Positions 1 to 64,000 of a stretch of DNA of 64,000 bases are shown piece by piece; position 1 is the first letter of the stretch, and every line of letters starts with the position of its first letter. The notes below the pieces were generated by a model. It did not search any database and was not told where the DNA came from. It was given only the letters and a program-made list of their open reading frames with translations. The DNA is from Opitutales bacterium. Lineage in GTDB: Bacteria > Verrucomicrobiota > Verrucomicrobiia > Opitutales > UBA2987. The position numbers were made by a program, and so were the translations under genes. The stretch is from assembly GCA_021772515.1 (NCBI GenBank), contig JAJFLU010000053.1, positions 62,001-126,000 of the forward strand, written 5' to 3'.

Positions 1-1
1 A

Positions 2-652
2 TCCGTCATGGCAGCCTTGCTCGAAAAAGATGAGATTGTCCGCAGCTATATCGGCCTCAAATTCAGTCCACTGCGGGATTTGGAGGACTTCTACAATCTG
101 GAAATAAATACCGGAATGCTTATCAGCGGAGTGGACCCCGGTTCCCCCGCCGATAAAGCGGGTTTGCGGCCCGGTGACATTGTTTTGGCCCTCAATGGTG
201 AAAAGGTGGACGGTCGTTTTCCCGAGCAACTGCCGCCTCTGCAGAATAAAATTGCCCAGCTTCCGGTCGGATCATCAATTTCGCTCAAGGTTAAGCGCAA
301 TGGCGATATTGTCAAAGCCGAGGCCCAAACCGAGCGTTTGGAAAGCCGGGTGGGGGAGCAGTGGGCTTTCGAGGATTGGGGGCTGAGTGTGCAAAGAGTT
401 TCCCGCGCCATTGCCCGCGAGCAGAAATTGCCCACCGATGACGGGGTTTTGGTAATCGGAACGCAGACCGCTTTTCCCGCCGATGAGGCTGGTTTGCGCC
501 GGGGCGACATCATCTTGCTGGCCAACCGCGAACCCATTCAAACCCTCGATCAGCTCAAGGAGATTTACAAAGGTTACCAAGCTGATCCCAAGGAAGTGCT
601 CCTCGAAGCTCAGAGGTTTCATCAGGTTTCATTCTACGTCCTGAAACCCTGA
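2..652 (+). CDS. HtrA/DegP-type serine protease, C-terminal part with two PDZ domains (5' end outside window)
   Basis: The frame is open to the left edge, so the gene is cut and its trypsin-like domain should lie upstream. The first visible residues (SVMAALLEKDEIVRSYIGL) match the linker between an HtrA protease domain and PDZ1. PDZ1 carries GSPADKAGLRPGDIVLALNG and PDZ2 carries FPADEAGLRRGDIILLANRE; these are the usual carboxylate-binding and 'GL..GD.I' blocks. Such proteins degrade or refold damaged envelope proteins in the periplasm. The next gene, on the same strand after 95 bp, is a degenerate relative, so the two may work as a pair. The family call is firm. Catalytic status cannot be judged here because the active site is not in the window. 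Confidence 0.85.
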   Translation, partial: SVMAALLEKDEIVRSYIGLKFSPLRDLEDFYNLEINTGMLISGVDPGSPADKAGLRPGDIVLALNGEKVDGRFPEQLPPLQNKIAQLPVGSSISLKVKRNGDIVKAEAQTERLESRVGEQWAFEDWGLSVQRVSRAIAREQKLPTDDGVLVIGTQTAFPADEAGLRRGDIILLANREPIQTLDQLKEIYKGYQADPKEVLLEAQRFHQVSFYVLKP

Positions 653-747
653 GATAATTAGAATTAAATACTCTCGATAAGGAACCCACTCCTCTTTATC
701 CGACTCCTACAAATAATCTCTCCACAGCTCTTCTTTAACTTTTTAGC

Positions 748-2148
748 ATGATTATTTTCAAGCGACTCTGCTCTGTTGTTCCCATTCTTTGTTTTGGTCT
801 CGCTTCCGTTTTTGGAGGCGATGATTTGGGTGATGGCATCGGTGATTTGTTCGAGCAGCGGGCGCAATCCGTGGTCGCTATCGAGTATTTTATCCAGAGC
901 GAAATCGACCGCTCGCCAGTGGACACCATTGGCCTGGTTGTGAACGAGAAAGGGCTCATTGTGATCAACGAATCATCGGTGCCCAATTGGCTGCCGCCGG
1001 ATCAGTTCAAGGATTTCAAGGTATTTCTGCCCGGTGAAGGGGGCGATGGCTATGGAGCGGTTTTTTTGGGAACCGACCATGTTACCGGCTGGAATTATCT
1101 CCGGGTGGAAGAAAAATTATGGCCGCATCTGGTTCCCATTTCCAGTTTCGAGACCGCCAGTCCGGTCATGGGGCAAAAGTTATGGGGCATCGGTATTCTG
1201 GATCAAAATTTCGACTACGAAGCCTATTTTCTGGATGGTCGAATGGCCATGATGCAAAAAGTTCCCCTCAAGGTTGGATTTTCAGAGAGCCTGTTGGCCA
1301 GTCCCGGTTGCCCCGTGTTCGATTTTAAAGGCCGTTTTGTGGGATGGGCGGGAAATCCCGTTACCCGGGAGCGAATTCTACTTTCCGAAGGCCGACAATC
1401 TCGGGTCGGCTTTCGCCCAATTCGTGAAAGTGGGGCGTTTCTTTATGCCGACGAATTTTTTCAGAATATTAACCGTGTTCCCTCCAATCCGGCTGGAGAT
1501 CCCCGGCCTTGGATCGGGATTGCCGGAATGCAGCCCATCGATCGCAAAGTCGCTAAATTTATTGGTTTGTCCGAGCAGGGTGCCGTCGTTGTCAGCACAA
1601 TATTGGAGGGCAGCCCGGCCGAGGCAAGCAACCTGAAAAGCCGCGATATCATCGTCGCTGTGGACGGCGAAAATTTACCCAAATTTCGACCCGATTCGAT
1701 CGTGCAGAGCTATTTCGAACGGCAGGTGCTGTTAAAAAAACCGGGTGAAATGCTGACTCTCGATGTCGTCCGTGGAGAGAACCAAAAACACATCGAAATC
1801 GCCGTTGGCGAGCACCCCAAACCGTTGAAAAAAGCCCGCCGCAAATACCTCGAAAATCTCGGTTTAACGGTCAGGGAGTTTGTGGTCTACGATGCCATTC
1901 GTAACCGGGTTCCCCACACCGATGCGCCGGGTGTCATCGCCCAGTTTGTTAAGCCTAACAGCCCGGTCCATGCCGCCGGTCTGCAATTGATGGACTGGAT
2001 CAAGGAAATCGACGGTAATGCCGTTACTTCCTATGAAACCGGGCTCGATCAACTGTCTGCCATAGAAAATGACGATTCACGAAAAGAATTTGTTCTGCTG
2101 ATCGATCGCAATAACCAAACATCGGTCCTTCGTGTCAAGCTGCACTAA
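748..2148 (+). CDS. HtrA-like protein with degenerate protease domain and two PDZ domains (probable pseudoprotease)
   Basis: A 466-aa protein with an N-terminal signal peptide (about residues 1-23). Residues 25-240 resemble the HtrA trypsin fold, but the catalytic sites look lost. The expected TNxHV block reads VINESSV, with Ser at the His position. The GNSGGP block reads ASPGCP near residues 184-189, with Pro at the nucleophile position. Two PDZ domains follow (about 250-360 and 375-466), with EGSPAEASNLKSRDIIVAVDG and NSPVHAAGLQLMDWIKEIDG. It lies directly downstream of an HtrA gene and 12 bp before riboflavin synthase. I infer a non-proteolytic adaptor or regulatory partner of the upstream HtrA. 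The alignment was made by eye, so the assignment of lost residues is likely but not proven. Confidence 0.72.
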   Translation: MIIFKRLCSVVPILCFGLASVFGGDDLGDGIGDLFEQRAQSVVAIEYFIQSEIDRSPVDTIGLVVNEKGLIVINESSVPNWLPPDQFKDFKVFLPGEGGDGYGAVFLGTDHVTGWNYLRVEEKLWPHLVPISSFETASPVMGQKLWGIGILDQNFDYEAYFLDGRMAMMQKVPLKVGFSESLLASPGCPVFDFKGRFVGWAGNPVTRERILLSEGRQSRVGFRPIRESGAFLYADEFFQNINRVPSNPAGDPRPWIGIAGMQPIDRKVAKFIGLSEQGAVVVSTILEGSPAEASNLKSRDIIVAVDGENLPKFRPDSIVQSYFERQVLLKKPGEMLTLDVVRGENQKHIEIAVGEHPKPLKKARRKYLENLGLTVREFVVYDAIRNRVPHTDAPGVIAQFVKPNSPVHAAGLQLMDWIKEIDGNAVTSYETGLDQLSAIENDDSRKEFVLLIDRNNQTSVLRVKLH

Positions 2149-2160
2149 CTGAAACCTGAT

Positions 2161-2751
2161 ATGTTCACTGGAATTGTTGAAGAAACCGGTAAGGTCCTCT
2201 CCTTCGAGGAGGGGGCGGACGCTTTTCGGCTAAAAATTAGATCAAAAAAAGTTCAAGAGGGCTTGGCTTTGGGTGATAGCGTGGCCGTCAACGGCTGTTG
2301 CCTAACGGCGACAGATTTTTGCGCAGATAGCGTCAGTTTCGACCTGCTCGCGGAAACGGTTCGGTTGACTTCGTTTGGTGAATTGAGTGAGGGATCCGGT
2401 GTCAATTTGGAGAGAAGCCTGAATTTTAATGGCAAGATAGGCGGGCATTTTGTGAGTGGCCATATCGATGCTATGGGGAGGGTCGAGATTCTCGAAATGC
2501 GCGGGAAGGATTACTATTTAAGAACGACGCCACCCTCCGAGTATTTACGTTATGTTATTTACAAGGGAAGCATCGCCATCGATGGAATCTCATTAACTGT
2601 GGCCGAGGTGGATGATACCGGTTTTGCCGTTTGGCTCATACCGCATACCATGCACGTGACCAATCTGCGAGAGCGCAAGTCGGGGCATCATGTTAACCTC
2701 GAATTCGATCTATTGGGTAAATATGTCGAGAAACTTCTTCCCAAACGTTGA
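2161..2751 (+). CDS. ribE: Riboflavin synthase, alpha chain
   Basis: This 196-aa protein dismutates two 6,7-dimethyl-8-ribityllumazine molecules to riboflavin, the last step of vitamin B2 synthesis, in the cytosol. It starts with the family signature [12 protein letters not shown] and has two lumazine-binding barrels. The second is marked by [15 protein letters not shown] near residue 95 and by [11 protein letters not shown]. Length is typical (about 200-220 aa). The gene follows the pseudo-HtrA gene by 12 bp and precedes the glycosylase gene by 31 bp on the same strand, so cotranscription is likely. No FMN riboswitch is visible upstream, and no other rib gene is in the window. Confidence 0.95.
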
Positions 2752-2782
2752 AATCGTTATTACGGTAACAAAGTAGTAAACA

Positions 2783-3646
2783 ATGAAGGAACAACTAGAA
2801 ACCTTGGTAGGCGAACTGAAACGCTTGAAAAGCGAGGGGCAAGAAACCGTGTTTATAGGCGATAGAACAATGGAAGAATTGCAAAACGTGGTTCTTAAAT
2901 CTTCGAATCCCGACCCCGTTACTCCCCTACCTCAGAAGAAGTTAATTCATACTTCCGTAATGAAAAAAGAATCCGAATCCGCACCGATACCACCGCCTCC
3001 TGTCGTGCAACTTCCCGAGGGCGACAAGCTTCACCGTTGGGAATGGCTGCGGGAGCGAGTACTTACCGATCCGGTTTGCAATGAACACCTTAAACCTGAG
3101 AAAAAAGTGGTTTTTGGAGTGGGCAACATTGAGGCCGATCTCTTTTTTTGTGGCGAAGCTCCGGGTGCAGATGAAGAAATTAAAGGGGAACCATTTGTCG
3201 GCAGGGCAGGGCAGTTATTGACGAAAATTCTCGGTGGCATGGGGTTCAAACGCGAGGAAGTTTATATCGGTAATATCATGAATTGGAGGCCGGAACTTCC
3301 AACCTCGTCGGGGAATCGACCACCCACCGTCAGCGAATTTAACTACTGCCTGCCCTTTTTACGGGCGCAACTTGAAATCGTTCAACCCAAAGTGATCATT
3401 GCCCTTGGCGCAACCGCCGTTAATGGCCTTCTCGGACCCGATCCCAAACGGCGAATGGGTGATGTGCGTGGCAAGTGGCATGAGTTCCATAAGACACCCC
3501 TGATGATCACCTATCATCCGTCCTACATTTTACGGAGTGGCACCCTTCGGGCAAAACGAACCATATGGGAAGACATGCTGGCAGTTATGGAAAAGGTCGG
3601 TTTGCCCATCTCCGGAAAACAAAGGGGCTACTTCCTGAATAAATAG
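2783..3646 (+). CDS. Uracil-DNA glycosylase, family 4-like, with incomplete Fe-S cysteine set
   Basis: A 287-aa protein with a family 4/5 uracil-DNA glycosylase core from about residue 85. It shows GEAPGADEE, then GEPFVGRAGQLLTKIL, and the late HPSYILR motif; these bind uracil and the DNA backbone in this superfamily. It would remove deaminated cytosine from DNA. Canonical family 4 enzymes use four cysteines for a 4Fe-4S cluster. Here the first of the N-terminal CxxC pair is Asp96 (TDPVC), the usual 'KCRPP' cysteine is Trp168 (MNWRP), and only Cys99 and Cys189 remain, so a normal cluster is unlikely. The N-terminal 85 residues are Pro/Lys-rich and look like a linker or partner-binding tail. 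Confidence 0.85.
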   Translation: MKEQLETLVGELKRLKSEGQETVFIGDRTMEELQNVVLKSSNPDPVTPLPQKKLIHTSVMKKESESAPIPPPPVVQLPEGDKLHRWEWLRERVLTDPVCNEHLKPEKKVVFGVGNIEADLFFCGEAPGADEEIKGEPFVGRAGQLLTKILGGMGFKREEVYIGNIMNWRPELPTSSGNRPPTVSEFNYCLPFLRAQLEIVQPKVIIALGATAVNGLLGPDPKRRMGDVRGKWHEFHKTPLMITYHPSYILRSGTLRAKRTIWEDMLAVMEKVGLPISGKQRGYFLNK

Positions 3647-3657
3647 TTAGGGGTTAC

Positions 3658-5118
3658 TTACTGAGAAGTATTCAAAATAAAGTCAGCCACTACAGGTTGA
3701 TGATGTGAACCCGTCAATGTGTCGTTAGTACTAAGACGATAAGCCTTCAGTTCTTCGGTTGGGATTTCCGGAGTGAAAAGCACGAAGCGGTTCCCGATGC
3801 CCAAAACGGATTTGCTATAAAACACATAATCGAGCCTGCCCGGTGTGTAACCGTTTCCGTACCAGGTAAAGGTCATTCGACTGTGCGTATGCCTTGGTGT
3901 AAGGTCGGTAAGAGGAGTCCCGTTCCAGTCGGGAAAATGTGGTTTACCGAATTCGCTCACATTTTTAATGCTACCCTGTATCAATGAGATTCGCTGACTG
4001 CCGGGCCCAACCAGATTCGCATCGCCCATGTAAATGATTGGGGTGCCGGGTTTAATATCGATAGTCCCTCCCGGTGCTTTTGCTTCACGCACAAATGCCG
4101 TTATGCTGTCAATTTCCCGCTGTCGGTTCTCATGTTCGCTGCAACAGGGGAGGCTGAGCCCGACCAGCAGCATCTGCTGTACCCCTTTTGAGGTCATATC
4201 GAGCAGAAATGCGGCGCTCTTGCCCAATGGGTGGAAGCTTATGATTGGCCCGGAACTAAGCAAAAGGACCTCCTCGCCGCCGGTTTTGGCGGAATGCCAG
4301 TTACGGGCCTCCGGCATGATATTTTCCACGATGTATTCGACCGCCTCGGTTTTGGAAACACCATAGACTTCCTCCCAGAGCATAATATCCGGCGCAATCG
4401 CCTGAACTATGCGACGGTAGGCATCGACTCTGTGCGGTTCGATCAAGTGGCTGTTAATGTTATAACTAAGGATGCGTAAATGCGAGGGATCCTGTTTTTC
4501 CAATGAAATGGGAGTAGTGGAAGGCAGAAGAACTTTGTCGAACGCATAAGATACTCCTTCGTCTTTATCCGGTAAAAAATCACCGCCTTTTACCCCAGTG
4601 GTAAAAGCAACACGGAATTCCTGCCCTGAAAAAAGCGCCTTTCCATCTTCCAGCATAGCATTGCGATTCAAAGCGAATTCAAATATCGTCGAAGTGACGC
4701 TGGGAGAGGTGACCAGTCCTATATCCTGATGCTGAATGTCGCGGGACTTACCGTCGAAAAATAGTTGTCCTTCACGCATTCCAATAAACCACTCCAATTC
4801 CGCACCAAGCCCGCAAACCTCTAGATCCGTGGAGGCGTCGGCATCGCCGTCGATATAAAGAGTCAGACTGTTAACGTTTTGGATGCCTATCTCGATTCCG
4901 ACATCAAGCCGGAGGTAAACCCTGTCCGCATCATTGGCGATCCAAAGCCCGCCAAAATCAATGCCACCGCTATCCGCATCGCCGATTTTGTCCTGATAAA
5001 CCTTTGCCTTCAGAGGCCAATCGCCAGTTTTACCATCAATCAGCAATTCGTCCGCCGCCAAAGGCAAAAGCAGCATCGATATCGCGACAAAAAATAAAAT
5101 TGTCCTGAAAATAATCAT
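3658..5118 (-). CDS. Secreted endonuclease/exonuclease/phosphatase-fold protein with N-terminal CBM9/DOMON-like domain
   Basis: I place the start at the ATG at 5118 (MIIFRTILFFVAISMLLLPL), a clear signal peptide; an upstream GTG would add seven residues. Mature residues about 25-190 have the pattern of a CBM9/DOMON-like sandwich (IDGKTGDWP, then WIANDADRVYLRLDV and YIDGDAD). From about 215 comes an EEP catalytic domain: LRILSYNIN, the metal-binding Glu in MLWEEVYG, IYMGDANLVG, and a final SHHQPV in place of the usual SDHxPV. It probably cleaves a phosphodiester or phosphomonoester outside the cytoplasm; the substrate is unknown. It converges with the glycosylase gene with only 11 bp between stops. 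A differently built EEP protein is encoded near 47-48.5 kb. Confidence 0.78.
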   Translation of the reverse strand: MIIFRTILFFVAISMLLLPLAADELLIDGKTGDWPLKAKVYQDKIGDADSGGIDFGGLWIANDADRVYLRLDVGIEIGIQNVNSLTLYIDGDADASTDLEVCGLGAELEWFIGMREGQLFFDGKSRDIQHQDIGLVTSPSVTSTIFEFALNRNAMLEDGKALFSGQEFRVAFTTGVKGGDFLPDKDEGVSYAFDKVLLPSTTPISLEKQDPSHLRILSYNINSHLIEPHRVDAYRRIVQAIAPDIMLWEEVYGVSKTEAVEYIVENIMPEARNWHSAKTGGEEVLLLSSGPIISFHPLGKSAAFLLDMTSKGVQQMLLVGLSLPCCSEHENRQREIDSITAFVREAKAPGGTIDIKPGTPIIYMGDANLVGPGSQRISLIQGSIKNVSEFGKPHFPDWNGTPLTDLTPRHTHSRMTFTWYGNGYTPGRLDYVFYSKSVLGIGNRFVLFTPEIPTEELKAYRLSTNDTLTGSHHQPVVADFILNTSQ

Positions 5119-5275
5119 GTTGAAAATGTAGCTTAACACTTACTAAACAGGACAAAATAAAAAATCGCAATAATCATCGAATATTACCAAAGTAGATTTA
5201 AAATAACGAAGAAAAGGATTGTCAAATCTCTATGAAACAGTAAATTAGACTGAAATATTTGAAATATTACTTTTT

Positions 5276-5662
5276 GTGAAAATGGATATAAAAAGCCAGA
5301 TTGAAGTTATCTGGAAACTAAGAAAGGGTTTTTGTATTTTGTTACTGTATGTTTTTTTTAATACAGCATCAGGGATTCTATCATTTGTTTATTTAACTTT
5401 TAGCAACAGCACAACTTATGATTTTATCTTTTTCTTTGGGCCAGGTATATTTATTTATCCTTTCTATCCTTACATATTAATTATTTTTGTTTATCCGTTG
5501 TCCATTTTGATATTTATTATACCTCACGTTATTCTCTACACTGTGTTTTATCAATTGTTTAAAATTAGCAGAGAGGCTCGTTTATTATTAGGATTCGTGT
5601 TTTTAATGCTATGGTTTTTTGCTGGGCATCTTATATTCAATGTTATAATTTATTCGGCATAG
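5276..5662 (+). CDS. Small hydrophobic membrane protein of unknown function, AT-rich
   Basis: I do not recognise this 128-aa protein. A short basic N-terminus (MKMDIKSQIEVIWKLRKG) is followed by three or four hydrophobic segments (about residues 18-38, 48-65, 67-92 and 103-125) rich in Phe, Ile and Tyr. Codon choice is strongly AT-biased, unlike the GC-balanced neighbours, which suggests recent acquisition or weak selection. It starts at ATG 5279 if a GTG at 5276 is not used; no strong ribosome binding site is visible. It stands alone between two genes on the other strand. It could be a small membrane component lost from a larger cassette, or a spurious ORF in AT-rich DNA, though the regular hydrophobic pattern argues for a real gene. 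Confidence 0.5.
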   Translation: MKMDIKSQIEVIWKLRKGFCILLLYVFFNTASGILSFVYLTFSNSTTYDFIFFFGPGIFIYPFYPYILIIFVYPLSILIFIIPHVILYTVFYQLFKISREARLLLGFVFLMLWFFAGHLIFNVIIYSA

Positions 5663-5716
5663 ATTAAAACCTAATTAAATATACGTTGTAAATCGAAAAT
5701 AGAAGGAGGGCCATAG

Positions 5717-5804
5717 CAAAGGAGTTGCCAATTGATGGCAAACCTTTGAGGCCGAGCTTCTCGGAGTGATTGCTCCTTGAGCACCTGCCTCGGTGATCCC
5801 TCAA
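5717..5804. other. Cluster of three consecutive stem-loops between the membrane ORF and menG
   Basis: Three inverted repeats lie side by side. First, CAAAGG-ag-TTGCCA pairs with TGGCAA-a-CCTTTG (5717-5748). Second, CCGAG-CTT-CTCGG (5752-5764). Third, TTGAG-CACC pairs with GGTG and CTCAA across a short bulge (5777-5804), overlapping the menG stop. No long T-run follows on either strand, so these are not textbook intrinsic terminators. They may end transcription of clpX-menG, protect its 3' end, or form part of a small structured RNA. Confidence 0.4.
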
Positions 5805-6532
5805 GACCCCAAAACCTCCGCTCGGTGGATGGCTACTATTGAAAACGAAAGCCCCTGAGAGGTTACTTGATCGAAACCGGCTTCGAGAAATTCCTTTTCG
5901 AGAGCGTCCTTGGGGGGGAATTTTCCGATGGTGGCTCCGAGATAGCGGTAGGCATCCGGTTTACCCGTGGCCAGCCGCGCTATAACGGGAATCAGGTAAT
6001 TCAAATAGAGGTAGTAAAATGGCCGCACCCAGGTATCCGGTTGGCTGAATTCGAGAACGAGGAGAACTCCTCCCGGTTTGCGCAAAACGCGGCGCATCTC
6101 CCGCAAACCCCGAGCGCGGTCCTCAAGATTTCGCAGGCCGAAAGCTATCGTCAATACGTCCACCTCCCCATCGGAAAAGGGTAATTCGAGACAATCTCCC
6201 TGGATAAAGTCAACCTCACGAAGACAGGTGGTCCATTTCGGTTTTTTCTCCAAAAGGGCTTTCTTTTTCCTTTCCGCCTGCTCCAGCATGGGAGGGCAAA
6301 AATCCATCCCGGTCACGTGGGCCGAACCATTCAACGCTTTTGCGATGGAAAAAACGCAGTCCCCACTGCCGGTGGCCAGATCGACGACCCGGCGGGGTTG
6401 GCTTCGGAGAACTTCTTGGGCTAGTTTTTTTCGCCAGTAAAAATCCTGGCCGGCGCTGAGTAGATGGTTTGCCAGATCATAGCGCCCGGCGATGCCGGCA
6501 AACATTTCGTTGATCGCAGAAGCCTCGACCAT
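5801..6532 (-). CDS. menG: Demethylmenaquinone methyltransferase
   Basis: A 243-aa class I SAM-dependent methyltransferase that performs the last step of menaquinone synthesis, the C-methylation of demethylmenaquinone. The UbiE/MenG signature is clear: an N-terminal FAGIAGRYDLANHLLSAGQD, the SAM site VVDLATGSGDC, then FGLRNLEDRARGLREMRRVL, and LNYLIPVIARLATGKPDAYRYL. With menF, menD and menB at 50-54 kb and no ubiquinone genes seen, menaquinone is the likely substrate. It follows clpX by 7 bp on the same strand, so the two are almost surely cotranscribed. The link between ClpX and quinone synthesis is probably only positional. Confidence 0.93.
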   Translation of the reverse strand: MVEASAINEMFAGIAGRYDLANHLLSAGQDFYWRKKLAQEVLRSQPRRVVDLATGSGDCVFSIAKALNGSAHVTGMDFCPPMLEQAERKKKALLEKKPKWTTCLREVDFIQGDCLELPFSDGEVDVLTIAFGLRNLEDRARGLREMRRVLRKPGGVLLVLEFSQPDTWVRPFYYLYLNYLIPVIARLATGKPDAYRYLGATIGKFPPKDALEKEFLEAGFDQVTSQGLSFSIVAIHRAEVLGS

Positions 6533-6539
6533 GGCCGGT

Positions 6540-8222
6540 TTAATCCTTCTCTCCGGTTTCTGTTTCGGCTTTGGGCTCAGGCTGAGGTTCAGATTCAGTT
6601 GTGGCTTCCGCTTTCGCTTCGATTTCGGCTACTGATTGTGTCTCTGCTTCCTTGAAGCTTTCCACCACCCAATTGGAAAGTTCTTTATCCGGGTTTTCGA
6701 CGATTGCCGCGTTTACGAGGAAGGAGGTTTTCCCCGTGTTTCGAGAGACAATCTTGAGACCATGCTGGAAATCGCGGAATTTTTCCTCGCAGACAGTGCG
6801 GATCGCCTTGTCCGACTCGATCGCCGCATCGATGAGGGCGTTGATTGCCTCGTCCTCGAACTCCAGTTTCAGATTGTGTTTCCGGGAAAAGCGGGTGGAA
6901 AAGGCTTCGATGTCTTTGCCCATGACACCCCGCTGGGCATGTTGGTGTTCCTTGAGCAACTGCTTTAGATTGCCGATCGGATCGGTGATGGTTTCGGTGG
7001 TAACCTCAAAACGCTCGACCGCGGTGGAAGGCAGCTCGAATTTATAATTGCGGAAAACCCGCTCAAAAACGGTCAAAAGACCCCGGGCGCCCGTTTTCTC
7101 CTTCGAGGCGCGCTCGGCGATCTCTCCGATTGCCTCCGGTGTTATGCTAAAGTCGATGTTATAGCCTTTGAAATCCATCATATACTGAGCCAGAATATTG
7201 CCCTCGGAGCTGGTCAGGATTTGGGCCAAATCTTCTTTTACCAACTGGTCACAAGCCTGCCTGACCGGCAAACGGCCAATAAACTCGGGCTCGAAGCCGT
7301 ATTTGATGAAATCAGTCGTTTCAACATATTTTAGAAATTCAAGCGCGTCTCGCGTAGAATCCTCGGAAGTTCCCGCGAATCCAATTTTTGAAGCCTGTCG
7401 CCTTTTTTTCACCGTTTCGCCGAGTTTGTCGAAGGCTCCACTCACGATAAACAAAATGTGGCGGGTGCTGACGGTTTTTTTACGGGGTTTGCCCCCTCGT
7501 GAGACCTCCATCATGGCCTGCATCTGAGCCATCATATCAGTTGGGCTAAATAGATTTACCTCGGTGTCCTCCATGAGCTTGAGGAGGTTTATCTGCACCC
7601 CGCGCCCAGAAACATCGCGCCCATAGCCGTCCGATTTGGCGGCAATTTTATCAATCTCATCGATGTAAATAATACCATATTGGGCCAAGTCGACATTGCC
7701 ATTGGCGACCTTGACCAAATCCCGCACAAGATCCTCGACATCGTAGCCGACATAGCCGGTTTCAGAAAATTTTGTGGCATCGGCCTTTACAAAAGGCACT
7801 CCGATGAGCTTGGCGATGCATCGCATAAGGTAGGTCTTGCCGACCCCTGTGGGCCCGAGAAGAATGATGTTTTGCTTCTGGTATTCCTTGTCCAACAAAG
7901 AGGGATCTTCGATACATTGGCGCACATGGTTAAAATGATCACAGATGGCCACCGAAAGAACTTTTTTTGCCTCCAACTGCTTGATTACAAACCGGTTAAG
8001 GTAATCGCGAATTTCCTTTGGCTTGAGGCTGAACTCCTGAATTCGCCTCAAAATAAGCTCTTCTTCCTCGGAAGATTGGGCCTCCGGTTGGGCGGTCATG
8101 CCACCCTCCTGAGGCTGGGAGCCCATGCCTTGCTGGATGCTGAAACTGACATTTTTTCCTCCCAAAGCATCTTTGATTTGATTCTGAATTTCCTCGAAGG
8201 GATTTTTCGTATCGTCGCTCAT
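6540..8222 (-). CDS. clpX: ClpX-like AAA+ unfoldase subunit lacking the N-terminal zinc domain
   Basis: A 560-aa ATPase that would unfold proteins for the ClpP peptidase. Walker A is [10 protein letters not shown], Walker B is [11 protein letters not shown], the pore loop is [12 protein letters not shown], and the ClpP-docking IGF loop is present (ASKIGFAG). Canonical ClpX starts with a four-cysteine zinc domain for substrate and adaptor binding. Here the first 85 residues have no cysteine and are Gln/Glu-rich. The protein is also about 140 residues longer than E. coli ClpX, with an expanded C-terminal domain and an acidic Glu/Thr/Ala tail. These changes suggest different adaptors. The divergent HU-type gene starts 100 bp away, so the two share a promoter region. 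Confidence 0.85.
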
Positions 8223-8322
8223 AATTTATTGTTTGACACTATCTTGTAAATTTACGGGAGTATTAGATGATTAGTCATTTTGACCATACTTATATTCTGC
8301 TATACCCCAAAATTCAACCTCT

Positions 8323-8637
8323 ATGTCTGGGAACCTTACAAAAAGAGACATCGTACTAAACATCTACGACAAGACGGGCCTTCCTCAAAAAGAAGTGCGC
8401 GAGGTGGTGCAACTGACGCTAGATGCAATCGCAGAATCCCTCGCCGAGGGAAGAAATGTGGAATTGCGAAACTTCGGGGTTTTTGAAGTGCAGGTGCGTA
8501 AATCACGCATCGGGCGCAATCCCAACAAACCCAAGAAGGATGTCATCATCCCCAAACGCGCTGTCATCAAGTTTAAAGCCGGCAAGGAACTCAAGGCCGA
8601 GCTAAAACGCCTCAATCTGGATCGGATTGGGGAATAG
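8323..8637 (+). CDS. HU/IHF-family nucleoid DNA-binding protein
   Basis: A 104-aa histone-like protein that bends DNA as a dimer. It opens with the family helix LTKRDIVLNIYDKTGLPQKEV and has the core ELRNFGVFEV, followed by the DNA-binding beta arm SRIGRNPNKPKK, IPKRAVIKFKAGKELK. The arm is more basic than in typical HU (PNKPKKD replaces the usual 'PQTGE'). The short C-terminal extension after the last helix is also basic. It could be HU-like or IHF-like; the sequence alone does not separate them. It is transcribed away from clpX, and hisS follows after 48 bp. Confidence 0.92.
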   Translation: MSGNLTKRDIVLNIYDKTGLPQKEVREVVQLTLDAIAESLAEGRNVELRNFGVFEVQVRKSRIGRNPNKPKKDVIIPKRAVIKFKAGKELKAELKRLNLDRIGE

Positions 8638-8685
8638 AGCCCGCCGACTCGACTCCTCCGCCCTTTTATCGGAGAATTCCACCTG

Positions 8686-10035
8686 ATGTTCGAAAGTCTT
8701 CCGGGATTTCGCGACTTTTATCCCGATAGTTGCGCGGGCCGCAATCATCTCTTCAGGATATGGCGGCAAACGGCCAACTCATTCGGGTTTTCCGAATATG
8801 ATGCCCCCGTTCTCGAACCGCTGGACCTATTTAAGGAAAAAAGCGGCCCCGAGGTAGTTTCCCAGCTATTTGCCTTCAAAGACAAAGGGGGTCGCGAGGT
8901 GGCCCTGCGGCCTGAAATGACCCCCTCCCTGGCCCGTCTGGCGGGGGCCAAAGCCAGCAGCCTTCGACGCCCCATCAAGTGGTTTCACATTGGCGAGCAC
9001 TATCGCTACGAGAAACCACAGAGAGGCCGCCTGCGCGCGTTTTATCAGTTCAATGCCGATATTCTTGGCGAACCCGGCCCCGGCGCCGACGCCGAGCTAA
9101 TTGCCCTTTGCATCAAGAGTCTGACCGCCTTGGGTCTGACAGCGGAAGACTTTCGCATCCGTCTGAGCGACCGCGATATCTGGCTGCATTATATGGCGGC
9201 TTTCGGGATCGAGGGTGACTCCGCAGCTCAGGCTCTCGATATTATCGACAAACGGGAAAGAGTGGATCGGGGGGTTACCCTGGAAAAATTGGCACAGATT
9301 TTTGGAGATTCGGCGGAAGATTTTTTTAAAGATGTGGAGAGGCTTGGGAAGGCGAAGGATCTGAATCGCCTCAAGGATATTTTGCTTGGCCCGGATTCAA
9401 CCTGCAAAAGCGCGGGAAACAGTGATCAAATTTCGCAACGGCTGAATGATTGGAAAATGCTTCTGGATCAACTAGATGCGATGCAGTTGATGCCCTACCT
9501 GGAAATCGATCTGGGAATCGTGCGCGGGCTGGCCTACTACACGGGGTTTGTCTTCGAGGCCTTCGAGCGGGGGGGAGATTTGCGCTCCCTTGCCGGGGGT
9601 GGGCGCTATGATGGGTTGGTAAAAAAACTTGGCTACGACGATCTCCCGGCAACCGGGTTTGCCATGGGCGATGTTACCTTGGGCGACCTGCTCGCGCGGA
9701 AAAACCTTTTGGCCACTTTTATTTCAGCGCCCGATATTTTTGCGATTTTGGGTGGCGCCGAGGAGCGTAAAATTGCCCTGGCCGATATCCTCGCATTGCG
9801 CGAAAACGGGTTCAGGGTCGAATACGCGCTGAAAGAAACCGGGTTTGGGAAACAGTTCAAGCTGGCCGGGCAGTCTCGGGCAAAATTTGCTTTGATCTAC
9901 GGAGCGGAGGAGCTTGCCGCCGATTCTGTGAAAGTCCGCGATATGAATTCGGGAGCCGAGAAATTGATCCCCCGCGACCGCTTGAATACCGAACTTCTCG
10001 AAATAAGGGAAACCGGTATTCCCTTAGAAGAATAG
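8686..10035 (+). CDS. hisS: Histidyl-tRNA synthetase
   Basis: A 449-aa class II aminoacyl-tRNA synthetase that charges tRNA-His. The N-terminus LPGFRDFYPDSCAGRNHLF, motif 2 around RYEKPQRGRLRAFYQFNADI, the histidine-specific GLAYYTGFVFE and motif 3 region AGGGRYDGLVKKLGY are all present. A C-terminal anticodon-binding domain covers about residues 345-430. HisZ, the paralogue used as an ATP-phosphoribosyltransferase subunit, is less likely because the anticodon domain and both histidine motifs are intact. Its substrate tRNA gene (tRNA-His GTG) is also in this window at 42.3 kb, not adjacent. It lies 48 bp after the HU-type gene. Confidence 0.93.
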   Translation: MFESLPGFRDFYPDSCAGRNHLFRIWRQTANSFGFSEYDAPVLEPLDLFKEKSGPEVVSQLFAFKDKGGREVALRPEMTPSLARLAGAKASSLRRPIKWFHIGEHYRYEKPQRGRLRAFYQFNADILGEPGPGADAELIALCIKSLTALGLTAEDFRIRLSDRDIWLHYMAAFGIEGDSAAQALDIIDKRERVDRGVTLEKLAQIFGDSAEDFFKDVERLGKAKDLNRLKDILLGPDSTCKSAGNSDQISQRLNDWKMLLDQLDAMQLMPYLEIDLGIVRGLAYYTGFVFEAFERGGDLRSLAGGGRYDGLVKKLGYDDLPATGFAMGDVTLGDLLARKNLLATFISAPDIFAILGGAEERKIALADILALRENGFRVEYALKETGFGKQFKLAGQSRAKFALIYGAEELAADSVKVRDMNSGAEKLIPRDRLNTELLEIRETGIPLEE

Positions 10036-10127
10036 CTTTCATTCTCTCCCGCAGTAGGTTCATCCAGGGAAATTTCCTGGAATTTCGGCTTCATTTTAAT
10101 ATTTCGAGGCCGAATTATGTTTTGGAA

Positions 10128-10475
10128 ATGACGGTTCACGAGCTCAGTATTGCGGTGCCCGAAAAGAAGAAAGGACTTCTTAAAAGGCGCAAAGGCAACT
10201 TTGTCAGCCTGCCCAACCAGCGATACGTCGTCGATGGCAGCCTGGGGGAGGGCGGATTCAAAAGAGCTTGCCAACTTTTATGCGGTGAGGATTTCGGGGG
10301 CCGCTACCTTGATGCAGGCACTGTCGGGGCAATGTTGCCCAAGAAGATTATTCAGCAATTTATCGATCAATTTTATCGGCAGCCAGTGTATCAAAAAAGA
10401 GCCCGGAGAATGGTTGAGCCTCTCGACGCCGAGCAGAATTACTATTTATTGGCCACCGAGTGTATTGAGATTTAA
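10128..10475 (+). CDS. Small basic protein of unknown function
   Basis: I do not recognise this protein of about 115 aa. A TTG at 10122 is an alternative start; I prefer the ATG at 10128. The N-terminus is short and Lys/Arg-rich (PEKKKGLLKRRKGNF) and is followed by a mixed globular stretch (VVDGSLGEGGFKRACQLL, then LDAGTVGAMLPKKIIQQFIDQFY). It has no signal peptide or membrane segment. It sits between hisS and the acyltransferase gene on the same strand. Another frame over the same bases is also open but has poor amino acid make-up, so I left it out. Coding potential is moderate. Confidence 0.55.
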   Translation: MTVHELSIAVPEKKKGLLKRRKGNFVSLPNQRYVVDGSLGEGGFKRACQLLCGEDFGGRYLDAGTVGAMLPKKIIQQFIDQFYRQPVYQKRARRMVEPLDAEQNYYLLATECIEI

Positions 10476-10518
10476 AGACCGATTGTAAATTGATTGCGCG
10501 GGACGGTAAATTGCCCTA

Positions 10519-11346
10519 ATGGACAAAGGCTTACACACGGGGATCGTGCCCGGATTTGCCATGCACCCAATTTCTGAAGGAAACCTCTATCAAACGAGCG
10601 ACGCCAAAGTGTCGTTTCTGGCCCGCCTCTTTCCCTCGCTGGTATTCTACAGCAAGTTGAGCCTGCTTGTATTAAAGGCTTCGATATTAGCCAGTAAGGG
10701 CAAATACGCCGACGAGATTTGGGTCGATACGAGCGTGGGCGTGATGCGTGCTCTGGAGTCGGTCGGAGTACAGGTGGAAGTGGAAAATCTCTCCACCTTG
10801 CGCAATCTGTCTGAGCCCTGTGTATTTGTGGGAAACCACATGAGCACCTTTGACGGGTTTTGCTATCCGGGTATTATGAGGCCCTTTATCCCGTTCACCT
10901 TCGTCATCAAGGAAGATCTGGTGAAATTGCCTGTAATGAAACACATCTTCAGGAGCCGGAACCCCATTCTGGTGACCCGTAAAACTCCCCGCCAGGATCT
11001 GAAAGAGGTTTTGCAGGGCGGGGCCGAGCGGTTGGCGGGCGGACTTTCGATTATAATTTTTCCCCAAACGACTCGAACCACCGAGATCAAAGCCGAAACC
11101 TTTAACTCAATCGGGGTAAAATTGGCCCGGCGAGCTGGGGTGCCGGTCGTGCCGGTGGCGGTGCAATCCGAGGCATGGGGCTGTGGGAAATGGTTAAAGG
11201 ATCTCGGCAAAATAGACCCGAAAAAGAAAATACACGTTTGCTTTGGAGAACCTCTTCAACTGACTGGAAACGGACGCAAGGAGCACGATGAGATGTTTGC
11301 TTTTATAGAGGAAAAACTAAAAAGCTGGCGGAAATCCGAATCCTGA
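10519..11346 (+). CDS. PlsC-family acyltransferase (1-acylglycerol-3-phosphate acyltransferase-like)
   Basis: A 275-aa acyltransferase of the LPLAT superfamily, which transfers acyl chains to lysophosphatidate or related lipids at the inner membrane. Motif I, the catalytic HX4D, is GNHMSTFD. Motif III, normally FPEGTRS, reads FPQTTRT: the phosphate-binding Arg is kept but Glu is Gln and Gly is Thr. Motif IV is GVPVVPVAVQ. A hydrophobic stretch near residues 28-60 may be a membrane anchor. The altered motif III could mean a non-glycerolipid acceptor. It converges on the Rieske oxygenase gene, 77 bp between stops. Confidence 0.82.
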   Translation: MDKGLHTGIVPGFAMHPISEGNLYQTSDAKVSFLARLFPSLVFYSKLSLLVLKASILASKGKYADEIWVDTSVGVMRALESVGVQVEVENLSTLRNLSEPCVFVGNHMSTFDGFCYPGIMRPFIPFTFVIKEDLVKLPVMKHIFRSRNPILVTRKTPRQDLKEVLQGGAERLAGGLSIIIFPQTTRTTEIKAETFNSIGVKLARRAGVPVVPVAVQSEAWGCGKWLKDLGKIDPKKKIHVCFGEPLQLTGNGRKEHDEMFAFIEEKLKSWRKSES

Positions 11347-11423
11347 TTGGGTAGGGAAGTGAGATTGCGGTTCAGGAAACGCAGCATTCAGAACCAAGCC
11401 TCTCGTATCCCGCATCCTCCCTT

Positions 11424-12530
11424 TTATTCCTCCATCACTCTCAGGTATTCCTGGTCAAAAGCGGCCAACATGCTCTCGAGGTTGGCGTAGGGACCGGGTG
11501 CCGCGACCCTTGAGCGCAGCCCCGCCTGTGTCAGCTCGCAAACCCGCCAATCCTGCCCGTTGGTCATATCCCAAAATTCTACCGCTTGCTCCAGCCGAAA
11601 ATCCGGGTGGGCGAGGGCATCGGGGTGAAAAAGCCAATCGCAGTGGATATTGGTTACGCCCGTGCTTTGGCGCTCCAGCCTATGGGTTAAAACATAATCC
11701 GGGTGCAGGCTTAAAAACAGGTTGGGAAACAGGGTGTAGAAGTAAACCCGCTGCTTGTTTTCGCCGCTTACCAAAGTCGGCGCACAGGCTTGGCCGTTCA
11801 TGGTGAGACTTCCGCCAATCGGCTTTATGAACATGGGGCCACCGAGAAACGGGCCTTCCTCAAAGTCGTTGCTACTGTCCTTGTAGGGGGTGATCTGGTT
11901 TAAAAGCGGATGCACGGTCGGGCAGTGATAGCATTCGGAATAGTTTTGAAACAGCAGCTTCCAGTTGGCGCGGATGTTGTAAGTTTTGCGATGCGCCACC
12001 TGTAGTTCAGGAAGATGCCAATCGAGGAATTTTTCCATTATGGGGGCAAACGCTTTCTGAAAAGGTTCCGGATTTTCCGCGAAATTAATAAATACAAAAC
12101 CCTCCCAAGTTTCCAGAGCCACCTGTTGGAGCGGGTAGTCGGTTTTTGAAAACCCCTCGACATCGGCCATGTTGGGAGCGCCGGTCAATCTGCCATCGAG
12201 CGAATAAGTCCAGGCATGGTAGGGGCATTGAATGTTTTCCTTGAGGCGTCCGCTGGCTTCTTCACAGAGTTTTGTGCCCCGGTGGCGGCAATGGTTGTAA
12301 AAGGCCCGCAATTTCCGCTCGCGGCCCCTCACCAGAAGAATGTTCTCCCCCTCGATAACACGCTGGGTAAACTCCCCTGTTTCCCCGATTTTGCTTTCTC
12401 TGCCGACACATAACCAGCGGTTGCTGAAAATCTTGCCCCATTCCGCCTCATAAATGCCATCATCTTTGAAATAACGGGCGGGGAGGTTTTGGGTTCCGCC
12501 GCTTTTGCGAATATTGAGTTCAGGATTCAC
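11424..12530 (-). CDS. Rieske non-haem iron oxygenase, alpha subunit
   Basis: A 368-aa aromatic ring-hydroxylating dioxygenase-type subunit. The Rieske 2Fe-2S site is clear near residues 80-110: NHCRHRGTKLC then CPYHAW (CxH...CxxH). The mononuclear iron site is NYSECYHCPTVHPLL, with the third ligand likely in TNGQDW, followed by AGLRSRVAAPGPYANLE. The overall pattern resembles the choline/carnitine monooxygenase and related demethylase group (GbcA/CntA type) rather than biphenyl dioxygenases, but I cannot name the substrate. No reductase or ferredoxin gene is adjacent, so electrons must come from elsewhere. The PhoD gene starts on the other strand about 70 bp away. Confidence 0.85.
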   Translation of the reverse strand: MNPELNIRKSGGTQNLPARYFKDDGIYEAEWGKIFSNRWLCVGRESKIGETGEFTQRVIEGENILLVRGRERKLRAFYNHCRHRGTKLCEEASGRLKENIQCPYHAWTYSLDGRLTGAPNMADVEGFSKTDYPLQQVALETWEGFVFINFAENPEPFQKAFAPIMEKFLDWHLPELQVAHRKTYNIRANWKLLFQNYSECYHCPTVHPLLNQITPYKDSSNDFEEGPFLGGPMFIKPIGGSLTMNGQACAPTLVSGENKQRVYFYTLFPNLFLSLHPDYVLTHRLERQSTGVTNIHCDWLFHPDALAHPDFRLEQAVEFWDMTNGQDWRVCELTQAGLRSRVAAPGPYANLESMLAAFDQEYLRVMEE

Positions 12531-12601
12531 GGAAATAATGGAGGTTAAATTTATTGTCGCATTTCATTTACACAGCCGTGGGCATGATCCTATCATCTAC
12601 C

Positions 12602-14143
12602 ATGTTTCGGCCAAAAAATACAATCATCAAGCCTCTATCTTTTGCAAAGTGCTTACATTTATCGATTTCTTACCTGTTTTTCTCGATCCTCTGTTGCGAG
12701 GCAACTGCCGATCAGGAGCTATTGGGGCTTGCGCCGGTGACGCATGGAGTGGCCGTGGGCGCGGTGGGAGATGGGAGCGCCCTCATATGGTCCCGCACCG
12801 ATCGCGATGCCATCATGCATGTTCGTATTGAAAGCGAGGACGGGCATCCTCTTTTCGAAAAAACGGCTCCGGTGGTGAAGGAGCGTGATTTTACGGGCAA
12901 AATCAAGGTCATCGGACTGAAACCCGATACCGTTTATCATTATCAAGTTTGGTTCGATGCGGAAAACGGAAAACCATCAGGTAAATTTCCCGCTTCGCAG
13001 GGGAAATTCCGCACAGCGCCGCTGCCGACTGCGGCCAAGGCGGTAACCTTTGCCTGGACAGGGGATCTGGCGGGGCAAAATGTTTGCCGCGATGCCGAGG
13101 AGGGTTTCCCTGGTTTCAACGCCATAAATGCCCTCGATATTGATTTTTTTGTGGGACTCGGGGACATGATCTATGCCGACAATATCTGCGAGGAGATCGG
13201 AAAATACGGAAACCGGCAGGTGCCGGGAAATTTCCAGCCCGCCGCCAACATGAAGGACTATTGGGAGCATTGGAAATACAACCGGGAAGACACCGCCTAT
13301 CAACAATTACTGGCCAAAACGCCCTATTTTGTCGTTTGGGATGATCACGAGGTGGTCAATGATTTCGGGCCCTTGAAAGATACCCGGGACCATCCCCCCT
13401 ACGACCCCGGCGAGCATCTTTTGCCCCTTGGGCGACGGGCCTACGAGGATTACAACCCAATCGAGGAAAATCCGGATTCTCCCCATCGTCTTTATTACGC
13501 CTCGCAGTGGGGGAGCAATATCGAGGTAATTTTCATGGACAACCGCCAGTATCGTGATGCCAATATTTCAGAGGACGATCCCGCCCGCCAAAAAACCATG
13601 CTGGGCCGTGAGCAAGTCGTTTGGCTGAAGGAGAAACTGAGAACCTCTAAGGCCCTTTGGAAGGTCATCGTTTCCAGCGTGCCGATGTCCATTCCCACTG
13701 GCTGGCCTGCCACCGATGGCCGCGATGGGTGGGCTAATTTCGATATGGAAACCGGTTATGAAAACGAACTCCTCGACATAATCTCGTATATGAAAGGGCT
13801 GGAAAACCGGAATTATGTCTGGATCACGACCGATGTCCATTTCGCCGAGGTTTTTCGCTACACTCCATTTCCCGAAGATCCCTCATTCAATCTGCATGAA
13901 TTTGTGGTCGGCCCGATCAGCGCCGGTTTATTTCCCTCGCGGGATTATGATGCCACCCTCAACCCCGAAGTTCTATTTTTTCATGGCCCCGAAACCATGG
14001 ACTCCGTCAAGACTTGGGAGGAGGCCAAAAAGTGGTTCAATTTTGGAGTAATATCGGTCGATAAATCAGGAAAATTCACCGGCTCGGTGCGCGACACTTT
14101 CGGAACAATCCTCTACGAAACCACCTTGCTGCCGGAACGATGA
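12602..14143 (+). CDS. Secreted PhoD-family alkaline phosphatase/phosphodiesterase
   Basis: About 513 aa from the ATG at 12602; ATG 12584 or TTG 12554 are possible earlier starts. A signal peptide (core SISYLFFSILCCEATA) precedes a PhoD N-terminal fibronectin-like domain (about residues 40-150) and the metallophosphatase core: VGLGDMIYAD, VVWDDHEVVNDFG, FMDNRQYRDA and WITTDVHFAEVFRY. PhoD enzymes hydrolyse phosphomonoesters and diesters outside the cytoplasm with Ca/Fe cofactors, often for phosphate scavenging. No Pho box was identified. The stop overlaps the start of the next phosphatase gene by 4 bp (ATGA), so the two are translationally coupled. Confidence 0.88.
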   Translation: MFRPKNTIIKPLSFAKCLHLSISYLFFSILCCEATADQELLGLAPVTHGVAVGAVGDGSALIWSRTDRDAIMHVRIESEDGHPLFEKTAPVVKERDFTGKIKVIGLKPDTVYHYQVWFDAENGKPSGKFPASQGKFRTAPLPTAAKAVTFAWTGDLAGQNVCRDAEEGFPGFNAINALDIDFFVGLGDMIYADNICEEIGKYGNRQVPGNFQPAANMKDYWEHWKYNREDTAYQQLLAKTPYFVVWDDHEVVNDFGPLKDTRDHPPYDPGEHLLPLGRRAYEDYNPIEENPDSPHRLYYASQWGSNIEVIFMDNRQYRDANISEDDPARQKTMLGREQVVWLKEKLRTSKALWKVIVSSVPMSIPTGWPATDGRDGWANFDMETGYENELLDIISYMKGLENRNYVWITTDVHFAEVFRYTPFPEDPSFNLHEFVVGPISAGLFPSRDYDATLNPEVLFFHGPETMDSVKTWEEAKKWFNFGVISVDKSGKFTGSVRDTFGTILYETTLLPER

Positions 14144-14622
14144 AACGGCTCGACTTGCTCAGGCATGCCGAGGCAAGCTGGAATTATCGCGGCGTAGGGG
14201 ATATTGACCGGCCCCTCAATCAACAGGGCGAACGCGAAGCCGAGAAAATGGGCAAACGCTTATCCGAATATGGGTTATTGCCCGATCTAATCATCACAAG
14301 CCCCGCAAAACGCGCCCGCCAAACCACAAACATCGTCGCCGCCGCAATCGGCTATCAGAGGAGTGCTATCCTGAAAAAAGAAATGCTCTACGGGGCGAAC
14401 CTCGGGGAAATGTCCGCCTTCATCGAACAGTTGGCCGACTCACTCGACCACGTTATGATAACAGGCCATAATCCAACCTGGACGGAATTAGCCAATCTCC
14501 TCACCGGGGAAACCATTTTTAACATGCCGACCTGCGGCCTGGCCACAATCGAGCTAAACATCCCCACCTGGAAAGAACTCCACGAAACCTCCGGCAAACT
14601 CCTAAGTTTCGACCATCCATGA
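14140..14622 (+). CDS. SixA-like histidine phosphatase family protein
   Basis: A 160-aa protein of the histidine phosphatase (phosphoglycerate mutase-like) superfamily, close to SixA. The phospho-acceptor site is LDLLRHAEASWN with the RH motif at residues 8-9. The second Arg lies in SPAKRARQTT and the second His in MITGHNPTWTEL. SixA removes phosphate from phosphohistidines of signalling domains in E. coli; other members act on small phosphorylated metabolites. It overlaps the PhoD stop by 4 bp, which makes a joint role in phosphate metabolism attractive but unproven. It lacks a signal peptide, so it acts in the cytoplasm. Confidence 0.85.
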   Translation: MKRLDLLRHAEASWNYRGVGDIDRPLNQQGEREAEKMGKRLSEYGLLPDLIITSPAKRARQTTNIVAAAIGYQRSAILKKEMLYGANLGEMSAFIEQLADSLDHVMITGHNPTWTELANLLTGETIFNMPTCGLATIELNIPTWKELHETSGKLLSFDHP

Positions 14623-14735
14623 AAAGGGTGTTGCGTGTAAGTTCTTATAAATCGGGATTTACTAAAAGACTTGTCCTGCTTCGAGTCTGTCCATATATCT
14701 GCTGGTTTCTTCTAACTCTTTAATTTTCGCGGATT

Positions 14736-16724
14736 ATGCGTAGGATCATTGGAATTTTATCTTTTTTGTTACTTGTAAATTGGGTCGCGGGCGCCACGTA
14801 TTTGCCGTTTACCCCACAGGAACATGCGGATGCCTCCGACGCCATTTGCATCGCCACTGTCTCCGATTTGCAAACAGCTCGCAACCGGGCCACCGGGCAG
14901 GTTTGGACAAGAGTTCTCATCTCCGTTAATTACACTCTCAAGGGCAAATTTTCACGAGATGCCTACCTCTATTATCGGGGAGGCTTCTCCGGTGATGATG
15001 GCGAATATGATTCGCGCGCACCGACGCTGAAAGTTGGTGATGTGCGGATGTTTTTTCTGAAACTCGATAAAAAGGACAATACGCTCGCGCCGACCTATGG
15101 GTTTCCCAGCGTTGGCGAGGTTGCGCAGCCGACCGGGAGCCTGGGCCGCAGGGGCATTTATCTCACCCGCCAAGGCTATGGTCTGCTGTTGGAAATCAAT
15201 AAACATAACCTGAAAAATGGCCTTTCGGGGCTGGATGTGAGTGGCCAGGGAACCGTTCCCAATTCCGATGAGAATAAGAAAGACGGGAACGTAATCACGC
15301 CAAAAGTGGGGCCGGGATCTGAGTTTTCACCCAGTTCCGCCAACGGGAAAGGATCTCGCTTGATTACCGCCGACCGAGGGGAGCCGATCCCCTATGTAGT
15401 CGATTTGTTCAACCCCAATAATCTGGATGATGCCACCAGCAACCTGCTGCCGACCGGTATCAGTCGAGAACAGGCACTCACGGCGGTGTCCAATGCTCTG
15501 GCCGCATGGAGCGCGGTCACGTCGCTTAAATTTCGGTTCGATGGACTCCAGCGATTCGGTCAATCGGCCAGCACATTTAGCGCCGACGAAGAAATCCTGA
15601 GAATCCAGCTTCATGATTTTTACAACGACATAAACGATGGCTCGACGACGCTCGGAATCGGTGGAAGATTTTTCCAGACCAATAGTGCAGATTTTCCCCA
15701 AGGGAGTGTCAGCGGTCTTGGAGGGGTGGTCAATGGACTGGCTTTTAACTGGACGACGGATGCCTATTTGGTGCTGGAGCCTACGCGGTCATTTTTTGCC
15801 AATGAACCCCTGAATCTCGAGCAGGTGCTCACCCACGAGATTGGCCATAGCCTGGGGCTGGCCCACTCGAGTGAAAACTCCGGTGAAACCGATGGCTTTT
15901 TGAGTGGCGCAATCATGTATTTTTTGGCCGATAATGACTCCAATCGCGGCTCCGCATTGGGCAGTTATGATAGCGGGGCCATGCGTTTGGGCTATCCGAC
16001 GGACAACCTGCCCCCCTTCGGTTTCAGCCGGTTTGTTACCATCATTACCTCTTTTAGCGCACTCTCCAATCCCGAGGTCAATCAAATCACTTTGCCATTT
16101 ATCGATCTCGATGGCGACTCCGTGACGGCAAGTTTTCACGATCTCAGTGCAGGGACGGGACCGCACACGACTTTTGTTAGCGGCAACGGCACATTTACGC
16201 TAAATGGCAATAAAGTCTCCTTTGCACCGGCAGGAGCCTTCGGTGATAGCATTCTAACAAACCAGCAAATAATCGGAGGAACCTCCTTCGACAGCGCCTT
16301 CGTAACGCTTACTGATACGGCCAACAATACCTCCGCCGCCATGCAAATAAAAGTTATAGGTTTTGCTTTTGACGGCAACACGAGCGCCGCCGATGGGCTG
16401 CCGGACAGTTGGATAAGCGATTTTTCCGGGATCGGGGGGGTGAATGATGATTTCGACAAAGACGGCCTCTCAAATTTCGAGGAATACCTCGATGGGACCG
16501 ACCCCACCGACCCCAACTCGCGTTTCGGCCTGAGTAGTTTTGACGGGAATACGATTTCCTGGCGGGCCAACGAGTTCCTCCTCTACGAACTGCAAAAATC
16601 GAGCGATCTGGTCAATTGGGAACGGGTGGAAAGTTTTCTACCGAGGTCGGAAACCGGGACCGCAAAAATCCCCGCCGCAGCGGGAACCCCGTCCGAGTTC
16701 TACCGCATAATCCGCCACCGCTAG
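14736..16724 (+). CDS. Secreted matrixin-like zinc metalloprotease with C-terminal verrucomicrobial-type module
   Basis: A 662-aa exported protein. Residues 1-20 are a signal peptide. Residues about 20-160 form an N-terminal region of unknown role. The zinc site HEIGHSLGLAH lies near residue 367 within a matrixin/M10-like catalytic domain (LEQVLTHEIGHSLGLAHSS). A beta-rich segment (about 430-550) then leads to a C-terminal module: LPDSWISDF, a Ca-binding DFDKDGLSNFEEYLDGTDP, then YELQKSSDLVNWERV and a final FYRIIRHR. The same module, in changed form, ends the M6 and trypsin-like proteases nearby. I infer extracellular or surface proteolysis; the substrate is unknown. Confidence 0.8.
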   Translation: MRRIIGILSFLLLVNWVAGATYLPFTPQEHADASDAICIATVSDLQTARNRATGQVWTRVLISVNYTLKGKFSRDAYLYYRGGFSGDDGEYDSRAPTLKVGDVRMFFLKLDKKDNTLAPTYGFPSVGEVAQPTGSLGRRGIYLTRQGYGLLLEINKHNLKNGLSGLDVSGQGTVPNSDENKKDGNVITPKVGPGSEFSPSSANGKGSRLITADRGEPIPYVVDLFNPNNLDDATSNLLPTGISREQALTAVSNALAAWSAVTSLKFRFDGLQRFGQSASTFSADEEILRIQLHDFYNDINDGSTTLGIGGRFFQTNSADFPQGSVSGLGGVVNGLAFNWTTDAYLVLEPTRSFFANEPLNLEQVLTHEIGHSLGLAHSSENSGETDGFLSGAIMYFLADNDSNRGSALGSYDSGAMRLGYPTDNLPPFGFSRFVTIITSFSALSNPEVNQITLPFIDLDGDSVTASFHDLSAGTGPHTTFVSGNGTFTLNGNKVSFAPAGAFGDSILTNQQIIGGTSFDSAFVTLTDTANNTSAAMQIKVIGFAFDGNTSAADGLPDSWISDFSGIGGVNDDFDKDGLSNFEEYLDGTDPTDPNSRFGLSSFDGNTISWRANEFLLYELQKSSDLVNWERVESFLPRSETGTAKIPAAAGTPSEFYRIIRHR

Positions 16725-17088
16725 GCTTACACAGTGTGCCGCAGCCACTATGGCTGGCCGAAAGTTGAATCGGGTGAACCGGCCATTAAGCAAAAAATCA
16801 TACCTACCGGTAAAAGTGTGGTATATTACTGGAACCTATCTCAAATTCTGCATCATTCATCCGCGAATTTGAGATAGGTTCTATTGGATCTTTTAAATTT
16901 AACACTTGCGATGAGAATTAAAATACGGTTAAATAATTAACTTCCACGGGATATGCAAACCTGATGAATGCACAGTTTGGAGATTTGAAACGTAGATATT
17001 TCCTGACGCGCTTCATCGACAATACTGGAATACATTGAGCGATAAAGAAAATTTTCCGGCTCCTGCGCTTGAAATTCCTTGTGTGGCG
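16725..17088. other. Intergenic stretch holding a long perfect inverted repeat
   Basis: This gap of about 360 bp separates the matrixin-like and M6 protease genes. It is AT-rich near its end and contains the 17-bp inverted repeat listed separately. No convincing ORF, tRNA or riboswitch was seen. Confidence 0.6.
16832..16881. repeat. Perfect 17-bp inverted repeat with 16-nt spacer
   Basis: GAACCTATCTCAAATTC (16832-16848) is exactly complementary to GAATTTGAGATAGGTTC (16865-16881). The spacer is 16 nt. There is no T-run directly after the right arm, so it is not a classical intrinsic terminator, although it lies 108 bp after the matrixin-like gene. It could be a transcript-end hairpin, a dyad operator or a small mobile remnant. 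No second copy was noticed in the window. Confidence 0.7.
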
Positions 17089-20000
17089 ATGCTGAACTGG
17101 CGGTTTTTCGGCATGCTGTGTTTTGCCATTGCCGTAAGCCTCTTTCCCCTGGATTATGCCCTCGGCGTTTCGGCTAATCCGCTTCCTGTGACACTTCTTC
17201 AGCCGGATGGCACTGCTATCATTCTTCGGGTCCGGGGAGATGAATATGGGCATTGGTATGAGGACAAAAAGGGGTATCCGGTAATATTGGACGCTAAAAA
17301 GCGTTATGTTTATGCGACCCTTGATGAGGCCCAAAAACTGCAACCCACGCTACTTGAGGTCGGTAAGACCGATCCTTCAGTCGGGCCAGCAGCATTATTT
17401 CAGAATGTAGTGCCAAATTTTGAAGATGCTGCCTTACGGAAGTCGCGAGCCCTTCACCCAGCCCATGCAAAGGCTAGAGGTTTGCCTATCAAATCCCTGA
17501 AAGGCTATACTCCTGAAGCCGGAATCTTACAGGTTGAAACTGTCAGGAATCTCGTAATTCTGAGTAGATTCAGCAACCATACAGTGGGAGTAAACACCCG
17601 TGCTGCCGGTGATTACAATGCTGTTTTTAACACTCCCGGCGGCCATCCCACCCACGCTCCCACGGGGAGTGTCCGCGATTATTATTTGGAGAATTCCTAT
17701 GGAAATATGATTCTAAACAGCACTGTGGTGGGCTGGGTTACGCTGCCCCATACCGAATCCTACTACGCAAATGGAAGAGATGGATTGGAGGGAAATTACC
17801 CGCAAAATAGCCAAGGTATGGTCAAAGACGCTCTCGAAGCTGCCGATCAGATAATCGATTTTGGAGATTTTGATCTTGATAATGATGGCTATGTTGACTC
17901 CCTCACGATTATTCACTCTGGATATGGGGCGGAGACCGGCGGTGGTGGTGGCAACTGGATTTGGTCACATTACACATTCCTTTGGGACTTGCCGAGCGGG
18001 GAGTGGGTTAGCTCCGACAGGAATGACAGTGGCTTCAGGGTAAAGGCTTTTGACTACCATACGGAACCGGCGCTGTGGGGAACCTCCGGCACCGGGATTG
18101 TCCGAATAGGTGTAATCAGCCACGAGTTTGGACATTATTTTGGATTACCCGATTGGTATGACACCGATAATTCTTCTGAGGGGATTGGTTCCTGGGGTTT
18201 AATGGGCAACTCCTGGGGTTTCGATGGCACTCAGCGCAATCCTCCGCACTTTTCCGCTCTGGGCAAGATCCACTTTGGGTGGGTAATACCAACAACCATA
18301 ACCGCCAATGGCGTTTACTCGGCCCCGCAAGTTGAGAATAACCCCGTGATCTTTAAGATCGAAAAAGGTTTTCCAAGCGGCGAGTACCTTCTTATTGAAA
18401 ATCGCCAACGGGTCGGATTTGAAAGCCGAAACCCCCAAGGTGGACTCGCAATTTGGCATATTGATCTAAACAAGCCCAACAACGAGGATGAAGGTTATCC
18501 ATGGCAAACCGGTTGGCCGCAAAATAATAGGCATTATCAAAATGCTCTCATCCAGGCCGACAGCTCCTATGACCTCGAGCGGAGTAGGAACGATGGCGAC
18601 AGGAGAGATCTCTATCGCCTGAATTGGGTAGATGCGATTACCCCAGATACGTTCCAAAACTTAAACACTTACCAAAATGGAATTGTTAATCCAACCGACA
18701 TCAACATATTCGCCATTAGCGCCAGCGGGACTGGTATAAACATGACCTTCAATGTCGCCTTTAGCAAACCCCCGGTAGCCAACGATGATGCCATCTCAGT
18801 TACAGAGGGGGGGACGGTTTCGGTTCTGGTTAGCGGGGCAATCAGCGTATTGACCAACGACACCGATGTTGATGGAGATGTCCTGGCGGTGGTTGACAAT
18901 ATAAGGAGGAGACGCACAACCAATGGAACCATCAGTATTAGTTCTGATGGAACATTTACCTACGTGCACAACGGCAGTGAGACAGTCCTGGATTCTTTTG
19001 TCTACACCATGACTGATGGGCCAATGCTTAGGTCGGCAACGCTGCATATCACAATCACTCCGGTGAACGATGCACCGGTGGCGATGGAGGATGCTGGTGT
19101 TCCCAATGAGGTGGATGTCGTCTGGGCCAAGCAGATTGGAGGAACAAGTTCCGAAGTAGGTTATGGTATTGCGGTGGACAGTTTGGGTAACGTCTATACA
19201 ACAGGATATTTTGCAGGCACGGTGGACTTCGATCCAGGAGAGGGAGTCTTTAATCTTACTAGTGTTGGCAATAAGGATATTTTTATCAGCAAACTAGACA
19301 ACGCCGGAAATTTTGTCTGGGCGAAACAAATGAGAGGACCGAGTTACGATTTAGAGCTAAGCATCGCGGTGGACAGTTCGAGCTACGTCTATACAACGGG
19401 TGGCTTTACCGGTATAGTAGATTTCGATCCAGGACCAGAGACATTCATTCTGACAAGCATCGGTTATGGTGATGTTTTTGTCAGCAAACTGGACAGCGCC
19501 GGAAACTTTGTCTGGGCGAAACAAATGGGCGGACCAAATGACGATGTAGCGGTAGACATTGCGACGGATAGATTGGGCAATGTTTATACTACTGGCTATT
19601 TTCGCCGTACGGTGGATTTCGATCCTGATATGGCTGAAACTTTTAATCTGACGAGCATCGGCAATCGGGATTTTTTTATAAGCAAACTGGACAGCGACGG
19701 AAACTTTGTCTGGGCCAAGCGAATAGGTTCATCAACTAGTAATGATCAAGGGCTAGGAATCGCATTGGACATTTCGGGCAATGTAATTACGACGGGCATA
19801 TTTCATGGCACGGCAGATTTCGATCCGGGAGAGGGCACATCCAATCTCACGAGCGACGGCACTGACATATTTGTCAGTAAGCTGGACAGCGACGGAAACT
19901 TTGTCTGGGCCAAGCGGATGGGAGGAGAAAATAACGATATAGGGCAAGCTATCGCTGTGGACATTTCGGGCAATGTTTATACTACTGGCTTTTTCCGTGG

Positions 20001-21138
20001 CACTGCAGATTTCGATCCTGGCGCGGGAGTCTTTAATCTTACGAGTGTCGGCGATGAAGATATTTTTGTCAGCAAACTGGACAGCGCTGGCGTCTTTGTC
20101 TGGGCCAAGCGGATGGGAGGAACAAGTGATGATCAAGGGCTAGGCATTGCGGTAGACAATTCAAACAATGTTTATACGTCAGGCTTTTTTAAAGCCACCG
20201 CAGATTTCGATCCTGACGCGGTTGAAACCTTTAATCTGACAAGTCCTTGGAAAGATATTTTTGTAAGTAAACTGGGCAGCAAAGGAAACTTTATGTGGGC
20301 GGGACAAATGGGAGGAACAAGTGATGATCAAGGGTTAGGCATCGCGGTGGACAATTCGAACAATGTTTATACGACGGGCTTCTTTCAACGCACGGCGGAT
20401 TTCGATCCAGGAATATGGATGGTTAATCTCGCAAGCGCCGGCGGTAGTGATTTTTTTGTCAGTAAACTCAGCCCGGCCACTAAATTTGTGACAGATGAGG
20501 ATACCACCTTTACAACGGCAGATGTGTTACGAAACGACATAGACGCGGAAAACGATTTGTTGTCGGTGGCTGGTCTCAACACGGGTGGAACTTTGGGGCA
20601 GGTAATTGACAACGGGAACGGGACATTTGACTACGATCCGAATGGGCAATTTGATGCTCTCGAGGCGGGGGAATTTGCTACTGACACTTTTGTTTACACT
20701 GTATCAGACGGCAACGGCGGAACGGCCACCGCCACAGTGACGATAGTTATCGAGGGGAAAGGCGATCCACCGGTAGGGGTTGGTAGTGATACCGATAAGC
20801 TTCCTGACAGTTGGGAAATGGAGCATTTCGGTGATTTGGATCAGACGGAGGCGGGTGATTTTGACGCCGATGGGTTCAGTAATTTCCTGGAATTCATCTA
20901 TGGGACTATTCCGGGTGATGATAAGTCGTTTCCTCTTTTAAGCCTTACAATTATCGAGACAGGGGAACTCAGATGGTCGACGGTTCCAGGCATGAATTAT
21001 CAACTGCAGGAATCCAGCGACAATCAAATCTGGGTAAATCTCGGCGATCCCATACCGGGCGATGGCGCGACCAAGAGTGTTTTTGTTACACTCTCAGGGA
21101 AAAGCCAAAACTTCTTCCGCGTCGTATTGATCGAGTAA
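17089..21138 (+). CDS. Secreted M6-family metalloprotease with cadherin-like segments and seven SBBP-type repeats
   Basis: A TTG at 17035 would add 18 residues, but the ATG at 17089 directly precedes a good signal peptide (MLNWRFFGMLCFAIAVSL), giving about 1349 aa. An M6 (immune inhibitor A-like) domain fills about residues 130-550, with the zinc site SHEFGHYFGLPDWYD and the nearby GIGSWGLMGNSWG. A VCBS/cadherin-like segment follows (AVTEGG-type block, LTNDTDVDGDVL). Then come seven copies of a 65-66-residue SBBP-type repeat with the core NVYTTG.F.GTADFDPG, ending ISKLD..GNFVWAK. A second cadherin-like segment and a C-terminal LPDSW / DFDADGFSNFLEF / YQLQESSDNQIW module close the protein. It is likely secreted or surface-held. 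Confidence 0.85.
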   Translation: MLNWRFFGMLCFAIAVSLFPLDYALGVSANPLPVTLLQPDGTAIILRVRGDEYGHWYEDKKGYPVILDAKKRYVYATLDEAQKLQPTLLEVGKTDPSVGPAALFQNVVPNFEDAALRKSRALHPAHAKARGLPIKSLKGYTPEAGILQVETVRNLVILSRFSNHTVGVNTRAAGDYNAVFNTPGGHPTHAPTGSVRDYYLENSYGNMILNSTVVGWVTLPHTESYYANGRDGLEGNYPQNSQGMVKDALEAADQIIDFGDFDLDNDGYVDSLTIIHSGYGAETGGGGGNWIWSHYTFLWDLPSGEWVSSDRNDSGFRVKAFDYHTEPALWGTSGTGIVRIGVISHEFGHYFGLPDWYDTDNSSEGIGSWGLMGNSWGFDGTQRNPPHFSALGKIHFGWVIPTTITANGVYSAPQVENNPVIFKIEKGFPSGEYLLIENRQRVGFESRNPQGGLAIWHIDLNKPNNEDEGYPWQTGWPQNNRHYQNALIQADSSYDLERSRNDGDRRDLYRLNWVDAITPDTFQNLNTYQNGIVNPTDINIFAISASGTGINMTFNVAFSKPPVANDDAISVTEGGTVSVLVSGAISVLTNDTDVDGDVLAVVDNIRRRRTTNGTISISSDGTFTYVHNGSETVLDSFVYTMTDGPMLRSATLHITITPVNDAPVAMEDAGVPNEVDVVWAKQIGGTSSEVGYGIAVDSLGNVYTTGYFAGTVDFDPGEGVFNLTSVGNKDIFISKLDNAGNFVWAKQMRGPSYDLELSIAVDSSSYVYTTGGFTGIVDFDPGPETFILTSIGYGDVFVSKLDSAGNFVWAKQMGGPNDDVAVDIATDRLGNVYTTGYFRRTVDFDPDMAETFNLTSIGNRDFFISKLDSDGNFVWAKRIGSSTSNDQGLGIALDISGNVITTGIFHGTADFDPGEGTSNLTSDGTDIFVSKLDSDGNFVWAKRMGGENNDIGQAIAVDISGNVYTTGFFRGTADFDPGAGVFNLTSVGDEDIFVSKLDSAGVFVWAKRMGGTSDDQGLGIAVDNSNNVYTSGFFKATADFDPDAVETFNLTSPWKDIFVSKLGSKGNFMWAGQMGGTSDDQGLGIAVDNSNNVYTTGFFQRTADFDPGIWMVNLASAGGSDFFVSKLSPATKFVTDEDTTFTTADVLRNDIDAENDLLSVAGLNTGGTLGQVIDNGNGTFDYDPNGQFDALEAGEFATDTFVYTVSDGNGGTATATVTIVIEGKGDPPVGVGSDTDKLPDSWEMEHFGDLDQTEAGDFDADGFSNFLEFIYGTIPGDDKSFPLLSLTIIETGELRWSTVPGMNYQLQESSDNQIWVNLGDPIPGDGATKSVFVTLSGKSQNFFRVVLIE
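19117..20486 (+). repeat. Seven tandem SBBP-type repeats (about 195-198 bp each) inside the M6 protease gene
   Basis: The repeat unit encodes WAKQ.GG..DD.G.GIAVD..GNVYTTGFF.GTADFDPG....NLTS.G..DIFVSKLD..GNFV. Seven copies are seen between about 19117 and 20486. Copies 6 and 7 share long identical DNA runs, which points to recent internal duplication. Units of this kind form beta-propeller-like folds; seven would make one closed propeller. Confidence 0.82.
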
Positions 21139-21485
21139 AGACTTCGACGAGAGGGTAGGTTCTACTCGTTTTTTTAGGTTTTTGGAAGAAAAGGGTGGGG
21201 TTGTTTCTCTTGTTTGCGGTTCACTGTATTGGCTGGATTTGTGGGGAAACCTTGTTTCTTGGGCGTAAACAGTTGCGTATTTGATTTTCATGGCTTCCTT
21301 TCACAAATTTCGATCAATCCCCAATATTTGTAAAACCGCAGATTTCGCAGATAAGCGCAGATATTATATTATTTATGTCTTTCGAGCGGCGTTGAAAGAT
21401 TATCGGTGTTTATCCGTGTAAATCAATGGTTGAGAAAATGACAGGTGTTTCAATAATCGAAGCGGCTTACTTATTTAACTGGAGA
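21139..21485. other. Intergenic region with short tandem 9-bp repeats
   Basis: This gap holds a 9-bp tandem (ccgcagatt, tcgcagata, agcgcagat at 21336-21362) and, at about 21400-21420, a segment reading GTGTTTATCCGTGTAAATC, which is the reverse-strand form of the 'acacggat' repeat seen near 46.9 kb. A reading frame runs through its last 60 bp upstream of the TPR gene, but I place that gene's start at 21486. Confidence 0.55.
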
Positions 21486-23729
21486 ATGAATATTAAAAAT
21501 TCAACGGCGGGGAAAACCCCGATTGACTTGCGCGATTTGCTCAAGACTGCGCTGTCGGCGTTGCCGGTCCTGCTTGTGGGCTGCTCGGTGGCTCCACAGC
21601 AGTCTGCCGAGGAGTATTACGCCTTGGGTGAGGAGCATTACGACGCGCGCAACTACACCGCCGCGGCGGAGGCTTTTTCAATTGCGGTCAGCCGCCGCCC
21701 CCACTGGAGCCAGGCGATTTTGCTGAGGGGCCTTTCTCGGATGGGCGAGGGGAATTTTGATGAGGCCATCGAGGATTTTACAGAGGTGATCTCTTCCGAG
21801 ATGAACAATGTGGCAGAAACTATCGAATTTGCGACCGAACGGGCCAAAAAGGGCGATGTCACGGGTGCGATTGGAGAATACCGCAACGCATTCAACCAGG
21901 GGCCAGTGGTGGCCAATGCCTATTACAACAGGGCGAGGGCAAAAAGGAGTTCCGATGACCTCCGGGGCAGTGTAGAGGATTTTTCCGAGGCCATTCGTCT
22001 TTGGCCTGATTGGCCTGAGGCATATTTCAACCGTGCCGAGGTTCGAACCACTATTGGCGATTTTGCGGGGGCTTTGGCGGACTATTCGGAGGTCATTCGG
22101 CGGGAACCTCTCAATGCCGGAGCTCATGTTGGCCGGGGCCTGGTTCACGAAAAAATGGGCGACATCATAAGCGCCAACACCGATTACAACAAGGCGATCA
22201 AAGCGGATCCCAGTCATGCCGATGCCTATTTGAAAAGAGGTGGAGCGCTCATCGAATTTGGTGATCTGGAGGCGGCTTTGGTCGATTTCAACAAATATTT
22301 CGAGCTGGGCGGATCGAGTTACGAGGCTCACCTTTCGAGGGCGCGTCTGTATTATGAACTTAAATACTGGCGTTCTGCCATATCGAGTTTCGATGAAGCG
22401 ATCCGGCTGGATCCAGAGTCGGGGCAACTCTATTTCGAGCGGGGAAACGCCAAACTTTTTTCACGCGATTTCGAGGGGGCGTTGGCTGATTATGCGGAGA
22501 CCTTGCGGATGGATTCCACCAATGTGGACGCCTTGATGGCAAGAGGATTGATAAAAACCGAAACGGGTGACACCGAGGGCGGCATCGCCGATTATACCGA
22601 GGCTATTCGGATCGATCCCGATAACCCCAGTGGCTTTGGGGGGAGGGCCAATGCGCTGTTAAAAAATAAGGATTTTAAGGGCGCGGTTGCTGATCTGGAC
22701 GAGGTGATCCGGCTTGCGCCGGAGGATCCCGACGGATTTGTAGCGAGGGGCAATGCGTTGGTCCAAATGAATGACTTCGATGCCTCGGTAGAGGATTTCG
22801 ATCAGGCCATCAGGCTGAATCCTGAAGTTGCCCGCTCCTATGCAGCACGCGGATTGGTGAAGGGTTTTCAGGGCAACGAAGAGGAGGCCATCGCCGATCT
22901 CGATGTGGCTCTGGAAATGGAGCCCGATTCGCTTCAATGGCTATCCTGGCGTGGGCAGTTGAAAAATGAGATGGAGGACTACCATGGGGCAATCGCCGAT
23001 TTTGATCTTATTCTGGAGGTTGGAGTTACCGATGCCAGCGTCAGGGGCAGTCGAGGCCTGGCTAAATTGCGAGTGGGCGACTATGTTGAGGCGATCAAGG
23101 ACTTCACGGAGGTTTTGCGCTTGCAGCCCAATTCCGCCGAAGCCTACTTGCGAAGGGCCGAGGGCAGGCTTGAATTAAACGATACCACGGGGGCCATCGC
23201 CGATTTTTCCAACATCCTGTCCCTCCATCCTGACAATCCCGGAATTTACACCCAGAGAGCTTTTTATTACCTGGTTTTGGAGAATTTCGATAGCGCGCTA
23301 GATGACCTGCGAAAAAGCAGTCAATTAGATCTCGATGGAGATGCCAGGGATTATTCCAATCTGTGGATATGGTTGGCCAGCGGGCGTCTCGGTCTTTTAA
23401 GCGACGGGGACAGGGAATTGCGTTCTCAATATGAACTACGCTCGGCCGAAAAAACCGGTGACTGGTTTGAGGTTCTCGCCCGTTTTTATCTCAATGAAAT
23501 CAATGAAGAGGAGCTTTTGGAGGCAGCTCGCGCGGATGATGATACGACACAGACCCGGCAACTCTGCGAAGCCTATTTTTATGCCGCCAACAAGCGCCTG
23601 GTCGAGGGTGATTCCGAGGGCGCCGTCACATTGCTGGAAAAATGCCGGGAAACGGGGGTTGAGGAATTCTATGAATACAAGGGCGCCCAAATTCAGCTTC
23701 GGCTGCTGGCAGAGACTGCGTCTAAATGA
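21486..23729 (+). CDS. TPR-repeat lipoprotein
   Basis: From the ATG at 21486 the protein has 747 aa; an ATG at 21426 would extend it through repeat-containing DNA and is less likely. The N-terminus ends in a lipobox (LLVGC), so it should be exported and lipidated. The rest is a chain of roughly seventeen 34-residue TPR units with the pattern Y..RG......D...A..DF.EAIRLDP, from about residue 40 to 640, followed by a helical tail. TPR arrays scaffold protein complexes. Its place between three secreted protease genes suggests an envelope assembly or export role, which is inference. It converges with the trypsin-like gene, 34 bp between stops. Confidence 0.85.
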   Translation: MNIKNSTAGKTPIDLRDLLKTALSALPVLLVGCSVAPQQSAEEYYALGEEHYDARNYTAAAEAFSIAVSRRPHWSQAILLRGLSRMGEGNFDEAIEDFTEVISSEMNNVAETIEFATERAKKGDVTGAIGEYRNAFNQGPVVANAYYNRARAKRSSDDLRGSVEDFSEAIRLWPDWPEAYFNRAEVRTTIGDFAGALADYSEVIRREPLNAGAHVGRGLVHEKMGDIISANTDYNKAIKADPSHADAYLKRGGALIEFGDLEAALVDFNKYFELGGSSYEAHLSRARLYYELKYWRSAISSFDEAIRLDPESGQLYFERGNAKLFSRDFEGALADYAETLRMDSTNVDALMARGLIKTETGDTEGGIADYTEAIRIDPDNPSGFGGRANALLKNKDFKGAVADLDEVIRLAPEDPDGFVARGNALVQMNDFDASVEDFDQAIRLNPEVARSYAARGLVKGFQGNEEEAIADLDVALEMEPDSLQWLSWRGQLKNEMEDYHGAIADFDLILEVGVTDASVRGSRGLAKLRVGDYVEAIKDFTEVLRLQPNSAEAYLRRAEGRLELNDTTGAIADFSNILSLHPDNPGIYTQRAFYYLVLENFDSALDDLRKSSQLDLDGDARDYSNLWIWLASGRLGLLSDGDRELRSQYELRSAEKTGDWFEVLARFYLNEINEEELLEAARADDDTTQTRQLCEAYFYAANKRLVEGDSEGAVTLLEKCRETGVEEFYEYKGAQIQLRLLAETASK

Positions 23730-23763
23730 CCTCGCCCGGCAATTTCACCATCCCCCCAAATTT

Positions 23764-25032
23764 CTAGGGAGAGGCGGTTACGAGGTTGCCCGAGAATTTC
23801 CCTTTAAGCCTCAGAAAAACGGCGTTGTTACCGTCGAGGGGAATATTGGAACGAACGGTTATCTGCTCCGTATCGGTATCGATACTCTCTGCAGCGCCGA
23901 CCATGAAGGCTCCCGAGTCCAGGTCCGTCCAATCCTTTAAATTGGTCGATATTTGCACGATGTAGGACAGTTCCTCCCTCGCTTTTCTCAGGCGAAAGGT
24001 AATGGCGGCAAATTGGCTTTCTCCCGAATCGACGATGCCGACGGTTGGGTTATCCTTGCTGGACGGTATATTGGGGTCTGATTGCAGGAGGTATTCAATG
24101 AAATTATTGAGTCCATCCTTATCGGGATCGTTGTTTTCACCGGAAACGGCATGTCCTATCTCCCAAGAGGCAAATAGTGGAGTCAGGAAGCTCTTTATCC
24201 AGGGTCGAAATTCACTCACTCTGGTATAAATTCCGTAAAAATCGGGATCGGCGCAGCCAATGCCAAAGCTGACCACCCCCGCCAAAACAGGCGCCGCGCC
24301 GAATGCCCCATCAACGACCAAGGGGCCACCGCTGTCACCCTGACAGGAGTCCTTTCCGCCTTCGGCGAAACCCGCCGGAAGCATATTCGGGGTGAGTTCT
24401 CCATTGTAAGACTGAGACTGGTTTGCCACCGATAGCGATACGATGGGAAGGGATACCTCGCGCAGCTCGACGGGAAAAACGGGGTTATCCTGATCTGGAC
24501 TCGTGTTGCCCCATCCGATCGATGTTGCCATAACACCGGGATCGGCGAGCGCCGGATCGTCGATAATTGGCAGGAGCTCGACACCGATTGCGGGGCTCGC
24601 CAGGCGGAGAAGGGCGATATCCGAATCCGAGGTAACATCATTGTAACTGGGGTGAAGGATTATTTGAGCGACCTGGAGTTGTTGGAAGGTCGAGTCGTCC
24701 AGCCGATGCAGGCCAAGCACTACATCCACATCGGAATTAGTGATGAGGTCATCGTTGTCATCGAACATGCAATGGGCGGCGGTTACCACATAGTATGGAT
24801 GCACCAGGCTACCCCCGCAAAACTGTTCGTTAAAAAAATCTGTGGCGCCGCCAAAAACCAGGGCTGTAATCCATGGCCTGGAACCGGGAACGGCCTCCTT
24901 GCCCCCTACGATGCGCGTATCGACCTGCCCTTCGAGCGTGGAAACCAGGCCCACCAAAAGGAGGACAAAATATTTCGCCCACTCTGCCTTCAGGCTAAAG
25001 CAGTTGGAGAGGCAATCCCGCATCATATTCAT
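23764..25032 (-). CDS. Secreted trypsin-like (S1) serine protease with C-terminal verrucomicrobial-type module
   Basis: A 422-aa protein with a signal peptide ending near residue 36 and an S1 domain that begins with the zymogen-type TRIVGGKEAVPG. The triad is intact: His in VTAAHCMF, Asp in SDIALLRL, Ser in CQGDSGGPLVV. The cysteine pattern is like that of animal trypsins. After residue 290 comes the module shared with the neighbouring metalloproteases: ASWEIGHAV, the Ca-binding NDPDKDGLNNFIEYLLQSDP, then YIVQISTNLKDWTDL and VFLRLKG. S1 proteases of this strict trypsin type are uncommon in bacteria. It probably acts outside the cell on protein substrates. Confidence 0.88.
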   Translation of the reverse strand: MNMMRDCLSNCFSLKAEWAKYFVLLLVGLVSTLEGQVDTRIVGGKEAVPGSRPWITALVFGGATDFFNEQFCGGSLVHPYYVVTAAHCMFDDNDDLITNSDVDVVLGLHRLDDSTFQQLQVAQIILHPSYNDVTSDSDIALLRLASPAIGVELLPIIDDPALADPGVMATSIGWGNTSPDQDNPVFPVELREVSLPIVSLSVANQSQSYNGELTPNMLPAGFAEGGKDSCQGDSGGPLVVDGAFGAAPVLAGVVSFGIGCADPDFYGIYTRVSEFRPWIKSFLTPLFASWEIGHAVSGENNDPDKDGLNNFIEYLLQSDPNIPSSKDNPTVGIVDSGESQFAAITFRLRKAREELSYIVQISTNLKDWTDLDSGAFMVGAAESIDTDTEQITVRSNIPLDGNNAVFLRLKGKFSGNLVTASP

Positions 25033-25056
25033 ATATGCAGGATAACGGCGTCACTA

Positions 25057-26376
25057 TCAAGCCAATTCCTTCAAGCGATATTCAATTTCTCTCTGAATCT
25101 CCCGGGCTGCCCCCTGATTTGAGGCATGCCATTCCTGCGCCGCCAATGCCATGTGGGATCGCCCATCGGGGTCTTTCAATAGCTGCAAAATCGTCTCTTT
25201 CAACTCCACTTCATCTTCAATCCGGAGGGCAGCGCCTCGTTTCAGCAGCGATTGGCAAACCGGTCGAAAATTATTCATTGCGGGGCCAAAAATCAAGGGT
25301 TTGCCCAAGGCGGCAGCCTCGATGGGAGTTTGCCCGCCGATGTTCGGAGGCAGGCTTTTGCCGATAAATATGAGATCGGCTGCCTGCGTGAGCATTTTCA
25401 GTTCGCCCGTCGTATCGGCCACATAAATCATCACCGGGCTGGACGACTGTTTCGCCATCGAACGGAGATGATAAGAATGCTGCCCGGCTTTGAGAATTCT
25501 CTCGATTTCATTTCTTCTTTCGGCGTGCCGGGGAACCAGGAGAAGGCGGCAGTTTATCCCGGACTCGATGGCTTCTTCAAATATCTTGATCAACGAAACT
25601 TCCTCTCCCGGCCAAGTGGAGGAGCCGAGCAGAATTACCGGCTCGGTTTCTCCGTCCTTTGTGGGGAGAAATCCGAGTTCCTCTTTTAACTCGGCTATCT
25701 GCGCAGGGCTCAATTTAGGCTCCACGCTGACATCGAATTTCAGGTTTCCAGTCACCTGAATGTTCTCGGGAGGAGCGCCAAGTTTTGTAAATCGACGCCT
25801 ATCCTGATCCGACGCAACGAGGATCGAGTCGAGGGAACGGGTCAACCAGCGGCTTATTGAGGCGAATTTTCCATAGCGCCGGTAGGAGCGATCAGAGAGG
25901 CGGCCATTGATGAGTATGACCGGTGTTTTGCGCCTTTTTGCCTGATGAATATGCTCGGGCCAAAGTTCACTTTCCATTAAAATTGCCAGATCCGGTTGAA
26001 TGCAGTTCCAGGCCAATCGACTGAACAGCCAGAAATCCAGGGGAAAAACACTTATGGCAGCGGTGACATCCCGATACCGCTCCAGAGCGATCGCAAGGCC
26101 GGTGCTTGTGGTAGTCGTTAAGACCACTTCGACTTTTTCTCCTCGATTAATGGCGATGGATTTGAGGACGGGTCCAACGGCGAGAACCTCTCCAACACTG
26201 ACCGCTTGCAGCCAAATGCGTTTCGTGCCGGGCTCCGCCTTTGAGATTCGTCCGATCAGGCCGAAACGGTGGAAAAATCCCGTTTGGTAGCCACCACGCC
26301 GAAACATCCGATAGAGGTAGTAGGGCGCAGAGAGGAGCAGCAAAGGCAGGAATAATATGCGGTAAACCCAAATCAT
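25057..26376 (-). CDS. waaA: 3-deoxy-D-manno-octulosonic acid (Kdo) transferase
   Basis: A glycosyltransferase of about 439 aa that attaches Kdo from CMP-Kdo to lipid IVA at the inner membrane. I start at ATG 26376 (MIWVYRILFLPLLLLSAPYY), an N-terminal membrane anchor; an ATG at 26400 adds eight residues. Family marks include WLQAVSVGEVLAVGPVL, MESELWPEHIHQAKRRKTPVI, GRLSDRSYRRY, TGNLKFDV, LLGSSTWPGEE, and a late GQTPIEAAALGKPLIFGPAMNNF. Together with LpxK at 59-60 kb it shows that this organism makes LPS. Divergently placed to trpA. Confidence 0.92.
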   Translation of the reverse strand: MIWVYRILFLPLLLLSAPYYLYRMFRRGGYQTGFFHRFGLIGRISKAEPGTKRIWLQAVSVGEVLAVGPVLKSIAINRGEKVEVVLTTTTSTGLAIALERYRDVTAAISVFPLDFWLFSRLAWNCIQPDLAILMESELWPEHIHQAKRRKTPVILINGRLSDRSYRRYGKFASISRWLTRSLDSILVASDQDRRRFTKLGAPPENIQVTGNLKFDVSVEPKLSPAQIAELKEELGFLPTKDGETEPVILLGSSTWPGEEVSLIKIFEEAIESGINCRLLLVPRHAERRNEIERILKAGQHSYHLRSMAKQSSSPVMIYVADTTGELKMLTQAADLIFIGKSLPPNIGGQTPIEAAALGKPLIFGPAMNNFRPVCQSLLKRGAALRIEDEVELKETILQLLKDPDGRSHMALAAQEWHASNQGAAREIQREIEYRLKELA

Positions 26377-26532
26377 CTTTTTAACCGAAACAGGAAACAA
26401 ACATTTACCGGCTCATATATCGAACATTTTCGCCCGTTGAAGGCAAATGAACTCAGGAGGTCGGGTTCGCTTTGAATTTGGCAATATTTGGGTTGTCGGG
26501 TGTGCTCCTTGGTGGATAACCTTTCTCCCAAT

Positions 26533-27333
26533 ATGGATCGTATTGCTCAAGCATTTGAACAGGCAGACAGGGAAAATCGCGCCTGCTTTATCGCATACGT
26601 TTGCGCCGGAGATCCCGACTTTGAGACATCGGTGGAGATATGTCGTCTGCTGGCGGAAAGTCGTGTGGATATCATCGAGCTGGGGGTGCCGTTTTCGGAT
26701 CCTCTTGCAGATGGCCTAACCAATCAACTGGCCGCAGAGCGCGCCCTCAAGGCAGGAATGAATCACGAGAGATTTATCAAGTTGATAAAAAAAATTCGCG
26801 CGTTTACGCAAAAGCCTATCGTTCTGTATACCTACTTCAATCTTGTGTATGCTCGCGGAATTGAGGCCTATCTTGAGGAAATAAAAACTGCCGGTGTTGA
26901 TGGCATACTGACCCTCGATCTTCCTCCCGAAGAGGCTGCGGAAGTGGTTTCGGCAAGCAGCGAAATTGGAATCAAGAATATTTTTATTGTTGCGCCGACC
27001 ACTCCGCCGGAGCGGGTGGAGAAAATTACGAAGACGGCTTCGGGCTTTGTTTACTATGTTTCCCGGGCAGGAGTAACCGGTGTGCAAGCTACCTTGGCAG
27101 ACGATATGGAAAAGGCGCTTCAGATGATAAAAAGCCGCACATCACTACCCGTCGTGGTGGGATTTGGCGTGTCCACAAAACGCCAGGTGAAGGAGGTGGG
27201 AAGGCTGGCCGATGGTGTGGTTGTGGGCAGTGCGTTAGTAAATTGCATCGGTAAAAATACAAACGATACAAAAATAATGCTAAATGAATTTTCAGAGAAA
27301 CTTGAAATCCTAACGAGCGGCCTGGTCGATTAA
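26533..27333 (+). CDS. trpA: Tryptophan synthase alpha chain
   Basis: A 266-aa TIM-barrel enzyme that cleaves indole-3-glycerol phosphate to indole and glyceraldehyde 3-phosphate. I use the ATG at 26533 (MDRIAQAFEQADRENR) because the 45 bp before it do not resemble the family. The catalytic Glu (IIELGVPFSDP) and Asp (PLADG) are present, as are YTYFNLVYARGIEAYL, DGILTLDLPPEEA and the phosphate-binding VVVGFGVST. After PLADG the usual P-x-I-Q reads LTNQ, a small departure. trpB is not in the window, so the gene is separated from the rest of the pathway, or trpB lies elsewhere in the genome. Confidence 0.93.
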   Translation: MDRIAQAFEQADRENRACFIAYVCAGDPDFETSVEICRLLAESRVDIIELGVPFSDPLADGLTNQLAAERALKAGMNHERFIKLIKKIRAFTQKPIVLYTYFNLVYARGIEAYLEEIKTAGVDGILTLDLPPEEAAEVVSASSEIGIKNIFIVAPTTPPERVEKITKTASGFVYYVSRAGVTGVQATLADDMEKALQMIKSRTSLPVVVGFGVSTKRQVKEVGRLADGVVVGSALVNCIGKNTNDTKIMLNEFSEKLEILTSGLVD

Positions 27334-27939
27334 ATTTCCATTAAAGACTGGTCCGGGGCTGGAACCTCTTAGGCAACAAGACAAAATCGATTTATTCACG
27401 AGTTATTCACATCCCTTTCAGACTATTTTTCTACAGATCTCAACAGCCTCAAAAACATGATGCCATCGTGATCAATAAATCCATTGATACTCAAATAATC
27501 TTCCATTATCCATAAATCTACTTTATATTTATAGTTTGTAAGTATCAGAATATCAATATAATAGAGTAAAAATACCCTAATTTTTCCACGTCATTACTCG
27601 ATCTCGTTTCAATCTGTCATAACTAACCTATAAAAAATAAGGTAAATATCCGACACTTCACCGAGATGACCGGCGTTTACCGAATTTCCAAAAACTTATT
27701 CTCAATACCTATTTTTGCGCAGGAATCGCTAAAAGACAGCCTAAATAGTGGTTAAAACGGACGTATTAAACAGGTTATTCAACAAATAAAGGAAGGTTTA
27801 AGTCGTTAGATCAATGGATTTTATTTTTAATAACGATAATCGCATAGGTGATCGATTGTCGTCGGTTGTCGAGTATGAACCGTATCCAGTTCTTGAAAAA
27901 TGAATCCATGAAAACGATCGAGCGATTTTTTGCGGCGCC
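27334..27939. other. AT-rich 606-bp intergenic region with DnaA-box-like sites; candidate replication origin
   Basis: No gene fits here. Against the consensus TTATNCACA there is an exact site at 27403-27411 (TTATTCACA), near-matches at 27392-27400 (TTATTCACG), 27506-27514 (TTATCCATA) and 27696-27704 (TTATTCTCA), and weaker ones at 27582 and 27775. All run in the same direction. Between the sites the DNA is strongly AT-rich (for example 27541-27580). This combination fits a bacterial oriC with an unwinding element. It could equally be an AT-rich promoter region for miaA with chance boxes. dnaA and dnaN are not next to it. Confidence 0.35.
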
Positions 27940-27943
27940 ATGA
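27908..27943 (+). CDS. Possible 11-codon leader peptide overlapping the miaA start
   Basis: An ATG at 27908 opens a frame encoding MKTIERFFAAP that stops at the TGA overlapping the miaA ATG (ATGA). It contains two adjacent UUU Phe codons. MiaA modifies tRNAs that read codons beginning with U, including tRNA-Phe, so a feedback link is conceivable. No strong ribosome binding site precedes it, and short chance ORFs are common. Confidence 0.2.
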   Translation: MKTIERFFAAP

Positions 27944-28863
27944 GCCAAACGCTTTATTTTTTAACGGGATCGAGCGCCACCGGAAAAACAGCGCTCAGTC
28001 TTGATTGGGCCTGCGAAAACGGCGCTGAAATTTTGTCCTGCGATTCACTGCTGGTTTATCGAGGGATGAACATCGGAACGGCTAAACCCACCGCGCAGCA
28101 AATTCGCAGAGTGAAACATCACGGGATTAATATTTGTCCCGCCAGTGTCCCCTACAATGTCGTCAGGTACATGGAGATGGCAGCGGCTGCCATTTCGGAC
28201 ATGCAAAAGAGGGGCAGGCGTGTCCTCATTGTGGGGGGGAGTGGTTTTTATCTGAAGTCGTTTTTTACTCCCGTGGTGGACGAATTGAAGATTTCCGGGG
28301 AGGTCGCGGATGGCGTCGACGAACTTTTTCAAAAAGAGGGGTTGGCTGGTTTGGTCGAGGAATTGAAAAGGCTAAACCCGGAGGGCTGCGGTTCGGTTGA
28401 CCTGAAAAACCCGCGACGTGTGGTCAATTCGTTGCGGCGATGTCTGGCTTCGGGTAAAACAGTGGATCAGTTAAACCGTGAGTTCAGCCAAATACCGGCA
28501 CCTTTTTCCAACTTTGAAAAACGGGTCTGCTGTCTTTGGCGCGAAAAAGAGGAGATCAAAACCCGTGTGCAAATTCGCGCCCATGAAATGCTGCGGGACG
28601 GTTTGCTCGAAGAAGTGCGCGCTCTTCTCGATGATGGGATCGAAAAAAATCCCAGCGCGGCTTCAGCCATTGGCTACCGGGAGTGCATCGAATATCTGAA
28701 AGAAGGCGGAACCAATAGGGGCGATCTATCGGACACCATTGCGAGAAACACCATGCGTTTGGTTAAAAAGCAGCGAACCTGGTTTAAGAAACAGATCCCC
28801 GTGGAACGCCTGCTGCAATTGAAGGAAAAAGAAAAGAAGCCGATAGAGGCACTTTTTGACTAA
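27940..28863 (+). CDS. miaA: tRNA dimethylallyltransferase
   Basis: A 307-aa enzyme that puts a dimethylallyl group on N6 of A37 in tRNAs reading UNN codons. The P-loop reads TGSSATGKTALS (commonly GPTASGKT), followed by EILSCDSLLVYRGMNIGTAKP, the signature block of the family. VGGSGFYLKSF and the later YRECIEYL with ARNTMRLVKKQRTWFKK are also present. It has an ATG start directly after a very short upstream frame. Its TAA stop overlaps the stop of the convergent SurA-like gene within 28860-28863, so no spacer exists between the two transcripts. Confidence 0.93.
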   Translation: MSQTLYFLTGSSATGKTALSLDWACENGAEILSCDSLLVYRGMNIGTAKPTAQQIRRVKHHGINICPASVPYNVVRYMEMAAAAISDMQKRGRRVLIVGGSGFYLKSFFTPVVDELKISGEVADGVDELFQKEGLAGLVEELKRLNPEGCGSVDLKNPRRVVNSLRRCLASGKTVDQLNREFSQIPAPFSNFEKRVCCLWREKEEIKTRVQIRAHEMLRDGLLEEVRALLDDGIEKNPSAASAIGYRECIEYLKEGGTNRGDLSDTIARNTMRLVKKQRTWFKKQIPVERLLQLKEKEKKPIEALFD

Positions 28864-30563
28864 TTTTCAGCGACGGACGAATCGGGGTTTTCCGCTTTTG
28901 CCTCTGCTTCCGCTTTTTCCCGCTCGCGGCTGACGATTTCTGAAACGAGGGCATAACTGCTCGCGGGTAGGCTCGATTGGGCAATCCTGATGGCGGAGGC
29001 TTCGACCATCGGGGAATCCAGCGGAATGTCCGGCTTTTCCTTGCTTTTGAGGTAAACGAAATTCCCCTTGTTTTGAATAAACACCATGGGAGACAGTTGG
29101 CCGGGTTTCAGATTGTTATTTTGAGCAAAAAGGGCGCGGTTAAAAGTTGTCGGTGGTTCCTTACTGGTAAAATCATCGAAGGCGTTCAATTCCAGACCCT
29201 CCGCCTCGGCCAATTCGCTGAATACTTCACCATTTTCGAGGGCTTCCTGTAAGCGCTTGTGCATTTCTTCGCCGTGTGCGTAGAAGAGCTCCTTGCGCAA
29301 GTCCTCCTTATAGTTGGATTCGACGGCTTGGCGGACCTCTTCCAGTTCCGGGATACGGGACTCTATCAAACCCTCAAAAAGGAGCACTGAGGCTCCATTG
29401 GGGCCGCTGACGGCATCGGTAAAATACCGGCCCACGGGCAGATCGAATATCTGATTCAAGCCGACCAGAGGGAGGACGGATTTTGGCGGTCTGCGGTTGT
29501 GAGAATATGGCTCGAGGGTTTCTTTTACGGCCCCGAGTTCTGTGATCAATTGCTCCATCTGAGGAGAATCTTTTGCCACGCTGTTTTCATAAAGTTTTTC
29601 GGTGAAGCTAAAAGCGGCAACCTCCGCAAGAGTTTTGGCCTTCTCATCGATCCAAGCCTGTTCCACCTCCTCGCGAACCTCGGCAAAAGTGGTTTCCGTG
29701 ATAGCGGTTTGATCAACTTCTGTATTGGCAATGTTAATTTCTGGCACCTTCTTGAATCGGGCCTTATTGCGTTGAAAGTACGTTTCCAGAACCGAGTCGT
29801 CGGGCATACTTTCAGCCGCTTTTCCCCTGAAATTGGCGGTGTTGAAATTTACTGCGGTCGCATTGGCTTTGGGCGGTTCCTCATGATTTGCTTTTGTGGA
29901 TTCGTAAAACGCTACCAATCCCTCTTCATCGATTTCGAGTTCCGGCTGATAGGATGCGTAGTCCAATTTGGCCACATCGACCGACCACACGGTTTCGTCG
30001 CTGATAACCTGGTTTATGGCCTCCTTTGCCTGGATGTAACCGGGACCGGCCAGAGCGTTGCTGGCTTTTTCTATGCGATAGTCATCAACCAACGCCTTGT
30101 GAACCATGGCCTCGGTAAATCTTTCGTCCAGTTTCAGGTTTTCCCGAAAACTGGTGTAGGTATTCATATCGAACGCGCCGGTGGCGTTTGAAAATTTCGG
30201 ATTGGCGCGGATAAACTCCTCGAGTTGAGCTTCGCTTGGGCCGGGTATGCCGACCTGATCTGCCAAGGCAAGAAGAGCGGTGCGGTTGAGGGCGAGATCG
30301 AGCAAATAATCAAATCGGGTAACCTGATTGCCGGTGTTGAGCCAAGTGCTGACCTGTGCCCCCAGAATCAAAGGCTGAACCTCCGACTCGGAAGCCAGAT
30401 TGACGCCGAAAAACTCACTCCGGCGGGCGGTCTCTTCGCCTTGTCTCAACCCGCCGCCAGCCGGGGTGATCGTTAGCACGAATGCGACAATTATGACAAT
30501 TAACAAGAGGGAGAAGAGCCACTTGTTATGTCTTTGAAAAACTCTCTGAATCCAGGTAATCAT
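28860..30563 (-). CDS. SurA/PpiD-like periplasmic folding protein without a clear rotamase domain
   Basis: From the ATG at 30563 the protein has 567 aa (MITWIQRVFQRHNKWLF); a more distal start at 30638 looks unnatural. One N-terminal membrane segment (LFSLLLIVIIVAFVLT) anchors it in the inner membrane facing the periplasm. Residues 60-220 match a SurA N-like chaperone region (LLDLALNRTALLALADQ, EEFIRANPKFSNATG.FD). I do not see the conserved PpiC core, so prolyl isomerase activity is doubtful. The C-terminal third is helical and charged, ending in an Ala/Glu/Lys-rich tail. The likely role is holding exported proteins during folding. It is tail-to-tail with miaA. Confidence 0.75.
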   Translation of the reverse strand: MITWIQRVFQRHNKWLFSLLLIVIIVAFVLTITPAGGGLRQGEETARRSEFFGVNLASESEVQPLILGAQVSTWLNTGNQVTRFDYLLDLALNRTALLALADQVGIPGPSEAQLEEFIRANPKFSNATGAFDMNTYTSFRENLKLDERFTEAMVHKALVDDYRIEKASNALAGPGYIQAKEAINQVISDETVWSVDVAKLDYASYQPELEIDEEGLVAFYESTKANHEEPPKANATAVNFNTANFRGKAAESMPDDSVLETYFQRNKARFKKVPEINIANTEVDQTAITETTFAEVREEVEQAWIDEKAKTLAEVAAFSFTEKLYENSVAKDSPQMEQLITELGAVKETLEPYSHNRRPPKSVLPLVGLNQIFDLPVGRYFTDAVSGPNGASVLLFEGLIESRIPELEEVRQAVESNYKEDLRKELFYAHGEEMHKRLQEALENGEVFSELAEAEGLELNAFDDFTSKEPPTTFNRALFAQNNNLKPGQLSPMVFIQNKGNFVYLKSKEKPDIPLDSPMVEASAIRIAQSSLPASSYALVSEIVSREREKAEAEAKAENPDSSVAEN

Positions 30564-30763
30564 AGGTATTGGGTCGTGATGCTGATGTCCATTTCCATTG
30601 AAAAGGCCAGAAACTAGCTCCTCCTTGGCGACTGTCAATAGACGAGTTGCGTGTGGGGCGGTTTGTTGAAGGGTGTTTCCGCGTCAACATCCGGCGCAAA
30701 CAAGAGGGGTTCTAGTTCTTGCCTCCGTCCCTCATCTGTCGAAAATACCTCTTTTAAACAGAG

Positions 30764-31456
30764 ATGAAACAACGATTCAACCTACTTTACCAAGATGAAT
30801 ACCTGGTGGCGATTGATAAGCCGAGCGGTTTGCTGGTTCACAAAACGGGAATCGCGCCGGATCGCAAAACGTGCATGAATTTGCTGCGCAATCAGCTTGA
30901 TCAATGGGTATACCCGGTGCATCGGCTGGATCGAAAAACCTCTGGAGTGTTATTGTTTGCCCTTGAAAGTGAGACGGCGGGAAAGTTTGGGGAATTATTT
31001 CGCGAGCATGAAATCTGCAAACGCTACCTGGCGGTTGTGAGAGGTTGGGTGGAAGAGGCTAGGGTTATCGACCATGCCCTGAAACGCGATCCCGATCGTG
31101 AGGCCCAGGAAGCCGTAACAAACTACCGACCCTTGGGGAAACTGGAACTTCCCCATGCCGTGGGGCCTTATGAAACGGCCCGCTATTCACTGCTTGCGGT
31201 GGAACCCGTGACCGGGCGGCGGCACCAGATCCGGAGGCACATGAATCATTTTTCCCATCCCGTGGTGGGAGATTCCGAACACGGAGAGGGGCGGCAAAAT
31301 CACTTGTTTCGGGATAAATTGGGTATCGACCGGTTAATGCTGCACGCCGAGCGGGTGACTTTTCAACACCCTTGGAGCGGGAAGGAAGTTCAGGTAATCT
31401 CAGAGGCGCCAGCGGAATTCCAAAAACTTTTCCCCCTATTCAACTACACCCAATAA
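30764..31456 (+). CDS. RluA-family RNA pseudouridine synthase (TruC-like)
   Basis: A 230-aa enzyme that isomerises uridine in RNA. The catalytic Asp lies in VYPVHRLDRKTSGVLLFA; other blocks are LVAIDKPSGLLVH and TGRRHQIRRHMNHFSHPVVGD. There is no S4 domain, and the length and the IRRHMNHFSHPVVGDS.HG block resemble TruC, which modifies U65 of tRNA. The assignment to TruC rather than another small RluA member is by resemblance only. It has a strong ATG start and is followed, after 19 bp, by the convergent exonuclease gene. Confidence 0.85.
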   Translation: MKQRFNLLYQDEYLVAIDKPSGLLVHKTGIAPDRKTCMNLLRNQLDQWVYPVHRLDRKTSGVLLFALESETAGKFGELFREHEICKRYLAVVRGWVEEARVIDHALKRDPDREAQEAVTNYRPLGKLELPHAVGPYETARYSLLAVEPVTGRRHQIRRHMNHFSHPVVGDSEHGEGRQNHLFRDKLGIDRLMLHAERVTFQHPWSGKEVQVISEAPAEFQKLFPLFNYTQ

Positions 31457-31475
31457 ATTAAATCTTTGTCCCGCA

Positions 31476-32102
31476 TCATTTCTCGTTATTCAGTAAATCA
31501 AGCTCCTCGAAGGATTGGTAAATCCTGAGGCTGACCCAGGCATCGGTTGCGGCGTAGTTTATTTGCGAATTGGTCAGTTGGCTCCGTCCCCAATTGGTTA
31601 CCTGAGCCCCTTTGGATACGCGTGAATTGAGGAAAATAGCGCAAAGACTGCGCAATCCGGTATTCACGATACCCAGTTTTTGAGAAACGGAACTGAGTTC
31701 GAGAAATCCACCGGGTTGAAAATCACAGAGTTCTTTTAATTTTTTAATGTCATCGTGTATGGCCACGCCGGCCTTGATGATTGCCGGGTCGGAGAGGATT
31801 GAGGATAAAAGATCGAGAGATTTGAGGTAGCGAAGCTGAAAAAGATAAACCGTGTCGGGGGCGGCCAGTTGGAGGAGCGCCAGTGGATAGGATTGCCCCT
31901 TGTGAAAAGTGGGGCGTGTTTCGGTGTCGAAACCGAGGGTTTTTTCCCGCCGGAGGGCTCGTATGGCCTGTTCCAGGGCCTGGTCACTGTTCACCAGGTT
32001 TATTTCTCCTTTGTAACGAATCAACGGCAGATGGTTGATGGTATCTTTGGAGATGGTTTCTGGAAAATTATGTTGCCGCTCTAAATCACCCACAGGTTTC
32101 AC
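31476..32102 (-). CDS. RNase D-like DEDDy 3'-5' exonuclease
   Basis: A 208-aa protein made of one DEDDy exonuclease domain. The metal ligands are visible: DxE in LGFDTETRPTF, an Asp in AGVAIHDDIKKL, and YxxxD in INYAATDAWVSLRIYQSF. Between them are LQLAAPDTVYLFQL and LGIVNTGLRSLCAIFLNSRVSKG. The HRDC domains of full RNase D are missing. It probably trims structured RNA 3' ends. Some such single-domain proteins act on DNA, so the substrate stays open. Confidence 0.85.
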   Translation of the reverse strand: MKPVGDLERQHNFPETISKDTINHLPLIRYKGEINLVNSDQALEQAIRALRREKTLGFDTETRPTFHKGQSYPLALLQLAAPDTVYLFQLRYLKSLDLLSSILSDPAIIKAGVAIHDDIKKLKELCDFQPGGFLELSSVSQKLGIVNTGLRSLCAIFLNSRVSKGAQVTNWGRSQLTNSQINYAATDAWVSLRIYQSFEELDLLNNEK

Positions 32103-32186
32103 ATATTCGACCCGATAAACCGGTTGTCGTTTTTCGTTTAAAAGGTTCTATAAACATACATTCCAGAGTTGTTTTATCGAGCCCGA

Positions 32187-33179
32187 CTACACTTCAATCT
32201 CAAGCCCATCATAGGCCAGACTGACCTGTTTGGGGTATCTGGTGGCTGCGGGATCCTTTTGATGTTCGCTATGATAGATCTCGCTGTACATTCGGGAATT
32301 GAACAAAAACTCTTCCAGATCCGAATCGGTGGCGGTGGGTTCGTTGTGAAACATGCACAGATGTTTGACGCTGGAACGGGCCGCCAGTTCGATCCCGAGG
32401 ACATTGCTTGAGTGGCCCCAATCGGCCTTGGTGAAAGTGGCTTCAGCGAGGGAGTATTGGGCATCGAAAATGACAAGGTCGGCCTCATGGAAAAACTTCA
32501 AGAATCGGTAATCCTCGTCGTAGGCGTCCTCCTTATGTTCGGAATCGGTGGAGTGGACGATGACCTTGCCATCCCTTGCAAAGCGGTAGCCGTAGGCGAT
32601 TCCGGGGTGGTTTTGCTCGATGCTGGTGATGTCGAAGCCACCCAATTGAAGAGGCTGGCAAGGGGGCATGATATTAAATTCGATATCGGCTCCCATGTAT
32701 TTGAAGGGAACGGGGAAACAGGGTGTATCCATCTGGTGTTTGATGGCATCTGGAATCTGTTCGTGGTAGCCGTGGAAGACAACTCGATTTCCGGGAATGT
32801 AGGCAGGCACGAAAAATGGGAACCCGCAAATATGGTCCCAATGCAAATGAGTCATCAAAATATGAAAGGTGGCCGGGGATTTTCCCCTGCCGGATATCAT
32901 ATGGTGGTGGGCGAAATCGCGAATCCCTGAACCGGCATCACAGAGGATATACTCGTTGGGTTGCTGGCTATCGCGCAATTCGATGCATGAAGTGTTGGTG
33001 CCGTAGGTTCCCGAAACGGAGAAAGGGAGGGTGTTTTCGATGAAATCATTGATCGCATCGGCATCTGGAAGATCGATTCCCCGTGCGGCCTCGAGGGTTT
33101 TAAAAGCCTTTTCTCTGCAATCCTTTGCCCATACGGAGGCGGGAAGAGAGCCTCTGGTTCCCCAAAAAAATACTTTCAT
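32187..33179 (-). CDS. MBL-fold metallo-hydrolase
   Basis: A 330-aa metallo-beta-lactamase-fold protein. It starts with VFFWGTRGSLPAS and carries the dinuclear metal motif MTHLHWDHICGFPFF (HxHxDH), LCDAGSGIRDF before it, and a late HLCMFHNEP. The pattern is that of RNase Z/phosphodiesterase-like hydrolases, several of which act on cyclic nucleotides or phosphonate/phosphodiester bonds. I cannot name the substrate. It shares its direction with the exonuclease downstream and the Cys-motif gene upstream (about 110 bp away). Confidence 0.8.
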   Translation of the reverse strand: MKVFFWGTRGSLPASVWAKDCREKAFKTLEAARGIDLPDADAINDFIENTLPFSVSGTYGTNTSCIELRDSQQPNEYILCDAGSGIRDFAHHHMISGRGKSPATFHILMTHLHWDHICGFPFFVPAYIPGNRVVFHGYHEQIPDAIKHQMDTPCFPVPFKYMGADIEFNIMPPCQPLQLGGFDITSIEQNHPGIAYGYRFARDGKVIVHSTDSEHKEDAYDEDYRFLKFFHEADLVIFDAQYSLAEATFTKADWGHSSNVLGIELAARSSVKHLCMFHNEPTATDSDLEEFLFNSRMYSEIYHSEHQKDPAATRYPKQVSLAYDGLEIEV

Positions 33180-33290
33180 ATCAGGCTATTAAAGGTAAAA
33201 CGGGATACTTGCTGGGAATAAACTGTTAATGGGTCGTGACAGGGGTGGCGAGCCAAAAGAAGCCGAATAGAGAATTTTTCGCCTCAGTTT

Positions 33291-33980
33291 TCACTTTTTA
33301 ACCTCCGCCTCGTTCAGACCCTCGAAAAAGAGGGGTTTTATATCCTCGAGTCTCTCGTCAAGAGTCAGGGCCACTACGGCTGAGAGGGAGAGCAGGATAT
33401 TGATCGCGTTGAGGTTGGCATCACTCTGGGAAGCGGCCCGGATACGCCTCATAAAGTCCTTGTTGACCTGCTGGAGCTCGCGATAAAAATTTTCCAGCCC
33501 GAGCAATTTCATATCCGGCTCGTTACCCTCCTTATTTAGGAAATACTGCTTGAGCAAATAGGCTCCGCTGACCCGGTAAACGGTTTCCTCGACGGTGGCA
33601 AAGGGCAGGTGGTAGATTGCCATGGGCTTGAATTGCGACAGGGTAGGGCATTGACTGGAGGCCATTATCAGCCCGAGCAATGATTTCAGTCCGGTTTGGA
33701 CATCGCAATTTCTCAGATAATCCCTGGCATCGGACAAAACGCGGACATCGGCCCTCTCGAAGGAAAGGATGTTTTTGAAACGCTCCGCCACCTGTTCGAT
33801 ATCCACGGCCACAGGACAATACTTATGCTCATCCTTGCTCAGAGGGCAGTTGGCGCATTGATGGTAGCCGAGTCGGGTCCAATCCGCTCTATCTTCACGA
33901 TGCTGTGCGGTATCCCGGTGGACATCCACTTCAAAGCGGTGGACTTCACCGTTTTTCAAGGTAAACTCGTAAACCATCAT
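33291..33980 (-). CDS. Cytoplasmic protein of unknown function with a CxxC...C cysteine motif
   Basis: I do not recognise this family. I place the start at ATG 33980 (MMVYEFTLKNGEVHRFEV), because the 19 residues from the upstream ATG at 34037 look unrelated; this start is uncertain. A short beta-rich N-terminus leads to HQCANCPLSKDEHKYCPVAVDI near residues 41-62, which could bind a metal or Fe-S cluster. The remaining 150 residues are helical and without membrane segments. Neighbours are the MBL hydrolase on the same strand and, divergently, a SNF2 helicase. The conserved-looking cysteine block and even codon use support a real gene. Confidence 0.72.
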   Translation of the reverse strand: MMVYEFTLKNGEVHRFEVDVHRDTAQHREDRADWTRLGYHQCANCPLSKDEHKYCPVAVDIEQVAERFKNILSFERADVRVLSDARDYLRNCDVQTGLKSLLGLIMASSQCPTLSQFKPMAIYHLPFATVEETVYRVSGAYLLKQYFLNKEGNEPDMKLLGLENFYRELQQVNKDFMRRIRAASQSDANLNAINILLSLSAVVALTLDERLEDIKPLFFEGLNEAEVKK

Positions 33981-34245
33981 CGACCTGTTTCTAAACTGAG
34001 CAAAGGCGTAAGTGAAAAGTGTAGGATTTATGTTCATCGAGGGTCGGATTCTCCCTCATTAAAAGCGTAGCCTAGAACAGTTCGCGTGAATTACCATCTC
34101 AAAATCACGACTTAGGAAATATCGGCGGATGACTTTTTGCCCAAAGATGGATGGTGTGATTATCGGTCAATGGACGAATAGAACTTGCGTCGCATAATCC
34201 GTTTCGGTAATATTTCTCCTTTTTTTAAGAAAGGTTGGCATACGA

Positions 34246-36765
34246 TTGAATAGTTTCCGAACACCGAAAAGGATATACACTCAAAAAGCTCTGGAGGCTT
34301 GGTTTGAGAGACTTTCCTCCGATTGGGAGCATTTCTTCGGCGAGTCGGTACTGAAGGACGCCCGTGAGCTCTACCTGCAAGGGGAGGTCCGTGAGCTTGA
34401 GCTAAGTTTGGGGGAGGCAATCATTCATTGTCGCCGGGGTAAACTGGATCTGTATTCGATGGTCGAGTGGGAAAACGGGCGGCCCGATGTGCGGACATCC
34501 ACCAAGGATCGCCATCTTGGAAATAGCCTGGCCATTGCCGGTCTTTACGAGATCGAGGAGCTTTTAGGCGATGAAATTCCACCGGTCCCGGCGGAAATTC
34601 CGACCGATGAGGGGACTCCTTCCACGAGGTCGATTGAGCCCCCCTTGCCCCCCTCAGACAGCCGGGAAATGCCACGGGGATTAGTCCTTATTTTTGAGTC
34701 CACGGAGCAAGGATTGAAATTTGATGCGCATTGGCGAAAGGCGGGAGAGAAAAACTGTCCGGCGCTTCCCCGGCATAAAAAGCGGGTGGGAAACCTGAAT
34801 TCAGTCGAGCGGGAGAAGTTGATCCGCCTGACGGGTCTGGCGCGCAGGAGCGGATTTGAATTCAGTTCGCGAAACCGCAACTATTTACTGCGCGATACGG
34901 CCCGGATATCCGCTTTTTTGCGATCGGATTTACCCATTTGGAAAAGGCATTTCTCGGTGGAAAAAAGCCAGGATGTGGACCGGCTCCTGAAGGGCGTGCA
35001 AACGGTCAATGTGGAGGCCGAGGCGGAAGAAGGCAAGGGAGGTTTTTCCCTTCGTTGGAAGCTGAATTTGGGTTCTCTTTACTTAAATGATTCGCAGACG
35101 GAGGCGCTTTTGCGCCGTGGTGGCGGAGGCGCCATGATACTGCCCCGGCTGGGCATGGTGCGGATTGACCGGAAGCAGGCGCCGGCCATCGAAAACTGGC
35201 GATCACTGGTCCACCAACAGCAGAATGGGGGGCTGCCCAACTATATGATTTTTTCTATATTTGGAGAGAACGAGCTTCCCGTAACCCTGTCCGATTCGCT
35301 GAATAAATGGCGGGATTCAGTCCTCAAACCGGGATCCTCGCTGAATGGCTTGCCCACGGTATTGCGGCCCTACCAACGCCGGGGTGTCCGGTGGTTGAGC
35401 AATCTCTGCGACAATGGCTGCCACGCTTTGTTGGCGGATGAAATGGGCCTCGGCAAGACGATTCAACTGGCGGCCCTGATCGCCAGCCGACCGATACCGG
35501 GCAAGAGTCACCTGGTGGTATGCCCGGCCAGTGTGGTGCCTGTTTGGAAAAACGAATTGGCCCGTTTTTTTCCTGAGTTGCGGGTGGAAACTTTGAGAAC
35601 CGGCCACAATTTCGTTGATAAGCCCGAACCTGCGGTCTGGCTGACAAGTTACACCCAATTACGCCGCCAAAAACATCTCCTGGCACAATCCGATTTCGGA
35701 TATGCGGTGCTGGATGAAGGTCAGTTAATCAAAAACCCGGATACGAAGGTCTCGCTTGCCTGCATGGGCATTCAGGCTCTCCATCGGTTTGTATTAACCG
35801 GCACTCCACTTGAGAACAAGCATCTGGATCTGTGGACATTGTTTCGGTTTCTCATGCCTGGTTTGCTGGGCGACCGGCGTGGTTTTTCGGAAGGTTTTGA
35901 AAAGGAAGGGGTTGAATTTTTAGAAAAACTGAACCGGCAAATCTCGCCCTTTGTCCTGCGCCGGACAAAACGAAATGTCGTGCAGGAGCTGCCTGCGAAG
36001 GTGGAAATCGAGTTGGTCTGCCCGCTCAGTGGTTTGCAGAAACAGGAGTATACCAAATTGGTGGAAGAGGGGCTGGGCTCACTCGGTGATGATCTGGCTC
36101 AAATAAAGAGCGAGCGCACCATGAATCTCTTCACTCTCCTTACCCGTTTGCGGCAAACCTGCTGTGATCCCGATCTATTGCCCTGGGTGTCGGCGGAACT
36201 TTCCCAAAGCGGGAAAATGAAGACCCTTTTGACCAAGGTGAGCGAGGCGATCAACAACGGCCATAAAATCGTGATTTTCAGCCAGTTCGTGTCACTTTTA
36301 AGCCGTGTTCGCGAAGGTCTGGAAGGGCACTTTCCGGGTATCAGCATTTACCAACTGACAGGGAAAACGGTCGACCGTGAGAAGCCTGTCAGCGAGTTTC
36401 AGGCCTCGACCGGCGCGAGTGTCATCCTCATCAGTTTGCGGGCGGGAGGCACAGGCATCACACTCCATGCGGCCGATTACGTGTTTCTACTCGACCCCTG
36501 GTGGAACCCGGCGGTGGAAGAGCAGGCCATCGACCGCGTGCATCGTATCGGACAGGAGAAAACGGTTTTTGTTTACCGGATGACGACGGAGGGAACGATC
36601 GAGGAGAGGATCGAAGAGTTGAAAACGGGCAAGCGGGAGCTTTTTAACCAAATCGTTGGTGGATTGAAGGATGTTTCCCAACTGCAAAACCATTTTCAGT
36701 CTCTTGGAGAACTGATCTCACTGACGCCTGGCAACGGCTCAGGGATCAAGAAAACCACCGTTTGA
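34246..36765 (+). CDS. SNF2-family DNA translocase/helicase
   Basis: An 839-aa protein starting at a TTG (34246) with AAAGG about 10 bases upstream; no good ATG exists near the start. The N-terminal 320 residues hold an uncharacterised SNF2-associated region with a Pro/Ser-rich linker near 120-150. The motor begins near 375: LLADEMGLGKTIQLAALIA (Walker A), VVCPASVVPVWKNEL, VLDEGQLIKNP (Walker B, with DEGQ rather than the usual DEAQ), VLTGTPLENKHLDLW, then VIFSQFV, ILISLRAGGTGITLHAA and DPWWNPAVEEQAIDRVHRIGQ. Such bacterial proteins remodel protein-DNA complexes or rescue RNA polymerase (RapA-like). No restriction or defence partner is adjacent. Confidence 0.9.
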   Translation: MNSFRTPKRIYTQKALEAWFERLSSDWEHFFGESVLKDARELYLQGEVRELELSLGEAIIHCRRGKLDLYSMVEWENGRPDVRTSTKDRHLGNSLAIAGLYEIEELLGDEIPPVPAEIPTDEGTPSTRSIEPPLPPSDSREMPRGLVLIFESTEQGLKFDAHWRKAGEKNCPALPRHKKRVGNLNSVEREKLIRLTGLARRSGFEFSSRNRNYLLRDTARISAFLRSDLPIWKRHFSVEKSQDVDRLLKGVQTVNVEAEAEEGKGGFSLRWKLNLGSLYLNDSQTEALLRRGGGGAMILPRLGMVRIDRKQAPAIENWRSLVHQQQNGGLPNYMIFSIFGENELPVTLSDSLNKWRDSVLKPGSSLNGLPTVLRPYQRRGVRWLSNLCDNGCHALLADEMGLGKTIQLAALIASRPIPGKSHLVVCPASVVPVWKNELARFFPELRVETLRTGHNFVDKPEPAVWLTSYTQLRRQKHLLAQSDFGYAVLDEGQLIKNPDTKVSLACMGIQALHRFVLTGTPLENKHLDLWTLFRFLMPGLLGDRRGFSEGFEKEGVEFLEKLNRQISPFVLRRTKRNVVQELPAKVEIELVCPLSGLQKQEYTKLVEEGLGSLGDDLAQIKSERTMNLFTLLTRLRQTCCDPDLLPWVSAELSQSGKMKTLLTKVSEAINNGHKIVIFSQFVSLLSRVREGLEGHFPGISIYQLTGKTVDREKPVSEFQASTGASVILISLRAGGTGITLHAADYVFLLDPWWNPAVEEQAIDRVHRIGQEKTVFVYRMTTEGTIEERIEELKTGKRELFNQIVGGLKDVSQLQNHFQSLGELISLTPGNGSGIKKTTV

Positions 36766-36889
36766 TGATTGTTTCTTGATATCCTGTCGCCAAAGTGGTT
36801 TGAGATCAGGTTTTTGTTGCCATTCGGCCTTTGATGGTGTAGGAAAGCCGACCACCTTCTAAATTGGTTAAATTGAAAATAGGGAGCTT

Positions 36890-39601
36890 ATGAAAATCGC
36901 AAAAAGTGGGAACAATTTAATCAGATTTTTGGGATTCAGAGCGTTATTAGCCACTATTGTTATTCATGGGGTGTCTGTGATTGGGACAAACGGGGAGCTT
37001 TTGTTCACAAATCCCGGTCCGGGTGGCGGCAGTTTCATAATGTCGATCGCCATCCACCCCACCAACCCGGACCTTTTGTATATGGGTGGCGATATCGAAG
37101 GCCCCTTCCTGAGCACCGATGGGGGGACCTCCTATACCCGGATAACGGGAAACCTGGCTGGCGGGAACTCATCTGCGGATATTTACGCGGGGCAGGCCAT
37201 GACTCTCGACCCGCAAAATTCCGAGCGCGTTTATATGGGATCGTGGGGTGGGTTGTACCGGAGCGATGACAGGGGAGTTCTTTGGACTCGATTGACTCTT
37301 GATCCGGTGTTGGAGGCCGTTGAAAATTTCAGTGTGGCCTCGGTGGCAATTTCCCCAACCAACTCGAACCTCATCCTCGCGGGCACAGGTGATGTTGAAA
37401 CGAATGTCGATGGCACCAGCTCGATTTACCGCTCGACGGACGGTGGAACGACTTTTACGAACACCACGGGGTCGGTTTTTTCGGGAGCAGATGTGACCAC
37501 CCACTGGATCGTCTTCGATAGCACCCAAACCGGAGTGGTTTATGCGGCCACCGGAGAAGGTATTTTGAAAAGCGTCGATGATGGTGCGACCTGGGCATTT
37601 ACCAATATGGGACTCCCCAACGGGACTGCCGGGGCACCCATTGTGCAGGGTTTGGTCGGCGTCAACAACGGCGGTGTGTTTACCCTTTACGCGACACTCC
37701 GCAGCCAATCCGGCACTAATTTTGTAGCCGCCGGCGTTTATCGAAGCATCGATAGCGCGGCTACCTGGCAGGATATTACCGGCGATCTACCCAAAGAGCA
37801 GACCGTGGATGAACTTTTGTCCTATTCCTACTGGCATATCGTGGTGAGTTCCTCCGAACCCGGCACCGTTTACATCGGGACGCAATTGGGAACCGCCTGG
37901 GAGCATTTTGGACTCTATAAAACCACCAACGCCACCACTGCGAATGCCGCCGAGGTTACCTGGAGCTATATTTGGGATGTTGAGGGGACAGTTGTGCCGT
38001 TTACCGACTTCGGCTGGCTGGATACCGATTGGTGGAATGACCGGCATGTGGGTTTTCTGGGGATATCGCCCTCGAACCCAAACATCCTCTTCGCGGGGTC
38101 CGATCATATGTTCAAGAGCATCGATGCGGGCGTTACCTGGACGGAAGTTTACTCGCAAACCGTGACGGGCAAACAGGACACCTTTATCGGGCGCGGCATT
38201 GAGTGCATGGAGCCTTTTGACATTGCCTTCGATCCCAACGATGACAACCGCTGGTGGGTCGGTTATGACGATATGGGCCTCTGGCGGACCGATGACGCCG
38301 GAGTTTCATTCGTGCGGTTGGACCCATTACAGAATGAGCCGGGCAGTGTGGATTGCGCCTGTTTTGTGGTCACTGATCCGACCGAATCCAATATCATTTA
38401 TGTGGGTCGCAACGGCGGGGAAAACGATTTCGACATCGACTGGAAATCGGGCAAGGTTTACAAATCAGCAGACAGCGGCGCGACTTGGACTCGGCTGGGA
38501 GAGACGGACTTTGGAAACAGTGGCGCGGGCGGACGGCCCTTTTTACTAATGATGCCGGGCGGAACCCCGACCACGCGAACGATTTTTGCCGCCATTTTTG
38601 GGCAGGGACTGTTTAAATCGACGAATTCTGGCGCTACCTGGACGGCTGTTAACACCGGTTTCGGGGGGACGGATAAGGAGCGAATATGGACGATGGTTAA
38701 CGATCCTGACAATGCTGGAGTCCTCTATGCGGGTATTACTGATGGCGCACCGGATAGCACGATTCAAACCGGTGGTGTCTACAAATCCACCGACGAGGGA
38801 TTGAGCTGGAGTAAACTAAACGGCACCACGGCACCGACGGGTCAGGTCATCGATATGGCCTTGGCGAGTGACGGGACTCTCTATGCGGCCACCGCGCCGG
38901 TATTTACGCTGTTGGAAGTGGGCACGGGCACGCGGCAGGGGGGGCTTTATCGGTCAACTGACGGGGGCGCCACCTGGACACGGGTTTTTGATGGGTTGCG
39001 GGCGGATTATGTGGATGTAGCCCCCACCGATCCGAATATTGTCGTTGTTGGGGTGTCCTCGCTTTTTACCTTCAACCAAGCCCATGATGCCGGCACTTTT
39101 ATCAGCCGCGATGGGGGACTAACCTTTCAAAAGGAGATGGATGGTTTATCACATACTCGATTGTGGATGGTGGAGTTTCACCCGAAGAATAACGATCTGG
39201 TATTTGTCGGCACCGGAGGCGGTGGACTCTTTGCCGGGACCGGAGCCTTACCGGTTGTCGGCGGTGGTATGGATCCCTTTGGCGGGGTGGATTACGTCGG
39301 ATTTCCCAATTGGAAAACGTCAAGCTGGTATAAAAATTACAATGCTCAATATTGGCCCTGGATATTCCACGAAGAGCATGGTTGGCAGTTTGTCTATACC
39401 GGAAGCACTTCGGCGGGGATTTTCCTTTGGGATGTGGGGTTAAAGGAGTGGATATATCTGAATGAGGCAACCTACCGCTGGGAGTTCATTTTAGGCCAAA
39501 ACTCTGGCTGGATTTGGACATTTGACACCAATACCCCTTCCAACAGAGTCTTCAAACGCTTCTCCGATGGCAGTATGTTCAGCATACCTCCTGGTAGTTG
39601 A
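36890..39601 (+). CDS. Secreted Asp-box (BNR/sortilin-like) beta-propeller protein with aromatic C-terminal module
   Basis: A 903-aa exported protein; GGGAG precedes the ATG at a proper distance and residues 1-35 act as a signal peptide. The body (about 45-800) is built of repeats with Asp-box cores such as LYRSTDGGATWTRV, YKSTDEGLSWSKL and FKSIDAGVTWTEV, interspersed with DP.N...VY.G strands; this is the fold of sortilin/VPS10 and of xyloglucanase GH74-type propellers. Without catalytic residues identified I do not call it a glycosidase. The last 95 residues form a Trp/Tyr-rich module (WPWIFHEEHGWQFVY, then FLWDVGLKEWIYLN) that recurs at the end of the next gene. Likely a cell-surface or secreted binding protein. 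Confidence 0.82.
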   Translation: MKIAKSGNNLIRFLGFRALLATIVIHGVSVIGTNGELLFTNPGPGGGSFIMSIAIHPTNPDLLYMGGDIEGPFLSTDGGTSYTRITGNLAGGNSSADIYAGQAMTLDPQNSERVYMGSWGGLYRSDDRGVLWTRLTLDPVLEAVENFSVASVAISPTNSNLILAGTGDVETNVDGTSSIYRSTDGGTTFTNTTGSVFSGADVTTHWIVFDSTQTGVVYAATGEGILKSVDDGATWAFTNMGLPNGTAGAPIVQGLVGVNNGGVFTLYATLRSQSGTNFVAAGVYRSIDSAATWQDITGDLPKEQTVDELLSYSYWHIVVSSSEPGTVYIGTQLGTAWEHFGLYKTTNATTANAAEVTWSYIWDVEGTVVPFTDFGWLDTDWWNDRHVGFLGISPSNPNILFAGSDHMFKSIDAGVTWTEVYSQTVTGKQDTFIGRGIECMEPFDIAFDPNDDNRWWVGYDDMGLWRTDDAGVSFVRLDPLQNEPGSVDCACFVVTDPTESNIIYVGRNGGENDFDIDWKSGKVYKSADSGATWTRLGETDFGNSGAGGRPFLLMMPGGTPTTRTIFAAIFGQGLFKSTNSGATWTAVNTGFGGTDKERIWTMVNDPDNAGVLYAGITDGAPDSTIQTGGVYKSTDEGLSWSKLNGTTAPTGQVIDMALASDGTLYAATAPVFTLLEVGTGTRQGGLYRSTDGGATWTRVFDGLRADYVDVAPTDPNIVVVGVSSLFTFNQAHDAGTFISRDGGLTFQKEMDGLSHTRLWMVEFHPKNNDLVFVGTGGGGLFAGTGALPVVGGGMDPFGGVDYVGFPNWKTSSWYKNYNAQYWPWIFHEEHGWQFVYTGSTSAGIFLWDVGLKEWIYLNEATYRWEFILGQNSGWIWTFDTNTPSNRVFKRFSDGSMFSIPPGS

Positions 39602-39825
39602 ACCCACCAAGGAGCCGCCTTTTAGAGGGCGTCCAATAAGTCGAAGTGACGATGTTAATAAATGGCAAAAATATTGTGCCCCACTTTTGTTACCTTGTCT
39701 CATTCTCGTGGTTGAACTATAAGGAAAATTAAAAATTATTCATAATTGAACAATCTCATTTAATGGATCGTCTCAATTTTTACCGCTCCAGATTACTACT
39801 TTAAACGTAAAGATTCGGGAAAGAT

Positions 39826-42156
39826 ATGAATTATTCACAACGCAAATTCATTGGTGGGAAAGTCCCTGCTTTCACCTTTATGCTGGCAGTTATACTGGGG
39901 TTGTCATTCCAGGCTGTTTTTATGGTCCAAAAGACTGAGGCGAAAAATGCTGATGGAGATAGTTTTTTTATTAATAAATTCGAGGATGATAACAACGTCG
40001 CGATTAGATCGGTTGGTGATTCCGACGATGATGGTATCCCCGATGTCGATGACGATGACGACGATAACGACGGGGTTTCCGATGATGACGATGGCGATGA
40101 TGATGGCGATGGCATTCCAGATACGGTTGAAGATGACTCCGACGATGATGGGATAATTGATGCCTCAGATTCCGACGATGATAATAATGGGATTGAAGAC
40201 GATGAGGAGAACGACTCAGACGGCGATGGCTTGGTAGATGCCGACGATGAAGACGACGATAACGACGGAGTTTCCGATGATGACGATGGCGACGATGACG
40301 GTAATGGTATACCCGACGCGGTGGAGGAAGATTCGGATGGCGATGGAGTCATTGATGCCTCCGATACGGACGATGATGGCAACGGCATTGACGACGAGTT
40401 TGAGGACGATTCAGACGGCGATGGCTTGGTAGATGCCGACGACGATGACGACGATAACGACGGAGTTTCCGATGACGACGATGGCGACGACGATGGTAAC
40501 GGCATACCCGATGCGGTGGAGGAAGATTCGGATGGCGATGGAGTCATTGATGCATCCGATACGGACGATGATGGCAACGGTGTCGACGATGATCTTGAGG
40601 ACGATGCTGATGATGATGGTGTCGTGGACGCCGACGATGAAGACGACGATAACGACGGAGTTTCCGATGATGACGATGGCGACGATGACGGTAATGGTAT
40701 ACCCGACGCGGTGGAGGAAGATTCGGATGGCGATGGAGTCATCGATGCCTCCGATACGGACGATGATGGCAATGGCATCGACGATGATCTTGAAAATGAT
40801 TCAGACGGCGATGGCTTGGTAGATGCCGACGACGATGACGACGATAACGACGGGGTTTCCGATGACGACGATGGCGATGATGACGGTAACGGCATACCTG
40901 ATGCAGTGGAGGAAGATTCGGATGGCGATGGAGTCATTGATGCATCCGATACGGACGATGATGGCAACGGCATCGACGATGAGTTTGAGGACGATTCAGA
41001 CGGCGATGGTATCGTAGACAGCGATGACACTGACGATGATAACGACGGTGTTTCCGATGATGATGACGGTGATGATGATGGTAACGGCATACCCGATGCG
41101 GTGGAGGAAGATTCCGACGGCGATGGTGTCATCGATGCCTCCGATCCGGATGATGATAACAACGGTATCGACGATGATCTTGAAGATGATTCAGACGGCG
41201 ATGGTACTGTGGATGCCGACGACACCGATGACGACAACGACGGTATAGATGATTTTGATGACACCGATGACGACAATGACGGCATCGAAGATGATTTACA
41301 GAATGATCATGACAGCGATGGTTTCATCGACGCCGATGACGATGATGATAACAACGACGGGGTTTCCGATGATCTGACGAATGACTCCGATAATGACGAT
41401 GTAAGCGACGATATTGATGAAGACGATGACGGCGACGGTATCATGGATGATGAAGATATTGATGTCGATAATGATGGAATTCCCAATGATGATGAGATCG
41501 ACAGCGATTCGGACGGCATCACCGATGACGAGGATAGGGACGATGATAATGACGGTATTCCCGACGAAATCGATCTCGATACGGACGGTAACAATATCAA
41601 TGACTCGATCGAAGCACGGGTGGCCGACAAATCGCAGGTGGATGCTCTGACTGGCGCCGAGTTTAATTTTCAGTTTAGCGGGGTGAATGCCCCCACCGGC
41701 TTCGTGGTTCCAGATTTACCTGAGTGGGCCAGTTTGGATCCGGCGACAGGAATCATTACCGGGCTTCCGCCTCAAATCACGGAAAAGGATATCATAACGG
41801 TAAGCGCAGTCAATCAAAACGGCATAGGTGCGCCCAAGAAAATAGCCTTGCGCGTGACTCCCATTGCGGGGTCCGTGGATCTGGGAAACGAATGGTACCA
41901 GAGCGATTGGTTTGGCACCTTCAATGAACAGTATCGGCCCTGGGTCTATCACGAAGGATTGGGCTGGATATTCAGTTTTGGAAACTCGGAGGCCGGATTT
42001 TGGTTTTGGAATCCCACCTTGGGGTGGCTATGGAGCAACGCACAGGCATATCCATTTATCTTCAGCAGTGCGGAGGGCTCCTGGCTGTGGTTTGCCACAC
42101 AGTCCGATCCCTGGATTTTCTTCAATAACGATACCGGAGAATGGTTCAGCCCTTGA
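39826..42156 (+). CDS. Secreted Asp-rich repeat protein (thrombospondin type 3-like) with Ig-like and aromatic C-terminal modules
   Basis: A 776-aa protein with an N-terminal signal/anchor (about residues 14-35). Residues about 65-590 consist almost entirely of Asp, Gly, Asn and Ser in Ca-binding loops of the type DSDGDGVIDASDTDDDGNG, coded by an exact 195-bp (65-codon) tandem repeat. A putative Ig-like domain follows (about 605-690, LPEWASLDPATGIITGLPP). The last 90 residues are the same Trp/Tyr module as in the upstream gene (RPWVYHEGLGWIFSF, FWFWNPTLGWLWSN). The extreme acidity suggests massive calcium binding and a rod-like stalk. It could be an adhesin or matrix/surface-layer component. 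Confidence 0.82.
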   Translation: MNYSQRKFIGGKVPAFTFMLAVILGLSFQAVFMVQKTEAKNADGDSFFINKFEDDNNVAIRSVGDSDDDGIPDVDDDDDDNDGVSDDDDGDDDGDGIPDTVEDDSDDDGIIDASDSDDDNNGIEDDEENDSDGDGLVDADDEDDDNDGVSDDDDGDDDGNGIPDAVEEDSDGDGVIDASDTDDDGNGIDDEFEDDSDGDGLVDADDDDDDNDGVSDDDDGDDDGNGIPDAVEEDSDGDGVIDASDTDDDGNGVDDDLEDDADDDGVVDADDEDDDNDGVSDDDDGDDDGNGIPDAVEEDSDGDGVIDASDTDDDGNGIDDDLENDSDGDGLVDADDDDDDNDGVSDDDDGDDDGNGIPDAVEEDSDGDGVIDASDTDDDGNGIDDEFEDDSDGDGIVDSDDTDDDNDGVSDDDDGDDDGNGIPDAVEEDSDGDGVIDASDPDDDNNGIDDDLEDDSDGDGTVDADDTDDDNDGIDDFDDTDDDNDGIEDDLQNDHDSDGFIDADDDDDNNDGVSDDLTNDSDNDDVSDDIDEDDDGDGIMDDEDIDVDNDGIPNDDEIDSDSDGITDDEDRDDDNDGIPDEIDLDTDGNNINDSIEARVADKSQVDALTGAEFNFQFSGVNAPTGFVVPDLPEWASLDPATGIITGLPPQITEKDIITVSAVNQNGIGAPKKIALRVTPIAGSVDLGNEWYQSDWFGTFNEQYRPWVYHEGLGWIFSFGNSEAGFWFWNPTLGWLWSNAQAYPFIFSSAEGSWLWFATQSDPWIFFNNDTGEWFSP
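40111..41280 (+). repeat. Six strictly spaced 195-bp tandem repeats within the Asp-rich gene
   Basis: The anchor GGCATACCCGATGCGGTGG (with small changes) begins at 40111, 40306, 40501, 40696, 40891 and 41086, always 195 bp apart. Units 2-6 are nearly identical, unit 1 is more diverged. Each unit encodes 65 residues. Less regular DDD-type repeats go on to about 41600. The array is a likely site of copy-number change by slippage or recombination. Confidence 0.92.
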
Positions 42157-42262
42157 TCGACGAGGGAAACGCGGGCGGACGATACTGCCTCTCGCTTACC
42201 TGTTCGATATTTTACCGCAAAATAATTTTTTGCATTTGATCCCAATCACCTAACAAAACAAA

Positions 42263-42340
42263 TGGGGTGGCTGACGGGATTTGAACCCGCGACCCCCGGG
42301 ACCACAACCCGGTACTCTAACCAACTGAGCTACAACCACC
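42263..42340 (-). tRNA. tRNA-His (GTG), CCA encoded
   Basis: The reverse strand from 42340 folds as a full cloverleaf. The acceptor stem GGTGGTTG pairs with CAGCCACC in eight base pairs, consistent with the extra G-1:C73 pair of tRNA-His. The D arm is AGCTCAGTTGGTTAGAG, the anticodon arm is CCGGG-TTGTGGT-CCCGG with anticodon GTG, and the T loop has GGTTCAAATCC. CCA follows directly at 42263-42265. Confidence 0.96.
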
Positions 42341-42837
42341 ATTTGCTCTGTCTGGCACTCTCCCGGTGGTGTCTGGGAGGGCTTGGATATTACAGAGTGA
42401 TTGAAATGAAGCGTTTCTCCGGGGTTTGTCAATCCCTTCTCCTGTAAATCGTGAAGGCAGGTGGGGTCAAAAAAAGGGTCTTAACGCAATGGCGCAGATT
42501 TTGAGATAAACTCTTCGTCTTCCTTATCCTCTATGTCCTCGTATATATTTGTGTAAAGTGTTGTTGCTAAAAGAGTAGGGGGAATGGAGAGGATAATTTT
42601 CGAAAACCCCTAAAAGTTGGCATTTCAGGGGTTGTGTCGCGCCATCCGAACGGTTGTGCTTTTTTTCGGAATTAATGCTATTTCGATGGGCCATCGTATG
42701 CCACCTGCCTTGTCGTCTCCAGGTGTTGGTCAATGGCCAAAAAATGTTCTTGATAAGAACGTTTTCAAGAATATGATACCTAATTCTCACGGCGTGAATG
42801 CCAATTGCAATAAACCGATAATTATGCGAAAGGAAAC
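42341..42837. other. Intergenic region with a terminator-like hairpin
   Basis: About 500 bp between tRNA-His and the next gene. It contains an inverted repeat AACCCCT (42605-42611) with AGGGGTT (42627-42633) and an extended A/T-pairing interior. This may end transcription. One reading frame is open from 42617 but has poor composition and runs into the next gene out of frame. I see no other gene. Confidence 0.45.
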
Positions 42838-43389
42838 ATGGACCAGGATGAAACTACCAATGAAGCTGAAGCACAAACTGAGGAGCAGAACGAGAGTTTT
42901 GACCCTGCAATAGCGGAGGCTTTCATGGCGGAGCTGGAGAGCCAGCAAAATCTGCCAATGGGAATCGTAGGAGGCGTTGTGGCGGCTTTGATCGGCGCTG
43001 CTGTTTGGGCTGGGATCACCGTGATGACCGAATATCAAATTGGCTGGATGGCGATTGGGGTGGGTTTACTCGCTGGCTATGCAGTCCGGTTACTCGGTAA
43101 GGGAATTTCAAGTAAATTTGGTATCGTGGGGGTCGTTTGCGCGCTGCTTGGCTGTGTGTTGGGCAATTTATTTTCTGCCTGCGGGTTTTTGGCGATTGAA
43201 GAATCTGTGCCTTTTTTCGATATCGTAATTGAGGTATTGACTAATCCTGGTTTAGGTATCGATCTGCTCGCTTGGATGTTCAGTCCCATGGATATCCTGT
43301 TCTATGCGATAGCGGGCTATGAGGGGTATAAACTTTCATTCCGAGAGTTTGGCGAAGAGGATCTGGCTACGATTTCGGGAGAGCAGTGA
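42838..43389 (+). CDS. Inner-membrane protein of unknown function
   Basis: A 183-aa protein with AAGGAA ahead of its ATG. The first 38 residues are acidic and soluble (TNEAEAQTEEQNESFDP). Three hydrophobic segments follow (about 41-64, 67-87 and 93-113), then a more polar loop and a fourth amphipathic stretch (about 140-162, LAWMFSPMDILFYAIAGYEGYKL). The spacing and the GIVGGVVAALIGAAVW segment resemble small 'permease-like' membrane proteins of unknown function, but I cannot assign a family. The following gene, 78 bp on, also encodes a membrane-anchored unknown, so they may be one unit. Confidence 0.65.
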   Translation: MDQDETTNEAEAQTEEQNESFDPAIAEAFMAELESQQNLPMGIVGGVVAALIGAAVWAGITVMTEYQIGWMAIGVGLLAGYAVRLLGKGISSKFGIVGVVCALLGCVLGNLFSACGFLAIEESVPFFDIVIEVLTNPGLGIDLLAWMFSPMDILFYAIAGYEGYKLSFREFGEEDLATISGEQ

Positions 43390-43427
43390 TGTTGTCAGCG
43401 TGGGAAGCCACCTCCAATTAGAACCTA

Positions 43428-43455
43428 TACCGAATACCGAATACTGAATACCGAA
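43428..43455 (+). repeat. Four tandem 7-bp units upstream of an unknown gene
   Basis: TACCGAA, TACCGAA, TACTGAA and TACCGAA follow one another exactly, ending 12 bp before the ATG at 43468. A similar heptad array (ctggatg/cttgatg/ctggatg) lies at 63290-63310. It overlaps the expected leader of the next gene. Confidence 0.7.
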
Positions 43456-43467
43456 CCTCAAGGAAAT

Positions 43468-44493
43468 ATGGATCTCTTACTACAAATACTTGGCGCTTTA
43501 GCACTTGGACTAGTCGCAATACTTGCGATTGTGATTCTGATAATTGTTTGGAAATGGAAAACGATAAAGGCGCTAATTTCATCAACTCAGCCGGTGCCAT
43601 CGGAGGCTACCCTGGTTAAAGATGAGTCACCGAAATGGTTGGATAAGGCAGCGGCTAAAAAAGCGATATTGGAACTGGAAGCTCTTGGATTTCAACGGGG
43701 GGCGGCCTATACTATCGAAGAAATTCCATCGGTTAAGTTGCTGGCTTTTTGTCATCAAAATTGTTATGTAATGGCAAGTCTTTATGAGCATGACGCGATC
43801 GGTCTTTTTTTGGATATGTGCGCGAACTTTGCCGATGGAATGGAACTAACAGTAACCAATGCTCCGGCAGGTTCCGAAATGGATACGAGACCGGAGACAG
43901 AGAAGATTTTTATGGCGGAAACCTCAATCGAAGAAATGTTTCAAGAGGTGAAGAGACGTATCGTAGATGCTTCGTTATTAAAGGTTTCCAATGAGAGCTT
44001 TGCCTCAGAATTCGAGAAAGCCTTCAAAAAGGATATGGTATGGAATGCTTCCCGGGGTGGTATTTCAGAGGCTGAGATTCGCAGAGTTGCCGAAAATGAA
44101 GACGGAGAGGTCAGCGAAGAAAAAATGCAGGAGGTTATGAACGTGATGAAGTTGCAGGAGATTAATCAATGGGCGACCGAGTGTTTGTGCGAATTTAGTA
44201 ACTCCACCAATATCAGTGTAGCCGAATGGAATAAATATGAGTATGAAATGTTTATTTTTAGGGAGGATTTCCACTCTCACGGATTCCTTACCTACCTTGC
44301 GGAAACAATGGATATCGAAGATGAAGAAGCGTTGAAAAAATATATCGAAATGTCCGCCGATACTGCGCCTGTTGATTTATTGTCAACGATTTGCGCGGAG
44401 CAAAACGTTAAGGTTAAAAAACTTGGGGAAGTCGAGAGTCCAATACAGGCTGAAATCTATGGCATCGAACGGGAGGAAGAAAACAGTACATAG
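43468..44493 (+). CDS. Membrane-anchored protein of unknown function
   Basis: A 341-aa protein starting at ATG 43468 with AAGGAA in front. One N-terminal membrane helix (residues 5-32, ending in IVWKWKTIK) is followed by a cytoplasmic or periplasmic region with no known motif that I recognise. Residues 55-170 look globular (ILELEALGFQRGAAYTIEEI, YVMASLYEHDAIGLFLDMC). Residues 170-330 are charged and helical. Two nearby Cys residues (about 94 and 112) are not in a metal motif. The pairing with the membrane gene upstream is the only functional hint. Confidence 0.65.
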   Translation: MDLLLQILGALALGLVAILAIVILIIVWKWKTIKALISSTQPVPSEATLVKDESPKWLDKAAAKKAILELEALGFQRGAAYTIEEIPSVKLLAFCHQNCYVMASLYEHDAIGLFLDMCANFADGMELTVTNAPAGSEMDTRPETEKIFMAETSIEEMFQEVKRRIVDASLLKVSNESFASEFEKAFKKDMVWNASRGGISEAEIRRVAENEDGEVSEEKMQEVMNVMKLQEINQWATECLCEFSNSTNISVAEWNKYEYEMFIFREDFHSHGFLTYLAETMDIEDEEALKKYIEMSADTAPVDLLSTICAEQNVKVKKLGEVESPIQAEIYGIEREEENST

Positions 44494-44553
44494 TCAAGTA
44501 ATGTTTCTTCCGGAAATCCATGTGAAAAGCTGTCGCTGATTATATTTCCGCAA

Positions 44554-45231
44554 TTATTTATTTCCTTCCAGGATCCGGCTGCATAATTGAAAACTGATGA
44601 TTGCGCCGACTGCCGGGCCGATCCAATATACCACCATTGGGGCGAATTCACCGGCGAAGATTGCGGTTCCAAAATGCCTTGCGGGGTTCAGCGCTGCGCC
44701 GGTTAGGGGGCCAATCGCGAGGATTACAAAACTCAGTGTGAGGCCGATTCCGAAGCCCGCCATTCCTTTGGGGGCCTTGCTTCCGACGGCGGTTCCAAAG
44801 ACTGCCATTGCGAGTAAAAAAGTGCCGATCGCCTCGATGGCTATTCCCTTTCCTGAGCCAATGCCCTCGGCCAAAACGGGGGTGCCCACTTTCGCGGCTT
44901 CCACGGCACCGCCCGGAAAAAGTAACGTTAGCAGCAGGCCACCTATTGCACCTCCGATCAACTGCGAAACGATATTGGCGACTCCCTGTCCGGGTTTTTC
45001 TTTACCAATGCTCATCAGGCCCAACGTTATGGCGGGGTTAATCTGGCCACCCGAAACATTCATGGTTGCGGAAACTGCCACCGATAGGGCGAGACCGTGA
45101 GCGAGCGCAATGCCCACCAAGCCGACGCCTCCGCCGGTATGGGAGTCCATAATAATCGCCCCGGCACCGATGAAGCAGAGGGTGAAAGTTCCAACGGATT
45201 CAGCGATACATGATTTTAAAGAGATATTCAT
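44554..45231 (-). CDS. Aquaporin / MIP-family channel
   Basis: About 225 aa from the ATG at 45231 (MNISLKSCIAESVGTF); longer upstream starts add unrelated residues. Six membrane helices and both pore motifs are present: GGQINPAITLG in loop B and GAALNPARHFG in loop E. A Glu in AESVGTF matches the buried Glu of helix 1. The sequence looks more like water-selective aquaporins than GlpF glycerol facilitators (no extended loop after the second NPA, small protein), but selectivity cannot be read with certainty. It would move water or small neutral solutes across the inner membrane. Confidence 0.88.
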   Translation of the reverse strand: MNISLKSCIAESVGTFTLCFIGAGAIIMDSHTGGGVGLVGIALAHGLALSVAVSATMNVSGGQINPAITLGLMSIGKEKPGQGVANIVSQLIGGAIGGLLLTLLFPGGAVEAAKVGTPVLAEGIGSGKGIAIEAIGTFLLAMAVFGTAVGSKAPKGMAGFGIGLTLSFVILAIGPLTGAALNPARHFGTAIFAGEFAPMVVYWIGPAVGAIISFQLCSRILEGNK

Positions 45232-45498
45232 TTTTTTTTCTGATTTATTAATTAATTTCGTTTCTAGGAGGCAGGAGCCAGGGGTGGCAATGAGAATTTT
45301 CCAAAGTGGCAAAATGCGGCTGCCGTGTAAAGTGATTTAGATTGCAACTGTATATGCCGTGGAAGTGGGACGGAAAAACCTCCGGTCCGATCCTCTATAG
45401 GCATGATTTTTGCCATGAAAAAAATCCCTCCAAATGTGCATCATATTTTAAAAAAAATCGAATATCACGGCATGACCTCTTTTGATTTTTTTCTTTTA

Positions 45499-46335
45499 TT
45501 AGTATGTGCGGAACCATTCGGAATCTACAGTTACGTCCTCAACGATCTTTTCTTGGACAGTAGTACCGAGTCTGTATTCCTTCAGCATTTTAACAAGATC
45601 GTCGCCATCAATTAGATCAAGCGGTGGTGCTCCATCCCTCAGTGCCTCAGCTTTGGCATCCCGAGTAAAGGTACCAGTAGTTATGATGATACCTTTATCC
45701 GCTCGCCCGACCATGGCACCTCGAAAATCCCTAATCACGGGCGATGAAACCGTGTCCTTGAATCGCTTACACTGGAAATGGACATGGAAGGAGAGAATAG
45801 TACCAAGCTTCACAACGCCACGACCGTCAATCCCTCCGTCGCCTGTTCGTCCGGTCACTTCTACCTGAATAAAACCGGATTCTCTGAGAATGCGCTGGCA
45901 CAGCCTTTCGAACGCTTCGGGAGCCATCTTCTTTACTGTATCTAGAAGTTCCACTTCCCATCCGAGTTCTTCAGCAACTTTGTCGTAATCCTGAGTCTTT
46001 TTCGCTTCCCGTCTCTTACGGTCTTCCTTCTGAACTTTCCTCTTAACGGCAGCCTTGCTGATTTTTGTGGTTTTCTGTCCGTTAGCAGTGAGAGCCCAAA
46101 CGCCTCTGGAAGAATTCTCAATCATTCCAAATCTCTTCAGATATGTACGCGCCCAAGCCAAGTTGTAGGAAAACTTCGTTCGGTTCCCGTCATGCGGTTC
46201 TTCAAGGTCGGCTTCTGAGAGATTTAGAACATCTGCCACTTTCTGTTCTTGCTCAGTTATCGATGCAGAGCTTCCCAGCTCATGCAAAGCACTCAATAGA
46301 GGGTTAAATAGATCATCGTATTTTGGGATAGGCAT
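45499..46335 (-). CDS. Mrr-type restriction endonuclease (modification-dependent, type IV-like)
   Basis: About 278 aa from ATG 46335 (MPIPKYDDLFNPLLSALHEL), the usual start of the family; a more distal ATG adds 22 unrelated residues. Residues 1-85 are the Mrr N-terminal winged-helix domain (YNLAWARTYLKRFGMIENSSRGVW in segments). Residues about 135-270 are the Mrr catalytic domain of the PD-(D/E)XK fold: FERLCQRILRESGF, TGRTGDGGIDGRG (catalytic Asp) and HFQCKRFK (QxK). It would cut methylated foreign DNA. No methyltransferase gene is nearby, which fits a stand-alone type IV nuclease. Flanked by repeat-rich intergenic DNA. Confidence 0.88.
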   Translation of the reverse strand: MPIPKYDDLFNPLLSALHELGSSASITEQEQKVADVLNLSEADLEEPHDGNRTKFSYNLAWARTYLKRFGMIENSSRGVWALTANGQKTTKISKAAVKRKVQKEDRKRREAKKTQDYDKVAEELGWEVELLDTVKKMAPEAFERLCQRILRESGFIQVEVTGRTGDGGIDGRGVVKLGTILSFHVHFQCKRFKDTVSSPVIRDFRGAMVGRADKGIIITTGTFTRDAKAEALRDGAPPLDLIDGDDLVKMLKEYRLGTTVQEKIVEDVTVDSEWFRTY

Positions 46336-46732
46336 GAAATGGGGTTTCCTTTTTTGAGCGAACAATTTGAAGACAGCGTTTACTCTGCCTATGATTGGCA
46401 CGATAGAATATTGGCTGAAATTTGCAAGGGCGTTTGTAATGCTTTGGTTGCGAAGAGGATTTATCAGAATTCCACGATTAAAAGCTCAATTTCTGACCAC
46501 CGACGAAACAAAGAGGGATTTTCGTTATCCACTGGTTTTTGAGGGATACAGATTTATTTTTTCTTACAGTGACACGGGGATTCAGAGAAGTCGGTGAATT
46601 GGTCGCAAAAAGGCGTAGAAAATTGTAAAATTGGGGTGCTGGAGGGTGATTTTTGTTACTGAGATTTGCTTTTTTGGTGGGACAATTTGGCGCAATTGTT
46701 GGTTTTTTGAGGTTTTTTTGCATATTTTTTGG

Positions 46733-46779
46733 TCAACGCAGCCAACGCAGCCAACCTAGCCAACGCAGCCAACGCAGCA
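46733..46779 (+). repeat. Tandem 9-bp repeat (gccaacgca)
   Basis: Five units of GCCAACGCA-type sequence (one reads gccaaccta) follow a T-rich stretch. A second array of the same 9-mer lies at 63443-63468, again after T-rich sequence. The shared unit suggests one dispersed intergenic family. Confidence 0.8.
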
Positions 46780-46851
46780 ATTGACGGTTTATTTGAGGTG
46801 TGGTATTTTAATGGCTCGGAAGCAGTTGGAACCTTTTTTTGAATATATTAA

Positions 46852-46878
46852 CCACGGATAACACGGATTAACACGGAT
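46852..46878 (+). repeat. Tandem 9-bp repeat (acacggat type)
   Basis: Three 9-bp units CCACGGATA, ACACGGATT and AACACGGAT. Related sequences occur at about 46941 and 63186, and in reverse at about 21400. The family is widespread in environmental bacterial genomes, from general experience; I did not check any database. Confidence 0.75.
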
Positions 46879-47013
46879 GATTTGTTAAATCTGGATTTAT
46901 TAATAGACGCCGATTGGCGCGAATGAGAATCTTTAACCATGGATACATTGATGAACACGGATAATTTACGATTTAATATCAGTGACAGATTTTTTCTGTC
47001 GGCTGTGAATTTT

Positions 47014-48552
47014 ATGAAACCATTGCGGTTGTGCGGAGGTATGGCATTGGTGGCGTTTGGGTTGCTATTGGGCGCGAATATGGCTTGGGGGCGGGAGTTT
47101 GTGGTTTTGGCTTATAATGTTGAGAATCTTTTTGATGCCGATGGGGTCGCCCGGTTTGATCAGTATAAGGAAAATCAGGAGGAGGCCGAGTTTTCGTATT
47201 CTCCGCGCAAGGTTTTGACGAAAATTCGCAATATCGGGCGTGTTCTTGCTTTGGTGAACGGGGGAAGCGGGCCGGAGGTGGCGCTGTTTCAAGAAATTGA
47301 ACTGGATCGAACTCCTGAGTCAGCGGTGGCCAATTATGCGGATTTTCTGGAAAAATATGCCGACAGGACAGTGGGTGCCATGCTGACGACCGATTTTGAC
47401 GATGTCGTTGCGGGGCTGCCTGCGGAGGCTCTGTTGCTCAAGTATCTGGAGGATAATGGAATGACCGGATACCATGTGATAAAACCGGTTTCTGCCCGAC
47501 CGCTGGAGGAGCGCACGGCGCAGAATAATGTCGTTTTTTCCAAATTTCCGATTGAATACGCGAAGTTTCATGCGCTGGAAAGGGCGCGGGATATTCTCGA
47601 GGTGGGACTTTCGGTGGAGGGGCATTCGCTGATACTTTTTGACAATCACTGGAAATCGGGGGCGTCCAATGCGGTAACGGAGATATTGCGGGTGCAGAAT
47701 GCGGGTGTTTTGCGGAAAAGGCTGGATGAGATATTGGCGGAGGACCCGTCAGCCGACATTGTGTTGGGGGGTGATTTTAATTCCTACTATAACCAGAAAG
47801 AACGCAACCCGGAGATGACACAGACGGCGTTGAATGATGTTTTGCGGTCGCGGGGGGATGAAAAAGCCCTGATCGAGGATGACGGTGTGGATCTTTACAA
47901 TTTATGGCTGGAGTTGCCTCCGGGAAAAAGGGGGAGCGAAGTTTACCGTGGGCGTTGGGGGACGCTGATGCAATTAATTGTGACACCGGGGCTTTACGAT
48001 TTTAGGGGGATTCAGTATGTGGACAACTCATTTTTCGTATTAGCCGCACCGGGTTTGAATGTGGAAGAAGCCGGAGGCTTTGGCCGCCCGAAGCGGTGGT
48101 ATTTTTATGGAACAGAGGGGGGCGGATTTTCCGACCATCTGCCGGTGGGCGCGCGTTTTCGGACGGTCGAGGAAAATTTACCTGGATTATACAGAGCCAC
48201 TTTGACGGGCGGAATTAAAACTAAAAAAATGGAGAAGCCGCGATTGGTAAATTTTAGGAATTTGCCAGAAACGTCGATTCGGGACGGCAAGGAACTTGAA
48301 ACGATGCCGAATGAGGAGTTGGGCAAGCATTTCGGGAAGGTTTACGAAGTGGAGTCGGAGCTGATTGAAGGCAACGGGAAAAAAGTCCGCATCGGTGGAC
48401 GAGTTTTCGAGGTGGTAGCGTTCAAGGAGGATGTTCGGACGGCATTGAATGGCCTTGAGGCGGGCAGCCCTGTCCATTTTTGGGGTGAATTGGGCGAATT
48501 CCGGGGTCGGCTCAATTTTGTCATACAAGATTCGAGTTGGTGGAAAAATTAG
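47014..48552 (+). CDS. Exported endonuclease/exonuclease/phosphatase-family protein
   Basis: I start at ATG 47014 (MKPLRLCGGMALVAFGLLLG), a signal peptide, because the 25 codons before it run through repeat DNA; this gives 512 aa. The EEP domain covers about residues 30-390: LAYNVENLFDADG, the metal-binding Glu in ALFQEIEL, IVLGGDFNSYY and SDHLPVGARF (SDHxPV intact). The last 100 residues, after LVNFRNLPETSIRDG, look like a small OB-like barrel. It is probably a periplasmic or extracellular nuclease or phosphodiesterase. It is not closely similar to the EEP protein near 3.7-5.1 kb, which has an N-terminal CBM9-like domain instead. Confidence 0.82.
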   Translation: MKPLRLCGGMALVAFGLLLGANMAWGREFVVLAYNVENLFDADGVARFDQYKENQEEAEFSYSPRKVLTKIRNIGRVLALVNGGSGPEVALFQEIELDRTPESAVANYADFLEKYADRTVGAMLTTDFDDVVAGLPAEALLLKYLEDNGMTGYHVIKPVSARPLEERTAQNNVVFSKFPIEYAKFHALERARDILEVGLSVEGHSLILFDNHWKSGASNAVTEILRVQNAGVLRKRLDEILAEDPSADIVLGGDFNSYYNQKERNPEMTQTALNDVLRSRGDEKALIEDDGVDLYNLWLELPPGKRGSEVYRGRWGTLMQLIVTPGLYDFRGIQYVDNSFFVLAAPGLNVEEAGGFGRPKRWYFYGTEGGGFSDHLPVGARFRTVEENLPGLYRATLTGGIKTKKMEKPRLVNFRNLPETSIRDGKELETMPNEELGKHFGKVYEVESELIEGNGKKVRIGGRVFEVVAFKEDVRTALNGLEAGSPVHFWGELGEFRGRLNFVIQDSSWWKN

Positions 48553-48627
48553 GCGTTCAGGGACTTGCCGTTTGCCCGCTTTTTCTACAGAACTGCCCGC
48601 TACGAATAAATTTGCCTCCTTTTAGCG

Positions 48628-50154
48628 ATGAAAAGTTTTTATATAACCACGGCGATTGACTACGCCAACGCCGGCCCCCACCTCGGCCATGCCTACGAAA
48701 AAGTGCTGACCGATGTCATCGCCCGATTCAAGCGATTGCAGGGGTTCGATGTGCGATTTTTGACGGGTCTGGACGAGCATGGGATGAAGGTTCAGCAAAG
48801 CGCCGAGAAAAAGGGAATCGAGCCTCAGGAGTTTGTGAACGACATTGCGCTGGAATTTCTGGCCTTGCTGAAGCAGCTCAATATCTCGAATGACGACTAT
48901 ATCCGCACGACCGGGGAACGTCATAAGGTTGTGGTGCAAAACCTCCTGCAAAAACTCCATGACCAGGGTGATATTTACAAGGATTACTACCACGGCTACT
49001 ATAGCGTGCGAGCGGAGCAGTTCGTCCTCGAAAAGGAGAAGGTCGATGGCGAGTGGCCAAGCATTTATGGCGAAGTGGTGGAAATCACGGAGCCGAATTA
49101 TTTTTTTCGATTGGGTAAATACCAGGATTGGCTGATTGAGCATATCAAGACGCACGAGGATTTCATTTTCCCAAAATCCCGCGCCAATCAAGTTCTAGAA
49201 TTTCTAAAAGAGCCGGTCAACGACCTCTGCATTTCACGGCCCCGGGAGCGGCTTTCGTGGGGAATTTCGCTTCCATTTGACGAGGATTATGTGACCTATG
49301 TGTGGTTCGACGCCGTAACCAACTACCTCTCCGCCGTCGCTCCGGGCACGCCGGAAAACGAGAAATACTGGCCCGCCGACTACCATGTTATCGGAAAGGA
49401 TATCCTCGTGCCGGCCCATTCCGTTTATTGGCCAATTATGCTCAAGGCTGGCGGGATAGAGCCGCCTCTCGGGTTCATCGTGCACGGGTTCTGGACCATG
49501 TCCGGCAAAAAGATGTCCAAAAGTGAAGGGGAGATCGTGGATCCCTTCGACCTGATTGAGGAGTTTGGGCCCGATGCCTTCCGGTATTTTGTAACGAGGG
49601 AAATGAATGTCGGGTTGGACAGCGATTTTACGCTCGAACGGTTTATGATTCGCTATAACAGCGATTTGGCCAATGACCTCGGGAATCTACTCAGTCGGCT
49701 GCTCAACATGACGCATCGGTATTGCGGGGGGATCGTCCCGACAGCCTCGGTCCGGGAAGAACCCGAAGCCGTGCTCCTGGAAAATTGGGGCAAAGTGCAG
49801 GAGGAAGTGGTTGGGCTATTTGATGGCTTCAGGTTCCACACGGCATTGGAGCGCATTTTTCACTTTATCAGTTCGGTAAATCGCTATGCGGAGACGAGGG
49901 CACCCTGGAAACTGGCCAAGTCGGACGCCGCCGAGGATCGCCAACGGCTGGAAACGGCGCTTGCCTGCATGGCCGAAAGTCTGCGGCTGGTGGCCATCGT
50001 TTTGACGCCCGTGATGCCCGATGTGTGCGAGCGAATCAATGGCTTGCTGGGAACTCAGGGGGTTGATTCCTGGGAGGGCAATCTGGATTGGTCCGAGCGG
50101 ATGGAAGGCAATGCGCTTGGAAAAGCGGCCATTCTTTTTCCTAAAACCCGTTGA
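48628..50154 (+). CDS. metG: Methionyl-tRNA synthetase lacking the zinc-knuckle cysteines
   Basis: A 508-aa class I synthetase that charges tRNA-Met. The HIGH motif is GPHLGHAYEKV and the KMSKS motif is GKKMSKSEGEI; TYVWFDAVTNYLSA and LLSRLLNMTHRY are also typical. The connective peptide lacks the usual zinc cysteines: the YC..C..F block reads YSVRAEQFVLEKEK, with no Cys near 130-160, so it is of the metal-free type. The C-terminal tRNA-dimerisation domain found in many MetRS is absent. It is the first gene of a likely operon with menF, menD and menB. Confidence 0.95.
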   Translation: MKSFYITTAIDYANAGPHLGHAYEKVLTDVIARFKRLQGFDVRFLTGLDEHGMKVQQSAEKKGIEPQEFVNDIALEFLALLKQLNISNDDYIRTTGERHKVVVQNLLQKLHDQGDIYKDYYHGYYSVRAEQFVLEKEKVDGEWPSIYGEVVEITEPNYFFRLGKYQDWLIEHIKTHEDFIFPKSRANQVLEFLKEPVNDLCISRPRERLSWGISLPFDEDYVTYVWFDAVTNYLSAVAPGTPENEKYWPADYHVIGKDILVPAHSVYWPIMLKAGGIEPPLGFIVHGFWTMSGKKMSKSEGEIVDPFDLIEEFGPDAFRYFVTREMNVGLDSDFTLERFMIRYNSDLANDLGNLLSRLLNMTHRYCGGIVPTASVREEPEAVLLENWGKVQEEVVGLFDGFRFHTALERIFHFISSVNRYAETRAPWKLAKSDAAEDRQRLETALACMAESLRLVAIVLTPVMPDVCERINGLLGTQGVDSWEGNLDWSERMEGNALGKAAILFPKTR

Positions 50155-51608
50155 TAGATTTCAAGGGAAACACCTTTTTAATCTTGAAAATTATTCCTCC
50201 AGAAAGCTACCCGTCGAGGGATTCAGAGGCGCTTTTGGCGTTTTTGGCGGGTTGCCGCGAGGAGGCTCGCCGGGACGACCATCCCAAGCTGGCGAGTATT
50301 TCCCTGGGGGTGAAGCATATTGACCCGCTGGCGGTTCTGGAGTCGATTTTCGAGCCGGGCGAGCTGCATTTTTATCTGGAGCAACCCTCCCGTGAATACG
50401 CAGTGGCCGGGGCGGAGGCGATTTTGGATAAAACCGTTTCCGGAAAAAAACGCTTTGAGGGCGCACGCGAATTCGCTCGGGAAACTTTGGCGCATACCAT
50501 TGCGGTGGGCGATTTGCATCTGCCCTTCAGCGGGCCGCATTTCTATTGCGCGTTCACCTTTTTTGATGAGCCGGGGGAGGAGTCGTTTTTCCCGTCGGCC
50601 ACCATATTCGTGCCGCGCTGGCAGGTCTCTCGTCAGGGGGGAAAGTATGCCGCCGTGGCCAATGTCCTTGTCGAACAGGACTCCGAACTGGAACCTTTGG
50701 CCCGGAAAATCTGGGCCGCCCATGCCAAGTTTTCGTCGTTTGGCTATGCGTCGGTTGAGAATTCCTCGGAGATTCCGGTTCGTGAAGAAATCAGTGTGAC
50801 GGAGGCGATGGGGGAGGGCAGTTTTCAGGATGCAGTGCGGACTGGTCTCGAACGCATCAAGGCGGGCCGTTATGAAAAAATCGTTCTGGCCCGCGCGGTG
50901 GATATTTCCACAAAAACGCCCCTTCATCCGCTCCAATCCCTCAACCGGCTGCGCGAGGTGTATCCGGGCTGCTACTCGTTTTCCGTCGGGAATGGGCGAG
51001 GGCAGAGCTTTATCGGCGCTTCCCCGGAGAGGCTTTTGCGGGTCGAGAATAACCTGCTGGAAACGGAAGCCTTGGCCGGAACTGTGGGCCGAGGCAAAAC
51101 CGCAAGGGAAGACGCCCGACTTGCACGGAGCCTGCTGGAAAGCAAAAAAGACCTCCATGAACACCGTGTGGTGATCGATTCCATCGTCCGTCGATTGAAT
51201 ATTTTTGGGATCGAGCCCCGTGTGCCGGATCAGCCGAGGTTATTGCAACTTTCCAATGTGCAGCATCTGCGTTCGCCGATCGAGGCGGAGGTTCCGGAAG
51301 GCATTCATTTACTGGACATTTTGGCCGAACTCTTCCCGACCCCCGCCGTCGGTGGGTCGCCGAGGGAAAAAGCCATTCCCGACATCCCCGGAATCGAAAA
51401 ATTCGACCGCGGGCTTTACGCGGGTGCGATAGGGTGGTTCAACCACCGGGCGGAGGGCGAGATGGTGGTGGCCATCCGTTCGGCCCTGATCGATGGCGCT
51501 CGGGCCCGCCTCTACGCCGGAAACGGCATCGTGCAAGGCTCCGACCCCATGAAAGAACATCAGGAAACCAACTTGAAACTCAAGGCGCTCCTGGCTAATC
51601 TGCGGTAG
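50151..51608 (+). CDS. menF: Isochorismate synthase, menaquinone type
   Basis: A 485-aa chorismate-binding enzyme that converts chorismate to isochorismate. The start codon TTG at 50151 overlaps the metG stop (TTGA), which suggests coupled translation. The C-terminal two-thirds is the chorismate-binding domain: YEKIVLARAVDI, FIGASPERLLRVENN, ALAGTVGRG, LHEHRVVIDSIV, FPTPAVGGSPREKA, and YAGAIGWFNHRAEGEMVVAIR. The N-terminal 190 residues are the usual divergent MenF/EntC region. Because menD follows 13 bp later, the product goes to menaquinone and not siderophores. Confidence 0.92.
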   Translation: MIDFKGNTFLILKIIPPESYPSRDSEALLAFLAGCREEARRDDHPKLASISLGVKHIDPLAVLESIFEPGELHFYLEQPSREYAVAGAEAILDKTVSGKKRFEGAREFARETLAHTIAVGDLHLPFSGPHFYCAFTFFDEPGEESFFPSATIFVPRWQVSRQGGKYAAVANVLVEQDSELEPLARKIWAAHAKFSSFGYASVENSSEIPVREEISVTEAMGEGSFQDAVRTGLERIKAGRYEKIVLARAVDISTKTPLHPLQSLNRLREVYPGCYSFSVGNGRGQSFIGASPERLLRVENNLLETEALAGTVGRGKTAREDARLARSLLESKKDLHEHRVVIDSIVRRLNIFGIEPRVPDQPRLLQLSNVQHLRSPIEAEVPEGIHLLDILAELFPTPAVGGSPREKAIPDIPGIEKFDRGLYAGAIGWFNHRAEGEMVVAIRSALIDGARARLYAGNGIVQGSDPMKEHQETNLKLKALLANLR

Positions 51609-51621
51609 ATTCAAAAAAGTT

Positions 51622-53412
51622 ATGGGAGGAAAGGAAATAGTATTTGATGCGTTGAGCCGGAGTAATGTGAATTCGGTTTGGGGGGCTTTGATGGTGGAGG
51701 CGCTTTGGCGTTTGGGGTTGCGGTATGTGGTGGTGTCTCCGGGTTCGCGCTCGACGCCGCTGGCTTTTGCGTTTAGCCGACATGCGGGGTTGGAGGCGAT
51801 TCCTGTTCTGGATGAGCGGTCGGCCTCTTTTTTTGCCTTGGGTCTGGCGCGTCAAAAAAGAGCGCCGGTGGCATTGGTTTGCACTTCAGGCACGGCGGCG
51901 GCGAACTATTTTCCGGCCATAATCGAGGCCCGGATGAGCCGGGTGCCGCTTCTGGTTTTGACCGCCGACCGGCCACCGGAGATGCGGGAGTGCTCGTCGG
52001 GTCAGACCATCGATCAGCAGAAGATTTATGGCGATTACGTCAACTGGTATAAGGAACTGTCCCTGCCTTCGGCTGACCCCATGCGGCTGCGCTACTTGCG
52101 GCAGACTGTGGCACAGGCATACGAACGCTGTTTGCAACCCTCGCCCGGTCCGGTTCATTTGAATATTCCGTTTCGTGATCCCTTGGCGCCGGTGATGGAG
52201 GGAGGGGCCGCCGGGATTTTGGAGGAATCGGTTTTGCAGGATTTGGTTGCCCCTATTTTGCCTCCCCCTTCGGTGAAAACGGTCGGAATCAATATCGAAC
52301 AAGTGCCCTCCTGGCGGGCGTTGAAGGCGGCGGTTTCTGGAAAAAGGAAGGGCCTCATCACGGTGGGGGCGATGCAGGCGGGGGACGTTACGGAATTCGT
52401 GGTGGCGGTTGCCAAATTATCCCAATCCACCGGTTGGCCGATTTTGACCGATGCCCTCAGTCCATTGCGGAATTTCAAGAGAGAATTTCCCCTGCTGGTG
52501 ACGCAGTATGATCTGATTTTGCGCAATGAAAATCTGGCAGAGGAGCTTCAGCCGGAGGTGGTTGTCAGCGTGGGCATTCCGCCGACGAGCAAGGCACTGC
52601 GAGGGTGGTTGGAGTCGAATAATTGCCGGACATTTATCATCGATCCGGGCGAGGACAATCTGGACCCCCTGCATCGGGATGCCATCCATTACCGATTGTC
52701 GGTGGAGGCGGCTGTAGTTGCTCTCGGGAAAATACGGGCGCGAAGTTCGGCATTTGGCGAGCGTTGGAAAAAACTTGAGGCTAAGGCGCTGCGGCTGATG
52801 AGGAATCGGCTGCGCGAGTGCCCATCCACTTTTGAGGGCAAAGTGTCCTGGATGCTGTCCCGTTCGCTGCCCAAGGGGAGTCCGTTGTTTGTGGCCAATT
52901 CCATGCCGGTGCGTGATGTGGAGTATTTCTGGGAACCGGGCAACCGGGCGGCGCAAATTTATTTCAATCGGGGGGCCAACGGGATTGACGGCACGCTTTC
53001 CACTGCTCTGGGAATGGCTTATCAACACGGGAAAAGCGGGGCGCTACTGACGGGAGATCTGGCGCTGTTGCACGATACCAATGGGTTTTTGATTTCACAA
53101 AAATTCAAGGGACATCTGACCATTATATTGATCAACAACGGGGGCGGGGGAATTTTTGAGACGCTCCCGGTGGCCAAATTCGATCCGCCATTCGAGGAAT
53201 TTTTTGCCACTCCGCAAACGGTGGATTTTGGCAAGTTGGCGGCCAGCTATGGGGTTGAGCATCGGAAATTGAGAAAGTTGGATGACCTTCCGGGATTGGT
53301 AAAGAAATTGCCATCCGAGGGAATTCGAATCATTGAAATAGTGACGGACCGGAAGAAAGACAGTCGCTGGCGGCGGAAAAATTTTGCTGAAATGGCGGCG
53401 CGTCTGGTTTGA
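51622..53412 (+). CDS. menD: SEPHCHC synthase (2-succinyl-5-enolpyruvyl-6-hydroxy-3-cyclohexene-1-carboxylate synthase)
   Basis: A 596-aa thiamine-diphosphate enzyme that joins isochorismate and 2-oxoglutarate. Typical parts are the N-terminal VVVSPGSRSTPLAFAF, the cofactor-activating Glu region PVLDERSASFFALGLA, CTSGTAAANYFPAIIEA, the TADRPPEMRECSSGQTIDQ block, SMPVRDVEYFW, and the ThDP diphosphate motif GALLTGDLALLHDTNGFL...NNGGGGIFE. The M1 used lies directly before a purine-rich stretch; no better in-frame ATG exists. It sits between menF and menB on the same strand. Confidence 0.95.
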   Translation: MGGKEIVFDALSRSNVNSVWGALMVEALWRLGLRYVVVSPGSRSTPLAFAFSRHAGLEAIPVLDERSASFFALGLARQKRAPVALVCTSGTAAANYFPAIIEARMSRVPLLVLTADRPPEMRECSSGQTIDQQKIYGDYVNWYKELSLPSADPMRLRYLRQTVAQAYERCLQPSPGPVHLNIPFRDPLAPVMEGGAAGILEESVLQDLVAPILPPPSVKTVGINIEQVPSWRALKAAVSGKRKGLITVGAMQAGDVTEFVVAVAKLSQSTGWPILTDALSPLRNFKREFPLLVTQYDLILRNENLAEELQPEVVVSVGIPPTSKALRGWLESNNCRTFIIDPGEDNLDPLHRDAIHYRLSVEAAVVALGKIRARSSAFGERWKKLEAKALRLMRNRLRECPSTFEGKVSWMLSRSLPKGSPLFVANSMPVRDVEYFWEPGNRAAQIYFNRGANGIDGTLSTALGMAYQHGKSGALLTGDLALLHDTNGFLISQKFKGHLTIILINNGGGGIFETLPVAKFDPPFEEFFATPQTVDFGKLAASYGVEHRKLRKLDDLPGLVKKLPSEGIRIIEIVTDRKKDSRWRRKNFAEMAARLV

Positions 53413-53438
53413 AGTTGGAAAACTAAGGGAAAAAAGCA

Positions 53439-54266
53439 ATGAACTGGGAAACCGCCAAAACCTACGAGGATATTCTTTATGAGAAGGCTGACGGCATCGC
53501 CAAGGTGACCATCAACCGCCCGGAAAAGCGCAACGCCTTCCGCCCCCGCACGGTCATGGACATGCTGGACGCATTTTCCAATGCCCGCGAGGATCCGCGC
53601 ATCGGGGTGGTATTGCTGACGGGCGCGGGGCCGCATACCGATGGGAAGTATGCCTTTTGCTCGGGGGGCGACCAAAGCATTCGAGGCAAGGCCGGTTATC
53701 AGGACGAAGCTGGCACGCCCCGGCTCAATGTGCTCGATTTACAGAGGCTCATTCGATCGATGCCCAAAGTGGTCATTGCTCTGGTGGCGGGATTTGCCAT
53801 TGGGGGAGGGCATGTGCTCCATGTGGTCTGCGATTTGACGATCGCGGCGGACAACGCGGTATTCGGGCAGACAGGGCCGAGGGTTGGGAGTTTCGACGGC
53901 GGATTTGGATCGAGTTACCTGGCACGCATCGTGGGGCAGAAGAAAGCGCGGGAAATCTGGTATTTGTGCCGCCGCTACAATGCCCAAGAGGCTCTCGATA
54001 TGGGGTTGGTCAACAAGGTGGTTCCGGTGGAGGAACTGGAGAGCGAGGGAGTCCAGTGGGGGCGGGAAATTCTGGAAAAAAGCCCGCTGGCCATCCGGTG
54101 CTTGAAGTCGGCCTTCAATGCCGATGTGGACGGGCAGGCCGGATTGCAGGAACTGGCCGGAAATGCGACCCTCCTCTACTATATGTCCGAAGAGGGGAGC
54201 GAAGGACACCGGGCGTTTCTGGAAAAACGCAAACCGGATTTTGGCAAATATCCCTGGCTGCCCTAA
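53439..54266 (+). CDS. menB: 1,4-dihydroxy-2-naphthoyl-CoA synthase
   Basis: A 275-aa crotonase-fold enzyme that closes the naphthoquinone ring. Typical sites: [92 protein letters not shown], and a C-terminal [15 protein letters not shown]. The Asp/Gly pattern [10 protein letters not shown] marks MenB within the crotonase family. It follows menD after 26 bp. It converges with the aldolase gene after 25 bp. The genes menC, menE and menA are not in the window. Confidence 0.95.
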
Positions 54267-54291
54267 GAAGCAGAATCGGGCCGATGTTGAC

Positions 54292-55326
54292 TTAAATCTG
54301 GCCGAACAGGGAGTTTCCGGTCGATCTGAGGTCATTGCAACCACGGGCGACACGGGCCGCCATGGCCGCCTCGGCTTTTTTCAGGTAGGAACGAGGATCG
54401 TAAAACTTCTTGGAGCCAATATCGCCATCGATCATCATTACGCTGTCGTAGTTTTTCAACATGTGGTCGGCGATGGGCCGGGTGAAAGCGTATTGGGTGT
54501 CGGTATCGATGTTCATTTTTACGACACCGTATTCAAGGGTTTCCCGGATTTGTGACAAATCGCTGCCGGAACCGCCGTGGAAAACCAGATCAAACTCCGC
54601 TTCGGCTCCGTAACGGGACATGACGGCCTCCTGGCCCTGCTTAAGGATTTCCGGTTTGAGTTTGACCGCTCCGGGCTTGTAGTGGCCGTGGACATTGCCA
54701 AAAGTGGCCGCAAAAGTGAACCTGCCCAGTCCGTTGAGGGCTTCATAAACCGCCACCATATCCTCGGGTGTGGTGTACATTTTTTCCGCTGGCATATCCT
54801 CGGTGCCCGCTGCGCCATCCTCTTCACCGCCGACGACACCGGCCTCGACCTCGAGGATGATTTCATGTTGGGCGCAAAATTTGAGGTATTCCTTGCTCAG
54901 GGCCATATTTTCTTCGAGGGGAAGGGCGGAGGCATCGAGCATGTGGTTTTGAAACAGGTTGTTTTCTCCCTTGGCCCGGCGCTTGGCGGTGGCTTCGATG
55001 AGGGGTTTGAGGAAACCCTCGGCCTTTTCCGGCTGACAATGGTCGGTATTGAGAGCGATGACGACATCGTATTGCTCGGCCAACCGATGGGCGGCTTCGG
55101 CCAACAGAATCGTACCGTAAGTGGCGTCGTTATTGAGGAGCCCGGAGGCAAATTGACCGGCGCCGGTGGAAAACTGGATGATGCCATCGGATTTGCTGTC
55201 GGCAAAGCCCTTGAGGGCGGCGTTAATGGTTGTCAGGGACGCGCAATTAACAGCGGGGTAGGCATAGTTACCCCGTTGGGCTGCGTCCAGCATTTGAGTG
55301 AATTGTTGTGGAGTTGCGATTGGCAT
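54292..55326 (-). CDS. fbaA: Class II fructose-bisphosphate aldolase
   Basis: A 344-aa zinc enzyme that splits fructose 1,6-bisphosphate in glycolysis and gluconeogenesis. Zinc and substrate motifs are present: IALNTDHCQPEKAEGF (catalytic Asp/His), EVEAGVVGGEEDG, FGNVHGHYKPGAVKL, FHGGSGSDLSQI and VKMNIDTDTQYAF. The length and the VNC/ASLTTINAALKG start match the class IIA group. Class IIA members act as dimers. The gene stands alone between convergent menB and the topoisomerase gene upstream on the same strand (about 130 bp). Confidence 0.95.
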   Translation of the reverse strand: MPIATPQQFTQMLDAAQRGNYAYPAVNCASLTTINAALKGFADSKSDGIIQFSTGAGQFASGLLNNDATYGTILLAEAAHRLAEQYDVVIALNTDHCQPEKAEGFLKPLIEATAKRRAKGENNLFQNHMLDASALPLEENMALSKEYLKFCAQHEIILEVEAGVVGGEEDGAAGTEDMPAEKMYTTPEDMVAVYEALNGLGRFTFAATFGNVHGHYKPGAVKLKPEILKQGQEAVMSRYGAEAEFDLVFHGGSGSDLSQIRETLEYGVVKMNIDTDTQYAFTRPIADHMLKNYDSVMMIDGDIGSKKFYDPRSYLKKAEAAMAARVARGCNDLRSTGNSLFGQI

Positions 55327-55460
55327 TGTTAGTGTGTCCTCTGTCGAAGTTAATAAAATTGGCCTATAGATTAACGCGCACCGCCCAATTCAGTTTGAAA
55401 AAGGGGTTATGGCAAGCACTCAATGAAAGGCCGATTGCCCGTTGAGTAAACTTTTTGCGA

Positions 55461-57950
55461 TCAGGCCTTTTTGGCTTTGGCCTTCGGGGTTTTTGGTTTT
55501 TTGGGGGGTCTGGGGGGAAATTCAAACCCGATTCTGCCACCTTTTTTCAATATGAGAAATGCGGAAAAAGGCTTTTTGGTGCGGTTTGAGATAAATTTTT
55601 CGATTAGCCCGGTTTTCCCCTCTTCGAGCAGTTTGATAATCTCCTCCTCCGGCAATTGCTTGCTCAACATGTTCCTGAAAATTCTAAAATCGCAGGTCTT
55701 GGTTTCGCCGAAAGTATTTTCGCAGGCGAATGCCTTGGGGGCCGCCATGACCCTGGCGCCATCCTTGGGGCATTTCCCGATTTGGGTGAGAGTCGCCAAG
55801 TCAACGGGCTCTTCCGGTTCGCCGTTTGCATTGGTATCATTGTTGGCAAAAACGAATTTGACCTTGTTTTCCTGGTTCAAAACGAGGGAGGCCGAAAAAG
55901 GTTTTCCCGCCTTCGAGCGAAAACCGTCAAGCGGGCCGATCAGTTTCTTTTCGATAAGGACTTTTATCTCATCTTCATTGAATTTTCGACCACCGATAGT
56001 TTTGTAAACAACGAGGGTGTCATCCTGGGATTTAAAGGTGCGAAGAGTTTCCAGAATCGGTTTATTATCGGTGGGAGAAATGATACTGGTTTCCCTGGCG
56101 CCGGCGTCCGATTCCTGGAATGATTTTGCGCGTTCGACGATATCTCCGGTTACTTTGACAATGCCCTTCATGAAATCGGCACGGGTTAATTTGCCATTTT
56201 CAATCTGCCTCAATTTCTGCTCCCACTCGCCGGTCATGGTCGGGCTAGTGAGGGATTCGGCATGGAGAGCGTTGAGGAAATCGACGAGGTTTTCGGCTTT
56301 GGCGGTCGGAACCAAGTCACGCCTTTCACGCTCCATATATTTCTGGTTGATCAATTGCTCGATAATGGAGGCCCGTGTGGCCGGCGTGCCCAAACCCTTT
56401 TCCTTGAGGGCATCGGCCAACTGTTCATCATCGACAAATTTACCGGCGCCCTCCATTGCGGAAAGCAGGGTGGCCTCGGTGTATCTGGGGGGTGGTTTTG
56501 TGGTATCCTCGAGCATTTCGAGAGACCGGACCTGTGCATTGGGCGGAGAGCCATCGGCATCGGTCAAGGCGGGTAGGCTGCCCTCATCGTTTTCACTTTT
56601 TCCGTAAACCGCGAGCCAGCCTTTCTTGACGAGAACCTTGCCCTCCGTCTTGAAAGAAGATTCCCCAATCATACTGATTCTGGACGTGACATCAAACTCT
56701 GCGGGGGGGAAAAAGACAGCCGTGAACCGGCGCGAAATCATGTCGTATATTTTGAGTTCATCGGCATTTAGGTGAGATCCCTGAAAGCCGGTGGGAATTA
56801 TGGCGAAGTGATCGCTGACCTGGGCATTATTGAAAATTCTGCGATTGGGCTTAACCCAACCGTTGGAGAGAGCGGTTTGCGCGTGCTGACTTAAATCTCC
56901 CTCCAAAGCGGCCAAGGTTTGCTTGCAAACAGGCACATAATCCTCGGGAAGCGCCCTCGAATCGGTTCTTGGGTAGGTGATTAATTTATGCTTTTCGTAA
57001 AGGGCTTGTGCGAGGCCCAAGGTGCGCCGGGCCGAATAGCCAAAGCGGTTATTGGCCTCCCTTTGGAGCGAGGTAAGGTCGTAGAGACGTGGGGGAATCT
57101 GCCGTGTCCGCTTCTTGGTATCCGAGACTATTGCTCGATCGACGGTTTTAAGACTCTCGATAACGCGGGTGGCTTCATCGTGGTCCCAAAAGCGATCCGG
57201 TTTATCCGCCGTATCCTCTGATTTAGTGAAGTCCGCTCGCTGATAGAGGCCCTCGTAATCGCCTTCGGTGACTTCAAAATCGGCTTTGATCTTCCAGAAA
57301 GGGCGTTTCACAAAGGCGTTAATTTGCCGTTCCCTGTCGAGGACGATGGTGAGGGTGGGAGTTTGCACTCGACCGACGGAGGCCACATTACCCCGCGCCC
57401 TGCCATAAATGCGGGTGGTTATCGCCCTGGTGCCGTTTATGCCGATGAGCCAGTCGGCCTCGGAACGGCAGCGGGCGGCATCCTGGAGATTCTGCATTTG
57501 CTCGCCCTCGCGAAGATTTTCAAAAGCCTTGCGAATGGCATTGCTCGTCATGGAACTGAGCCAGAGCCGTTTTACCGGTTTCTTGCATTTGCCCAATTCG
57601 TAAAGATAGGTAAAGATAAGCTCGCCCTCGCGGCCCGCATCGCAGGCATTTACGATCCCCTCGACATCCTTGCGCTTCATGAGCTTTTTCAGCTCATTGA
57701 ACTTGGATTTGGTTTTGTCGATCGGTTTGAGGTTAAAAACATCGGGAATAATGGGGAGTGATTCCAAGCGCCAAAAGCTGAGTTTTTTATCGATATCCTC
57801 GGGCATGGGCAACTCGACGAGATGCCCGATGGCGGAGTTAATGATGTGGGTGTCGTTTTCGAACCAGCCCTCCTCCTTACGAAATTTACCCAAGGCTTTG
57901 GCCAAATCCCGCGCCACGCTGGGTTTTTCCGCAATTATCAATGTTTTGCT
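55461..57950 (-). CDS. topB: DNA topoisomerase III
   Basis: A type IA topoisomerase of about 829 aa from the ATG at 57950 (MSKTLIIAEKPSVARDLAKAL); an upstream frame adds 22 unlikely residues. The toprim domain shows EKPSVARD and ACDAGREGELIFTYL. The catalytic Tyr lies in LITYPRTDSRALPEDY, and GLGTPATRASIIEQLINQKYM is the family block. Two C-terminal Phe-rich repeats of the kind 'SKAGKPFSASLVL' and 'NRTKKPFSAFLIL' flank a Cys-containing segment (KCPKDG...CDFRI). A Lys/Pro/Ala tail ends the protein. It removes negative supercoils and decatenates replicated DNA. The aminotransferase gene ends 53 bp upstream on the same strand. Confidence 0.93.
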   Translation of the reverse strand, partial: SKTLIIAEKPSVARDLAKALGKFRKEEGWFENDTHIINSAIGHLVELPMPEDIDKKLSFWRLESLPIIPDVFNLKPIDKTKSKFNELKKLMKRKDVEGIVNACDAGREGELIFTYLYELGKCKKPVKRLWLSSMTSNAIRKAFENLREGEQMQNLQDAARCRSEADWLIGINGTRAITTRIYGRARGNVASVGRVQTPTLTIVLDRERQINAFVKRPFWKIKADFEVTEGDYEGLYQRADFTKSEDTADKPDRFWDHDEATRVIESLKTVDRAIVSDTKKRTRQIPPRLYDLTSLQREANNRFGYSARRTLGLAQALYEKHKLITYPRTDSRALPEDYVPVCKQTLAALEGDLSQHAQTALSNGWVKPNRRIFNNAQVSDHFAIIPTGFQGSHLNADELKIYDMISRRFTAVFFPPAEFDVTSRISMIGESSFKTEGKVLVKKGWLAVYGKSENDEGSLPALTDADGSPPNAQVRSLEMLEDTTKPPPRYTEATLLSAMEGAGKFVDDEQLADALKEKGLGTPATRASIIEQLINQKYMERERRDLVPTAKAENLVDFLNALHAESLTSPTMTGEWEQKLRQIENGKLTRADFMKGIVKVTGDIVERAKSFQESDAGARETSIISPTDNKPILETLRTFKSQDDTLVVYKTIGGRKFNEDEIKVLIEKKLIGPLDGFRSKAGKPFSASLVLNQENKVKFVFANNDTNANGEPEEPVDLATLTQIGKCPKDGARVMAAPKAFACENTFGETKTCDFRIFRNMLSKQLPEEEIIKLLEEGKTGLIEKFISNRTKKPFSAFLILKKGGRIGFEFPPRPPKKPKTPKAKAKKA

Positions 57951-58002
57951 CATCTTAATTTTTTTATACGTAAAGGTTTTCGCATTGCACAAAAAGTAAA
58001 TT

Positions 58003-59076
58003 CTACAATTCGGCAAGGATGTTATCTAAATTTTTCAATAATTGACCAATGGTTTCTTCGGTTTCATCTCCCATGTTGGAGATACGAAACGTGCGGCCCT
58101 TGATTTTGCCATAACCGCCATCGATTACGCAGTTGTGGCGTTTTTTAAGAAGCGCAATGAACCCGGGGACGTCGATATCTCGGGTATTATTGACACAGGT
58201 CAGTGTCTTCGAGGCAAATTCTTTTTGGGGAAAAAGAGAAAACTGGTTGCGCTCGACCCAAGAGTGGACGAGGGCGTTCAGGGTGGCGTGGCGGGCATAG
58301 CGGTTTTCCAGTCCTTCGTTGAAAATATCTGCCAATTTCGACTCGAGGGCATGGATGAGCGGGATATTGGGCGTGGTCGGGGTGGTGCCTTTCAAGTGAT
58401 TTGCCTGAAAATTCAGATAATCGAAATAAAATCCTCGGCCAGGGGTCTTGGCGGCGCGATCGAGGGCTTTTGGGGAAACACTGCACAAGGCGAGGCCCGG
58501 AGGAAGGGCGAGCGCCTTTTGCGATCCTGTCAAAACCACATCGATGCCGAGCTTATCCTTATCGATGGAGACGGCGGAAAACGAGCTCACGGTGTCGACC
58601 ACCGAAATTACCTCGGGAAACTCGCGCACGACGGCCATCAAATCGGCCAAAGGGTTTAAGACACCGGTGGAGGTTTCATTGTGGACGAGGGTGATCGAGT
58701 CGTACTGACCGGTGGCCAACTCCCCCGCGACGGCCTCGGGATCCACCGGATGGCCCCAGGGAAAACGGAGGGCTCCGGCTTCTTTTCCGCAGGCGAGGCT
58801 GACCTCATGCCATCGGTCGGAGAAGGCGCCGCACATGCAGTTGAGAACCTTTTTTTGGGTCACATTGCGGATAGCGGCTTCCATAGCGCCCCATGAGCTA
58901 TTGGTGAAAAGATAGACGGGGTCCGCCGTGCCGAATAACTCCTGTAAACCCGGCTGAACGCGGTTGTAAAGGGCGGCAAAATCGGCGCTGCGATGACCGA
59001 ACATGGGCGTAGCCATCGCTTTGAAAGTCTCGGCGGAAACTTCCACAGGTCCCGGTATGAATATTTTATAGCTCAC
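58003..59076 (-). CDS. Class V aminotransferase (alanine-glyoxylate/serine-pyruvate or phosphoserine aminotransferase-like)
   Basis: A 357-aa PLP enzyme. It opens with YKIFIPGPVEVSAETFKAM and GHRSADFAALY, contains SWGAMEAAIRNV, VHNETSTGVLNPL, SVVDTVSSFSAVSID, and the PLP-binding Lys in LTGSQKALALPPGLAL; late blocks are DVPGFIALLKKRHNCVIDGG and FRISNMGDET. This is the AGXT/SGAT group of class V aminotransferases. In some Verrucomicrobia this family may serve as phosphoserine aminotransferase, but that is a guess. Substrate is not fixed by the sequence. Confidence 0.85.
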   Translation of the reverse strand: MSYKIFIPGPVEVSAETFKAMATPMFGHRSADFAALYNRVQPGLQELFGTADPVYLFTNSSWGAMEAAIRNVTQKKVLNCMCGAFSDRWHEVSLACGKEAGALRFPWGHPVDPEAVAGELATGQYDSITLVHNETSTGVLNPLADLMAVVREFPEVISVVDTVSSFSAVSIDKDKLGIDVVLTGSQKALALPPGLALCSVSPKALDRAAKTPGRGFYFDYLNFQANHLKGTTPTTPNIPLIHALESKLADIFNEGLENRYARHATLNALVHSWVERNQFSLFPQKEFASKTLTCVNNTRDIDVPGFIALLKKRHNCVIDGGYGKIKGRTFRISNMGDETEETIGQLLKNLDNILAEL

Positions 59077-59395
59077 CGAAATAATTTATGTTTATCATGA
59101 AATATAAGACGCGCCCACGGCCCTTGGCAGATTGGCGGTTGAGAGGGTTGCCTGTGCCTCTCTTTTGCTCCACCGCTATTGAAAATTTTCCCCGAAGCGG
59201 CAAATCTGGTCGGGCGTCAACCAGAATTGACCTAGGAAAAGCCCTCAGTGGAAACCGTCAACACTCTTTATGATTATTTGGTGGAAATTTTGCCATCGAT
59301 AGGCAAAATAGTGGAAATTATGTGCCTGATACAGGCCGGAGCTTTCAATAGATCGATCGGTTGGCCACTCTGCCGCCAGGTGGCAGGAGGTGGAA
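59077..59395. other. 319-bp intergenic region upstream of lpxK with a small hairpin
   Basis: The only notable element is TTTTGCC (59288-59294) pairing with GGCAAAA (59302-59308) around a 7-nt loop. 'gtggaaat' appears three times near it. No gene was seen. It probably carries the lpxK promoter. Confidence 0.45.
59385..59390 (+). promoter_or_regulatory. Strong ribosome binding site that fixes the lpxK start
   Basis: AGGAGG at 59385-59390 lies five bases before the ATG at 59396. A GTG at 59390 in the same frame overlaps this site and is therefore unlikely to be the start. Confidence 0.7.
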
Positions 59396-60706
59396 ATGGT
59401 TCGGGATATCAGGTTTTGCCAAAATGGAATGATCGAGGATCTAAAAAACGCCTTTCTTAAAAAGTTCGAGGACTTCGAGCAGTTTACCATCGATGTGGTT
59501 TACGAACGGCGCACGGGTCGGTTGGTGACCGTGTATGAAAAGCTGCTTTATGTGCTGTCCAAGCTTTTCAGCGCGATCGTGCAATTCCGTTTGCTCCTCT
59601 ACAAGAACCGTATTTTGCGCAATAATTATCTGGGCTGCCTTGTGGTGGTGGTGGGAAACTTGACCGTAGGGGGCACGGGGAAAACTCCGGTGGTGGAAAA
59701 ATTTGCGCGGTCCCTGGCCGATCGGGGCAGAAAGGTGGCAATCCTCAGCCGGGGCTACAAAAGCAAAAAGGAGCCGCTTTGGAGGGTATGGTGGCGCTTG
59801 CTGACCCACGGGGAACCGACGCCGCCCAAGGTTGTCAGCGACGGCGAAAACATTCTCCTCGATTCCGAACATGCGGGGGATGAGCCCTATATGCTGGCGA
59901 AGAATTTGCCCGGCATCGTGGTGGTGGTTGACAAGAACCGTGTAAAGGCGGGTTTTTTTGCGATCAAAAAATTTGGCGTGGATACGCTGATCCTCGACGA
60001 CGGTTTTCAGTATCTGCGTCTGAAGGGGCAGCTAAATCTCCTGCTGATCGATAAAACGAATCCTTTTGGCAATGGAAATTTGCTCCCACGAGGAGTGTTG
60101 CGAGAGCCGATAAAGCATATCAAACGCGCTTCCTATGTATTTATTACAAAATCGAATGGTGTGAAGGATCCCGAGCTTGAGGCGCTTGTTCGCTCTCATA
60201 AACCGGAAACCGAGATAATCGTCTGTGCCCATAAGCCTCAATACCTGCACGAGGTGAATGGAAAGGGGCGGTTGGAGCTATCTTCACTGGAGGGACTGCG
60301 GATCGGGGCATTCAGCGGCATTGCTGTGCCCGAGAGTTTCGAGCAATTTCTGCGCGATTATGGAGCCGAAGTGCGCTACAATCAGCGATTTCTCGACCAT
60401 CACCGGTTTACCGTGGGGGAATTGAAGGAGATGTTTGGCAAGGTCAAGGTGGCGGGTCTTGATATGGTTGTGACGACGGAAAAAGATGCCGTGCGGATTT
60501 CCTCGGACTTCACTCCGGGGATACCGTTTTATTATTTACGGCTCGAGGTGGAAATTCTCAGCGGTGTTGCCGATTTCGAGGAGGCGGTCTCGCGTATATG
60601 TTTTCCCAAGAAGAAAATGCGTACCACCAGGATGCCTTTTAAGACGACTTCTCAGAGGGCTTCCAACAAGGACGAGCAATCGGGATCAAGCGCCGCCCGC
60701 CCCTGA
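59396..60706 (+). CDS. lpxK: Tetraacyldisaccharide 4'-kinase
   Basis: A 436-aa lipid A kinase from the ATG at 59396. It phosphorylates the 4' position of the lipid A disaccharide. Signature parts: [21 protein letters not shown] (Walker A), [45 protein letters not shown] and [10 protein letters not shown]-type block ([13 protein letters not shown]). An N-terminal region of about 75 residues includes a membrane-associating stretch ([20 protein letters not shown]). The C-terminus ends in a basic 30-residue tail beyond the usual end of the family. It goes with waaA at 25 kb as evidence for LPS. Confidence 0.93.
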
Positions 60707-60786
60707 TGTTTATGATTGCCGTCGAGAGACATATCCCTTTTTATACCAATCCTTTCAGAAAGTGATACACCTAAAATTTGTCAATC

Positions 60787-62001
60787 ATGCCGGACGATAT
60801 TGAATTAGCCGAGAAAACCACTTCTGCGGATACGCAGGATTTGGAAATCAAGGATGCCCAGCTCATTTTTGAGACGGTTTGGGCTAATTTATCGGAAGAA
60901 TACGGCGAGGAAAAATTGCTTTTCCCGAAGGAAATATTTTGGCTTAACGGCGCACCGGGCGCGGGCAAGGGCACGCAGACGGATTTTATCATGCGGTTTC
61001 GGGATTTGACGGCGGCCCCGATCATTGTAAGTGACCTGTTGGAAAGCCCGGAGGCTGAGAGGATGAAGGACGCGGGTCTCATGGTGGGCGACCGCGAAGT
61101 TACCAGTCTGGTAATGAAAAAATTAATTCATCCCGAGTACCAAACCGGTGCGGTGATCGATGGCTACCCGAGAACAAAGGTGCAGGTCGAGTGTGTTAAG
61201 TTGTTTTTCAACAAGATTTTGCAGATGAGACGCGAGAGTTTCGACAATGGTTATGCAGAGATTGTGGAAAAATCCACTTTTCATATCGTGGTGCTGTTTA
61301 TCGATGAGGGGGAGAGCATTAAACGGCAGCTTTTGAGGGGTCGCAAAAGCATGGAGCATAACGAGCAGGTGCGTAGATCGGGGATGGGAAACATTAAAGA
61401 ATTGCGTAAAACTGATCTCAGTGATGAGGCCGCCCGCAACCGTTACCGGACTTTCAAGGAGGTCACTTATGAGGCGCTGAAGTCTCTGCGGGAAGTTTTT
61501 TATTACCATTTTATCGATGCTCATGGGGGTATTCCCGAGGTGCAGAATCTTATCGTAAAGGAGCTTCGCTACCAGAGTTCGCTCGAGTTGGATCATGCTA
61601 CCTATGACCGGCTGATTGCCATTCCCGTTGCCAAGAGTATTGTCATCCATGCAAGGCAGGAATTGGTCAAGCGTTTGGATGATTACGAGCGCAATTATTC
61701 GAAATTGTTCGAGGAAGTGGTCCTGCTGATCCGAAATAAATTTTTACCCATCGTTAAAAAACATGCAATTTCTGGTAAAGCATACATAAATTCGGAGTCG
61801 GATACCTTTATAAATCCGATGGCGTTGGCCATGCTCATCGATATATTTTCCGAGCGCGGCTATCATGCGGTGGTGGATATTCGCCGCTACGAAATACCGG
61901 ATAAAATCGATCGGGAAACATTTCAAATACAAACCCGGACCAAGCAATGTTATCGATTTCGCATCAGTTTTCCCGGTTCGGAAATTCGGCGCGGGCGTTA
62001 G
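60787..62001 (+). CDS. Adenylate kinase-like protein with an unknown C-terminal domain
   Basis: About 404 aa from the ATG at 60787 (an in-frame TTG lies 9 bp upstream). After a 45-residue acidic N-terminus comes a nucleoside monophosphate kinase domain: [19 protein letters not shown] (P-loop), [27 protein letters not shown] and, after an insertion, [13 protein letters not shown] and RRSGMG. The lid is not a normal zinc or short lid. The C-terminal 170 residues (from about 235) match nothing I know. The P-loop and DGYPRT block are intact, so nucleotide binding is likely. The length is about twice that of adenylate kinase (about 215 aa). Confidence 0.8.
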
Positions 62002-62040
62002 ATATATTTTGTTCTAATCAGTCGAATAACTACTATCGCT

Positions 62041-63153
62041 ATGGATTCACGAATTACTCGATTGGCTGAAGTACTCACGGGGTTTTCCGTGAAATTAAAA
62101 AAGGGAGAAAAGGTGCTCATCGATGCCCATGATGTGCCCGATGACATGGTTTTGGCCTTGGTGAGGGCCGCTCGGGCGCGCAAGGCAATACCGTTTGTGC
62201 AGGTAAATCATGGTCGGCTTGTGCGCGAGGTGTATTATGGCGCCACGGAGGAGCAATTTAAAACGGCGGCGCGGTTGGAATTACATCGCATGAAGCAAAT
62301 GGACGCCTATATCGCTCTGCGTGGTTCGCAGAATATTTTCGAGTTATCGGATGTTCCCACCAGTAAAATGAAGATGGCTCTGAGCCTTATGAGGCCGGTG
62401 CAGGATTGGAGGGTTAAGAAAACGAAATGGGTGGTGTTACGGTGGCCAACTCCGGCCATGGCCCAACAGGCGGCAACGAGCACGGAGTCTTTCGAGGATT
62501 TTTATTTTCGGGTTTGCAATCTCGACTACTCGCGGATGATTCCGGGCATGAAAGCCCTCAAACGCATGATGGATCGTACGGATAAGGTTCACATTACGGG
62601 GCCCGGAACGGATCTACGTTTTTCAATTAAAAATATCGGCGCAATAACCTGTGGGGGTAGTCATAACATCCCCGATGGCGAAGTGTTTTCCTGTCCCGTT
62701 AAAACGAGTGTGGAAGGCCATGTTACCTACAACGCTCCCTCGGTTTATCTCGGAGATTCCTTTGATAATGTGCGGTTGGAATTTAAGCAAGGGCGTGTTG
62801 TCAAGGCGTCCGCTAATGCTAATACTAATAAGTTGAACAAAATTTTAGATTCCGATGCAGGTGCTCGTTATATCGGTGAATTTGCCATTGGGTTTAACCC
62901 CCATATTTTGGAACCCATGCGCGATATTCTCTTTGACGAGAAAATTGGCGGCTCGTTCCATTTTACGCCGGGCCAAGCCTACGAAGATGCCGATAATGGT
63001 AACCGTTCACAGGTCCACTGGGATTTAGTAAACATCCAACGGCCAGAATACGGGGGAGGGGAAATACGGTTCGACGGGAAGCTTATCCGCAAAGATGGCA
63101 TGTTCGTTCCCAAGTCATTGCATAAACTAAATCCAGAATACCTCCTGGGTTGA
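62041..63153 (+). CDS. M29-family aminopeptidase
   Basis: A 370-aa metallopeptidase of the AmpS/M29 (thermophilic aminopeptidase) family. The metal-ligand regions are near [25 protein letters not shown] and [16 protein letters not shown], with a late [25 protein letters not shown]. The N-terminal half shows the usual [13 protein letters not shown] and [11 protein letters not shown]. These enzymes release N-terminal amino acids from peptides in the cytoplasm with Co or Zn. The gene lies 39 bp after the kinase gene on the same strand, so they may be cotranscribed. Confidence 0.9.
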
Positions 63154-63234
63154 GCTTCCGCCTGGGCAAAAGCCGGATTATTCTAACCACGGATTGCACG
63201 GTTGAGAGGGAGAAGAGCAGGGGGGTAATTTTAA

Positions 63235-63261
63235 CCGCAGATTACGCAGATAAGCGCAGAT
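63235..63261 (+). repeat. Tandem 9-bp repeat (gcagat type)
   Basis: CCGCAGATT, ACGCAGATA and AGCGCAGAT follow each other. The same three-unit order occurs at 21336-21362 with one base changed. Both lie in gaps between genes on the + strand. Confidence 0.78.
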
Positions 63262-63332
63262 GATGGAGTTGGGAGATATGAAGATGATACTGGATGCTTG
63301 ATGCTGGATGCAGATTGGGAGGGGTACAGTCC

Positions 63333-63372
63333 GGACATCGTTTACGGAAATAGGTCAGGACATCGTTTATGG
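63333..63372 (+). repeat. Direct repeat of a 15-bp unit, 25-bp spacing
   Basis: GGACATCGTTTACGG (63333-63347) recurs as GGACATCGTTTATGG (63358-63372). The pair may be the remnant of an insertion sequence end or a regulator-binding tandem. There is no transposase gene near it. Confidence 0.6.
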
Positions 63373-63471
63373 TTTGGATAACTTGGATACCTCTTTTTGG
63401 GGTTTTTTCGTACTAATTATTATTAATTTTTGATTTTTTAGCGAACGCAGCCAACGCAGCCAACGCAGTCA

Positions 63472-63500
63472 TTGTGGGGTTCGGGGTTTTTTGGTATAAT
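63472..63500 (+). promoter_or_regulatory. Candidate sigma-70 promoter for the squalene/phytoene synthase gene
   Basis: TTGTGG at 63472-63477 and a perfect TATAAT at 63495-63500 are 17 bp apart. Transcription would then begin near 63507, at the ATG there, so either the transcript is leaderless or translation starts further downstream. Confidence 0.35.
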
Positions 63501-63506
63501 GTTGGC

Positions 63507-64000
63507 ATGACGAACTTGATTTTAACTTATCGATTTTACGGGGGGCTCGGACATAGGCACGGATATTTTTGGATGCCGGGGCTGGTGGGGATTTGTATTA
63601 ATCCTTGCGGCGGCGGGGTATTTGCGGACAATGCCGGTAGTTTGAAACTCGCCCGGTGGCGACTGATTGCCCAACAAATCTCATTCTTTGCCTGGGAAAA
63701 TAGGGAAGTGACGGAAAAACTTTTAGATAACAACAATACCCTGGAGCGAAACGGGGCGGATGTCTCGTCTGCCGCTTCGCAAACTTCGGGTGCGGGGTCG
63801 GCTTTGGCTTCGGACGAGGCGATGCAGGCGAAAATGCTGGAGGGGGTTTCGCGCACTTTTGCCCTGACCATTCCTCAGCTTCCGGGGGAATTATGCCGGG
63901 TGGTTTCCAATGCCTACCTACTTTGTCGTATCGTGGATACGATCGAAGACGAACCCGCTTTGACGGCAGAGCAAAAACGGGGCTTTTGCGATCAATTTGC
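63507..64000 (+). CDS. Squalene/phytoene synthase-family protein, 5' part (runs off the window)
   Basis: The frame is open from ATG 63507 to the right edge, so the gene is cut. The recognisable family part starts near 63822 ([20 protein letters not shown]), then the first Asp-rich prenyl-diphosphate site [13 protein letters not shown]. This matches farnesyl-diphosphate farnesyltransferase-type squalene synthases, which join two farnesyl diphosphates, possibly for hopanoids or carotenoids. The residues before 63822 are low in similarity and may not be translated; ATG 63573 and 63822 are other start options. No other terpenoid gene is in view. Confidence 0.75.

Follow-up and report, generated by a model that had tools for sequence, protein, structure and literature searches.

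Two neighbouring genes on the forward strand of the window, the stretch of 64,000 nucleotides from an Opitutales genome that was analysed here, encode exported proteins with a Trp-rich tail. The first, P0001 (36890..39601, +), is an open reading frame (ORF) of 903 amino acids (AA) with a signal-peptide-like N-terminus, a body that matches the Sortilin-Vps10/BNR Asp-box beta-propeller models of Pfam (PF15902, 2.3e-25; PF02012, 1.5e-10) and a tail domain covering residues 802-903 (39293..39598, +; profile E-value 4e-29). A search with the propeller body returned matches in the same genus only, at the threshold used. The second, P0002 (39826..42156, +), encodes 776 AA and likewise begins with a signal-peptide-like N-terminus, which is followed by an Asp-rich stalk, a He_PIG Ig-like domain (Pfam, 5e-5) and the tail domain (41869..42153, +; residues 682-776, profile E-value 2e-27). 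Composition and repeat analysis place the Asp-rich body at residues 61-620 or thereabouts (40006..41685, +). These 560 residues contain 45 % Asp, carry a net charge of -278 and consist mostly of a repeat of about 65 residues (195 bp) in about six copies. The DxDxDG spacing suggests a putative calcium-binding stalk. On the opposite strand, a Ser/Pro-rich ORF of 484 AA (39831-41285, -) is apparently a mere complement of the Asp-rich repeat and probably not a gene.

Next to the pair lie the gene of an SNF2 helicase and two genes whose products have no Pfam match, and no transporter or processing enzyme adjoins the pair among the window genes that were scanned. A contig of a congener (L033) carries, in this order, the SNF2 helicase, the orthologue of P0001 (syntenic, 73 % nucleotide identity), an additional module protein of 615 residues (L033:6411-8255, +) and the P0002 orthologue, of which the start was found downstream of the P0001 orthologue. 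The pair is therefore a conserved cluster that gains or loses module genes. A protein similar to the additional one lies 3' of the P0001 orthologue in another contig (L021). Elsewhere in the window, a large exported-type protein with an M6 peptidase domain, SBBP propeller repeats and cadherin-like domains (17035-21138) lacks the module and has a C-terminal segment of a different sort.

The tails of P0001 and P0002 share 34 % identity (BLASTP E-value 3e-11 in a single comparison). Since aromatic residues make up 25-29 % of both tails, the likeness was compared with composition-preserving shuffles. The local score of 145 stands against 43±8.3 for the shuffles, with a maximum of 94 in 5000, which rules out chance or aromatic composition as its source. 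A recent duplication of the tail between the two neighbours can also be ruled out because the tails belong to different subtypes in the tree: that of P0001 to the subtype dominant in the window's genus, whereas the closest relatives of the P0002 tail come from other families of the order. The original prediction of a shared Trp/Tyr-rich C-terminal module on two unlike bodies, an Asp-box propeller and an Asp-rich stretch now followed by the recognized He_PIG domain, thus holds, and the module belongs to a larger family than was stated. The strings given for the motif were approximate, as P0002 reads AGFWFWN and GSWLWF, and calling proteins of 903 and 776 AA giant was an overstatement.

A known family was not found for the tail. 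The two tails have no match in Pfam, NCBIfam or the PDB sequences, and 27 diverse copies of the module have no convincing family match in Pfam, NCBIfam or PHROGs. The plasmid sequences searched for the module contained no match, and no description of the domain was found among open-licence papers. Relatives were collected with one tail first, then with a profile made from copies in the genome of the window and finally with a broader profile of the 27 diverse copies. The search with the first profile identified 11 copies in the window's genome, to which the broader one added none. The broader profile was positive in 67 of the 223 genomes sampled from the order (about 30 %), compared to nine of 289 genomes in the phylum sample, a few of them weakly. 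Two weak matches, one of which contains several stops (G121) while the other lies in G155, were treated as probable chance matches, and a further one in the phylum sample (G164) is borderline. Outside the window's order, a multihaem cytochrome-like exported protein also carries the module (L154:11-2152, +). A scan of GTDB species with the pattern of the window's subtype matched only Opitutales metagenome-assembled genomes (MAGs) and a single contig (L020) that is assigned to a Robiginitomaculum MAG from the same series. This contig carries the module of the subtype of the window's genus and is probably misbinned. Taken together, the domain is firmly identified as an uncatalogued family of about 100 residues, rich in Trp and Tyr and found mainly in one Verrucomicrobiota order, the Opitutales, and it appears to be undescribed as a family.

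Copy numbers differ widely within the order. Complete counts in 22 chosen genomes, made with a profile that was partly built from the same genomes, showed that the genome of the window has 11 copies and that of a congener 56, while ten more genomes carry 21-60 and the remaining ten are module-free. Some genomes of the order carry only 1-6 copies, and the distribution therefore reflects expansion and not a strict all-or-none pattern.

The domain is built from an internal repeat of about 20 residues in five units, as detected by comparing the profile with itself (27.7 compared to 9.8±2.1 for shuffled columns, 0/300). Each unit roughly follows the pattern aromatic-I-aromatic, turn, G-W-x-aromatic. 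AlphaFold predicted the P0001 tail, supplied with 37 relatives, with a pLDDT of 95.3 and a pTM of 0.85, and an overlay with the sequence arranges the ten predicted strands as five hairpins. The P0002 tail, for which the alignment was poorly matched, yielded a poor model (pLDDT 60). A Foldseek search with the P0001 tail model found no PDB structure at E<=0.001. The best E-value was 1.4 with query TM-scores below 0.3 among the matches listed, and there was no match in a viral structure library. Judging from this model, the domain is probably undescribed as a fold, too. The conservation of the aromatic residues may reflect the core of the hairpins and not a binding face.

Among 142 copies, which were taken from the best-scoring matches and are not a random sample, 122 lie within 30 residues of the stop codon (88/97 and 34/45 in two sets). 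This applies to all 48 copies from the window's genus and to 74 of 94 found elsewhere, and the original question of whether the module is always C-terminal is answered positively for these copies of the genus and negatively for the family. The remaining 20 copies are mostly located just behind a signal peptide, before another domain or between domains. Domains found 3' of such modules are FGE/SUMF1, fasciclin, chondroitinase-B-like and, once, TonB_C. The three FGE/SUMF1-like cases are exported proteins in which the module directly precedes that domain (L120, L129, L130). The single fusion to a TonB C-terminal domain (L125:8604-9614, +; PF03544, 2.2e-15) suggests that the module can possibly be periplasmic.

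Using a crude rule, a signal-peptide-like N-terminus was assigned to 83 of 120 module ORFs, compared to 104 of 338 neighbouring ORFs. In the window's genome, all 11 copies are C-terminal and reside on exported-type proteins with differing bodies. Enzyme-like bodies comprise two subtilases, an M23 peptidase, a cyclophilin and an endonuclease/phosphatase-fold protein. The others are BNR proteins, an FG-GAP/ASPIC protein, a PQQ-type propeller, the Asp-rich stalk and one protein without a Pfam match. Bodies elsewhere include LRR, pectate-lyase-like, metallophosphatase, VWA, multihaem cytochrome, CAP and cadherin/lectin proteins. Both outcomes that would have spoken against the original prediction, a module confined to internal or catalytic positions or to these two proteins, were thereby excluded.

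Such unlike bodies point to a shared partner rather than a shared substrate, and a common docking partner, as originally proposed, is the best reading of the data. According to this reading, which we regard as having an even chance of being correct, the module would be a portable domain by which exported proteins are docked or retained through non-covalent contacts. The body would be exported via its N-terminal signal peptide, and the module, an independently folding unit that usually forms the last domain, would bind one partner common to all carriers through its aromatic faces and conserved His, Arg and Thr residues. Candidates for this partner are a receptor in the outer membrane and a glycan of the envelope or the exopolymer. 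Binding to it would hold proteins as different as enzymes, propellers, stalks and adhesin-like proteins at one place of the envelope, putatively at the cell surface or in the periplasm. Copies directly behind a signal peptide or before other domains fit a binding domain and not a terminal signal. What speaks against this reading is that the copy number within the order ranges from 1 to 60 and drops to zero in some close relatives, so that the partner would have to be patchily distributed as well or the domain would have to be dispensable.

The main rival, which we consider unlikely, is a C-terminal secretion signal, where a dedicated outer-membrane machine would recognize the folded tail, export the protein and perhaps cleave the tail, as in type IX secretion (T9SS). 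The strong C-terminal bias, with exclusively terminal copies in the window's genus, is compatible with such a signal, too, and counts against docking. In addition, the size of the module is near that of T9SS tails, and many unlike cargo proteins are found per genome. However, the non-terminal copies make a mandatory, cleaved C-terminal sorting signal unlikely. The T9SS C-terminal domains (Por_Secre_tail and relatives) are also beta domains of about 80-100 residues that end many unlike exported proteins of one lineage. The module differs from them in having N-terminal and internal copies, too, and in its ten strands predicted as five hairpins, compared to the Ig-like sandwich of the T9SS tails. 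No T9SS tail family of Pfam or NCBIfam matched any of the 27 diverse modules at E<=1, and SprA_N (PF14349) was found in 0 of 22 genomes in a search in which no control genome had a match either.

Another possibility, to which we assign a low probability, is a carbohydrate-binding module that binds an external polysaccharide degraded by the attached enzyme or on which the cell grows. An aromatic-rich beta domain would suit this role, as would the polysaccharide-active folds among some bodies (pectate-lyase-like, chondroitinase-B-like). Nevertheless, such a module would be expected mainly on glycan-active enzymes, whereas most bodies here are unrelated to glycans, such as the proteases, cyclophilin, nuclease fold, cytochromes, stalks and LRR proteins, and in one genome a single subtype is present on nearly all bodies. 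Least probable of all is a folding or stability cap, which would form and protect the ends of exported proteins rich in repeats without having a specific partner. The compact predicted fold and the frequency of propellers and repeat proteins among the bodies would fit such a cap. Against it, the module is also carried by enzymes with a single domain (M23, cyclophilin, subtilase), N-terminal copies exist, and the large exported repeat protein of the same window lacks it.

To our knowledge, there is no established account of how Verrucomicrobiota of this order retain the many large proteins that they export. With up to 60 carriers per genome, a single recognizable domain makes it possible to list a considerable share of the exported proteome. 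It could serve as bait for the presumed common partner and is a potential tool for protein display on these cells. A small, confidently predicted fold without a match in the PDB is also of structural interest on its own.

Among known systems, the choline-binding repeats of pneumococcal LytA and LytB are similar in that they are aromatic hairpin repeats of about 20 residues on unlike secreted proteins. The profile matched LytB (7pl2) with an E-value of 0.001 summed over seven weak stretches, the best single stretch reaching only 0.78, and LytA (1h8g) with 1.9. The 27 copies had no match to the choline-binding repeat models of Pfam at E<=1, and the Foldseek matches listed for the P0001 tail model include no choline-binding protein. 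Identity with these repeats was rejected as a weak PDB match driven by repeats and composition that the fold search did not bear out, and the resemblance is therefore an analogy at most.

PEP-CTERM is a C-terminal tag on exported proteins as well and occurs in the same genomes, with ten copies in that of the window. In contrast to this tag, the module has no PEP-CTERM motif, transmembrane helix or basic end but is an aromatic beta domain ending a few residues from the stop codon, and it does not match PF07589 in Pfam. Two genomes with 22 and 26 modules (G309 and G470) have no PEP-CTERM match, while three with 34-59 PEP-CTERM proteins (G018, G045, G128) have no module. Exosortase is present in 21 of the 22 compared genomes, irrespective of the module, and the same irrespective distribution was found for homologues of the T2SS-type secretin. 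In G292, a genome of the same family that is nearly complete on a single contig, neither the module nor exosortase, PEP-CTERM or secretin was matched. Exosortase, PEP-CTERM and T2SS-type secretin do not separate module-bearing from module-free genomes, nor do their counts follow the module counts, and the SprA search, with no match in the control genomes, did not separate them either. The suggested search for a co-occurring transporter or processing enzyme yielded none specific to module-bearing genomes among the three candidate machineries tested. Of the proposed sorting signal, the lineage-specific character, the absence from the libraries and the occurrence on unlike exported proteins stood. 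A strict sorting signal did not, given the non-terminal copies, the absence of a hydrophobic helix with a basic end as in known C-terminal sortase-type signals and a copy number that does not track exosortase or PEP-CTERM. A wider, still speculative interpretation is that of a new envelope-attachment system of this Verrucomicrobiota order, which would operate alongside exosortase sorting without depending on it. In this system, a new five-hairpin fold would dock dozens of unrelated exported proteins per cell to a single receptor or polymer specific to the lineage. Domains that are restricted to one lineage and shared by many exported proteins are, as a kind of element, not without precedent.
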